A stretch of 39,099 bases of DNA from Candidatus Moraniibacteriota bacterium (GTDB lineage Bacteria; Patescibacteriota; Minisyncoccia; CAIUEV01; JAHKAQ01), in the NCBI GenBank assembly GCA_014729725.1, contig WJJL01000066.1, positions 1 to 39,099 of the forward strand, read 5' to 3'. Below, one piece after another: positions 1 to 39,099 of this stretch. Position 1 is the first letter of the stretch, and each line of letters begins with the position of its first letter. Made by a program: the position numbers and the translations under genes. The notes under the pieces are model-generated. The model ran no database searches. It saw only the letters and a list, made by a program, of their open reading frames with translations, and was not told where the DNA came from.

Positions 1-143
1 TCTTTATTCTTATTTTCAATCTCCTTAATTTTATCCTCCTTCACTGCCTCCTGCCTCAACTCCTCTTTCCCTCCACACCCAAACAACCCAATTGCCAAAA
101 CCGCCATTAGAATTATTAATTTTGTTGGAATTTTTTGTATCAT
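1..143 (-). CDS. Lipoprotein, N-terminal part (cut by window edge)
   Basis: This reading frame is not in the ORF track because it runs off the left edge. It starts with ATG at 143 and stays open for 47 codons. The N-terminus has a lysine, a hydrophobic stretch (about residues 8-21) and then LFGC followed by GG, which is a typical lipobox and gives a lipidated cysteine at about residue 23. The visible mature part is rich in Lys and Glu. It is probably a membrane-anchored lipoprotein of unknown function. The export signal is seen in the sequence; the role cannot be inferred from 47 residues. Confidence 0.7.
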   Translation of the reverse strand, partial: MIQKIPTKLIILMAVLAIGLFGCGGKEELRQEAVKEDKIKEIENKNK

Positions 144-488
144 TTTTTAGTCTAAAATTTTACTGTTTTCAATTTAGCATGAATAAGATAAAATTTTTAT
201 AAAGAAAAAATGAAGGAAAAATGAAGTTTTGATGCCCTAAGTAATTTTTACCAAAACATCTTCTACCATTTTAAAAGCGTTCATCATTCATGGTAAAGCC
301 TTTGATAATGATTCTTTAAGTGTTTTGGTTGAACAACTTGGAAAATCAATTGGGATTTCTGAAATAAAAAATTTGAAAATTTAAAAAAATTTTAAAACTT
401 GGTTATTATTGAGTTATAAAAATCTTACTTTTAATTAATGGAAAATAAGTAATTTTGAATATTCAAATAATTTATATCAAAAATAATT
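144..488. other. Intergenic region with a short open remnant
   Basis: This is AT-rich spacer between the leftward lipoprotein and the rightward HEAT-like gene. On the plus strand 241-383 is open with no ATG start. It reads ...KAFIIHGKAFDNDSLSVLVE... and then stops. The KAFIIHG piece resembles the first strand of the TIR-like nucleotide-binding family (usually K-V-F-I-V-H-G-H-D), so it may be a gene scrap. No convincing promoter, RNA or terminator was seen. Confidence 0.3.
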
Positions 489-1085
489 ATGACAATAGAA
501 AAAACTAGAGATTTAAACACTATTAAAGAATGTTTTGAGGTAATTTTAAATAGCGATAAAGAAAATAGCCGTCTAGCCGCTCGTGAGGTGCGAAAAATTT
601 TATATGGTTCAAAAAACAATAAGAACAAGTATAAAGATATCAAGGTAATTATGAAGAATGCGCCCGAGACTTATGCTGGAATTTCTGAAAACTGGCGTGA
701 GGAGAATTTTGTAATGGCGATTTCTGTTATCCATTTTTTGCGTGATAGAAAGGAAAATCCAGATTCTCTCTTTCCTTGGCTTTTTGAGTTATTGAAACAC
801 CCAAATGGCAAAGTTCGTTACGCCGCAGTGAAAATGTTCGAGAATGAATTGGGTCCATTGACTGTTCATATTCGTTTTCCCAATGATAAATATCGTCAAT
901 CGAAAGCCAAGCGTTCTAATGAGATTTTAAAAGCTTTGGTTATATCTTTGCAAGGATTGTTAAATATTTTATGGGAGGAAAAGTATGAAAAATATGAATA
1001 TATAAGGGATTTACCGGCAAGTCCCTATAAATCCGTTCAAATGGTTTTCGGGTCTATAGAGGAGTATTGTGGTAGGAAATATTAA
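489..1085 (+). CDS. Hypothetical protein, HEAT-like helical repeats
   Basis: This is a 198-residue protein of unknown function. The middle (about 95-125) reads LFPWLFELLKHPNGKVRYAA, the usual look of a HEAT or armadillo-type helix pair (hydrophobic helix, short loop with Asn-Gly, then V-R-x-A-A). The whole protein is predicted to be helical, charged and soluble, with no signal peptide or membrane segment. HEAT-like proteins usually bind other proteins or nucleic acids, but nothing here names the partner. The start at 489 follows an AT-rich leader without a Shine-Dalgarno site. It stands alone on the plus strand between leftward genes. Confidence 0.65.
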   Translation: MTIEKTRDLNTIKECFEVILNSDKENSRLAAREVRKILYGSKNNKNKYKDIKVIMKNAPETYAGISENWREENFVMAISVIHFLRDRKENPDSLFPWLFELLKHPNGKVRYAAVKMFENELGPLTVHIRFPNDKYRQSKAKRSNEILKALVISLQGLLNILWEEKYEKYEYIRDLPASPYKSVQMVFGSIEEYCGRKY

Positions 1086-1102
1086 AATCGGTTTTTTTGA
1101 TT

Positions 1103-1285
1103 TTATTTTTGGGTTTTGTTAATTAGATCATAGGCCAAACTTGCTAAAACAATATAATGAATTGCAAGATTTTTATCAATTTTTTTTGCAACTGTGTGTG
1201 ACTTTTCGTTTCTTAAAAATTGAATTGTAATTTGAACATGGGCAAAAAAATTTATTTGCCTGATTATTCGAAATCTCCCTATTAC
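1103..1285 (-). pseudogene. Possible remnant of a gene 3' end
   Basis: This is an open stretch of about 60 codons on the minus strand without a usable start. Its translation looks protein-like (FAHVQITIQFLRNEKSHTV, then an alternating hydrophobic tail ending IHYIVLASLAYDLIN). An in-frame TAA lies directly upstream. It could be the C-terminal scrap of a lost gene, but I do not recognise the family. It fills most of the gap between the HEAT-like gene and the Tat-exported protein. Base composition is no different from its neighbours, so chance remains possible. Confidence 0.25.
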
Positions 1286-1590
1286 TTAGCGAGCAGCTAG
1301 TGGTTAACATCAAATATAGGACAGTAAATATTTTTTTGTCATTCTAATTTATTCAAAAATTACGGATTATTTAATGGATTTTTTATAAAAATTTATATTA
1401 AAAACGCCTCCTAAACACTCCTTATTTTAAAACCTACGCTGTAAAAATATTTTCTTTTGTACCTGCTGGACCTGTAACCGCCACCTCAACTCCATCAATA
1501 GAAAAAGAAGGATCATTCCATTTCCATTTTGCCCCCTGAACACTTAAAATATCGCGAATCGTAATTTTGCTTGTATCGGAATAAGTAAGT

Positions 1591-3930
1591 TTATTTTTTA
1601 ATTTTTTTAAAATTGTTAAATATGTACCTTCTTCTCCCCCCCCAAGTTAATTTCCCATAATTACTCAAAGTTATAAAAGCTTTGGGTCTGGCTTTTATTC
1701 CCTTTTCTTCTAATTTATCATAAAGTCTTTCCCTAAAATCATAAGCAAGACAACTTGTAGTTAAAAAAGACATTTTCTTGATATTTACTTCTCCTGCTTT
1801 TTGCATGGAATCTGCAAGCCGATCCACTTCATACAATGAGCAATCATTTAATTTATAGCTTGGCGCCAATGAAATTCTATTACGAAGACCGTGAGCATCA
1901 ATAAATATGGTTGTGGGTTCTCTAACATTAGCTATTGCTTGATCTATATGATCAAAATTTAAATTATCACCTTCTTTTATATCCAATCCCTTAACTGTTA
2001 AAGCTATATTTTCTTTTTCACCGGATGCTTTATAATATAGGTCAAAAAAATCTTTTTGATCAAATGGTAGACATCTTTCTGTTTCTCCCCAGATACCAAA
2101 TAATTTGGTATCTGGCCCGATAATTTCCCAATCCCAGTTATTCTTTAAAATATTCAATAACCTGTCGGCCTCTTTTCCATATAGATTTTTATCTTCCTGG
2201 GCACCTATATTTCTATAAACCGCTTTGGCCATGGATATCGCATCCATATAAGTCATGTTTTCTTTTGTCATATTTTTTTGTATTATTTCCTGAAAACTTT
2301 CACTAAAAAAAATCTCTTTTAAAAAAACATGAGCAGGCGGTTCACCTAAATGGGGAGCATGATCAGTGTTACCGATTTCTAATCTTCTTTCATAATTAAT
2401 CAAAGCAATCATTTTATCAAAATATTCTTCATCAATTGGAAAATCTTCATCCTTGATCTCTTTTTGTAAAAAATTTTGGGCTTCTACTTCATCTTCTTGG
2501 CTAATTTCAAAAAGATGAGGCTTTAAGCGGTTATTATAAAAATCTTCTCCAAGATAAGTACTAATTTTCTCTTTATTTTTAATTATTTCCACCGGATAAC
2601 CATCAATTGCGTTAAATATTGTCCTTTTTATATCGAAATTAACAAATTCTTTACTCTTCCTATTATCATTTCCTCTTAAAACATGTTCAGTAAACATTAG
2701 TAAGACTTTAAGCTGATTTTCTATCGGATCTTTTTCCTTATCATCTCCCTTTTCACCTTCCTCCTCTTTACTTTCAATGCTGTATCCGTTCTCTTTAAGA
2801 AAAGGAACAATAATATGCAAAAATCCAATAATATTATGAGGATTCCTTTTTACCCCCATTAAAGAATCTTCTAAAATTCGACTCAATTCTTTTTGGTCAA
2901 AATATTGCTTTATGAAATTAAGATTTTGAAAAAACAAAGCTTGTTGGTAAGAAATCACAGAAGGCCTGGGTAATTGATTTAATCCTTCTATACATCCTTG
3001 CATTTCTGATTTTGATAAAAAACCATCTAAAACCTGAAAAACTTTCTTATTTTCTTTACACAATTCTCTTTCAAGAAATTTTGAACAAAAAAATACAAAA
3101 TATCTTCTTTCAACAGATTCTTCTAAAGATTTTATATTTTTATAGCATTCGTCAGGACTGTTTCTTATTAACCTGGCAATTGTTAATTCATATTCCCAAT
3201 CATTTAATACATTTTTTAATTTATCCAGATTTTTTAAAGCAACTTCGGGGTGATGAAAACTAAATAGATAAAGAATATCCGCATATTCTTTGCGGCCATA
3301 GGAGTGCTTTGTATTGGAATCAAGGATTATTTCTAAAGTTTTTTCCCCTGCCTTTGGGATAGATTGTTCTTGCCGATCAAAAACCCAAGGCATATTTTCA
3401 TAAATAAATTGCACACATGAAGAGTAAACATTTTTTTCTATCTTCTCTGAAAAATAACCGGTTTTAGCTATAAAAATATTGGAAATTTCTTCCCGCGCTT
3501 TATTTTTCAATTTCAATTCTCGATTAACATCATCCTCTAAAATATGTTCGTATTTTTCCTTGTTTCTTTGAGTGATTTGAATTTTAGGATTTTGAAAATG
3601 GTTTTTAAATATTTGATTTATGTCTTTCTTTGTCAAGTTAAATTTTTCCTTATCAATATTTTCAAAACTTTCTATTGAATCTTTGGTAAAAGCCAAATTA
3701 ACTAATTGTTTTTTCTCCATATCACTTAAACCCTTTTCCTGATTGAAATCAAAAGATTCAAAAAAATCAACCACATCGGTTTCGATTATGTGTTTGTATT
3801 CCTCGAATTTTGGATTTCCTTTTTTCTCCGGTCTTTTTTCGGAAAATGAAGGAATTGACAAACCTGCTGTTGCCGCACATGCAACTGCTCCCATTTTTAA
3901 AAAATCTCTACGGCTAAATTCTTTTTGCAT
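1591..3930 (-). CDS. Large Tat-exported protein with caspase-like C-terminal domain
   Basis: The 779-residue protein starts with a twin-arginine signal: SRRDFLKMG at residues 6-14, then an alanine-rich hydrophobic segment. It is therefore expected to be folded before export across the membrane. Residues 35-650 are helical and charged, and I recognise no domain there. The C-terminal part has strand-like FIDAHG (His about 680) and, 46 residues later, FLTTSCLA (Cys about 726). This His-Gly / Cys layout is that of clan CD peptidases (caspase, clostripain, CHAT families), so a caspase-like peptidase is a reasonable inference but not proven. The frame ends 14 codons after a G8 run (1636-1643). With one G fewer the protein would continue for 66 residues to a TAG at 1434. 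It follows the coiled-coil gene at 4005 after 74 bases and may share its transcript. Confidence 0.6.
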   Translation of the reverse strand: MQKEFSRRDFLKMGAVACAATAGLSIPSFSEKRPEKKGNPKFEEYKHIIETDVVDFFESFDFNQEKGLSDMEKKQLVNLAFTKDSIESFENIDKEKFNLTKKDINQIFKNHFQNPKIQITQRNKEKYEHILEDDVNRELKLKNKAREEISNIFIAKTGYFSEKIEKNVYSSCVQFIYENMPWVFDRQEQSIPKAGEKTLEIILDSNTKHSYGRKEYADILYLFSFHHPEVALKNLDKLKNVLNDWEYELTIARLIRNSPDECYKNIKSLEESVERRYFVFFCSKFLERELCKENKKVFQVLDGFLSKSEMQGCIEGLNQLPRPSVISYQQALFFQNLNFIKQYFDQKELSRILEDSLMGVKRNPHNIIGFLHIIVPFLKENGYSIESKEEEGEKGDDKEKDPIENQLKVLLMFTEHVLRGNDNRKSKEFVNFDIKRTIFNAIDGYPVEIIKNKEKISTYLGEDFYNNRLKPHLFEISQEDEVEAQNFLQKEIKDEDFPIDEEYFDKMIALINYERRLEIGNTDHAPHLGEPPAHVFLKEIFFSESFQEIIQKNMTKENMTYMDAISMAKAVYRNIGAQEDKNLYGKEADRLLNILKNNWDWEIIGPDTKLFGIWGETERCLPFDQKDFFDLYYKASGEKENIALTVKGLDIKEGDNLNFDHIDQAIANVREPTTIFIDAHGLRNRISLAPSYKLNDCSLYEVDRLADSMQKAGEVNIKKMSFLTTSCLAYDFRERLYDKLEEKGIKARPKAFITLSNYGKLTWGGRRRYIFNNFKKIKK

Positions 3931-4004
3931 TTAAAATAGTTTTTACTTTTAAGGCACTTGTGCGTTTATGGCCATCAATAAATAACCCTTATTTTAAAAT
4001 ATTT

Positions 4005-4772
4005 TTATTGTTTTTGATCGGTTTTTTCCATGTTGCGATCATTTGTATCTTGAATATCATCTCTTTGGTCCAAATCACCCTGATCTTGATATCCATAAAT
4101 CAGCTTAAAAGCCCAGCCAAAAATTGAAAATTGCTCCTCATTTTCTTTAATAAATAATTCCAACTGCTGCTGCTCTGTTTGAGAAGCTTTGATTTGTTGT
4201 TTGATTTGCTTTTGAAGTTCTTCATCGGTCGTCATTTCCAAAGTTTTTTCCAATTTTCGAATTTGATTCCTGTTTTGCACCAAAGCTTTTCTTAATTGAC
4301 CAAGATTCTTATAATCCGCCCCCCATAAAAGAGTTTTTAGACCTCCTCTTTGTTCTTGTTTTTTTATGGATTCTTCAACCTCCTCCTTTATCTGCTCCTC
4401 ATCTTCCACTATTTCTTGAATGACTTTTTTTGATTGCTCTTGCTTTTGTTTTTGAGAAATTTGTTTTAAATTATCAATCATTTTTTCCTTATTTTGGCTA
4501 TAGGCTTTAGCTGGATTTGTTTTGTAATTTTTTTCACCTGGTTGATTTTGATTTTTGTTTTTTTCTTTTTTCTCTTGTCTTTGTTGATTTTTTTTACTTT
4601 TGCCTTTTTCTTCCCGGTTATTTTTATTTTTTTTGCTCAATAAGTCCTGTTCTTGCAAAGATTGGGCTTGTATTTCCTGAAGCCTAAACTGTCCATAAAC
4701 TTCATAAATCAATAGCCCCGCAATAAAAATAACGGCCACAGAAATTAAGAAAACTTTTCCTTTGATTTTCAT
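4005..4772 (-). CDS. Membrane-anchored Lys/Gln/Glu-rich coiled-coil protein
   Basis: This 255-residue hypothetical protein has a single N-terminal membrane segment (about residues 7-25) after MKIKGK. A long, highly charged low-complexity region rich in Lys, Gln and Asn follows (30-100). Next come a predicted coiled coil (about 90-145 and 160-215) and a short hydrophobic patch (FGWAFKLIYGY). It probably sits in the cytoplasmic membrane with the charged part outside or at the surface. No enzymatic motif is visible. It lies 74 bases upstream of the Tat-exported protein on the same strand, so the two may be an envelope-related pair. A TTGAAT element with a weak -10 lies just upstream of the start. 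Confidence 0.6.
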   Translation of the reverse strand: MKIKGKVFLISVAVIFIAGLLIYEVYGQFRLQEIQAQSLQEQDLLSKKNKNNREEKGKSKKNQQRQEKKEKNKNQNQPGEKNYKTNPAKAYSQNKEKMIDNLKQISQKQKQEQSKKVIQEIVEDEEQIKEEVEESIKKQEQRGGLKTLLWGADYKNLGQLRKALVQNRNQIRKLEKTLEMTTDEELQKQIKQQIKASQTEQQQLELFIKENEEQFSIFGWAFKLIYGYQDQGDLDQRDDIQDTNDRNMEKTDQKQ

Positions 4773-5041
4773 TTTTTATTTTTATTTAATTATTTAAAAA
4801 ATCCCAATTCAAGCTAATAAAAATTTTTGCTTATACCGCTACCAAAAAAGAATTGAAGTTAATCAAAAAAACTCAACAAGCTTGATTGTTTTTTCAAATG
4901 GGTACTGTTAACTAGTTGTTATTATAATTCAATCTTTAATTAAATTCAATCTTAAGGAGCTTGTGAAAAATAAATCAATAAACCTTCAAACCCTTTTTAA
5001 TCATAAAGCAGTAACTGCTATGACAAATAGAGACCTCCGGA

Positions 5042-5536
5042 TTATCCGGAATGATTTAAACTGATATTTTTTACATAAAAACCGTTTATTTTTTTAACCA
5101 GTTTCTTAGGTGAAAATTTCATATAAACACATTCGTCTCCGCCGGCCCCGTAAACAACAGCTTTTTTAATCACTTTTCTGTCGATAAAACGATTTTTACA
5201 TAAAAGACTTGCTACCGGCGAAACTCCGCCTGGTTTGAAACTGGTTAAGGCTTCAACTTTTTCTTGGGGGGCCAAATTTAATTTTCTTAATTTTAAAAAT
5301 TTCCTGATTTTATTTATATTTAATTTATCCGAGCCCAGAAGCACCACACAAGCATAAACATCGTCTTTTTTGCTGTAAAGAATCAGGGTTTTTACAATAT
5401 GTTGCAAATTTACTCCCCAAACCTTACAAGCTTGCCGGGAGGTTTTCCCGGATTCTGCAAATTCCCTAAACTCGGCTTTTAAATTAATTTTTTTAGTTAA
5501 GTTTTTAGCATATTGAATCCGCTGAGATTTAGTCAT
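5042..5536 (-). CDS. YbaK/EbsC-type aminoacyl-tRNA deacylase
   Basis: This 164-residue protein belongs to the YbaK/ProX family, which hydrolyses mis-acylated tRNA (for example Cys-tRNA-Pro) in trans and so protects translation accuracy. Family signs are the strand-loop VKTLILYSKK (with the conserved Lys), the VVLLGSDKLNINKIRKFL segment and the glycine-rich PGGVSPVA motif at about 107-114. Length and layout are normal for a stand-alone editing protein. The exact tRNA substrate cannot be read from the sequence. It is transcribed leftward from its own promoter (5665-5693). A 15-base palindrome (TCCGGATTATCCGGA, 5036-5050) overlaps the stop codon. Confidence 0.85.
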   Translation of the reverse strand: MTKSQRIQYAKNLTKKINLKAEFREFAESGKTSRQACKVWGVNLQHIVKTLILYSKKDDVYACVVLLGSDKLNINKIRKFLKLRKLNLAPQEKVEALTSFKPGGVSPVASLLCKNRFIDRKVIKKAVVYGAGGDECVYMKFSPKKLVKKINGFYVKNISLNHSG

Positions 5537-5664
5537 TTCTTGAAAAAGTTAAATTTTAAAATTATGCCTGACAAAATTATTGCCTAAAAAATCTGGATAA
5601 TAAAAAAATCTTTAAAACAGCAAACTTACATTAAACCCCACTACTCATTATTGAAATATTTGAT

Positions 5665-5693
5665 ATTATAAAGATAATTGTCAATTAAGACAA
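5665..5693 (-). promoter_or_regulatory. Sigma70-like promoter for the YbaK-type gene
   Basis: On the minus strand TTGTCT and a perfect TATAAT are separated by 17 bases. The -35 lies in an inverted repeat, TTGTC-N6-GACAA (5678-5693), that could be an operator. Transcription would start near 5658, about 120 bases before the start codon. Confidence 0.6.
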
Positions 5694-5787
5694 AAAAATT
5701 AACCGATGACACCGCTTAACTGCTTTAAAAGACAAATCCCAATTAAACGGCCTCAACGATATTAAAAATTAAACATTTAATAAGTTT

Positions 5788-6429
5788 ATGTTTCAAAATC
5801 GACAACAAGCCGCTGAAAAACTGGCTAAAAAATTAATTAAATTCAAAAATAAAGACGATGTGGTCATAATAGCTTTGCCAAGAGGCGGAATAATTTTGGG
5901 TCAAGAAATTGCCGGTCAATTAAACGCCAAGCTAGACATTACAGCTCCAAGGAAAATCAGCGCTCCCGGTAATAAGGAATTTGCTATCGGTGCTATTACC
6001 GAACAAGGCGACGCTGTTTTAGATGAAAAAATTATCCAAGCTTATTCCATAAACCAAAAATATATTGAGCAGGAAATTAACAAAGAAACTCGGGAAGCTC
6101 AAAGAAGGCTCAATCTTTACAGAGGAGAAAAAAAACCCGTTGAATTAAAAAATAAAACCGTAATTATCGTTGATGACGGAATCGCTACCGGATCCACTAT
6201 CAAAGCCTGTTTAAAATCAATTAAAAACCAAAATCCCAGAAAAATCGTCATTGCTGTACCGGTCGCCCCTCCCGATACTTTGGAGAAGTTAAAAAATAAA
6301 GTCGATGAAATTTATTGTCTTATTACAAGTTCTATGTTTTTTGCAGTGGGGCAGTTTTATCAGGAATTTAATCAAGTTAGTGACCAGGAAGTTATAGATA
6401 TTATGCAAAAAAGAAAATCTTATAATTGA
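5788..6429 (+). CDS. Phosphoribosyltransferase-family protein
   Basis: This 213-residue type I phosphoribosyltransferase fold protein has the PRPP-binding loop IIVDDGIATGST at about 126-137, with two acidic residues followed by the Gly/Thr turn. An N-terminal ALPRGGIILG loop (29-38) carries the PPi-binding Arg-Gly. The C-terminal part (FFAVGQFYQEFNQVSDQEV) is typical of a conserved group of stand-alone PRTases of uncertain substrate. A purine base or nucleotide-salvage role is likely from the family but not shown. The stop is TGA, and the gene overlaps the convergent HAD gene by 10 bases. The start was chosen as the first ATG, directly before the family N-terminus. Confidence 0.85.
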   Translation: MFQNRQQAAEKLAKKLIKFKNKDDVVIIALPRGGIILGQEIAGQLNAKLDITAPRKISAPGNKEFAIGAITEQGDAVLDEKIIQAYSINQKYIEQEINKETREAQRRLNLYRGEKKPVELKNKTVIIVDDGIATGSTIKACLKSIKNQNPRKIVIAVPVAPPDTLEKLKNKVDEIYCLITSSMFFAVGQFYQEFNQVSDQEVIDIMQKRKSYN

Positions 6430-7280
6430 AAATATTTAAAAACCCGCAATATCCCGTCTTCATCCACATCAGGACCTATAAAAGATTTTTCTTGATTTTT
6501 CTTAACCAATTTTTTTAATTTTTCCGGCGCGTTTTCTAAGGTGGCTCTGTAATCGCACTGTTTCATAAACTCCCAATCACTTAAACTGTCTCCTGCTGCC
6601 AAAAAATTTTCAAAGTCCACCCCCAAATGTCCGGCTATAAAATTCAAAGCGTTTTTTTTGGAAACTCCCTTTTTGTTAATAATGGCAAACTCCTTACCTT
6701 TTATTAAAGGATGAGAACTCCATCTAAAATCAATTTGTTTCTTGAAATCTTCCAATTTTTCAATCAAATTATCCTTTTGATTGGAATCATTAACGCTTAC
6801 AATAAGTTTGGTTAAACCTGTTATTTTTTTAATCTCTTGAAAGTTTTGCAAAATCACCGGCTTTTTTTGCAAAACCTTAGAGTGTTTTTTAAAAAAAACA
6901 GGGAAATCAAGCTTGCTTTTTTTAAACACATAGTAATTTTTTTGACTATAAAGCTCAGTATAATAACCTAATTGAAAAACTTCTTCCATCAAATTAATCA
7001 AACCAGATTTGGGGAAAAAGGTTTTTTTAATAATTTTATCTTTTTTATAATCAAAAATAAGAGCTCCGCTGTCGGCAATATGCGGACCGGATAATTTTCC
7101 CTGTTGGATAATCTTTTTAAATCCAAAGAGAGCCTTGGCTGAACACAAACAGATCTTAAAACCCTTTTTTTCCAATTGTTTTAATTTATTCATCACTTGA
7201 GGACTGGGCAAGGGAAGATTGTAACCGCTTCTACTTCCCACAATCACTCCGTCAATATCCAGAATTAAAGCTTTAATCAT
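6420..7280 (-). CDS. HAD-superfamily phosphatase (IIB/Cof-like)
   Basis: This is a 286-residue haloacid-dehalogenase hydrolase. Motif I is LILDIDGVI (residues 5-13, with the nucleophile and acid/base Asp). Motif II is a C-S-A-K segment at about 46-49, and motif IV is AAGDSLSDWEFM near 236-247, with the GDS-x3-D metal ligands. The region between motifs II and IV is the size of a type IIB cap, as in sugar phosphatases such as the Cof, SPP and MPGP groups. The substrate is probably a sugar or phosphoglycerate phosphate; this is inference. A Lys (GKEF, about 207-210) sits where motif III is expected. It is a monocistronic gene convergent with the phosphoribosyltransferase gene. Confidence 0.85.
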   Translation of the reverse strand: MIKALILDIDGVIVGSRSGYNLPLPSPQVMNKLKQLEKKGFKICLCSAKALFGFKKIIQQGKLSGPHIADSGALIFDYKKDKIIKKTFFPKSGLINLMEEVFQLGYYTELYSQKNYYVFKKSKLDFPVFFKKHSKVLQKKPVILQNFQEIKKITGLTKLIVSVNDSNQKDNLIEKLEDFKKQIDFRWSSHPLIKGKEFAIINKKGVSKKNALNFIAGHLGVDFENFLAAGDSLSDWEFMKQCDYRATLENAPEKLKKLVKKNQEKSFIGPDVDEDGILRVFKYFQL

Positions 7281-7397
7281 AATTTAAATTTCTCAATTTT
7301 AAGCTATAAGGTATCTAAAAAAAATCTTTATTAAATTTTAAATTTCTCCAAAAATAAAAATTGCAATAATTGATTTGTTTTTCTTTAGGCTTTTAAA

Positions 7398-9101
7398 TTA
7401 AGATCTCTTCTTCTTTTTTTTTCTATTAATCCCCCAAATCATTTTGCGCCCCAATTTAGTTTCCAAAAACTCCAAAACATTTCTGGTAATCATTACCGCG
7501 GTAAACATACTTAATAAAACCCCGATTAAAAGAGTGGTGGCAAAACCCTTTACCACTCCGGTGCCAAAAAATATTAAAACAATGCAGGTTATAATAGTGG
7601 AAACATTTCCGTCTCTAATCGATGACCAGGCTTTTTTAAAACCATTCTCCAAAGCCTCTTTTAAGGGTTTTCCCTGTCTTATTTCTTCTTTAATTCTCTC
7701 AAAAATCAAAATATTGGCATCCACCGCCAACCCCAAAGATAAAATAAAACCAGCAATCCCTGAAAGGGTTAAGGTTATGCCTAAAATTTTAAAAACCGAA
7801 ACCATCATTAAAGCGTAAATCCCTAAAGCAAAAATAGCCACTGCCCCAAAAATCAAATAAAACACCAACATAAAAGCGCAAACCAAAATCAATCCCAAAC
7901 CTCCGGCTTCCAAACTTTTATTTAAGGATTCTTGTCCCAAGCTGGCGCCCACATTTTCCTGACTTACTAATTCTATGGGAATGGGTAAGGCTCCGGCATT
8001 TAAGTTTTTAGCCATTTCCTGAGCTTCCTTAAGATTTTGAAAACCGGTAAGCTCAGCCGTTCCATCAGGAATTACAGTTTGCACCGTGGGGTTGGAAATC
8101 ATCATTTCATCTAAAAATATCGGAACCTTCTTGCCTAAATTCCGTTCCGTAATTTCCCTAAAAAGTTTGGTGCCCTGGCTATCAAATTTTAAAATTACCA
8201 CCGGCTCGTTACTCATATCTCTTGTCCCTGCCTGAGCGCTTTCCAAATACTTTCCTGTAAGCTTGGTTTTTTTATAAGGCATTCCAAAATCCTCTTTTCG
8301 TTCTTCGCTAAAAGTTTTGAAAAATATATGGCTTAACTTTACTTGTTCTTGATCCCCCTGGTCCTTTTTTTCGATTTTTTTTAAAATATGAAGGCCGATT
8401 TTAGATTTAACAAGTTCGGGCCAAACCGAGCCCACTTCAAATTCTTCGCTAAATACAATATCTTCCAATTCTTTGGAGCCAAACATTTTTTCAAGCTGGC
8501 CTTTTTTTACAAACCCCAAATCCCCTCCCTGATCTTTGGTTGTAGGATCCTGAGAAACTTCTTTGGCAGTTTCTTCAAAGTTCTGGCCGTCTTTTATTAA
8601 CCCTAAAGTCTTTTGAGCGTTTTTTTCAATTTGTTGGTTAAGTAGCTTAAATTGCTGTTTTTCCTCCTCAGTTAAAGCGTAATCCTCTTGGGTCTTTTCT
8701 TCTCTAAAATCCAAGGTGGGTGTTTTGCCAATCATTTCAATAGCCTCTCCAACATCCTTTACTCCGGCCAAATCCACAATTAAACGATACTGATCCCCTG
8801 ATTTGTTGGTTACAATCTGCGGTTCGGAAATACCGTAAGCGTTAACTCTTCGCTCAATTATATCCCGAGCACCGCTCAGACTCTCCATTATATTGTCCTG
8901 TTTAACTTCAGAAACATCAGCCTTATAAACCAAGTGAGCTCCGCCTTTCAAATCAAGACCCAGATTGATTTTAAGATCCCTTAAAGTTTTACCTATGTTT
9001 TTGCCAAAAACAGAAAAATCCGGCATAACCGGAGAAGCAATAGCAGCGGAGACCACCAATAAAATAATTATCAAAATAAAATTGTAGGAACTTTTTTTCA
9101 T
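7398..9101 (-). CDS. secD: SecD with an inserted parvulin-like domain
   Basis: This is the protein-export membrane protein SecD, which uses the proton gradient to help SecYEG translocate proteins. It is 567 residues, longer than a compact SecD. Visible parts are an N-terminal membrane helix (8-24), the GLDLKGG signature (48-54), the P1 base up to about 135, and a C-terminal five-helix bundle (about 398-555) with the AVDANILIFERIKEE motif. Between 141 and 265 lies an insertion that looks like a PpiC/parvulin rotamase: FEETAKEVSQDP, GGDLGFVKKGQ, then GLHILKKI. The first strand of that fold (VKLSHIFFK) occurs after, not before, the rest. No secF is found next to it; the HAD gene lies downstream. 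The gene is separate from the ribosomal block. Confidence 0.9.
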   Translation of the reverse strand: MKKSSYNFILIIILLVVSAAIASPVMPDFSVFGKNIGKTLRDLKINLGLDLKGGAHLVYKADVSEVKQDNIMESLSGARDIIERRVNAYGISEPQIVTNKSGDQYRLIVDLAGVKDVGEAIEMIGKTPTLDFREEKTQEDYALTEEEKQQFKLLNQQIEKNAQKTLGLIKDGQNFEETAKEVSQDPTTKDQGGDLGFVKKGQLEKMFGSKELEDIVFSEEFEVGSVWPELVKSKIGLHILKKIEKKDQGDQEQVKLSHIFFKTFSEERKEDFGMPYKKTKLTGKYLESAQAGTRDMSNEPVVILKFDSQGTKLFREITERNLGKKVPIFLDEMMISNPTVQTVIPDGTAELTGFQNLKEAQEMAKNLNAGALPIPIELVSQENVGASLGQESLNKSLEAGGLGLILVCAFMLVFYLIFGAVAIFALGIYALMMVSVFKILGITLTLSGIAGFILSLGLAVDANILIFERIKEEIRQGKPLKEALENGFKKAWSSIRDGNVSTIITCIVLIFFGTGVVKGFATTLLIGVLLSMFTAVMITRNVLEFLETKLGRKMIWGINRKKKKKRS

Positions 9102-9162
9102 TATTTAAAAATCAAAAAATTTTATTTAAAATAAAGCAATAAAAAAGCTTATCTAAATTCCA

Positions 9163-9450
9163 TTATTTAGAGTTTTTTTCTAAAACACTTACAAAGTTAG
9201 CCTTCATCAATCTACCGTCGAATTTTCTGATTTTTCTTTTGCTGAATTTAATAAAACCCGAAGAAAGAGCATACAAAGTGTCGTCTCCTCCTCTTTTTAC
9301 ATTTTTGCCTTCTCTGAATTTTTTCCCCCGCTGTCTAACAATAATGTTGCCGCTTTTAACTTTTTGTCCGTCAAAAAGTTTTACTCCCAGTCGCTTTGAA
9401 ATTGAATCACGACCTAACCTTGTCGAACCGCCTGCTTTACGATGAGCCAT
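9163..9450 (-). CDS. rpmA: Ribosomal protein L27
   Basis: This 95-residue protein has the L27 N-terminus [16 protein letters not shown], whose flexible tail reaches the peptidyl-transferase centre of the large subunit. It also has the [12 protein letters not shown] strand and the GDDTLYAL motif. The start is directly at the conserved MAH, with no Firmicutes-type leader peptide. In most bacteria rpmA follows rplU (L21); here a non-coding stretch of over 300 bases lies upstream and no L21 gene is present. SecD lies 61 bases downstream on the same strand and may be co-transcribed. Confidence 0.97.
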
Positions 9451-9767
9451 ATAAAAAAATTAAAATTAAATTAAGCTTAGAGCTGATTAATTTAAATCTA
9501 TTCATTAAAATAAGCCTACTTCAACCCTGCTTCCTAAATTACAAAAGTCATTTTTTTAGGATTCTTTTACAATTCATAAATAATTAATCTAATTTTAATA
9601 ATCTTTTAATATTTAATTACTAAAATCAAATTAATTGCGATAGTGTTGTTTGCTTGCGATTTGTCCTTAAAATAAATCAACCATTGCAATTTTAAAAAGT
9701 CCTGTAGGGAATTTATAAAATAATCCAAAACAAAATTAAGTCACCCGAGTAACTTTTATTTAATAAT
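9451..9767. other. Divergent intergenic region between L27 and the membrane protein gene
   Basis: This is a 317-base, very AT-rich spacer that must hold promoters for both directions. On the plus strand TTTAAA-N17-TATAAA (9691-9719) is a possible promoter for the gene at 9768. No clear -35/-10 pair for L27 was found. No RNA gene or gene fragment is seen. Confidence 0.4.
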
Positions 9768-10187
9768 ATGGAATTTTTTAAAAAAAATCAAGCTTTAATT
9801 AAAAAAATAAAGAATTTTTTCAAAGACTATATTTTTATTTATTACCTTTCATTAATCATCCTTCCTTTAAGCGCTTATTTTATCGGCAAAAAAAACGCTT
9901 TTGAAATCAAAAATCCGGATATCATAATCGATACCAAAAAAATCGACTGCAATTGCCCTAAAATCGAGCCTGGAAAATTAAAAATTCAAACAAAATCCAA
10001 TATCCAAAGCAATTCAACTTCCAAATCAAAGGAAAAAAAATTCGTAGCCAGTAAAAACGGTACTAAATACTATACTTTAGACTGCGGTGGAGTCAACCGC
10101 ATAAAAGATGAAAATAAAGTGTACTATTCTAGCGAAAAAGAAGCTCAAGCCGATGGAAAAACATTTTCCGCCACCTGCTCTAAATAA
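9768..10187 (+). CDS. Small membrane-anchored protein with a Cys-containing C-terminal domain
   Basis: This is a 139-residue hypothetical protein. One membrane helix (about 23-42) follows a Lys-rich cytoplasmic start, then a Ser/Lys linker with CNCP (about 65-68). The C-terminal domain (about 92-139) reads VASKNGTKYYTLDC...RIKDENKVYYSS...A...C. It resembles a small exported domain, often described as Ada-like metal-binding, found at the end of nucleases and surface proteins. A metal-binding or surface role is inference. The gene is convergent with L15 and its stop lies only 4 bases from the L15 stop. No terminator fits between them, so transcripts probably overlap. Confidence 0.6.
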   Translation: MEFFKKNQALIKKIKNFFKDYIFIYYLSLIILPLSAYFIGKKNAFEIKNPDIIIDTKKIDCNCPKIEPGKLKIQTKSNIQSNSTSKSKEKKFVASKNGTKYYTLDCGGVNRIKDENKVYYSSEKEAQADGKTFSATCSK

Positions 10188-10191
10188 AAAT

Positions 10192-10740
10192 TTATTTGAC
10201 CTGGTCTTTGTTTTGGATGGTCTTTGAAATTTTTGAGTCTTTTGTGGCTTTTGTAGCCTTTGTAGTTTTTTTATTTTTACCATCATCAACTGATTCTATG
10301 CTTCCGCCCTTTGTTTCTATTGCTTTTTTTGCGCTTTTGGAAACCAGGCATCCGCTAATCACAAACTTTTTGGTTATTGAAGAGTCTTTAAGAATCTTGA
10401 CTGATTGATATCTGCCGGTTTTTGATCTTTTGGGCTTGGAAATTAATTTATTTTTTAAAAGGACCTTAGGGTCAATCTTATCTCCTGTCTTAAAAACCTT
10501 TTCCAGATCGCTGGTTTTAATAATCAAATTTTTCAGATCAACGCTGTTAAATCCCCCCAATTTGGGAAATTTCTTAACCCAAGAATCTCTTCCTTTTTCC
10601 ACGATATGTTTTCCACCACTGCCGGTTCTGGATTTTTGACCCTTCATTCCTCTTCCGCAATAAGTCCCTCTTTTTCCGCCTCTGCCAACTCTCTTTCTTT
10701 TCTTAAATTTAATTTTAGGTCTTAATTCGTGTATCTGCAT
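10192..10740 (-). CDS. rplO: Ribosomal protein L15, with Lys/Thr-rich tail
   Basis: This is large-subunit protein L15, 182 residues against about 145 in typical bacteria. The conserved N-terminus RVGRGGKRGTYCGRGMKGQK (about 17-36) and the core with GGFNSV are present. The last about 35 residues are a repetitive Lys/Thr/Ser tail (TKATKATKDSK), a lineage-specific extension that appears disordered. It is the last gene of the ribosomal block: secY, adk and map, which usually follow, are absent. S5 lies 43 bases upstream with no L30 gene between, a known CPR trait. Confidence 0.96.
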   Translation of the reverse strand: MQIHELRPKIKFKKRKRVGRGGKRGTYCGRGMKGQKSRTGSGGKHIVEKGRDSWVKKFPKLGGFNSVDLKNLIIKTSDLEKVFKTGDKIDPKVLLKNKLISKPKRSKTGRYQSVKILKDSSITKKFVISGCLVSKSAKKAIETKGGSIESVDDGKNKKTTKATKATKDSKISKTIQNKDQVK

Positions 10741-10783
10741 ATAATTTAAATAGATTATTTACTTGAAAAATTTATAAAAAACC

Positions 10784-11425
10784 TTATGTTTGAGTTTTTT
10801 TTCTTTTGGGTCTGGTCTTTTTTTCACCATAAGGCTTTTGGGATTTTAAATTTTTCTTAGCCTTGGAATCAACCTTGAACTGAGTTTTTTCTTTATTCTT
10901 GTCTTCTTTGCTTTCCTTGCTTTTGGTCTTAAATTCTTTAGGGGTTAAACCTTTCTTTTCCTTTCGTTTAGGATTTTCCTTTAAGGATTGCAAAGCCTTA
11001 ATCGCGGCCATTGCATTGTTTATTTTACTTCCCTTGCCAATAATTTTAGCACTCAAATCACTGATTCCGGCCAACTCCACTACTTGCCTGACAGCTCCCC
11101 CTACTACTATTCCTCTACCTTTTTGAGTCGGTTTCATTAAAACTTTAGCGCTTTTAAATTTAGCGCTCACTTGATGAGGAATAGTGCCTTCCACTATCTT
11201 AATATTAATTAAGGATTTTTTAGCCTTATTAAAAGCCTTGGAAATCGAATCGCTAACATCGGTTCCCTTAGCGGTACCAATTCCGATTTTGCCTCTTCGA
11301 TTCCCGATCACAACTGTGGCTCTAAAACGAAATCTTCTTCCGCCTCTGACCACTCTGGTTACTCTGGCCAAATCTAAAAGCTTTTGTTCGAATTCTGATT
11401 TAGGTTTTTTGCTAAACTTTTTCAT
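10784..11425 (-). CDS. rpsE: Ribosomal protein S5, with Lys-rich tail
   Basis: This is small-subunit protein S5, which works in decoding accuracy and mRNA unwinding at the entry channel. It has the VTRVVRGGRRFRFRATVV strand, the GIGTAKGTDVSDSI loop and the KGRGIVVGGAVRQVVELAGI segment. The family core ends near residue 155. About 55 further residues, mostly Lys, Glu and Ser, form a tail (for example KTRPKRKKTQT at the very end) not seen in standard S5. No Shine-Dalgarno site is visible before the start. It lies between L18 and L15 in the spc-type order. Confidence 0.97.
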   Translation of the reverse strand: MKKFSKKPKSEFEQKLLDLARVTRVVRGGRRFRFRATVVIGNRRGKIGIGTAKGTDVSDSISKAFNKAKKSLINIKIVEGTIPHQVSAKFKSAKVLMKPTQKGRGIVVGGAVRQVVELAGISDLSAKIIGKGSKINNAMAAIKALQSLKENPKRKEKKGLTPKEFKTKSKESKEDKNKEKTQFKVDSKAKKNLKSQKPYGEKKTRPKRKKTQT

Positions 11426-11476
11426 ACTTTGAATAACTTATTTATCTTGAAAGATCATTCTAAGGAGTATCCCATC

Positions 11477-11836
11477 TTACTTTTTATCTTTTTTAAATTT
11501 TAATCCCCCTTTTTGGGCGCCTTCCAAAACCGCTTTTACTCTACCGTGAAATTTATATCCGCCTCTATCAAAAACCGCTTTGGAAATTTTTTTAGCCTTG
11601 GCTTTTTTAGCGATTTTCTCTCCGGCCTTAAAAGCCACATCAACTTTTTTTTCCTTATCCTTGGAATACCCGGATAAAACACCGGCTAGCGTTACATTAT
11701 CAACATCGTCGATTAGCTGAACAAACATCCTTTTATTACTTCTAAAAACCGAAAGTCTGGGTCTTTTGGAATCACCTTTTACTTTAATCCTTTTTTTCCT
11801 GGATCTCCTTAACTTGTTTTTGCTTACTAATTTCAT
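11477..11836 (-). CDS. rplR: Ribosomal protein L18
   Basis: This 119-residue protein binds 5S rRNA in the central protuberance together with L5. Family signs are the basic start (KLRRSRKKRIKVKGD), RPRLSVFRSNKRMFVQLIDD and the C-terminal FDRGGYKFHGRVKAVLEGA. Length is normal with no extension. It sits in the usual order after L6 and before S5, separated by 37 and 51 bases. Confidence 0.97.
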   Translation of the reverse strand: MKLVSKNKLRRSRKKRIKVKGDSKRPRLSVFRSNKRMFVQLIDDVDNVTLAGVLSGYSKDKEKKVDVAFKAGEKIAKKAKAKKISKAVFDRGGYKFHGRVKAVLEGAQKGGLKFKKDKK

Positions 11837-11873
11837 AAAAATTTAAATCACCTATTATATCCTTAATAAAAAA

Positions 11874-12422
11874 TTAAGCTCCTTCACCAGCCGCTTTTTT
11901 ACCAACTTTTCTCCTGACATATTCGTCCACATATTTTATGCCTTTGCCTTTATATGGCTCTACCCGCTTTACATCTCTTACTTTGGCCGCCCATTGGCCC
12001 ACTAGCTGTTTTTCAATGCCTTCAACCGTAATAATGTTTTTCTCAACTTTAAAATTTATCTCTTGAGGCGCTTCCACAATAACAGGATGAGAAAAGCCCA
12101 CTTCCAGAGTTAATTTACTGCCTTGAGCCGAAACCTTGTATCCTGTTCCATTTATTTCCAGTTTTTTTTGAAAGCCTTCACTAACTCCGATAATTATATT
12201 GTTAATCAAAGATCTATAAGTCCCCCACATAACTTTAGCCTGAGGTTTTTTAATATCTTTGGGTTCGACTTTCAAAGATTCGTCTTCTTGTAATACCTTA
12301 ATGTTTTTGTCCAAAGCAAGCTCCAAAGAACCCTTAGGCCCTTTGGCTTTAAAAAGCTTGTCATTAATTTCCAATTCAACATTTGAGGGAACTTTAATTG
12401 TTCTAATTCCTATCTTTGACAT
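11874..12422 (-). CDS. rplF: Ribosomal protein L6
   Basis: This 182-residue large-subunit protein sits near the sarcin-ricin loop and the elongation-factor site. It has the two-domain L6 layout: N-terminal IRTIKVPSNVELEI with FKAKGPKGSLEL, then the second domain with GTGYKVSAQGSKLTLEVGFS. The C-terminal signature VEPYKGKGIKYVDEYVRRK contains the tyrosine and glycines of the rRNA-binding loop. Length is normal. It starts 8 bases after the S8 stop, so it is tightly coupled to S8. Confidence 0.97.
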   Translation of the reverse strand: MSKIGIRTIKVPSNVELEINDKLFKAKGPKGSLELALDKNIKVLQEDESLKVEPKDIKKPQAKVMWGTYRSLINNIIIGVSEGFQKKLEINGTGYKVSAQGSKLTLEVGFSHPVIVEAPQEINFKVEKNIITVEGIEKQLVGQWAAKVRDVKRVEPYKGKGIKYVDEYVRRKVGKKAAGEGA

Positions 12423-12430
12423 AAAATTAA

Positions 12431-12817
12431 TTAATAAATTTCACAAATTATTTCTCCCCCAAGTTTTTGCTTTCTGGCTTGATAATTAGTCATAACTCCT
12501 TTTGAAGTAGAGATCAAAGCCAATCCCACTCCATCCAAAACCGGATAAATCTCCCTGTAACCTTTGTAAATCCTGCAACCTGGTTTTGATATTCTCTTTA
12601 ACTGGGTTAACTTGGGTTTATTATTTAAATAAAGCAATTCAAATCCGATATATCTCTTTTTATCTTTTTCTTTAACATTTACTTTGGAAATATAATTGCT
12701 CTTTTCCAGAATTTTTAAAATTTCCAATTTAATATTAGAAAAAGGCACAAAAACTATTTTTTGGTTTTTTTGCTGAGCATTCTTGATTTTTGAAAACATA
12801 TTTGCGATATTGTCCAT
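12431..12817 (-). CDS. rpsH: Ribosomal protein S8
   Basis: This is small-subunit protein S8, which binds the central 16S domain and in many bacteria represses spc-operon translation. It is 128 residues, as expected. It starts MDNIANMFSKIKNAQQ, a slight variant of the usual D-x-L-T-R-I-R-N-A motif. It ends with the conserved Ser-Thr-Ser-Lys-Gly segment (STSKGVMTNYQARKQKLGG). Spacing is 21 bases after S14 and 8 bases before L6. No S8-binding leader structure was identified upstream. Confidence 0.97.
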   Translation of the reverse strand: MDNIANMFSKIKNAQQKNQKIVFVPFSNIKLEILKILEKSNYISKVNVKEKDKKRYIGFELLYLNNKPKLTQLKRISKPGCRIYKGYREIYPVLDGVGLALISTSKGVMTNYQARKQKLGGEIICEIY

Positions 12818-12838
12818 AAAATTTCAAAAAAATTACAA

Positions 12839-13024
12839 TTACCAGGAAGATCTTTTCACTCCCGGTATCTTACCTTCTTCACAAAATTCCCTAAAACAAA
12901 TTCTACATAAATCAAAATCTCTAAGATAACCGCTGCTTCTGCCGCAATTAAAACATCTTCTAATGATTCTGGTCTTGTATTTTGGTCGTTTCTTAGATTT
13001 TTCGATTAAGGCTTTTCTGGCCAT
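12839..13024 (-). CDS. rpsN: Ribosomal protein S14, zinc-binding short form
   Basis: This is small-subunit S14 of the 61-residue type Z form, the length found in zinc-containing variants. Four cysteines in two CXXC pairs (CFNCG at 24-28 and CRICF at 40-44) make the zinc ribbon. The C-terminal [11 protein letters not shown] is the family signature. It lies between L5 and S8. Upstream is an 87-base AT-rich gap from L5. Confidence 0.97.
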
Positions 13025-13111
13025 TTAAAACATATTTAATAATAATTTACGCGTAAATCCTATATTGGAATATTTTAACTGTTATGTCAATGTTTTTAAA
13101 AAAATCGACTA

Positions 13112-13735
13112 TTATTTGATTTCAAAATTGATCGGCATCCCTAACAACTTCATTAATTCTATTCCCTGCTTTCTTTCTTGAGCCGTGTTAACAATATTTA
13201 TTCCAAAACTGAAAGTGTAATCCAAGCTTTCACTGTCAATTTCAGCAAAAGCAGTATGTTCTTTAATTCCAATATTTAAATTGCCTCTTCTGCCAAAATT
13301 TTTAACCGGAATCCCTTGAAAATCTCTAATCCTGGGCAAAGCCTCTACAATCAATCTCTCCAAAAAATCATACATTCGTTGTCCTCTTAAAGTAACCTTG
13401 AGACCAATTTTTTGGCCCTCTTTAATCTTGAATCCGGAAACAGCTTTTTTAGAAAGAGTGTCAACCGGCTTTTGTCCTGTAATGGTTTTTAAATCATTAA
13501 ATATTTTTTCTTGCATATCTTTACTATCCAGCCATTTCCCAATCCCCGCATTAACAACTATTCTATCGATTTTAGGAGTAGCCATTGAACTTTTAAGCTT
13601 GAATTTTTTCTTTAATTGATTAACGGCATCTTTTTCAAAACGATTTTTTAAACTTGAAACATATCTGTCTTTTGCAACAGTTTTGGAATTGGATTTTTTT
13701 GAATTTTTACTCTTTTTAGTCATTGATTTTTTCAT
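13112..13735 (-). CDS. rplE: Ribosomal protein L5, with basic N-terminal extension
   Basis: This is large-subunit L5, which binds 5S rRNA and contacts the P-site tRNA. It is 207 residues against about 180 normally. The L5 core starts near residue 27 (YVSSLKNRFEK) and includes RIVVNAGIGKWLDS, ITGQKPV, FKIKEGQKIGLKVTLRG and the C-terminal IVNTAQERKQGIELMKLLG. The first 25 residues are a Ser/Lys-rich extension, and internal Met5 would be an alternative start. It begins 4 bases after the L24 stop. Confidence 0.96.
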   Translation of the reverse strand: MKKSMTKKSKNSKKSNSKTVAKDRYVSSLKNRFEKDAVNQLKKKFKLKSSMATPKIDRIVVNAGIGKWLDSKDMQEKIFNDLKTITGQKPVDTLSKKAVSGFKIKEGQKIGLKVTLRGQRMYDFLERLIVEALPRIRDFQGIPVKNFGRRGNLNIGIKEHTAFAEIDSESLDYTFSFGINIVNTAQERKQGIELMKLLGMPINFEIK

Positions 13736-13739
13736 AGCT

Positions 13740-14045
13740 TTAAATTTCGTTTGAACATTTTTTACAAATTCTTTTTTTGCTCCCGTCTTTTATATCAAAA
13801 CCAATTCTTGAACCTTTTTTACACTTTTGGCAAAAAAACGCTACATTGGAAACATGAATCGGCGCGGGTAACTCTATTCTTTGTCCTTTTTCGCCTTTTT
13901 TTTGCGATTTAATATGTTTTTTAATTAAATTAGCTCCGTCAATAACCACTTGCTGGTCTTTTGGGTGAGCCTCTATTACTTTTCCTTTAAACCCCTTATC
14001 CTTTCCGCTAATAATTATTACATTGTCCTGTTTCTTGATTTTCAT
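13740..14045 (-). CDS. rplX: Ribosomal protein L24
   Basis: This is large-subunit assembly protein L24, 101 residues. It opens with the KOW motif (KKQDNVIIISGKDKGFKGKV, residues 3-22) and has the HPKDQQVVIDGANL strand. The C-terminus carries two CXXC pairs (CQKCKKG and CKKC) forming the zinc ribbon seen in many bacterial L24 proteins. It follows L14 by 78 bases and precedes L5 by 4 bases. Confidence 0.97.
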   Translation of the reverse strand: MKIKKQDNVIIISGKDKGFKGKVIEAHPKDQQVVIDGANLIKKHIKSQKKGEKGQRIELPAPIHVSNVAFFCQKCKKGSRIGFDIKDGSKKRICKKCSNEI

Positions 14046-14123
14046 AAAAATTAATTAAAATAATTTCTTTAAAAATTTTTGTCTAAAAGTCTACCAAACC
14101 CACAAAAATCTTAACTTATTAAA

Positions 14124-14489
14124 TTATAAAACTTCTGGCGCAAGAGAAATGAGCTTTTTATAACCCTTGTCTCTTACTTCTCTGGCAATAGGACCAAAAA
14201 CCCTAGTTCCTTTCATTTCGTTGCCTTCCAAAATAATGGCGGCATTCTCATCAAATCTGATATAAGAACCATCTTTTCTTCTATAAGGGGATTTTTGTCT
14301 GACTATCACCGCTTTAACAATATCTTTTTTCTTAACCATGGATCTGGGTTCGGCAGTTTTAACAGAAGCTACAATTACATCGCCCAATTGAGCATATCTT
14401 CTTCTGGTACCCCCTAAAACTCTAAAGCATTTAATCATTTTTGCTCCGCTGTTATCAGCCAATTTTAATTTGGTTTCTACTTGAATCAT
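14124..14489 (-). CDS. rplN: Ribosomal protein L14
   Basis: This is large-subunit L14, a conserved 121-residue protein at the subunit bridge. The ORF track begins 13 codons earlier, but the family N-terminus is [17 protein letters not shown], so the start is the ATG at 14489. Other signs are [28 protein letters not shown] and the end [10 protein letters not shown]. Starting at 14489 also leaves the S17 stop (14497) outside the gene. Length and sequence are ordinary. Confidence 0.97.
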
Positions 14490-14496
14490 AATTCTT

Positions 14497-14943
14497 TTAA
14501 TTATCAGACTTATTATCGTAAACCACAATCCACTTTTTTCTTTTACTAATCGGTTTAGATGTTCTAAACAATACGAAATCTCCGACTTTATACTTCTCTT
14601 GGGGATCGTGCACTAAATATTTCTTGTCTGTTTTATATCTTTTATTATAAACAGGATGAATTTTTACTGTTGAAACCTCCACAACAAGAGTTTTTTTCAT
14701 TTTATCCGATATCACACTTCCTTTAAATTCCTTTTTAATGGGTTTTTTAAAAACTTTCTTGCTGGTTTTTTTTCGATACTGCTTTAAATCATTTTTTTTT
14801 CTTCCAATAGCGGAATTCTCTCTTCGTCTTTTCTGGGAAGAGATCTTCTTTTTTTGCTTTAATTTAACAAACTCCTCTTTTTTGCTCTTTTTCTTGTCTT
14901 TGGAGGAATTTTTTTGTTCTTGGCTTGTCTTATTTTTTACCAT
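14497..14943 (-). CDS. rpsQ: Ribosomal protein S17, with long basic N-terminal extension
   Basis: This is small-subunit S17, which binds the 5' domain of 16S rRNA. It is 148 residues against about 85 in most bacteria. The S17 core is the last about 78 residues: [38 protein letters not shown] and the [12 protein letters not shown] end. The first 70 residues are nearly all Lys, Ser, Arg and Gln, and no other Met lies before the core. The gene starts inside the end of L29, a 14-base overlap, so translation is probably coupled. Confidence 0.94.
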
Positions 14944-15136
14944 CTCGTTGTTTTTGGCTAATTATTGTTAGTATTTGAGCAAGATTTTTTTTGGCTTTTC
15001 TAAAGCCCCTTACATTTCCTTCAACCTCTGACTTGCCCCCGTATTTAATGCGATAGTCAACAATTTTGGCTTTTTCGGCTCTTGCCAATTCACGAAGTCT
15101 TTCCAAACTGTTTTGTCTTAATTCCTTTGGATCCAT
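14930..15136 (-). CDS. rpmC: Ribosomal protein L29
   Basis: This is large-subunit L29, a 68-residue helical hairpin near the exit tunnel. Visible signs are ELRQNSLERLRELARAEKAK, the middle GKSEVEGNVRGFRKAKKNLAQ and the terminal ISQKQR. It starts 9 bases after the L16 stop and overlaps S17 by 14 bases. It is slightly divergent but clearly this family by position and layout. Confidence 0.93.
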   Translation of the reverse strand: MDPKELRQNSLERLRELARAEKAKIVDYRIKYGGKSEVEGNVRGFRKAKKNLAQILTIISQKQRDGKK

Positions 15137-15145
15137 TGATTTAGG

Positions 15146-15550
15146 TTACTTCATTATTATCTTGGTTTTGGCCGATATTTTATCGCCCGCTCTTTTTAAA
15201 GCGATTTTTGCAATGTCTTTAGAAACTCCATCCATTTCAAATATTATTCTTCCTGGATTAATTGGAGCTACAAAATGATCAACAGCGCCCTTACCTTTTC
15301 CCATAGGAACTTCGGCTCCCTTTTTGGTTACAGGACAATCCGGAAAAACTCTTATCCAAATTTTACCCTGTCTTTGAACATATCTTGTCATTGCCCGTCT
15401 GGCTGCTTCCAGTTGTCTGGAAGAAATCCAGGTGGAATCCAGCACTTTTAATCCAAAACTCCCAAAGTTAAGCTGATCGCCTCTTTTGGTGAGCTTTTTA
15501 AAACCTCTTTTATGTTGCTTTCTATGCTTAACTTTTTTAGGCAATAACAT
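15146..15550 (-). CDS. rplP: Ribosomal protein L16
   Basis: This is large-subunit L16, 134 residues, at the tRNA A-site entrance. It has MLLPKKVKHRKQHKRG at the start, the ISSRQLEAARRAMTRYVQRQGKIWIR block and the MGKGKGAVDHFVAPINPGRI loop. Length is normal. A 109-base gap separates it from S3, larger than most gaps in this block, and that gap holds a stable hairpin (15606-15642). Confidence 0.97.
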   Translation of the reverse strand: MLLPKKVKHRKQHKRGFKKLTKRGDQLNFGSFGLKVLDSTWISSRQLEAARRAMTRYVQRQGKIWIRVFPDCPVTKKGAEVPMGKGKGAVDHFVAPINPGRIIFEMDGVSKDIAKIALKRAGDKISAKTKIIMK

Positions 15551-15605
15551 ATCAAAAATTTAGCTTTAAAATTAAAAAATCAATTCCCGTTTCTAAAGAA
15601 TTACG

Positions 15606-15642
15606 CGTTTAGAGCCCTAGTATAAAATTCGGGCGCCAAACG
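15606..15642 (-). repeat. Hairpin in the S3-L16 gap
   Basis: On the mRNA strand CGTTTGGCGCCC pairs with GGGCTCTAAACG around a 13-base loop. There are 12-base arms with one mismatch and one G-U. It is GC-richer than its surroundings and has no U-tract, so it is not a standard terminator. It may be a processing or translational control element for L16; the role is inference. Confidence 0.5.
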
Positions 15643-15659
15643 GATAACTCCTAAATCAA

Positions 15660-16394
15660 TTATCTTTCCTTAGATTCTTTTTTAAAAACTTCCCCTTTAT
15701 AAATCCAAACCTTTACTCCAATCACTCCATAAGTGGTATAAGCGCAGGTTTTACCAAAATCTATATCCGCTCTTAAAGTGTGCAGCGGTATTCCTCCTCT
15801 GATCACCCACTCTTTTCTTGACATATCGGCCCCGTTTAATCTTCCGGAAACCATAATCTTTACCCCTTTTACGGCTCGTTGTTTAGAAACCGAATCTAAA
15901 GTTGATTTCAAAACTCTTCTAAAAGAAACTCTTTTTTCCAATTGTTCAGCCACATTTTGAGCTACCAAAACAGCATTTTCCTCAAAATCTCTAACCTCTT
16001 GAACATCAATTTCAACTCCGGTTTTAACAATCTTATTATTCTTATTATTAATCTTTTGATCAAAAGTTAAATTTTTGTTGGTTTTCAGTCTTTTAGATCT
16101 AATTGACATTAAAAGAGAGATTATGCCTTTTTTTATCTCCTCAATTCCGGATCCTCCTCTGCCAATAATAACCCCCGGACGGCCCGCCAAAATTTTAATA
16201 TTCATAATTCCTTCGGCTCTTTTAATAATCACCTCTTTTATCGCGCCGTTCTTCCATTTTTTCTTTATAAAATTCCTTACTTTAATATCTTCCTCCAGTC
16301 TGTCGCTGTAACTTTTATTAACATCAAACCATTTGGATTTCCACCCTTTATTTATGCCTATTCTAAAACTAATTGGATTTATCTTTTTTCCCAT
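15660..16394 (-). CDS. rpsC: Ribosomal protein S3
   Basis: This is small-subunit S3, 244 residues, part of the mRNA entry channel helicase. The start is MGKKINPISFRIGI. The KH domain has the ILAGRPGVIIGRGGSGIEE loop (about 69-87). The C-terminal domain has GVKIMVSGRLNGADMSRKEW and the AYTTYGVIGVKVWIYKGE end. An insertion of about 20 residues (KRLKTNKNLTFDQKINNKNN) lies between the KH domain and the VEIDVQEVR strand. L22 precedes it by 18 bases. Confidence 0.97.
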   Translation of the reverse strand: MGKKINPISFRIGINKGWKSKWFDVNKSYSDRLEEDIKVRNFIKKKWKNGAIKEVIIKRAEGIMNIKILAGRPGVIIGRGGSGIEEIKKGIISLLMSIRSKRLKTNKNLTFDQKINNKNNKIVKTGVEIDVQEVRDFEENAVLVAQNVAEQLEKRVSFRRVLKSTLDSVSKQRAVKGVKIMVSGRLNGADMSRKEWVIRGGIPLHTLRADIDFGKTCAYTTYGVIGVKVWIYKGEVFKKESKER

Positions 16395-16412
16395 ATTATT
16401 TAATTACATAAA

Positions 16413-16970
16413 TTACATACTTTTTCTTCTAAAAAACTTGTTTACCGCTCCTTTGATTTTACCGGAATTCAATTTGGATCCGCTATCTTGAGCTGTTTTC
16501 TTGTCTTTGGCTTTTGCCTTGCCTTTATTTTTTTTAGCAAGCATTTTATCCGCTTCTTTCATGGCTTTCTTGACTTGTTGGTAGCTTACAAAATTATCCG
16601 GTTTTTGTTTCTTAACCTCTTTTTGTCCTTTTCCTTTGACCACCTCGTTTAAAATAAGTTCTATATGGCAAGATCTTTTAAAAATCGGGTAGGCCCTGCC
16701 ATGCGCTCTGGGTCTCCATCTTTTTAAAACCCTGCCTTTATCAACTTTTATCTGTTCAATAAATAAATTATTCTTATCCAAACCAAAATTATTAACTCCG
16801 TTGGCTATACAAGAATCCACGAGCTTGATCAAAGGATCAGCCGTTTTCTTTAAAGAAAATTTTAACTGATTCTTAGCCTCATCAGTGCTTTTGCCTCTTA
16901 TTAAGTCGGCCACCAATCGAGCTTTTCTTTCTGATACTCTTAAATTTTTCAACTTGGCTTTTACTTGCAT
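16413..16970 (-). CDS. rplV: Ribosomal protein L22, with Lys-rich C-terminal extension
   Basis: This is large-subunit L22, lining the nascent-peptide tunnel. The conserved core covers about residues 1-112: LKNLRVSERKARLVADLIRG, then FIEQIKVDKGRVLKRWRPRA and the hairpin with GRAYPIFKRSCHIEL. About 70 further residues are Lys/Ala-rich with no recognised domain (AKKNKGKAKAKDKKTAQD), ending NKFFRRKSM. Normal bacterial L22 is about 110 residues. S19 lies 62 bases upstream. Confidence 0.96.
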   Translation of the reverse strand: MQVKAKLKNLRVSERKARLVADLIRGKSTDEAKNQLKFSLKKTADPLIKLVDSCIANGVNNFGLDKNNLFIEQIKVDKGRVLKRWRPRAHGRAYPIFKRSCHIELILNEVVKGKGQKEVKKQKPDNFVSYQQVKKAMKEADKMLAKKNKGKAKAKDKKTAQDSGSKLNSGKIKGAVNKFFRRKSM

Positions 16971-17032
16971 TTGAATAAAAATACTTTAAACATTAATTAA
17001 AAACTGCGCCTTTGGAAAAATTACCAAATGCA

Positions 17033-17329
17033 TTAAGCAGGTCCTTTAGCGGATTGTTCGATATCTTTTTGGATTTTACCTCCATGCTTGTTAAACTTTC
17101 GGGTATAAGAAAACTCGCCTAACTTATGTCCTACCATTTCTTCGCTAACAGAAACTTCTATAAATTCCTTTCCATTGTGAACTTCAAATTTATATCCTAT
17201 CATTTCAGGAATTATTGTGCAATCTCTTGCCCAGGTTTTAATTGCTGTTTTATCCTTAGAGTCCTTATTTTTTACTTTCTTTAATATATTTGAATCAACA
17301 TAAGGACCTTTTTTAATACTACGCGACAT
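17033..17329 (-). CDS. rpsS: Ribosomal protein S19
   Basis: This is small-subunit S19 of the 30S head, 98 residues as usual. Signs are MSRSIKKGPYVDSNILKKV, ARDCTIIPEMIGYKFEVHNG and the end GHKLGEFSYTRKFNKHGGK. It sits in the normal order between L2 (27 bases upstream) and L22. It has no extension or other oddity. Confidence 0.97.
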   Translation of the reverse strand: MSRSIKKGPYVDSNILKKVKNKDSKDKTAIKTWARDCTIIPEMIGYKFEVHNGKEFIEVSVSEEMVGHKLGEFSYTRKFNKHGGKIQKDIEQSAKGPA

Positions 17330-17356
17330 TTTATAAGTTTAACCATTTAAAAATTA

Positions 17357-18187
17357 CTACTTTTTGGCTTTTCTTCTTTGAAGAATGTATTTATCACTGG
17401 CTTTTTTCTTCTTTCGGGTTTTAACGCCTAAAGCATGTTTTCCCCATGGGGTTTTGGGGTACTTTAAGCCAATCGGTTGGTTCCCTTCCCCTCCACCATG
17501 CGGATGATCCGCCGGATTCATTACCTTACCCCTAACATGGGGTTTTTTGCCCATCAATCTGTTTCTGCCGGCTTTGCCGATTCTGATAGCATTGTTTTGA
17601 ATATTGGAAATCTGACCAATTGTAGCGTAACCGGTTTCCTTAACCAGTCTTATTTCTCCGGAGGGAATTTTTAATTGAGCAAAACCACCTTCGCACCCCA
17701 TTATTTTGGCAAAAGCTCCCGCTGATCGAGCCATTATACCTCCGGAGCCCGGATAAAGCTCAATATTACAAATCAAAGTCCCTGTCGGTATTCTGTTGAT
17801 CCGGGTTCGATTCCCCTCTTTTATCTCCACCTTTTCTCCAACTTTAATCTGCATGTCTTTTTTCATATTTTCAGTGGCCAAAAAATAATATTTTTTATCC
17901 TCTTTATCACCTACCAAGGCAATAAAAGCGCTTCTGGTAGGATCTTTTTGAACGCTTAAAATTTTATATGAACCTTCTTTTTGTTTAAAGTCAATAATTC
18001 TAAGCTTCTTTTTAGCTCCACCACCCCGATTTCTGACAGACATTCTGCCGCTTTTCATTCTTCCGGACCTTTTTTTATAGCTCTTAGTTAAAGGCTTGTA
18101 AGGCTTGGCTTTTTTATCCACATTCTCCCCATAAACATAGGATAACATTCTTTTGCCTCTATTTTTAATCTTTTTAACTACCAACAT
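17357..18187 (-). CDS. rplB: Ribosomal protein L2
   Basis: This is large-subunit L2, 276 residues, needed for subunit joining and peptidyl transfer. Motifs are KSGRMSVRNRGGGAKKKLRI, GSGGIMARSAGAFAKIMG and the C-terminal GKKPHVRGKVMNPADHPHGG with the critical His of the transferase centre region. Length is normal. A tRNA-like GGTTCGATTCC in the DNA (17803-17813) is only coding sequence. L23 precedes it by 12 bases. Confidence 0.98.
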   Translation of the reverse strand: MLVVKKIKNRGKRMLSYVYGENVDKKAKPYKPLTKSYKKRSGRMKSGRMSVRNRGGGAKKKLRIIDFKQKEGSYKILSVQKDPTRSAFIALVGDKEDKKYYFLATENMKKDMQIKVGEKVEIKEGNRTRINRIPTGTLICNIELYPGSGGIMARSAGAFAKIMGCEGGFAQLKIPSGEIRLVKETGYATIGQISNIQNNAIRIGKAGRNRLMGKKPHVRGKVMNPADHPHGGGEGNQPIGLKYPKTPWGKHALGVKTRKKKKASDKYILQRRKAKK

Positions 18188-18199
18188 AATAAATAAATC

Positions 18200-18721
18200 T
18201 TATGAATTTATGGAATATCCTTTCTTTAAAGTAATAATCGCCTTTTTCCAGGAAATTCTTTTTCCCCAGGTCAATCCAAAGCGTTTCTTTTTAGGCTTAT
18301 AATTAATTATATTTACATTATCCACTTCCACCGAATAATAATCTTGAATCGCTTCTTTAATCTGATTCTTATTGGCTTTTTTGTTCACTCTAAAAGTATA
18401 CTTACCATTTTGCTTTTGATTTAAACTTTTTTCTGTATCCATAACCTCTAAAATAAATCTATAAGCTTGAAAGGCTTTTTTCTTGCTTTTTTTAAATTTG
18501 GACTTTTTTGCTTTTGAGCTTTTTTTGCTTTTTTTTAATCTTTCTTGAGATTTGGGAGCTTTGGTCTTTTTGCCTGTCTTTTCTTTGTCTTGAGCAACTT
18601 TATTTTTGGAAGAGGTTTTTTTCTTGTCTGAATCGGAAACTTTCCCCTTGGTTTTTGAGGATTTACTCGAATCTTTCTGCTTTTGCTTTTTTATTCCAAA
18701 TTTTTCAAAAATGCTTGACAT
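18200..18721 (-). CDS. rplW: Ribosomal protein L23, with long Lys/Ser-rich N-terminal extension
   Basis: This is large-subunit L23 at the tunnel exit, where trigger factor and SRP dock. It is 173 residues against about 95 normally. The L23 core begins near residue 84 (AFQAYRFILEVMDTEKSLNQ) and includes YTFRVNKKANKNQIKEAI and the final strand. The first about 83 residues are repetitive Lys/Ser/Thr, apparently disordered. Because L23 is a docking site, the extension could affect ribosome-associated factors; this is inference. L4 lies 17 bases upstream. Confidence 0.95.
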   Translation of the reverse strand: MSSIFEKFGIKKQKQKDSSKSSKTKGKVSDSDKKKTSSKNKVAQDKEKTGKKTKAPKSQERLKKSKKSSKAKKSKFKKSKKKAFQAYRFILEVMDTEKSLNQKQNGKYTFRVNKKANKNQIKEAIQDYYSVEVDNVNIINYKPKKKRFGLTWGKRISWKKAIITLKKGYSINS

Positions 18722-18738
18722 AACAACAATTATAATAA

Positions 18739-19506
18739 TTACTTAGTCTTTTTAATAGACTTGGGGTTCTTTTTTTTAGCCTTATCTTGAAGTTTATTAT
18801 CCTGATTTCTTGACTTTTTTTGTTCTTTTGACCTGCTTTTATCTTGATCAATATTTTTCTTCTCCTTATTTTTTTCCTTTTGAGAATATTTATCCATATA
18901 ATATTGAACAGCTGCTTGATCAAAATAAACAAATTTATAATTCAACAAATCAAGACAACAAATCTGACCGGCTAAGCGATATTTACTAAACTTAATATTA
19001 TTTAAAGATTTTTCCAAATTTTCATTTCTTTCTTTGGTAATAACAAAGGTTTTTTTATCAAAAGTCTTTAATTTCTTAAACAAACCGGCCATTTTTTTGG
19101 TATCGGGCCTATCCAATTTAAAATCGTTAACAATCTTTATTTCATTATCCTTTAATTTAGCGGATAAAATACTTAAAAAAGCCTTTTTCTTCATTTTTTT
19201 GTTAATCTTTTTTTTGAAATTTCTGCTGTTTCTGGGTCCAAAAATAATTCCCCCGCCCCTAAAGATAGGGTTTCTGATAGATCCGGTCCTGGCATTGCCG
19301 GTTCCTTTTTGCCTCCAGGGTTTTCTTCCTCCCCCTCTTACTTCAGATTTAATTTTGGTGTGCGCAATGGGTCTTCTCTTATTGGAAGCAAGACTAACAG
19401 CCACTTGATATACCAAATCATGGTTAATAGCTAAATCAAAAATTTCTTTTTTTAAATCAATATCCTTGAGTTTTTTTGATTCCAGATTGTATAAAGGCTG
19501 CTTCAT
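18739..19506 (-). CDS. rplD: Ribosomal protein L4, with charged C-terminal tail
   Basis: This is large-subunit L4, 255 residues. It has the tunnel loop with GGGRKPWRQKGTGNARTGSI and the core strand FVITKERNENLEKSLNN. The family length is about 205; the remaining about 45 residues are Lys/Gln/Asp-rich (EKNKEKKNIDQDKSRSKEQK), another lineage-specific tail. In E. coli L4 represses its own operon; no equivalent leader was identified here. The gene follows L3 with 8 bases between. Confidence 0.96.
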   Translation of the reverse strand: MKQPLYNLESKKLKDIDLKKEIFDLAINHDLVYQVAVSLASNKRRPIAHTKIKSEVRGGGRKPWRQKGTGNARTGSIRNPIFRGGGIIFGPRNSRNFKKKINKKMKKKAFLSILSAKLKDNEIKIVNDFKLDRPDTKKMAGLFKKLKTFDKKTFVITKERNENLEKSLNNIKFSKYRLAGQICCLDLLNYKFVYFDQAAVQYYMDKYSQKEKNKEKKNIDQDKSRSKEQKKSRNQDNKLQDKAKKKNPKSIKKTK

Positions 19507-19514
19507 ATCAAAAT

Positions 19515-20066
19515 TTAACTGTTAATTTTTTCAATATAAACTTTTCTCCCCCGGGATCCTGGAATAGAACCGGAAATTAATAATTCCTGCTCTTTCTCTC
19601 TTACTTGCATAATTCGTAAATTCTTAATGGAGACTTGTTTAAAACCCATCCGACCCGCCATTTTTTTACCTTTCATTACATGTTGGGGAAAGGCACTGCC
19701 GATAGCACCTGTTTGCCTTAAATCATGACGATGGCCATGAGTGGCGATACCTCCTTTAAAACCGTGTCTTTTTACCACTCCCTGAAATCCTTTTCCTTTG
19801 CTTTTAGCGGTTACCTTAACTTTATCGTTTTGCTTAAACAAATTAACCGATACTTCCTGATCTTGTTTAAATTGATCCAGATTTTTTCCTCTGTATTCTT
19901 TGATATTTTCATCATTGCCAACAACTACAGCCTGATAACCATCTTTAGCTGCCTCTTTGATCTTGATCACCTTTAAAGGAGCGCACTTAACTCGAGTTAC
20001 AGGATAAACATTCCCTTTTTCATCCCAAACCTGACTCATATCGATTTTTTCTCCTATTATAAACAT
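19515..20066 (-). CDS. rplC: Ribosomal protein L3
   Basis: This is large-subunit L3, 183 residues, shorter than the common 205-210. It starts MFIIGEKIDMSQVWDEKGNV, matching the usual start of the family (M-x-F-I-L-G-x-K-x-G-M-T-Q), so the first ATG is right. The VKRHGFKGGIATHGHRHDLR loop with GSAFPQHVMKGKKMAGRMG reaches the transferase centre. The shortening is in the middle strands, common in CPR. It is the first gene after the terminator between S10 and L3. Confidence 0.96.
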   Translation of the reverse strand: MFIIGEKIDMSQVWDEKGNVYPVTRVKCAPLKVIKIKEAAKDGYQAVVVGNDENIKEYRGKNLDQFKQDQEVSVNLFKQNDKVKVTAKSKGKGFQGVVKRHGFKGGIATHGHRHDLRQTGAIGSAFPQHVMKGKKMAGRMGFKQVSIKNLRIMQVREKEQELLISGSIPGSRGRKVYIEKINS

Positions 20067-20347
20067 TTGATAAAAAAAATATTAATAATGATTATTTAGT
20101 GTTGCCGATTAATTCAAGTAAATCCAATCATCGATATTCTCTTGCATACAGGGATTATTTAATAAATCCAACTTGCCCTTTCTTTGATTTTTAAAAAATG
20201 ATTTTTAAAAAATTTACAAATCCTAAATTTAAAAGCTACACCAATTTAAAATTTTTGCAAGGATTAAAATAAAGACAGGTAAAACTGCCTTTATTTTATC
20301 AATTAACAGGCAAAAATATATTAAATAAAATTCCCAACAGACAAAAA
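20067..20347 (-). other. Leader region between S10 and L3 (promoter region for the L3-L15 block)
   Basis: This 281-base AT-rich stretch includes the terminator-like hairpin at 20265-20298. A promoter for the downstream ribosomal block is expected after it. The best guess is TTGAAT-N17-TAATCA (about 20094-20122), which is weak. A tandem repeat of GATTTTTAAAAAAT type lies near 20185-20213. No gene or riboswitch was recognised. Confidence 0.45.
20265..20298 (-). terminator. Intrinsic terminator after S10
   Basis: On the minus strand TAAAATAAAGGCAG pairs with CTGTCTTTATTTTA around a 6-base loop: 14-base arms with one mismatch (G-U). The 3' arm is U-rich. It lies 50 bases downstream of the S10 stop and would end or attenuate tuf-S10 transcription. 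Confidence 0.65.
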
Positions 20348-20680
20348 TTACATTTTGACCTCAATATTGACTCCCGCCGGTAAATCAAGATTTACCAGAG
20401 ACTCAACCGTTTGAGGGGAATAATCTTCAATATCAAGCAGTCTTTTATGGGTTCTCATTTCGTATTGATCCTTGGCATATTTATGCTTAAAGGTGGAGCG
20501 ATTAACGGTAAACTTCCTGATTACCGTGGGTAATGGAACAGGTCCAATAACTTTTGCTCCAGTTCTTTGAGCCGTATCAATAATCTGCATTGTTGATTGA
20601 TCAATAACTCGATGATCATACCCTTTAATTTTTATCCTTATTCTGGATTTTTCTTCCTCTTGAGCTTTCTTTGGTGCCAT
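20348..20680 (-). CDS. rpsJ: Ribosomal protein S10
   Basis: This is small-subunit S10, also known as the transcription antitermination factor NusE. It is 110 residues. Signs are [33 protein letters not shown] and the [20 protein letters not shown] block. The end [15 protein letters not shown] is normal. It starts 28 bases after tuf, so the two are probably one transcript. The next ribosomal gene (L3) is 281 bases away past a terminator. Confidence 0.97.
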
Positions 20681-20708
20681 TTATAAAAATATTTTTAAAA
20701 AACAATTA

Positions 20709-21902
20709 TTATTTAATCACTTTGGTTACCACTCCGGCTCCCACAGTTCTTCCTCCTTCTCTAATAGCAAATCTCATTTCCTTTTCCATGGCAACATTGG
20801 AAACCAATTTTACCTTAATACTGACCGTGTCTCCCGGCATAACCATTTCAGTTCCTTCCGGTAAAGTAACCTCTCCTGTAACATCAGTAGTCCTGACATA
20901 GAATTGAGGTTTATAACCAGTAAAAAATGGAGTGTGTCTACCGCCTTCCTCTTTGGTTAATACATATACTTCCGCTTCAAATTCACTGTGAGGAGTAATG
21001 GAACCGGGTTTGGCTAATACCTGGCCTCTTTCCACATCTTCCTTTTTTATTCCGCGAAGCAAAATTCCGGCATTGTCTCCGGCCTGACCTCTGTCAAGTT
21101 CTTTATTAAACATTTCCACTCCGGTAACTACAGTTTTTTGAGTATCTTTTAAACCGACAATTTCCACTTCCTCATTTACATTTACAACGCCTCTTTCGAT
21201 TCTTCCGGTAACAACGGTTCCTCTACCTTCTATGGTGAAAATATCCTCAATGGGCATTAAGAAAGGTTTATCAATATCTCTTTCCGGTTCCGGGATTTTT
21301 TCATCAAGCGCTTCTACCAAATTTAAAACCGCCTTAACATTTTCATCATCTTTATCTTTAGCTTCAAGAGCCTTTAAAGCGGAACCTTTAATAATCGCGG
21401 CATTGTCCCCGTCAAACTCATATTTGTTCAACAACTCTCTGATTTCGCTTTCCACTAATTCAAGTAATTCCGGATCATCAACCTGGTCCACTTTGTTTAA
21501 AAACACCACAATTGAAGGTACGCCCACTTGTCTGGCTAAAAGTAGATGTTCTCTGGTTTGGGGCATTGGTCCGTCAGCGGCGGAAACCACCAAGATGGAA
21601 CCATCCATTTGAGCGGCTCCGGTAATCATATTTTTAATATAATCGGCGTGTCCGGGACAGTCTACATGAGCATAATGTCTTTTCTCGGATTCATATTCCA
21701 CATGCGCGGTGGCAATAGTGATTCCTCTTTCTTTTTCTTCCGGAGCGGCGTCGATTTGATCCACTCCTTTTTCGGTAACTTTTTTACCGACAATTTTAAG
21801 GCTATGCAAGATAGCGGCGGTCAAAGTTGTTTTACCATGATCAACATGACCTATGGTTCCTACATTTACATGTGGTTTACTTCTATCAAATTTTTCAGAC
21901 AT
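20709..21902 (-). CDS. tuf: Elongation factor Tu
   Basis: This GTPase delivers aminoacyl-tRNA to the ribosome. It is 397 residues, the usual length. G1 is GHVDHGKTT (18-26), G3 is DCPGH and G4 is NKVD. The switch I region reads [15 protein letters not shown], and the C-terminal domain ends [11 protein letters not shown]. All motifs are intact. An AAGGA about 9 bases before the ATG is one of the few clear Shine-Dalgarno sites in the window. Two tandem promoters lie upstream (22087-22115 and 22187-22215). fusA, rpsG and rpsL, often found before tuf, are not here. Confidence 0.99.
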
Positions 21903-22086
21903 TTTTAAAATTCCTTTTAAAGACCAACCCCAACTTTATAATTTAAAAAGTTGAGTTTTATCCAGCCGGCCTTTTTTAGTTAACTACTTATTTTATTAAT
22001 TTTATTGATTCTTTAAGATTATATAAAAAATAACTTCATTTGGAAAAAATCAAAAGAAGCTTATATAAATGATTTTCTATTAATTA

Positions 22087-22115
22087 TTAATAACGAAAAT
22101 TTCATATAAAGTCAA
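22087..22115 (-). promoter_or_regulatory. Proximal tuf promoter (P2)
   Basis: On the minus strand TTGACT and TATTAA are separated by exactly 17 bases. It lies about 185 bases upstream of the tuf start, leaving a long leader. It is one of the best consensus matches in the window. Confidence 0.7.
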
Positions 22116-22186
22116 GAGTGCTTGGACTAATTGAAAGTTTGTTTTATAGTACCGCTCTTAAAGGTGGTTCTACAATACGAATTCCA

Positions 22187-22215
22187 ATATTAAGTTCTTA
22201 AATTCCATTGTTCAA
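22187..22215 (-). promoter_or_regulatory. Distal tuf promoter (P1)
   Basis: On the minus strand TTGAAC-N17-TAATAT. It lies exactly 100 bases upstream of P2, so tuf probably has two tandem starts, as often seen for highly expressed translation genes. Confidence 0.65.
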
Positions 22216-22289
22216 AACCCAAAACCCACCCTTGTAATTTTAAATCCTATTAAATAAAATATTCCGTATAATAAAATGACCCTGGTCAG

Positions 22290-22336
22290 ATCCGAATAAA
22301 TCATAACTAACTTATAATAATGCCACTTATTCGGAT
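22290..22336. repeat. Inverted repeat between the PAS-GAF gene and tuf
   Basis: ATCCGAATAA and TTATTCGGAT form a perfect 10-base inverted repeat with a 27-base loop. It lies 39 bases after the PAS-GAF gene stop and 75 bases upstream of tuf P1. There is no U-tract, so it is either an atypical terminator or a binding site. Confidence 0.4.
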
Positions 22337-22374
22337 ATTTTAACATGTATTACAAAAGCATATCCATAAATTTA

Positions 22375-24474
22375 TTAAACTTTTTTGTTTTTTTCCCAAA
22401 AATCCTCTAAAATATTGGCGGTTTGAGCGCAGAAAACATCAAAAAAATAAAGATCTTGAGTGGAAAAAGCCTCTTTTTTTCTAAATCCAAAAAATAAACA
22501 CCCGGACAATTCTCCCTTGGAAATTAAAGGCAAAAGGATAAATTGTTTGAGTTTATCCTGATTACAAAACATTTTCAAAGAATAATCAGCGGAAAACCCT
22601 TGAATTCTTACCTTGTTTTTTACAAAATCCTTTAAATAATCAGGAGTTTTGGGTTTGATTAAAAAATAGCTGGGGATATTATCATTCTCATTTTTCACCG
22701 GCCTTTCTCTAATAAGTTGAATGAATTTTTTATTCTCTTTATCAAATTGATAAATAGCACAGTAATCAGCTCCGGATATTTCATAAGCCGAAGTTAAAAT
22801 AAACTTATACACCTTTTTCTTGTTTTTGCTTTCATCTACTTTTAAATTCAATAATATAGCAAGTTTTCTATTTATCACCCCCAAATGCTTATAAGACTCC
22901 AACAATCTTTTCTCAGATTTTCTTTGCTCGCTAATGTCGGTTACTATTAAAATCATCCCTATAATCCGACCGGCTTTATCTTTCTTAAAGTTCCAGTCAA
23001 ATCTAAGTTCCATTGATTCCTTTTTTTGAGTCTTAAAGCTTGAAAAAAAACTTTTAGGATTGAACTTTTTATCAAAAATATTTTGGATATTTAATTTTAA
23101 TTCCGTTTTTATTCTTTCGCTTTGAGCCATTTGCCAAAGTTTTTTAGAAATACAGCTTTGTTTGGATTTAAGTTTTAATAATTCCAAATAACGATCATTG
23201 CAAAACATAATCCTTCCTTTTTTGTTTATTTCAACTATTCCATAAGGAATAGCTTCAATAAGTTCGCGGTATTTTTTGTTTGATTTTTCCAGCATAAACT
23301 GGGCTTTTTTTCGAGCGCTTATATCTTCCATAAGGGCTTCCACTCCAATCATCTGGTTTTTGTTTTTTTCGTCATACAATGGCTTTATGTGATAACTAAA
23401 ATAAATTTTTTTACCCCATTTTGAAGTATAAGGTCTTTGACCAATTACGGGCTTGTGAGTTTTAATGCATTTTTTAAAATCCTGAGAAATTCCGGCTTTT
23501 ACCAAAAACGGGAAAGTAAGGATATTTATTTTTTTAGTTTCCTTAGCTGAAGGAGAACCCAAAATATTTAACAATTTAGTGTTAACCTCCATTATCCTGC
23601 CCTTTAAATCAACTGAGATAATACCAATGGGAGCGTTCTCCATCAACATTCTATATTTTTTTTCGCTTTCCATAAGATCCTTAAGAATCTGTTTTCTGTC
23701 GGTAATATCCAATATTACCCCTACCAATCCTTTAATTTTGCCTTTGGCGTCTCTAAAAACCGCCTTATTAAAAATAACATCATGGTTTTTCCGATCAGCA
23801 AATTGCACTTTTGATTCATAAACTTGCACTCCGCCTTTTTTGATTAGATCCAAATCTTTTTTATGATAAACTTCAGCTAATTTTCTGGGTATTCTTTTAG
23901 CAAAATCAAAAACGGTTTTTCCCTTAATATTGTTTCTGTCGGAATTTAAAATTCTATCAGCAAATACTTGATTGCAACCTAAATAACGCCCTTTTTCATC
24001 TTTATAAAAAATGGGGCTGGGGATGGTATCGATTAAAATTTCCAAAAATTTTTTTTGATCCTTAATTTCCTCAACAGCTCTTTCTTTTTCAGTAATATCC
24101 CTGCCTCTGGCTTGAATTTCTATCAGATTGCCTTTTTTATCAAATTTGGGAAAACTAACCCATTCAATCCAAATATCTTCTTTGGTTTTGCTTTGAAATC
24201 TGTCTTTGCAAATCACAAAATCTTTGGTTTTTTTAAGATTTTTGATAAAATTTGAGAATTCTTTTTTTTGGTACTTCTTATTAAAATCAAGTAGTTTTTT
24301 CCCCAATAAATCATGTTTTTGTTTAGTAAAAAGTTTAGCGTACCTTGAGTTAATAAAAGTTATAGTTGAATCCGGCAGATAGTGACAAACAAATTGGCTT
24401 TTACTTTGAATAAGATTTTTTTGATTATTGCCGTTTCGATTTGTTTCTAAAAAAACATTTTTAACAAAATTCAT
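22375..24474 (-). CDS. Orphan sensory protein with four PAS domains and a GAF domain
   Basis: This is a 699-residue soluble protein. Four PAS domains can be read: about 25-135 (YLPDSTITFINSRYAKLF), 145-260 (TIPSPIFYKDEKGRYLGCNQ), 268-385 (ENAPIGIISVDLKGRIMEVN) and 396-515 (EAIPYGIVEINKKGRIMFCN). Each has the usual D-I-T/S dimer end (for example GRDITEKER, ILDITDRKQ). A GAF-type domain (about 530-690) ends the protein. No histidine kinase, GGDEF, EAL, phosphatase or DNA-binding output follows, and there is no membrane segment. It therefore senses a small molecule or redox state but must signal through another protein. Its own promoter lies at 24502-24530. The next gene downstream is tuf. Confidence 0.85.
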   Translation of the reverse strand: MNFVKNVFLETNRNGNNQKNLIQSKSQFVCHYLPDSTITFINSRYAKLFTKQKHDLLGKKLLDFNKKYQKKEFSNFIKNLKKTKDFVICKDRFQSKTKEDIWIEWVSFPKFDKKGNLIEIQARGRDITEKERAVEEIKDQKKFLEILIDTIPSPIFYKDEKGRYLGCNQVFADRILNSDRNNIKGKTVFDFAKRIPRKLAEVYHKKDLDLIKKGGVQVYESKVQFADRKNHDVIFNKAVFRDAKGKIKGLVGVILDITDRKQILKDLMESEKKYRMLMENAPIGIISVDLKGRIMEVNTKLLNILGSPSAKETKKINILTFPFLVKAGISQDFKKCIKTHKPVIGQRPYTSKWGKKIYFSYHIKPLYDEKNKNQMIGVEALMEDISARKKAQFMLEKSNKKYRELIEAIPYGIVEINKKGRIMFCNDRYLELLKLKSKQSCISKKLWQMAQSERIKTELKLNIQNIFDKKFNPKSFFSSFKTQKKESMELRFDWNFKKDKAGRIIGMILIVTDISEQRKSEKRLLESYKHLGVINRKLAILLNLKVDESKNKKKVYKFILTSAYEISGADYCAIYQFDKENKKFIQLIRERPVKNENDNIPSYFLIKPKTPDYLKDFVKNKVRIQGFSADYSLKMFCNQDKLKQFILLPLISKGELSGCLFFGFRKKEAFSTQDLYFFDVFCAQTANILEDFWEKNKKV

Positions 24475-24863
24475 TTTAATATATTCAAATTTAGGAATTT
24501 CATTATGCTCAAAAACAGTTAAAAAATCAAGGGAATTTCTTTGTTGCTCGGTCCCCCATTTATAAATTTTACTCCTATTTTCAAAAAATACTTTTTTTCA
24601 AAAACCGGGTGTAAAATTAACAAAATACAGAAATTTAATTTCAAAAAAACAAAATTAAATCTAAATATTACAGTCAATATACACCAATAATTCCTAAATA
24701 TCTGAACCAAAAATTAATCAAGTTTTGTTTGAACCAGCTCTGGTTATAATCAATAATTAGGCCTATTTGCTTGGAATCTACCCTTTAGAATAAGAATCTT
24801 TGCCACCAGATATCTCTTTTTTAGGGGTGAAGGTAATCTGTTTTGTGATTTAAAGTGGTCAAA
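24475..24863. other. Intergenic region upstream of the PAS-GAF gene
   Basis: This 389-base spacer between two leftward genes holds the PAS-GAF gene promoter at its left end and a direct repeat of TTTTTGAAAA (around 24570-24600, minus strand). No gene remnant or terminator with a U-tract was seen. The 63-codon ORF listed here has no family features. Confidence 0.4.
24502..24530 (-). promoter_or_regulatory. Promoter of the PAS-GAF gene
   Basis: On the minus strand TTGATT-N17-CATAAT, with a predicted start near 24495, about 20 bases before the ATG at 24474. Confidence 0.55.
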
Positions 24864-26105
24864 TTATTCATTTAACGGTACTTTTACCATCCAGTAAACT
24901 TTCTCCTGTTCTTCTTGCTTAAAAGGACTGGGGGTGGGAGTAGAAACAGGATTTGACTCTTGCTGGCTTAAAGACGCGTTTTCGATTTCACCTTGCTGTT
25001 CTTCTTCTTCCTCCTCCTCCTCTTCTTTGGTTATGCTATATCCCACCAGCCAAGGATTTAATTCTTTAATTGCTTTTAGGTTGGAATTATTTTCTTTGGC
25101 CCATTCGGACAAGTTTACAATTTCTTCAACCTGAACTTCTATATATTTTGGAAAGCTGTAATAATCCTTTTTATCTAATCGATAGCCATATTTATTGGCA
25201 TTCTTCATCACTTCTTTTATGGCTAAAATTCTATAAATATATCTGGAAGTCTCCCTGTTTAAATAAAGGTCATAATAATTTTTCACTTCTTGCGTTTCCA
25301 AGCTTTTAGAGATATTACCTGGACCCGTATTGTAAGCGGCGGCGGCCAGAGTCCAGTTATCAAACCGATCATATAAATCCTCCAAATAGTCAAGAGCGGC
25401 ATCGGTTGCTTTTTTAAAATTTCTTCTCTCATCGATTTCATTATTAACAACCAAACCATATTTTTTCGCGGTGGAAGGAATAAATTGCCAGATTCCGGCT
25501 GCTCCTTTAGTGCTAATAGCATTATCCACCAAAGCGCTTTCGGCAACAGCCAAATATTTCAAATCCTCCGGCATCCCTCTTTTTTTTAACTGTTCTTCTA
25601 TATAAGGAAAGTATTTGCCTGATCTTTTTAAATATAAGATATTTTGATAATCATTATTGGAAACTATATGAAAATCTTTTTCCCAGTCCTGCCTTACATA
25701 AAACTTATCCAAAGGCGCCTTTTCTGCGCAAAAATTGATCTCTCCAGGGGCTTTTACTGCGATATTTGAATTTTTGTTATAAAATATATTCGATCCAAAA
25801 CCGCCTCTATCTTTTAAATAAAGTTCATAAGCCAAAAAACCGATCAAACCTAAAGATAACCCGGTGTAAATAATAAATAATAAAATGTTTATAAAATCAA
25901 ATTTCTTGTTTTTATTATTATTTTTCACAGGAGGCTTTATGTCCATATTCCTGTTGGATGTTTGCGGCGCAGCTGGATTGAAATTCTGGTTTTGAGTTTG
26001 ATTAAAGTCAGGATTTGAGTTTAAATTCTGATTTTGATCCGGAAAAGAATTCCGGTTTTGATCATCATTAAAAGGATTGGTTGGAAAATTATTCATAAAA
26101 ATCAT
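24864..26105 (-). CDS. Membrane-anchored lytic transglycosylase (MltD/SLT-like)
   Basis: This is a 413-residue wall-remodelling enzyme. Residues 1-65 are Asn/Gln/Pro-rich and cytoplasmic, followed by a membrane helix (about 72-94). The SLT domain (about 150-285) has the catalytic Glu in LKYLAVAESAL, the KGAAGIWQFIPSTAKKYGL motif and AAAAYNTGPGNI. It would cleave the glycan strand of peptidoglycan on the outside of the membrane. A region resembling part of a LysM domain follows (VNLSEWAKENNSNLKAIKELNP). An acidic run of nine Glu (in EEEEEEEEEQQ) and a Pro/Thr-rich tail come next. Start choice: ATG 26105, or the ATG three codons in (MNNFP). The 87-codon shadow ORF here is not real. Confidence 0.85.
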   Translation of the reverse strand: MIFMNNFPTNPFNDDQNRNSFPDQNQNLNSNPDFNQTQNQNFNPAAPQTSNRNMDIKPPVKNNNKNKKFDFINILLFIIYTGLSLGLIGFLAYELYLKDRGGFGSNIFYNKNSNIAVKAPGEINFCAEKAPLDKFYVRQDWEKDFHIVSNNDYQNILYLKRSGKYFPYIEEQLKKRGMPEDLKYLAVAESALVDNAISTKGAAGIWQFIPSTAKKYGLVVNNEIDERRNFKKATDAALDYLEDLYDRFDNWTLAAAAYNTGPGNISKSLETQEVKNYYDLYLNRETSRYIYRILAIKEVMKNANKYGYRLDKKDYYSFPKYIEVQVEEIVNLSEWAKENNSNLKAIKELNPWLVGYSITKEEEEEEEEEQQGEIENASLSQQESNPVSTPTPSPFKQEEQEKVYWMVKVPLNE

Positions 26106-26211
26106 TTAATTATTAATAAGTAGTGTAATTTACCCGGTAGCTAACCCTTGCCCCACCGGCTGGTGAGAAACAAGCAAAAAAAATAAACAATTAACAAGCC
26201 CTTATATCATA

Positions 26212-26895
26212 TTAAAAATTATGAATCTGGATTCCGTTTTTCTTATCGATCGTTATGAAATTGGAAGGAATATCCGTCCAGCAACCGCTGTTATAATAAG
26301 TGACTTTGCCCTTGCTTTTTTTCATCGCATAATGAGTGTGACCGCAAAAAACATAATCGCATCTGTATAGTCTGGCATAAATTAAGGCTGAGTCAGCGAC
26401 CTTTTGAGAGAGTCTTAACCAGCCTTTACTTTTGTTTTTAATAATAGAGGTAAGCCTTCGATTTTTCAAATCAAGAAGCTGGATAAAAAAGTACAAATAG
26501 GAAATAATAAAACTTAAAAAAGCGTTTTTAACCAAAAATCTGTCAAATTGATGACCATGAATGGCAATAAATTTTTTATTGTCAAATTTCCATTTATATT
26601 TCTTATAAACTTTTACACCCATTAACAAGGCGGCGATTTTAATCAAACCCAGATCGTGATTGCCTTGAATCCATTTGATTTTAACTTTGGAAGACTGCCT
26701 CCCAATATAAGCCAACACCTCCCAATGATCCCGAGCCAAGTCGGTAAAATCCAGACTGTCGAAAATATCGCCCAATAAAATCAGTTTTTTATAAGAATAA
26801 CTTTCCAGCATCTTTTTAATCGCCTTGGCGCGACAGATCTTACTTCCCAAGTGAAGATCGGATACAATAATTGTATGAGTGGAAATTTTACCCAT
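26212..26895 (-). CDS. LpxH-like metallophosphoesterase
   Basis: This 227-residue calcineurin-like phosphoesterase has the five metal-site motifs in order: SDLHLGS (13-19), LLGDIFDSLDF (about 40-50), GNHD (about 79-82), HGHQFDR and CGHTHYA. This pattern is that of UDP-2,3-diacylglucosamine hydrolases. CPR cells usually lack a lipid A pathway, so the true substrate is uncertain and the symbol lpxH is not given. It is transcribed from TTGAAT-N17-TATAGT directly upstream, with a leader of only about 12 bases. Confidence 0.85.
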   Translation of the reverse strand: MGKISTHTIIVSDLHLGSKICRAKAIKKMLESYSYKKLILLGDIFDSLDFTDLARDHWEVLAYIGRQSSKVKIKWIQGNHDLGLIKIAALLMGVKVYKKYKWKFDNKKFIAIHGHQFDRFLVKNAFLSFIISYLYFFIQLLDLKNRRLTSIIKNKSKGWLRLSQKVADSALIYARLYRCDYVFCGHTHYAMKKSKGKVTYYNSGCWTDIPSNFITIDKKNGIQIHNF

Positions 26896-26913
26896 TTTAT
26901 TTTTTTAAAAAAT

Positions 26914-26942
26914 ACTATATAGTAAAAGCGGGTTTAATTCAA
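26914..26942 (-). promoter_or_regulatory. Promoter of the LpxH-like gene
   Basis: On the minus strand TTGAAT-N17-TATAGT lies 19 bases from the start codon at 26895. The implied 5' leader is about 12 bases, too short for a Shine-Dalgarno site. Confidence 0.65.
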
Positions 26943-26971
26943 CTTTTTAATAAAAATATTTTTTCTATATG

Positions 26972-26999
26972 TTGAAATAGGCACTGTTTATTTTATAAT
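26972..26999 (+). promoter_or_regulatory. Promoter of the ZIP transporter operon
   Basis: On the plus strand TTGAAA-N16-TATAAT. The predicted start near 27006 leaves about 17 bases before the ATG. It is divergent from the LpxH-like gene promoter. Confidence 0.7.
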
Positions 27000-27022
27000 A
27001 TCAGATTGTTTTAAAAATATAA

Positions 27023-27763
27023 ATGACTGTTTTTTTTCAAATTATCTTTGCCAGCCTTGGAATCAGCTTCATCTCCTTGATCGGAATCGCCTTTTTTTAT
27101 ATAAACCCCAAAAAAACCGAAAAAATTCTCTACTATCTGGTGGCCTTTTCAGCCGGCGTTCTTTTGGGAAGCGCTTTCTTGCATCTACTTCCTGAGGCTT
27201 CCAAAAATTCACAACCAGAAACTCTTTACTCCAATATTCTACTTTCCTTTATTTTTTATTTTATTTTGGAAAAATTGATTTTATGGAGACACTGCCACAA
27301 AAAGAATTGTAAAGTTCATTCTTTTGGCTATATGAATTTAATCGGGGATGGAATTCATAATTTTTTAGATGGTTTTATCATAGCCTCAGCCTATTTAGCC
27401 GACACTTCGCTTGGAATAATTACCACCCTTGCCGTTTTGTTTCACGAAATTCCCCAAGAAATCTCCGATTTTGGAGTTTTGGTTCACAGTGGTTTTAAAA
27501 AAAATAAAGCTTTAATGGTTAATTTTCTAATAGCTCTCACCATAACCGTGGGAGCTGTTTTCGGATTTTTTGCTATAAACAAAAGCCAACAGATTCTTGG
27601 TTTAATATTTCCGTTGGCTATTGGCGGTTTTTTATATATCGCTATGTCAGATTTAATTCCGGAAATCAGAAATGAAAAAAGCTTTAAAAAATCAAGTATT
27701 ATCTTTTTATTTTTCATTTTGGGAATCGGTTTAACTTATCTTGGAAAAATTTTTGAAATTTAA
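27023..27763 (+). CDS. ZIP-family divalent metal transporter
   Basis: This is a 246-residue membrane protein with about eight hydrophobic helices, of the ZIP (SLC39) family, which takes up zinc, iron or manganese. Metal-binding signs are FLHLLPEA in the second helix, GDGIHNFLDGFIIASAYL in helix IV and LFHEIPQEISDFGVL in helix V. A His/Lys/Cys cytoplasmic loop (WRHCHKKNCKVHSFG) may bind metal. The metal specificity cannot be read from sequence. It is first in an operon with nnr, 13 bases apart. Confidence 0.9.
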   Translation: MTVFFQIIFASLGISFISLIGIAFFYINPKKTEKILYYLVAFSAGVLLGSAFLHLLPEASKNSQPETLYSNILLSFIFYFILEKLILWRHCHKKNCKVHSFGYMNLIGDGIHNFLDGFIIASAYLADTSLGIITTLAVLFHEIPQEISDFGVLVHSGFKKNKALMVNFLIALTITVGAVFGFFAINKSQQILGLIFPLAIGGFLYIAMSDLIPEIRNEKSFKKSSIIFLFFILGIGLTYLGKIFEI

Positions 27764-27776
27764 GTAAAATTTTAAT

Positions 27777-29129
27777 ATGAAAGACTCGGTGAAAAAATCA
27801 AAAATACTGGATATTAACGCCGCTTATTACGGTTATCCTATGGAAAAATTAATGGAACAAGCCGCAAAAGGAATTGCCGAAATTATCGAAAAAAAATTCA
27901 AACCTCCTAAAAAAATTGCTTTTTTTTGCGGACCTGGAAATAACGGGGGCGACGGTTTTGCAGCTGCCAGATACTTAGACAAAAAATATTCAATTAAGGT
28001 TTATTTGACTCATCCTAAACAAAAAATTAAAACCCAAGAGGCAAAAATCAATTATAAAAAATTCCAAGGCTTTAAACAGGACAATGTGGACCCAAAAAAT
28101 ATTCCAGCAGATTTTGACATTATTGTGGAATGTCTTTTAGGAACAGGAATTAAGGGAAAATTAAAATCCCCTTATTCTGAAATAATCAAAAAGCTAAATC
28201 AATTAAAGGCTAAAAAAATCAGTATTGATGTCCCTGCTCCCGGTTTTAATTGGGATTTAAACATATCTTTAATGACTGCCAAAACTCCTGATTCTTTAGT
28301 GGTTGATCTAAAAATCCCTCCAAAAATTAAAAATAAAATCGGACCCGGCGAAGTAAAAACCTTGACCAAACCAGAGAAAAAAAGCCATAAAGGCCAAAAT
28401 GGAGAAATTTTAGTAATAGCTGGGGGGGAAAAATATCACGGCGCGGCTCTGCTTTGCCTTAAAACCGCTTCCAAAATAGCAGATCTGGTTTATTTTTACT
28501 CAAATTCTTTTAGCAAAGAACTTTTAAATAAAGTCAAAACAAAGCTTTTTGAATTTATCGCAATCCAAAATAAAGAATTAGACAAAACCCTAAATCGTGT
28601 TGATTCAATCTTGATCGGACCGGGTTTGGACAGAACCAAAGAAAATAAGCTGCTTATCAATAAAACTCTTGAAAATTACAAAAGCAAAAAAATAATCTTG
28701 GACGCTGAGGCCTTAAAAATGCTTTCCAAAAAAAAGCTTCATAAAAATTGCGTCTTAACTCCCCACGCCAAAGAGTTTGAAAATCTTTTTTCCCAAAAAG
28801 CCAACAAAAACAACTGTTTTAAAATGGCTAAAAAATTTGATTGTGTTATAATTTTAAAAGGTAAAATTGATTATGTAGCCAACAAAAAAAATATAAAAGA
28901 AAATCATAAAGGTAATGCCGGTATGACTAAAGGCGGAACCGGAGATGTGTTGGCCGGGTTAATAGCGGCTTTTTGTTCCGGAAATGATCCTTTTTATGCC
29001 GCCTGTGCCGCGGTTTTCGTAAACGGGCTTGCCGGCGACAGATTAAAGGAAAAAGTTTCCTATTATTACAATGCTTCAGATTTAATTCAAGAAATTCCAA
29101 AAACAATAAAATATTGCAAAAATTTATAA
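27777..29129 (+). CDS. nnr: Bifunctional NAD(P)H-hydrate repair enzyme Nnr
   Basis: This is a 450-residue fusion of an epimerase and a dehydratase that repairs damaged NADHX/NADPHX. The N-terminal YjeF_N half has CGPGNNGGDGFAAARYL (about 51-67), the ECLLGTGI strand and the conserved Asp in ISIDVPAPG. The C-terminal kinase-like dehydratase half (about 205-450) has GEILVIAGG, LIGPGLDR and the catalytic NAGMTKGGTGDVLAG motif (near 380-394). Between the halves is a shortened linker. It is co-transcribed with the ZIP gene and ends with TAA. The context gives no special regulation. Confidence 0.93.
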   Translation: MKDSVKKSKILDINAAYYGYPMEKLMEQAAKGIAEIIEKKFKPPKKIAFFCGPGNNGGDGFAAARYLDKKYSIKVYLTHPKQKIKTQEAKINYKKFQGFKQDNVDPKNIPADFDIIVECLLGTGIKGKLKSPYSEIIKKLNQLKAKKISIDVPAPGFNWDLNISLMTAKTPDSLVVDLKIPPKIKNKIGPGEVKTLTKPEKKSHKGQNGEILVIAGGEKYHGAALLCLKTASKIADLVYFYSNSFSKELLNKVKTKLFEFIAIQNKELDKTLNRVDSILIGPGLDRTKENKLLINKTLENYKSKKIILDAEALKMLSKKKLHKNCVLTPHAKEFENLFSQKANKNNCFKMAKKFDCVIILKGKIDYVANKKNIKENHKGNAGMTKGGTGDVLAGLIAAFCSGNDPFYAACAAVFVNGLAGDRLKEKVSYYYNASDLIQEIPKTIKYCKNL

Positions 29130-29277
29130 AACTTTCTTGAATCAAAAACAAAAATGACAAACAATTTTAAAAAATAGTCGCAATTGACTTTAAGATATTG
29201 ATTTTATTTAATCCCAACAATGATGATCATCATCCACTAACCATTAATTTTAACTAAATTTAGCCCAAAATAGAAAA

Positions 29278-29901
29278 ATGAAAACCAAATTAACCCAAAA
29301 ACAATACAACGATGCTTATAAAAAATTAATCAAAAAATCCGAATTGGATGTTGATTTTTTTGTTTTGACTTTTAGCGCCGCTATGATTTGCATCTTAGGA
29401 CTTCAGGTAAACAGTTTGGGGATTATAATCGGAGCTATGATAATTTCGCCCCTACTTTATCCTATTATCGCCATTCCGGCTTCGATCTTAAAAAAAGATT
29501 ATAAAAACCTTGCAAATATAATCCTGTTTTTTCTGATATGCTCGACAATTGTATTACTAATTTCTGCATTTGTGGGTTTTCTTTTTCCGGTTAAGAATTT
29601 TGATCTTTTCTTTACCAACGAAATTAATCCTTACAAACTGTTTTATTTTTTTATCGCGATTTTTTCCGGATTGGTAGCCAGCTTTAGTTTTTTCTGGCCC
29701 AAAGCCCAAGAAGCTTTAACCGGAATCGCAATTTCCATTACCATTCTCCCCCCTATTTGTATGCTTGGAGTTTCGCTTACCAATAACAATCTTTTCTTTT
29801 ATCCTACTTTGGATATTGCTTTATTAAACATTTCAGGCATCATTCTGGGATCTTTCATTACTTTAATCAGTTTTAGGTTGGCAAATAAAAAAATCAGATA
29901 A
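29278..29901 (+). CDS. DUF389-family membrane protein
   Basis: This is a 207-residue protein with about five or six membrane helices. The stretch NSLGIIIGAMIISPLLYPII (about 46-65) and FSGLVASFSFFWPKAQEALTGIAI with ITILPPICMLGV are marks of DUF389 (TIGR00341-like) proteins, whose function is unknown. The N-terminal cytoplasmic part is short compared with longer family members. It follows nnr by 148 bases on the same strand and could be on the same transcript or its own. Confidence 0.8.
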   Translation: MKTKLTQKQYNDAYKKLIKKSELDVDFFVLTFSAAMICILGLQVNSLGIIIGAMIISPLLYPIIAIPASILKKDYKNLANIILFFLICSTIVLLISAFVGFLFPVKNFDLFFTNEINPYKLFYFFIAIFSGLVASFSFFWPKAQEALTGIAISITILPPICMLGVSLTNNNLFFYPTLDIALLNISGIILGSFITLISFRLANKKIR

Positions 29902-29937
29902 AAAACCAAACCAGTAAAGGAGCCTTGAAAAAACATC

Positions 29938-30345
29938 CTAATCGATTAAATCATTGCCTTTTAGGTAATTCAAGATTATTTTATCCACCGCAGGGCAATT
30001 TTTATGATAAACATAGTTATGTTTTAAATAATTCAATTCAGCGATTTCATTATCCTGTTTTATTTTACCCTTAAAATCAGCTCTAAAACATTTCATTTGC
30101 ACTTCAGTACCTTTGGGTTTATTGTAAGCTTGAGCGCGAAAAGTTTGCATATATTCAATGGAGTCGGGAATCAGATCGACTTGCAATTCCTCTTTTACTT
30201 CTCTGATTAGCGCTTGTTTATCGCTTTCCCCTGTCTCTCTTTTGCCGCCAGGAACATAAAAAGCAGCTTTACCTTTAGTTCTTGCTCCCAAAACTTTTCT
30301 GTTTTTTATGTGAATCCAGGCTAATTTGTCGATTATTTTACTCAT
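29938..30345 (-). CDS. Nudix hydrolase
   Basis: This is a Nudix-fold pyrophosphohydrolase. The Nudix box reads GGKRETGESDKQALIREVKEELQV (about residues 34-57 of this start), matching G-x5-E-x7-R-E-U-x-E-E-x-G-U with Gln-Val at the end. It is most like small MutT-type enzymes, with unknown nucleotide substrate. The track starts at a TTG at 30366, but the ATG at 30345 lies one base past the SpeD stop and leaves a normal N-terminus, so I prefer it. It is translationally coupled to speD. Confidence 0.85.
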   Translation of the reverse strand: MSKIIDKLAWIHIKNRKVLGARTKGKAAFYVPGGKRETGESDKQALIREVKEELQVDLIPDSIEYMQTFRAQAYNKPKGTEVQMKCFRADFKGKIKQDNEIAELNYLKHNYVYHKNCPAVDKIILNYLKGNDLID

Positions 30346-30346
30346 T

Positions 30347-30724
30347 TTACCCGTTATTTTTATCAATAAAAGAAAAACCTCTTTTGATTTTCTTTAATTT
30401 TATCTCCTTATGATTAATAGATTCTATTATGTTTTGAAAAATTCTTTTAGTTTCTTTTTTTCCGCTGCAAGTAAAAACATCAAAAGCGGCGTATTTTTTT
30501 TCCGGCCAGGTATGCACCGATATATGAGAAGCGGACAAGAGAACATAGCCGGTAACCCCTTGAGGATTGAATTTATAAAAATGTTTTTTTAAAATCCCGG
30601 CACTGGATTTTTCCAAACTTTTTTTAAAAACTTTTTTTAAAAATTCAATATCGTCTATTTCTTTTTGCCGGCAGCCGAAAAGCTCAAAAATAAAATGAAG
30701 TCCGTTGGGTTGACTGTTTTTCAT
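30347..30724 (-). CDS. speD: S-adenosylmethionine decarboxylase-family pyruvoyl enzyme (SpeD)
   Basis: This is a 125-residue proenzyme of the short bacterial/archaeal SpeD class. The processing site is in LLSASHISVHTWPE: the pyruvoyl-forming Ser is residue 66, His is 71 and Cys is 86 (VFTCSG). The residue before the Ser is Ala, not the usual Glu (the E-S-H motif of T. maritima-type enzymes). SpeD normally makes decarboxylated AdoMet for spermidine; no speE or other polyamine gene is here. SpeD relatives that act as ornithine or arginine decarboxylases have been reported, so the reaction is open. It is first in a small operon with a Nudix hydrolase. Confidence 0.88.
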   Translation of the reverse strand: MKNSQPNGLHFIFELFGCRQKEIDDIEFLKKVFKKSLEKSSAGILKKHFYKFNPQGVTGYVLLSASHISVHTWPEKKYAAFDVFTCSGKKETKRIFQNIIESINHKEIKLKKIKRGFSFIDKNNG

Positions 30725-30756
30725 ATTAAGTTAATTAAGGAAAAAAGTTTAAATTC

Positions 30757-30784
30757 ATTGTACAAGATTTCTCTTTTTTTACAA
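30757..30784 (-). promoter_or_regulatory. Promoter of speD
   Basis: On the minus strand TTGTAA-N16-TACAAT. The predicted start near 30750 leaves a leader of about 25 bases before the ATG at 30724. Confidence 0.6.
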
Positions 30785-30828
30785 TAAAGAACCTTTAAAA
30801 ATGGTTTATTTTAAAAGAATCTTCAATC

Positions 30829-31488
30829 TTAGGGTTCTATTTTATTAAACTTATCTCGTCCGATTAAAAGAGCCGCGATCAACAGCAACCCCAAAACAAA
30901 AACAGCCGGTAGAGGCTGGATAGTGAAATAATCGACCAGCATCCTTCTTAATAGCTCTATGCTGTAATAAAGCGGATTAACCAAAGCGGTTTTTTGCAAA
31001 ATCTCCGGTAATTGAGAAACCGGGAACAAGGAGCCCAACAAAAAGAAAAGCGGCATATTAACAAAACTCATAACCGCCGGAAAAGCCTTTAACTTTTAAC
31101 TTTCTTTTTTTCCATAAACCGAACTGCTTTAAAAGTTTTTTAATTTTGGGACAGTATTGTTTTTTTGCCAAACCATACAAAACCGCGTGGAACTGCATAC
31201 TTTCCCAGGCCGTTAAGTCCCCGTCCAAACTCGGGTCCTGAAAAATTATGCCAAAGGATTTTCTAACCTTATGAGCCTCTTTTTTAACCGAAAAACCGTT
31301 GATTTTAATTTGGCCGCTGTCGGGTTTGAGAATGGTGGTAAGTATTTTTATCGTGGTGATTTACCGGCCCCGTTGGGCCCCAAAAAGCCAAATATCTCTC
31401 CTTTTTTGACATTAAAGGAAATGTCGTTTACGGCTTTATATTTTTAAAGCTTTTTTTTCAAATTTTTAATCTTGATAATGTTTTGCAT
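30829..31488 (-). pseudogene. Decayed ABC transporter: ATPase N-terminal half fused to permease C-terminal end
   Basis: Read on the minus strand from the ATG at 31488 this is an ABC ATPase of the drug/antibiotic exporter type: IIKIKNLKKKL, a TAA stop (31444-31446), then [20 protein letters not shown] and NGAGKS. A missing base at the Walker A Ser (about 31355-31362) shifts the frame. The rest (ILTTILKPDSGQIKINGF ... GIIFQDPSLDGDL) is readable in the next frame and ends at the signature FSGG. The sequence then joins, within GGCGGTTATGAG, an ABC-2 permease C-terminus (SFVNMPLFFLLGSLFPVSQL), the 80-residue ORF at 30829-31071. The Walker B, D-loop and most of the permease are gone. The gene pair is therefore dead. 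Confidence 0.85.
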
Positions 31489-31537
31489 AAAAGGGTTGTT
31501 TTTGGGAGGATTTGATCTTTAATGTTAGTGCTTTTTG

Positions 31538-31861
31538 CTAATTAATCCAAGCTCTTTTTTTATTCTTTTGCTCTTTTCTTCGAAAAGCTTTTTCCAAATC
31601 GATCTCAAATTGATTAGCTAAATCGAGTAAATAAATAAGCACATCAGCGAATTCGTCTGAAAGTTTAAACTTTTTAGTCCGGCTGTTCTTTTCTTGATAC
31701 AAATTTTTATAGTTTCGAATTGCTTTGGCCAGTTCCCCCACTTCCTCTGAAAAAAGCAAAAAGGTTTCCAGTTTATTGTTAGTAAATCCCCTTTCTTTAA
31801 CCATTTCTTTAACATAGTTTTGAAAATCTTGAAGTTTGGGGTTGGGTTTGAGTTTGGGCAT
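31538..31861 (-). CDS. MazG-like nucleotide pyrophosphohydrolase
   Basis: This 107-residue all-alpha NTP pyrophosphatase is of the MazG/dUTPase-like family. It has the metal ligands EEVGELAKAI (about 39-48) and DEFADVLIYLLDLA (about 69-82), the E-x-x-E and E-x-x-D sets. Enzymes of this family hydrolyse noncanonical or excess dNTPs. The substrate is not defined by the sequence. It lies 50 bases upstream of the dead ABC transporter on the same strand. The region before it is a 525-base spacer. Confidence 0.85.
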   Translation of the reverse strand: MPKLKPNPKLQDFQNYVKEMVKERGFTNNKLETFLLFSEEVGELAKAIRNYKNLYQEKNSRTKKFKLSDEFADVLIYLLDLANQFEIDLEKAFRRKEQKNKKRAWIN

Positions 31862-32386
31862 TGGTGAAATTAAAATATTAAAGTTTATAAAAATTGCGAT
31901 AATTAATTATTTTTATTGAGATTTTTCAATAAACCTCTTGCAAGATAAATTTTCGTTGTAAAATTTTTAGATTTTGTGATAAATTTTTTAAATAATTCTT
32001 AAAATCTAGCCATAGCTACAATGATAAAATTTTTTAAAAATTTAGCCAAGAGATTAAAGTCCTAATAAATTAATTTATTTTGTAAGAGTTTTAATATTAA
32101 CAAACAGTCTCGAGCTTGACAAATAAAAACAGAAGTGAGTTTGCTAAAAATTATATCCAATTCAAATTAATCTTTATGATAAACCAAAAAACTAAATAAT
32201 AAAACTTTATTACCCCCCCCCCCTTTTTTTTTCGTATCTTTTTTCAACTGGTTATATGTTTTGTTTACAATCAATTTAAGCAAAAATTTTTCTTTTTTTA
32301 TCAGATTTGTTCTCTATTTAAAATAACTGTACTTAGGTTAAATAAAAAAGCTTATTCATAGAATTTTAATTATCCGATATTTTTTA
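31862..32386. other. Long spacer between Nudix and MazG-like genes
   Basis: This 525-base AT-rich stretch has no gene I can support. The only striking feature is an 11-base C run directly followed by a 9-base T run (about 32213-32232). A TTGACA on the plus strand near 32115 lacks a matching -10. TTGAAA-N17-TTAATT (minus strand, near 31902-31930) is a weak possible promoter for the MazG-like gene. Confidence 0.45.
32213..32232. repeat. C11-T9 homopolymer tract
   Basis: A run of 11 C followed by 9 T sits in non-coding DNA. GC-homopolymers of this length are rare in such AT-rich DNA and are prone to slippage. It could be a length-variable site or a sequencing or assembly weak point. Confidence 0.7.
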
Positions 32387-32827
32387 TTAACCCTGCCTTC
32401 CCCATCCAAATTCACAATAAAAAAACCGGTCTTGATAATTTCGAATAGCTTTTTTAATATAAGGAATTGTATTTTCAGGAAGAAGGTTTATGTCAAACCA
32501 ACTCAAATCGTCACATTTGTTTTTTTCCATAATTCTCGGTTCTCCTTTCCACGCTTTTGCGCTAAGAAAAAAATCAATCCTTTCATCTTGTGCCTTTCGA
32601 TTCATAACCTGCACTACCTCCAGGCTATTTGGAGAAATAATGATCCCCGCTTCTTCCATAGCTTCTCTGGCCATAGCTTGACTTACACTCTCGCCCGGGT
32701 CAACATGGCCGGCCACCACACTATAGTTACCATCCTCATAGCCGGTATTAAACCTTCGCAACATTAAAATTTGATTGTCTTTTATCAAAAAAAGATGCAC
32801 CGCGGTTAAAAGTTTATTTTTGGGCAT
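32387..32827 (-). CDS. Nudix hydrolase (second copy)
   Basis: This is a 146-residue Nudix hydrolase with the box GHVDPGESVSQAMAREAMEEAG (about 40-61) and the N-terminal strand HLFLIKDNQILMLRR. It resembles the MutT-like group that cleans oxidised or other nucleotides; the substrate is unknown. It is distinct from the Nudix protein at 29938 in both length and sequence. It starts directly with MPKNK and has no Shine-Dalgarno site. Its upstream region carries an extended -10 (TGATTATAAT, near 32926-32937). Confidence 0.88.
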   Translation of the reverse strand: MPKNKLLTAVHLFLIKDNQILMLRRFNTGYEDGNYSVVAGHVDPGESVSQAMAREAMEEAGIIISPNSLEVVQVMNRKAQDERIDFFLSAKAWKGEPRIMEKNKCDDLSWFDINLLPENTIPYIKKAIRNYQDRFFYCEFGWGRQG

Positions 32828-33170
32828 TTTTATCTAATTAATTATTGTTATTTTAATTTTTGAAATCCAAATCAAGTTAATCCAAAATTCTCTTAAGCCT
32901 TAAATTTTTCGAATATTTGTAATAATTATAATCAGATCTCTAACTTACTCCCTTTTTTTAACGAAATACTTCTGGATTTTTTGGAGCATTGTCAATCAGT
33001 AAAAAATCTTTAAAACTATTGTACCTTAATTTATTTAAAACAAAATCGGACAAGCCTGCTTTTTTTTGGTTTTTAAAAGCCCAAAATCAAAAAGCGGATA
33101 GTTTTGTAAATCTTTATGATAATTCAAGATAATTTATAAATAGACAGTGCTAACTTTTAAACAGTTTCCA
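32828..33170. other. Spacer with a possible transposase scrap
   Basis: This 343-base spacer lies between the Nudix gene and the MFS gene. On the minus strand 32958-33086 is open and reads AFKNQKKAGLSDFVLN...FLLIDNAPKNPEVF, with a stop just upstream. The DNAP piece resembles the second catalytic Asp of DDE transposases. It has no start and is at most a remnant. An extended -10 for the Nudix gene is near 32930. Confidence 0.3.
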
Positions 33171-34349
33171 CTATTGTTTAATTTTTAATCCCCTCTTCTC
33201 CATCCTTAATAACTTAAAATGTATAATCAACAAAGGCAAGAGTAAAATTTCGCCAATTATTATGGCGCTTTGAGGAGAAAATTCATCGGCAAAATAACCA
33301 ATTAAAATCGAAATTACTCCAAAAAATAAACTACCCAAAAAAGTGTTCAAAGAGTCCATAGTAGCCCTTTGTTTTTGGCTGAATTCCCTTTGCATTAAAG
33401 TGCTTTTGGCGGTCTGGTCGGTGCCGTAAAAAAAAGAAGAAAAAGACATAAGAATCGGGGAAAAAGCATTGCTTAAAAAAGCCGCCGAAATATTAATGAA
33501 GCCTCCGCCAAGCGTTCCTGTCATTAAAGCTTTTATAGGACCAATCTTTTTAAAAACCCTGGAGGAAAACCAAAAACTTAAAAACCCAAATCCAAAAGAA
33601 AGAATTTTAGGAATACCCAAAGCCCAAATCGGCCAAAGTGTTTTGTAAAAGGCTGCTTGGAACTGAAAAAGTGATTCTCCAACTGCGAAACTAAACATAC
33701 TGATGATACTAAGCAGTCTTAATTTTTTATTTTTCAAAAAATTTCTAAAGGCTTCTTTTAAGTGCATAAAGACATTGGAGCTTTTTTTCAAATAAAGGTA
33801 AGGATCTGTGATAAAAAAACTGATTATAAAAGAAATAAATTGCGGTATAACCGAAATCCAAATCGCCAAATTAAGTGAATATCCGGCGATTAAGCTGCCT
33901 AAAATAGCTGAGATAGCTAAAGCCAACTGAAACATAGCACTGGTTTTTCCCATCATTTCATCGAATAAAGAAATTTTTTTCATCTCTCGCAGAGAATCGT
34001 AAAGTAAAGCAGTGTTGTTTCCACTGTAAAAAGACCGGGTTAAGCCTTCAAAAATCCCTCCGGCCGCCAAAAAGAAAAAATTTCCGCCCAAAGCGTAAAG
34101 AATAACGGAAATAGTGGAACAAAAAGCTCCCAATACCATAGTTTTTTTACGACCGATAAAATCGGAAAAAATACCGGTAGGAATTTCAAAAATTGAAGAT
34201 GACACCATGGTTATTGAAAAAACAAGCATAGCCAGAGCATAGGACTCCAGAATTGTTTGAAAATAAATAACCATTATCGCGCTATATAAACGAAAATCAC
34301 TAAAAAAATTAAACCATGCCAATAATTTAATATTGCGCTTTACCGACAT
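33171..34349 (-). CDS. MFS transporter
   Basis: This 392-residue membrane protein has about twelve hydrophobic helices and is a major facilitator. Between helices 2 and 3 it has the motif A-like GIFSDFIGRKKTMVLGAFCS. An acidic DSLREMKKISLFDE loop follows helix 4. The two halves are separated by a basic cytoplasmic loop near 185-205. The substrate cannot be predicted; an export role is common in this group. The gene ends 343 bases before the Nudix gene and lies 70 bases after the MsrA-MsrB gene, so it may be on the same transcript. Confidence 0.88.
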   Translation of the reverse strand: MSVKRNIKLLAWFNFFSDFRLYSAIMVIYFQTILESYALAMLVFSITMVSSSIFEIPTGIFSDFIGRKKTMVLGAFCSTISVILYALGGNFFFLAAGGIFEGLTRSFYSGNNTALLYDSLREMKKISLFDEMMGKTSAMFQLALAISAILGSLIAGYSLNLAIWISVIPQFISFIISFFITDPYLYLKKSSNVFMHLKEAFRNFLKNKKLRLLSIISMFSFAVGESLFQFQAAFYKTLWPIWALGIPKILSFGFGFLSFWFSSRVFKKIGPIKALMTGTLGGGFINISAAFLSNAFSPILMSFSSFFYGTDQTAKSTLMQREFSQKQRATMDSLNTFLGSLFFGVISILIGYFADEFSPQSAIIIGEILLLPLLIIHFKLLRMEKRGLKIKQ

Positions 34350-34419
34350 TTATTAAGAGTTAATTTTTTTCCAAGATTACTTAAAATCGACCGAATCTCC
34401 TATTTGTTTTAAAAAAAGC

Positions 34420-35595
34420 TTAATTTTCGATCTCAAATTCTTTTAAAAAGTCCTTATACCCTTTTTCTGACATATTTTCTTTGGGTATGAATTTAAGCGC
34501 CGCCGAGTTCATGCAGTATCTTTTTCCGGTGGGATCCGGACCGTCGTTAAAAACATGACCCAAATGATTGTTGGCGTATTTACTTCTTACTTCGGTTCTT
34601 GTACCAAGTAAACCTTTGTCTTTTTTATAAATTATATTTTCCTCAACTAAAGGCCGAGTGAAACTGGGCCATCCGGTTCCGGATTTAAATTTATCTTTGG
34701 AGATAAATAAAGGCTCTCCGCTTAAAATATCCACATAGATCCCCGGCTTCTTATTGTCCCAATATTGATTTTGAAAAGCTTTTTCCGTTTTTTCCTCCTG
34801 GGTCACCTCAAATTCCAGCGCGCTTAATTGTTTTTTTAATTTATCTTTAGAAGGTTTTTGGTAATCGACCCAAAAGCCATTATTTATATCGCTGTTTCTC
34901 CCCCAACTGAATTTAAAATTACAGCTTTTGTTTTTATTCCAGATTTTATCTAAAAACTTATCCCGACCGGAATTAAAACGATAAAATTTATACTTGATTT
35001 TACTTTTTTTGTAATAATCCTGATGATATTCTTCGGCAGGATAAAAATTTTTATAAGCTAGAATTTCGGTTTTGATTTTTTCATCAAAGCACCTGCTTTT
35101 TTCGAGCTTTTCCCTGGAATTCTCGGCTAATTTTTTTTGCTCGTCATTGTGATAAAAAACCGCGCTTTTGTATTGCCTGCCTCGATCCACGAACTGTCCA
35201 CCATCGTCGGTTGGATCGATCTGCCGCCAGAAAATGTCCAGCAGCTTCTCGTAGCTTATTTGATCGGGGTAATACTTGACTTGAACACTTTCCCGATGGC
35301 CGGTTTTTCCGGCTGAGACTTCATCATAACTTGGATTCTCTTCATCACCTCCGCTGTAACCGCTTGTAACTTCGATTACTCCATCTTCTTTTTCAAACGG
35401 AGGCTCCATACACCAAAAGCAGCCGCCGGCAAAAGTTGCCAGTTTATAATTTTTATTGTCCGGCTTTTGATTTTTATTCATAACGCTTTGATTAAAATTC
35501 AAATTATCTTTAAAGAAAAAAAGCAAAAACAAAATCATTATTATTACAATCCCCACTAAAGATAAAAAAATGGTTTTTTTATTAAAATTTTTCAT
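34420..35595 (-). CDS. msrAB: Membrane-anchored peptide methionine sulfoxide reductase MsrA-MsrB fusion
   Basis: This is a 391-residue fusion that reduces both S- and R-methionine sulfoxide in proteins. A single N-terminal membrane helix (9-28) anchors it, so both catalytic parts are probably outside. The MsrA domain (about 50-205) has GCFWC (58-62) and the [12 protein letters not shown] strand. The MsrB domain (about 250-385) has SGTGWPSF and the catalytic [11 protein letters not shown]. The MsrB zinc-binding Cys pairs are absent ([13 protein letters not shown] where C-x2-C would lie), as in the metal-free MsrB type. A linker joins the domains. The gene is leftward with an extended -10 (TGTTAAAAT) upstream. 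Confidence 0.95.
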
Positions 35596-35733
35596 TGCTT
35601 TGTTTTTTAAATATTGAATATTTTCTTTTTTATTTTAACACAAATAAAGTTTGATTTGAGTTTTAAAAATTAATCTTGAAATCGATTTTTTAAAACAATG
35701 CTTTTTTGTAAAACAAAAACTCTAAAATCTTTC

Positions 35734-36510
35734 CTATAAACAATCAATCAGATCATCAAAATATTGTGGATTATTAAGCAGATATTCCATATAGGCAATG
35801 TTTTTATCACAATCGCCCTTAAAAAGAAATTTTTCGCTTTCTTCATAATAAAATTCGGCATTACCTTTCCACTGTGATTTTTGACTTCTGGCTTTTGAAA
35901 GTTCCCCAAATATATAGGGATCTTTAGCCGCCCATTTTTTAAATATGTCCAAATCTTTTTCAAGCAACTGAAATTTATCCAAAAAATCTTTTATAATAAG
36001 GCTTTTGAAAACCGGTTTGAGATTAAAATTGTATTTTTTATTAGAAAAATCCGACAAAAGTTTTATCCAGTATAAAGAAAGGAAATCTTTTTGCTCTTGA
36101 TTAAAAATATTTTCAAACTCATAAACACAATTTTCAAACTGATTACTTAGCCCAGCAACTTGCCTAAGAAACTCTTTCAAATCTTGCTCATCCTTAAAAA
36201 AATTTTCTAAAATTTTTTTGTTTTGGGGGAATTTTTCAGATAGCTTATCGGTGTTTTGAAAAAAATCATCAATCTTGGAAAACGAACTGAACAAAACATT
36301 TTTTCCGTTTATTTTTTTTCCATCTGTTTCTATGTTAAGTAACTCAAGCAATCTTTTATGACCTTTTAAATTTTGCTCCAAATTTTTAAGCAAAAAATCT
36401 TCTGGAAATGATGGAAATTTTTCAAGAATAGAATTTATTTTTCTAACCGCTCCTGTATATATTTCAAAATCCGGCTTCTTTTTTTCAGGAAAAGGTATTA
36501 TTTTATCCAT
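35734..36510 (-). CDS. Hypothetical protein
   Basis: This is a 258-residue protein of unknown family. It begins MDKIIPFPEKKKPDF, is predicted all helical and rich in Lys, Phe, Leu and Asp, and shows no membrane segment, signal or catalytic motif. The end (NIAYMEYLLNNPQYFDDLIDCL) is acidic. Codon use is like its neighbours. It is preceded by its own promoter (36556-36584) and is a single gene between msrAB and thpR. I can offer no function. Confidence 0.6.
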   Translation of the reverse strand: MDKIIPFPEKKKPDFEIYTGAVRKINSILEKFPSFPEDFLLKNLEQNLKGHKRLLELLNIETDGKKINGKNVLFSSFSKIDDFFQNTDKLSEKFPQNKKILENFFKDEQDLKEFLRQVAGLSNQFENCVYEFENIFNQEQKDFLSLYWIKLLSDFSNKKYNFNLKPVFKSLIIKDFLDKFQLLEKDLDIFKKWAAKDPYIFGELSKARSQKSQWKGNAEFYYEESEKFLFKGDCDKNIAYMEYLLNNPQYFDDLIDCL

Positions 36511-36555
36511 AAAGAAAGATTGTTAATTAACTCAACTTACAAAAACAAAAATCAA

Positions 36556-36584
36556 TTGATAAATATTTCCTTTAAAAAATTCAA
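36556..36584 (-). promoter_or_regulatory. Promoter of the 258-residue hypothetical gene
   Basis: On the minus strand TTGAAT-N17-TATCAA, about 45 bases upstream of the ATG at 36510. The spacing is ideal and the -10 match moderate. Confidence 0.45.
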
Positions 36585-36621
36585 TAAATATTGTTTGAAA
36601 TTTATAGAAATTTAAATAATT

Positions 36622-37167
36622 TTAACTTAAATCAAATCTTTTCACAATTTTATAATCAGCGCCTTTTTCGGTTATCGTTGACTCAAAAATAGCATATTCT
36701 TTAATTTCTTGAAATAAAGAAATGCTGCTGTTAATATTTTTTTCCAAAAAAGAATCAAAATTTCCGGGATTAAAGCGAGCGATGGTTAAATGAGGCAAAA
36801 TCTTTCGAAAAACCAAACCAATCTCCAAACATCGGGCCAAATTAACCACCAGTCTATTAAAATTTCTGTTTGGTGGCCCGGTCAGCCAGATCAATCTTGG
36901 CTTTCCTCCTACAGGTCCAAAGGAAACTTTATTGAATTCGAGAACTATGGATTTTTGAACAAAATTAAAATTTTTTAATTTCAAGATCAATCTTTCAACT
37001 TCCGATTCTCTCCAGGGAGGAATTAAAGTTATATGAAGGTTGGAGGGTTTTATAAAATTTATATTTGAACCCAGGGCTTTATATTCTTGCTGTAACTTTA
37101 CCACTGAAATTTTAATTTCTTTATTTAAGGGCAAGGCCAAAAAAATCCTTTTTTCTTTTGTTTTCAT
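36622..37167 (-). CDS. thpR: RNA 2',3'-cyclic phosphodiesterase
   Basis: This 181-residue 2H phosphoesterase (ThpR/LigT family) hydrolyses 2',3'-cyclic phosphate ends on RNA. The two catalytic H-x-T motifs are HITLIPPW (about 46-53) and HLTIARFN (about 146-153). The starting block IFLALPLNKEIK is typical of the family. Length matches. It lies 26 bases after the BaeRF-like gene on the same strand, so the two are probably co-transcribed. This suggests a shared RNA- or ribosome-related job, but that is inference. Confidence 0.92.
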   Translation of the reverse strand: MKTKEKRIFLALPLNKEIKISVVKLQQEYKALGSNINFIKPSNLHITLIPPWRESEVERLILKLKNFNFVQKSIVLEFNKVSFGPVGGKPRLIWLTGPPNRNFNRLVVNLARCLEIGLVFRKILPHLTIARFNPGNFDSFLEKNINSSISLFQEIKEYAIFESTITEKGADYKIVKRFDLS

Positions 37168-37193
37168 TGAATTTGATTATCCAATCATTCAGA

Positions 37194-37760
37194 TTATTCA
37201 TAAATATTATCTTTACCTGATTTGGCCAAAATTTTTCTTTCCTCTTCTGTTTTGGGTTTTCCTTTTTTATTTTTAAAAGTCTCTCCAATCTCGCTGTCAA
37301 GTTTTTTTAAAATTTTAAAAGGATGCTCTTTTATATAATTAACCTTAAATCTTTTGTCTATTTTGGAAGCAATTCTTTTGGGTAAGCTTTCCTCAATGTT
37401 GCCCAACATATAATCCGGAGAATATAAATAAATACTGTTCACTTTATGCTGCTTTAAAACTTTAGGAAGTCTTTTGTTTAATTCCGATATTAAATCCTTT
37501 CTGACTTTTTTATCTTTGTCTTCATAAACAGCTCCACTTTTATAAACCGTGGAAATACCTTTGCCATTTTTCATCCCCCCGGTACCTCCGGTTTCAAAAA
37601 ATCCCTCTCTGTCTAAATATCCGGGTTTTTCCACTTCAAATTCATCAATTTTTTCTATTTGACCCTCTTTAGCTATATAAAACTCTACCTCAAATTTACT
37701 GGTTATTATAAAAAAACCGGTTTTTAATAAAAAATTCGGTAAATTTTTACTGATTTTCAT
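37194..37760 (-). CDS. Probable BaeRF/host-attachment-like protein (eRF1 domain-like)
   Basis: This is a 188-residue protein. The strand IYLYSPDYMLGNIEESLPKR and following KVNYIKEHPFKILKKL resemble the bacterial family related to domain 1 of eukaryotic release factors (also called host attachment protein). A middle segment GTGGMKNGKGISTVYKSGA is glycine-rich and exposed. The end is basic. The proposed role in ribosome or peptide-release chemistry comes only from the family. Two copies of TAATAATTAGC lie 13-43 bases upstream. It is first in the operon with thpR. Confidence 0.45.
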   Translation of the reverse strand: MKISKNLPNFLLKTGFFIITSKFEVEFYIAKEGQIEKIDEFEVEKPGYLDREGFFETGGTGGMKNGKGISTVYKSGAVYEDKDKKVRKDLISELNKRLPKVLKQHKVNSIYLYSPDYMLGNIEESLPKRIASKIDKRFKVNYIKEHPFKILKKLDSEIGETFKNKKGKPKTEEERKILAKSGKDNIYE

Positions 37761-38247
37761 AATAATAGAAATTAATAATTAGCTTTATTAACTAATAATT
37801 AGCGCAAACAATACAGTTTTTCCTAAACTGGGGAATGAGTATGACGGGATTAAGCAATATCTGAAAAATCTAAATTAACCGTCTCTGAATCATCAAGTAT
37901 TATTTTATTAAAACACATCTCAAACAAAATGCAATTTTGATTTTTTTTAAATCATTTCAATTTCGGTTCTCTTTGGCCTATTATTTTGTAAGGTTCCTCA
38001 ATCCTATTTTTCTAAATCTTTATTTTGCTTTTTTCTTTTAACTTATTTTTTCAAACGCTTGTTTGATTTGAATTAATTTGATATTTGATCTGTGTTTGAG
38101 CTAGGGTTTATTGTTCTTTAATAGCTTCTAAGGCTATCTTTTTTACTTAGAGGTAAACTTTTTCATTTTTTTAATACTTTTTCTTTTTCTTGGCATAAAA
38201 TTTTTCAAATTTAATTATATTAATAAACATTTTTTTCTAAAAAACAC
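37761..38247. other. AT-rich spacer before the 16S terminator
   Basis: This spacer of about 490 bases holds two copies of TAATAATTAGC (37773-37783 and 37793-37803, 20 bases apart) and a small hairpin CAGTTT-N5-AAACTG near 37830. A weak plus-strand terminator-like hairpin (ATAGC-N7-GCTAT then C-T6) lies near 38122-38145. No coding gene was found. Confidence 0.4.
37773..37803. repeat. Direct repeat TAATAATTAGC
   Basis: Two perfect 11-base copies start 20 bases apart (about two helical turns) just upstream of the BaeRF-like gene. The spacing is what a dimeric regulator would need, but no regulator is known. Confidence 0.5.
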
Positions 38248-38270
38248 AAAAACCCCTTCCAGGGGTTTTT
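38248..38270 (-). terminator. Intrinsic terminator of the 16S transcript
   Basis: On the minus strand AAAAACCCCT pairs perfectly with AGGGGTTTTT around a 3-base loop and is followed by GTGTTTTTT. This is the strongest terminator in the window. It lies 264 bases after the 16S 3' end. Confidence 0.85.
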
Positions 38271-38533
38271 ATCACTAATTAAACACAAATTTTCCCAACC
38301 TTATATGGTTACCAAACCCGCCAAAGGCAGGTATATCCCTTTTAAGCCCGATTCTATAAAAAATCAAGCTGCCTTTTGCGCACTCTTGCAAAAGGACTTA
38401 GGGTTTTTAGACAAGTCCCATCGCTTGTTGAAACACGACTAATCGTGTTTTTATCGAACAAAAATCCGATATCGACCAAAAGTAAATTATTTTTTTAAGC
38501 AAAGCTCAAAAAAATAATCGATTTATCTCCCTA
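38271..38533 (-). other. Structured 16S rRNA trailer, no 23S or tRNA
   Basis: The 263 bases between the 16S 3' end and the terminator hold three good hairpins: 38486-38518 (15-base arms, one G-U, 3-base loop), 38431-38450 (AAACACGA / TCGTGTTT, 4-base loop) and 38372-38395 (CCTTTTGC / GCAAAAGG, 8-base loop). No tRNA cloverleaf, 5S or start of 23S is seen. The hairpin 16 bases past the 16S end may be a processing site. Confidence 0.5.
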
Positions 38534-39099
38534 GAAAGGAGGTGATCCATCCGCTGATTCCCCAACGGATACCTTGTTACGACTTCACCCCTATCGCTGA
38601 TCTCTCCGTGGTGCCCCGCTAAAACGGGACGCTTCAGGAGCTACCAACTCTCTTGGTGTGACGGGCGGTGAGTACAAGATCCGGGAACATATTCACCGTG
38701 ACGTGGCTGATTCACGATTACTAGCGATTCCAGCTTCATGAAGGCGAATTGCAGCCTTCAATCCGAACTTGGACAGAGTTTTTGGGATTAGCTTCACCTT
38801 GCGGTTTTGCAACCCTTTGTCTCTGCCATTGTAGCGCCTGTGTCGCCCAGGGTATAAGGACCATGCAGATCTGACGTCATCCCCGCCTTCCTCCCAGTAT
38901 ATCCGGGCAGTCTTGCATGAGAAATTATAACATGCAATAGGGGTTTCGTTCGTTTCCCGACTTAACGGAACACCTCACGGCACGAACTGACGACGACCAT
39001 GCAACACCTGTCACTACGCCCGAAGGAAGCTCAATTTCTTGAGTTGTCGTAGGATGTCAAGCCCAGGTGAGGTCCCTTGCTTACTGTCAAATTAAACAA
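38534..39099 (-). rRNA. rrs: 16S ribosomal RNA, 3' part (cut by window edge)
   Basis: This is the minus-strand 3' third of 16S rRNA, from about E. coli position 970 to the end. It has GGATGGATCACCTCC with the intact anti-Shine-Dalgarno, GTCGTAACAAGGTA, CAGGTGTTGCATGG, GAGGAAGGCGGGGATGACGT and CGCTAGTAATCG. The decoding region reads TGTACTCACCGCCCGTC, where nearly all bacteria have TGTACACACCGCCCGTC (A1396 becomes U). The start of the visible part (GACAGTAAGCAAGGGACCTC) is also unlike common bacteria. The exact 3' end is within a few bases of 38534. The upstream part is outside the window. Confidence 0.97.

Follow-up and report, generated by a model that had tools for sequence, protein, structure and literature searches.

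A rare clan CD-like His/Cys protein family in Patescibacteria, including a frame-changed member with a twin-arginine signal in a genome without detected TatA or TatC

The closest described relatives of the protein analyzed here are the C14 peptidases, represented by metacaspase-like proteins and by the orthocaspases, which have p20 only. In orthocaspases, p20 is usually followed by additional domains (PMC5756287). C13 (legumain) and the proteins covered by the NCBIfam model caspase_w_EACC1 are likewise of clan CD type. True C14 proteins with secretion signals are present in other genomes of the class studied here, and our literature search for caspases in Patescibacteria turned up only papers on the gut microbiota. 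The second system of reference is the Tat export pathway. Within the CPR, it is known from several classes, and there only in some of the members (PMC9166423). Small genomes typically lack tatC (PMC3827258).

The window, the whole stretch of 39,099 nucleotides that was analyzed, constitutes an entire contig (C56) of a 1.14 Mb genome that is 94.7% complete. The same contig encodes the ribosomal proteins L27 and S3 and EF-Tu, which makes contamination by a stray contig unlikely. A gene near one end had been singled out from the sequence alone, at positions 1700-3930, as encoding a very large Tat substrate of about 780-830 residues with a caspase-like His/Cys pair. Our analysis confirmed this observation, with corrections to the extent of the gene (Table 1). 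The upper end was correct, but the reading frame extends further at the lower end, and the strand, which had not been given, is minus. The open reading frame measures 779 residues, and about 830 when it is read across a frame change; the earlier size range probably arose because the C-terminus continues in another frame past a run of eight G. With middling confidence, we regard the gene as a damaged, most likely relic, representative of a small and as yet undescribed family of exported clan CD-like cysteine peptidases.

Table 1. Coordinates of the gene, its features, and the adjacent upstream gene in the window.
Feature	Position	Strand	Description or basis
Open reading frame	1591..3930	-	779 aa (ATG at 3930): twin-arginine signal, helical region, caspase-like domain shortened by frame change
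Twin-arginine signal, residues 4-25, SRRDFLKMGAVACAATAGLS	3856..3921	-	Pfam TAT_signal 8.3e-6; TIGR01409 above cut-off
Residues 37-590, without known family, probably all helical (putative recruiting arm)	2161..3822	-	No family match; single-sequence model
Caspase-like (clan CD-like) domain, residues 600-765	1636..2133	-	Conserved in four members; hhalign to C14 domains
His680, putative catalytic His (FIDAHG)	1891..1893	-	Family-invariant; aligned to C14 catalytic His
Cys727, putative catalytic Cys (FLTTSC)	1750..1752	-	Family-invariant; aligned to C14 catalytic Cys
Eight-G run, site of the family frame change	1636..1643	-	Translation downstream of the open reading frame
Conserved C-terminus of the domain in the other frame, through the stop codon	1434..1643	-	Family profile match 1437-1649, E 1.6e-15
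Gene upstream, possible partner; 255 aa with a membrane segment at the N-terminus and a long coiled coil	4005..4772	-	Same strand; its end lies 74 bases upstream of the ATG

The family is very rare, comprising four genes in three genomes, that is, the window copy and three distant homologues. A homologue of 932 residues, from another genus of the same taxonomic family (genome G001), was the sole match among 55 relatives. A two-sequence profile searched against 384 genomes of the class recovered an intact paralogue of 1024 residues in the source genome (G000:C32 5126-8200, E = 2.5e-12), as well as a homologue in another order (genome G354, 948 residues from the listed start, E = 1.4e-24). No further members were detected in 380 genomes of the phylum or in 131 genomes of the order to which G354 belongs, and public collections of contigs, viruses, phages, and plasmids yielded no homologues (phages and plasmids by tblastn). 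In Smith-Waterman comparisons of the window domain with the three homologues, the z-scores ranged from 15 to 23. The N-terminal regions could be aligned only between the window copy and the paralogue from its own genome (z = 7.1).

Both motifs that had drawn attention to the gene, FIDAHG and FLTTSC, were found with the 46-residue offset originally given, placing H680 and C727 47 residues apart. A loose "hydrophobic-HG ... hydrophobic-C" pattern occurred in 27 of 5000 shuffled sequences, and thus the pair by itself departs only mildly from chance; conservation is what makes it significant. The four family sequences share 12 invariant columns out of 211, including those of H680, G681, and C727. 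The His-Gly and the Cys follow in the same order as in clan CD peptidases, at a His-Cys spacing of 44-54 residues across the four members, in agreement with the earlier proposal that the spacing fits this clan. The His resides in DAHG, NAHG, DMHG, or SGHG, and the Cys in TSC, DTC, ESC, or LAC. The variation in the residues preceding the Cys (TTSC, IDTC, AESC, GLAC), together with the retention in only one of the four members of the Asp that usually lies two residues before the Cys in C14, might point to a pseudo-peptidase using a caspase-like fold for binding instead of cleavage. We consider this quite improbable, as the His, Gly, and Cys are invariant despite an identity to the window protein of only 22-28%, suggesting selection for the dyad.

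Profile comparisons support the clan CD affinity of the domain well at the sequence level. For comparison, we took eight genuine C14 domains encoded within the class studied here, one of which matches PDB metacaspases (E = 1e-14). In hhalign, the four-member family profile scored 41.1 against these domains (P = 3.4e-5), with His aligned on His, Cys on Cys, and a corresponding strand-helix order around them. The controls scored far lower vs the C14 set. The maximum was 20.6 among 200 column shuffles and 19.6 among 12 unrelated single proteins, which were mostly alpha/beta, and reversing the profile gave 16.4. The family profile devoid of the window row still scored 39.8. The window sequence on its own scored 18.0, which is not above background, and it is therefore assigned to clan CD through its homology to the three remaining members.

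The similarity to C14 is nevertheless distant. Pfam Peptidase_C14 (PF00656) matched nothing in the source genome, in the G001 genome, or in any family member. The domain is located at the C-terminus, behind 500-800 other residues, and the Asp-x-Cys motif is not kept in the family. The clan CD-like His/Cys domain of the original prediction is upheld by homology. By the Pfam model, the family does not belong to C14. The other clan CD-type models yielded weak matches to single members, both below the curated cut-offs (Peptidase_C13 to one homologue, E = 0.0056; caspase_w_EACC1, E = 0.0026), and the window protein itself matched neither. A single-sequence AlphaFold2 model of the caspase-like domain had a pLDDT of 41, too low for a fold search, and a profile search of solved structures returned two weak matches, both to unrelated proteins.

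The region between the signal and the domain was originally described as some 600 residues without recognizable similarity. Consistently, the roughly 550 residues from 40 to 590 showed no match with a meaningful score in Pfam, NCBIfam, PADLOC, or PDB sequences. An NCBIfam "sliding clamp" match to residues 70-143 was rejected, since its E-value of 0.002 corresponds to 17.5 bits vs a cut-off of 239. A single-sequence AlphaFold2 model contains only helices from residue 37 to 590, with poor confidence (pLDDT 42). Among the PADLOC models for anti-phage defence, the window protein had no match and one family member had a chance-level match to Csm2.

The N-terminus of the window protein, MQKEFSRRDFLKMGAVACAATAGL, carries the canonical SRRDFLK signal typical of Tat-exported proteins, as originally recognized. 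It exceeds the cut-offs of both Pfam TAT_signal and TIGR01409 (21.4 bits vs 16.7), and a Tat motif within the first 35 residues appeared in 11 of 20,000 shuffles. A lipoprotein reading of AVAC was rejected upon inspection, because the hydrophobic stretch from the last basic residue to the Cys is too short. In contrast to genuine Tat substrates, the window protein is encoded in a genome with no detected translocase. The search for tatA and tatC elsewhere in the genome, which had been proposed as a check, found neither TatC nor TatA (controls positive in 11 of 14 genomes). TatC was detected in none of the nine genomes searched in the order of the source organism, the source genome included, and exceeded the cut-off in only two of 55 relatives. 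These absences fit the published surveys (PMC9166423, PMC3827258). Thus, the protein does not qualify as a Tat substrate in this organism, although a Tat system might in principle lie in the part of the genome that is missing from the 94.7% complete assembly. The suggestion that it is exported pre-folded to act on neighbours fared no better: such export has no known mechanism in the source organism, and the window copy, with its frameshift inside the conserved domain, may make no active enzyme.

All four family members bear a basic and then a hydrophobic segment towards the N-terminus, so that export remains plausible for the family at large. In the paralogue from the same genome and in the G001 homologue, the frames are uninterrupted and there is no RR signal; a basic stretch precedes a hydrophobic stretch, whose hydrophobicity is weak in the paralogue. 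The G354 homologue contains a twin-arginine segment, ERRAFLRGVVAIVGSYAL (L009 7765-7873, minus strand), in a genome that is 98% complete and lacks TatC; a TAA codon separates this segment from the only upstream in-frame ATG. Accordingly, both members with RR signals, the only two known, are interrupted, and both members without them are uninterrupted. This pattern, which rests on very few genes, suits a loss of Tat followed by decay of its substrates. Outside the family, a second SRRDFLK twin-arginine N-terminus was observed in the same TatC-less source genome (L040; G000:C52, about 22744; locus 455-1584, minus strand). It sits on an ORF of 122 residues that is followed by an ORF of 239 residues in another frame.

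The family frame of the window gene shifts at the eight-G run, and the conserved C-terminus continues in a different frame. The family profile, one of whose four rows was supplied by reading through this same stretch, places the conserved C-terminus at 1437-1649 (E = 1.6e-15). The 779-residue ORF is consequently missing about 65 conserved last residues, an invariant Trp among them. As the frame is open for 765 codons ahead of the break and the remainder is still recognizable, either the decay is very recent or the break is an error. The latter is the main rival to the relic reading: a homopolymer base-calling or assembly error would conceal an intact, active, exported caspase-like peptidase of about 830 residues, whose twin-arginine signal would be read by Sec. 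The break falls exactly on the G run, and apart from it the two frames are open and conserved. Sec components are present (a SecD-type protein in the window). However, the two other clear coding runs of eight G in the assembly, in GatA and in an ORF of 894 residues, both keep the frame, and the G354 relative has an independent interruption near its signal. On balance, we judge an error unlikely, yet a serious contender.

G runs are classic slippage sites, and an eight-G run in a gene of 30% GC, exactly where the frame changes, could act as a switch. The population would then contain in-frame and out-of-frame versions, turning the catalytic domain on and off by phase variation, or the domain would be reached by slippage. 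This is very improbable. The source genome contains 14 runs of at least eight G, which are mostly intergenic, and none of the others shows a clear frame change. Furthermore, the numbers of G runs in relatives vary widely around a similar level, and the homologues of the window gene have no eight-G run. Phase variation on a genome-wide scale was rejected given the mostly intergenic location of the runs and their similar numbers in relatives. One of the 14 is a run of eleven C (G on the minus strand) at 32213-32223 of the window, with no long ORF across it. A broader proposal, that some Tat-less Patescibacteria target large caspase-like surface proteins by functional twin-arginine signals through a Tat-independent or unrecognized route, with G-run switching of the catalytic domain, appears to us very improbable as well.

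Under the preferred reading of the window gene as a relic, an intact family member would be anchored or exported by means of the basic and hydrophobic segment near its N-terminus. Its several hundred helical residues might serve as a recruiting arm, and the C-terminal caspase-like alpha/beta domain would use a His/Cys dyad to cleave peptide bonds, possibly in a surface protein or a protein of a neighbouring cell. The window copy would have been targeted by its twin-arginine signal, for which no Tat translocase was detected in the genome, and, having lost its frame at the eight-G run inside the catalytic domain, it most likely no longer works. It is most likely a left-over from a Tat-dependent past, with the intact paralogue now doing the job. 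The family adds rare, undescribed, large, and apparently surface-bound caspase-like proteins to bacteria presumed to live on other cells or close by. In addition, it provides two concrete cases in which a twin-arginine signal has been left in a genome where no Tat machinery is detectable, and in both the gene is interrupted. The window and G354 genes thereby offer a small test case for the fate of Tat substrates after a reduced genome loses its translocase.

The gene directly upstream of the intact paralogue (L008:8218-9750, minus strand) encodes a secreted protein with a right-handed beta-helix, which also has a coiled coil and, at its C-terminus, a membrane segment. About 120 residues of its C-terminal region align colinearly, with few gaps, to the C-terminal region of the product of the window upstream gene (score 91). 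This score was equalled by 23 of 1000 local shuffles that kept the coiled-coil composition, and a partner module common to the two upstream genes is only suggested by the sequences. Elsewhere in the window, a minus-strand gene at 22375-24474 encodes a protein of four PAS domains and one GAF domain, in which neither a kinase nor a cyclase domain was detected. The SecD-type protein (7398-9101, minus strand) carries, between the first SecD domain and the P1 head, a PPIase domain of the parvulin type (Rotamase, residues 155-246), and may be an export subunit that incorporates its own chaperone.
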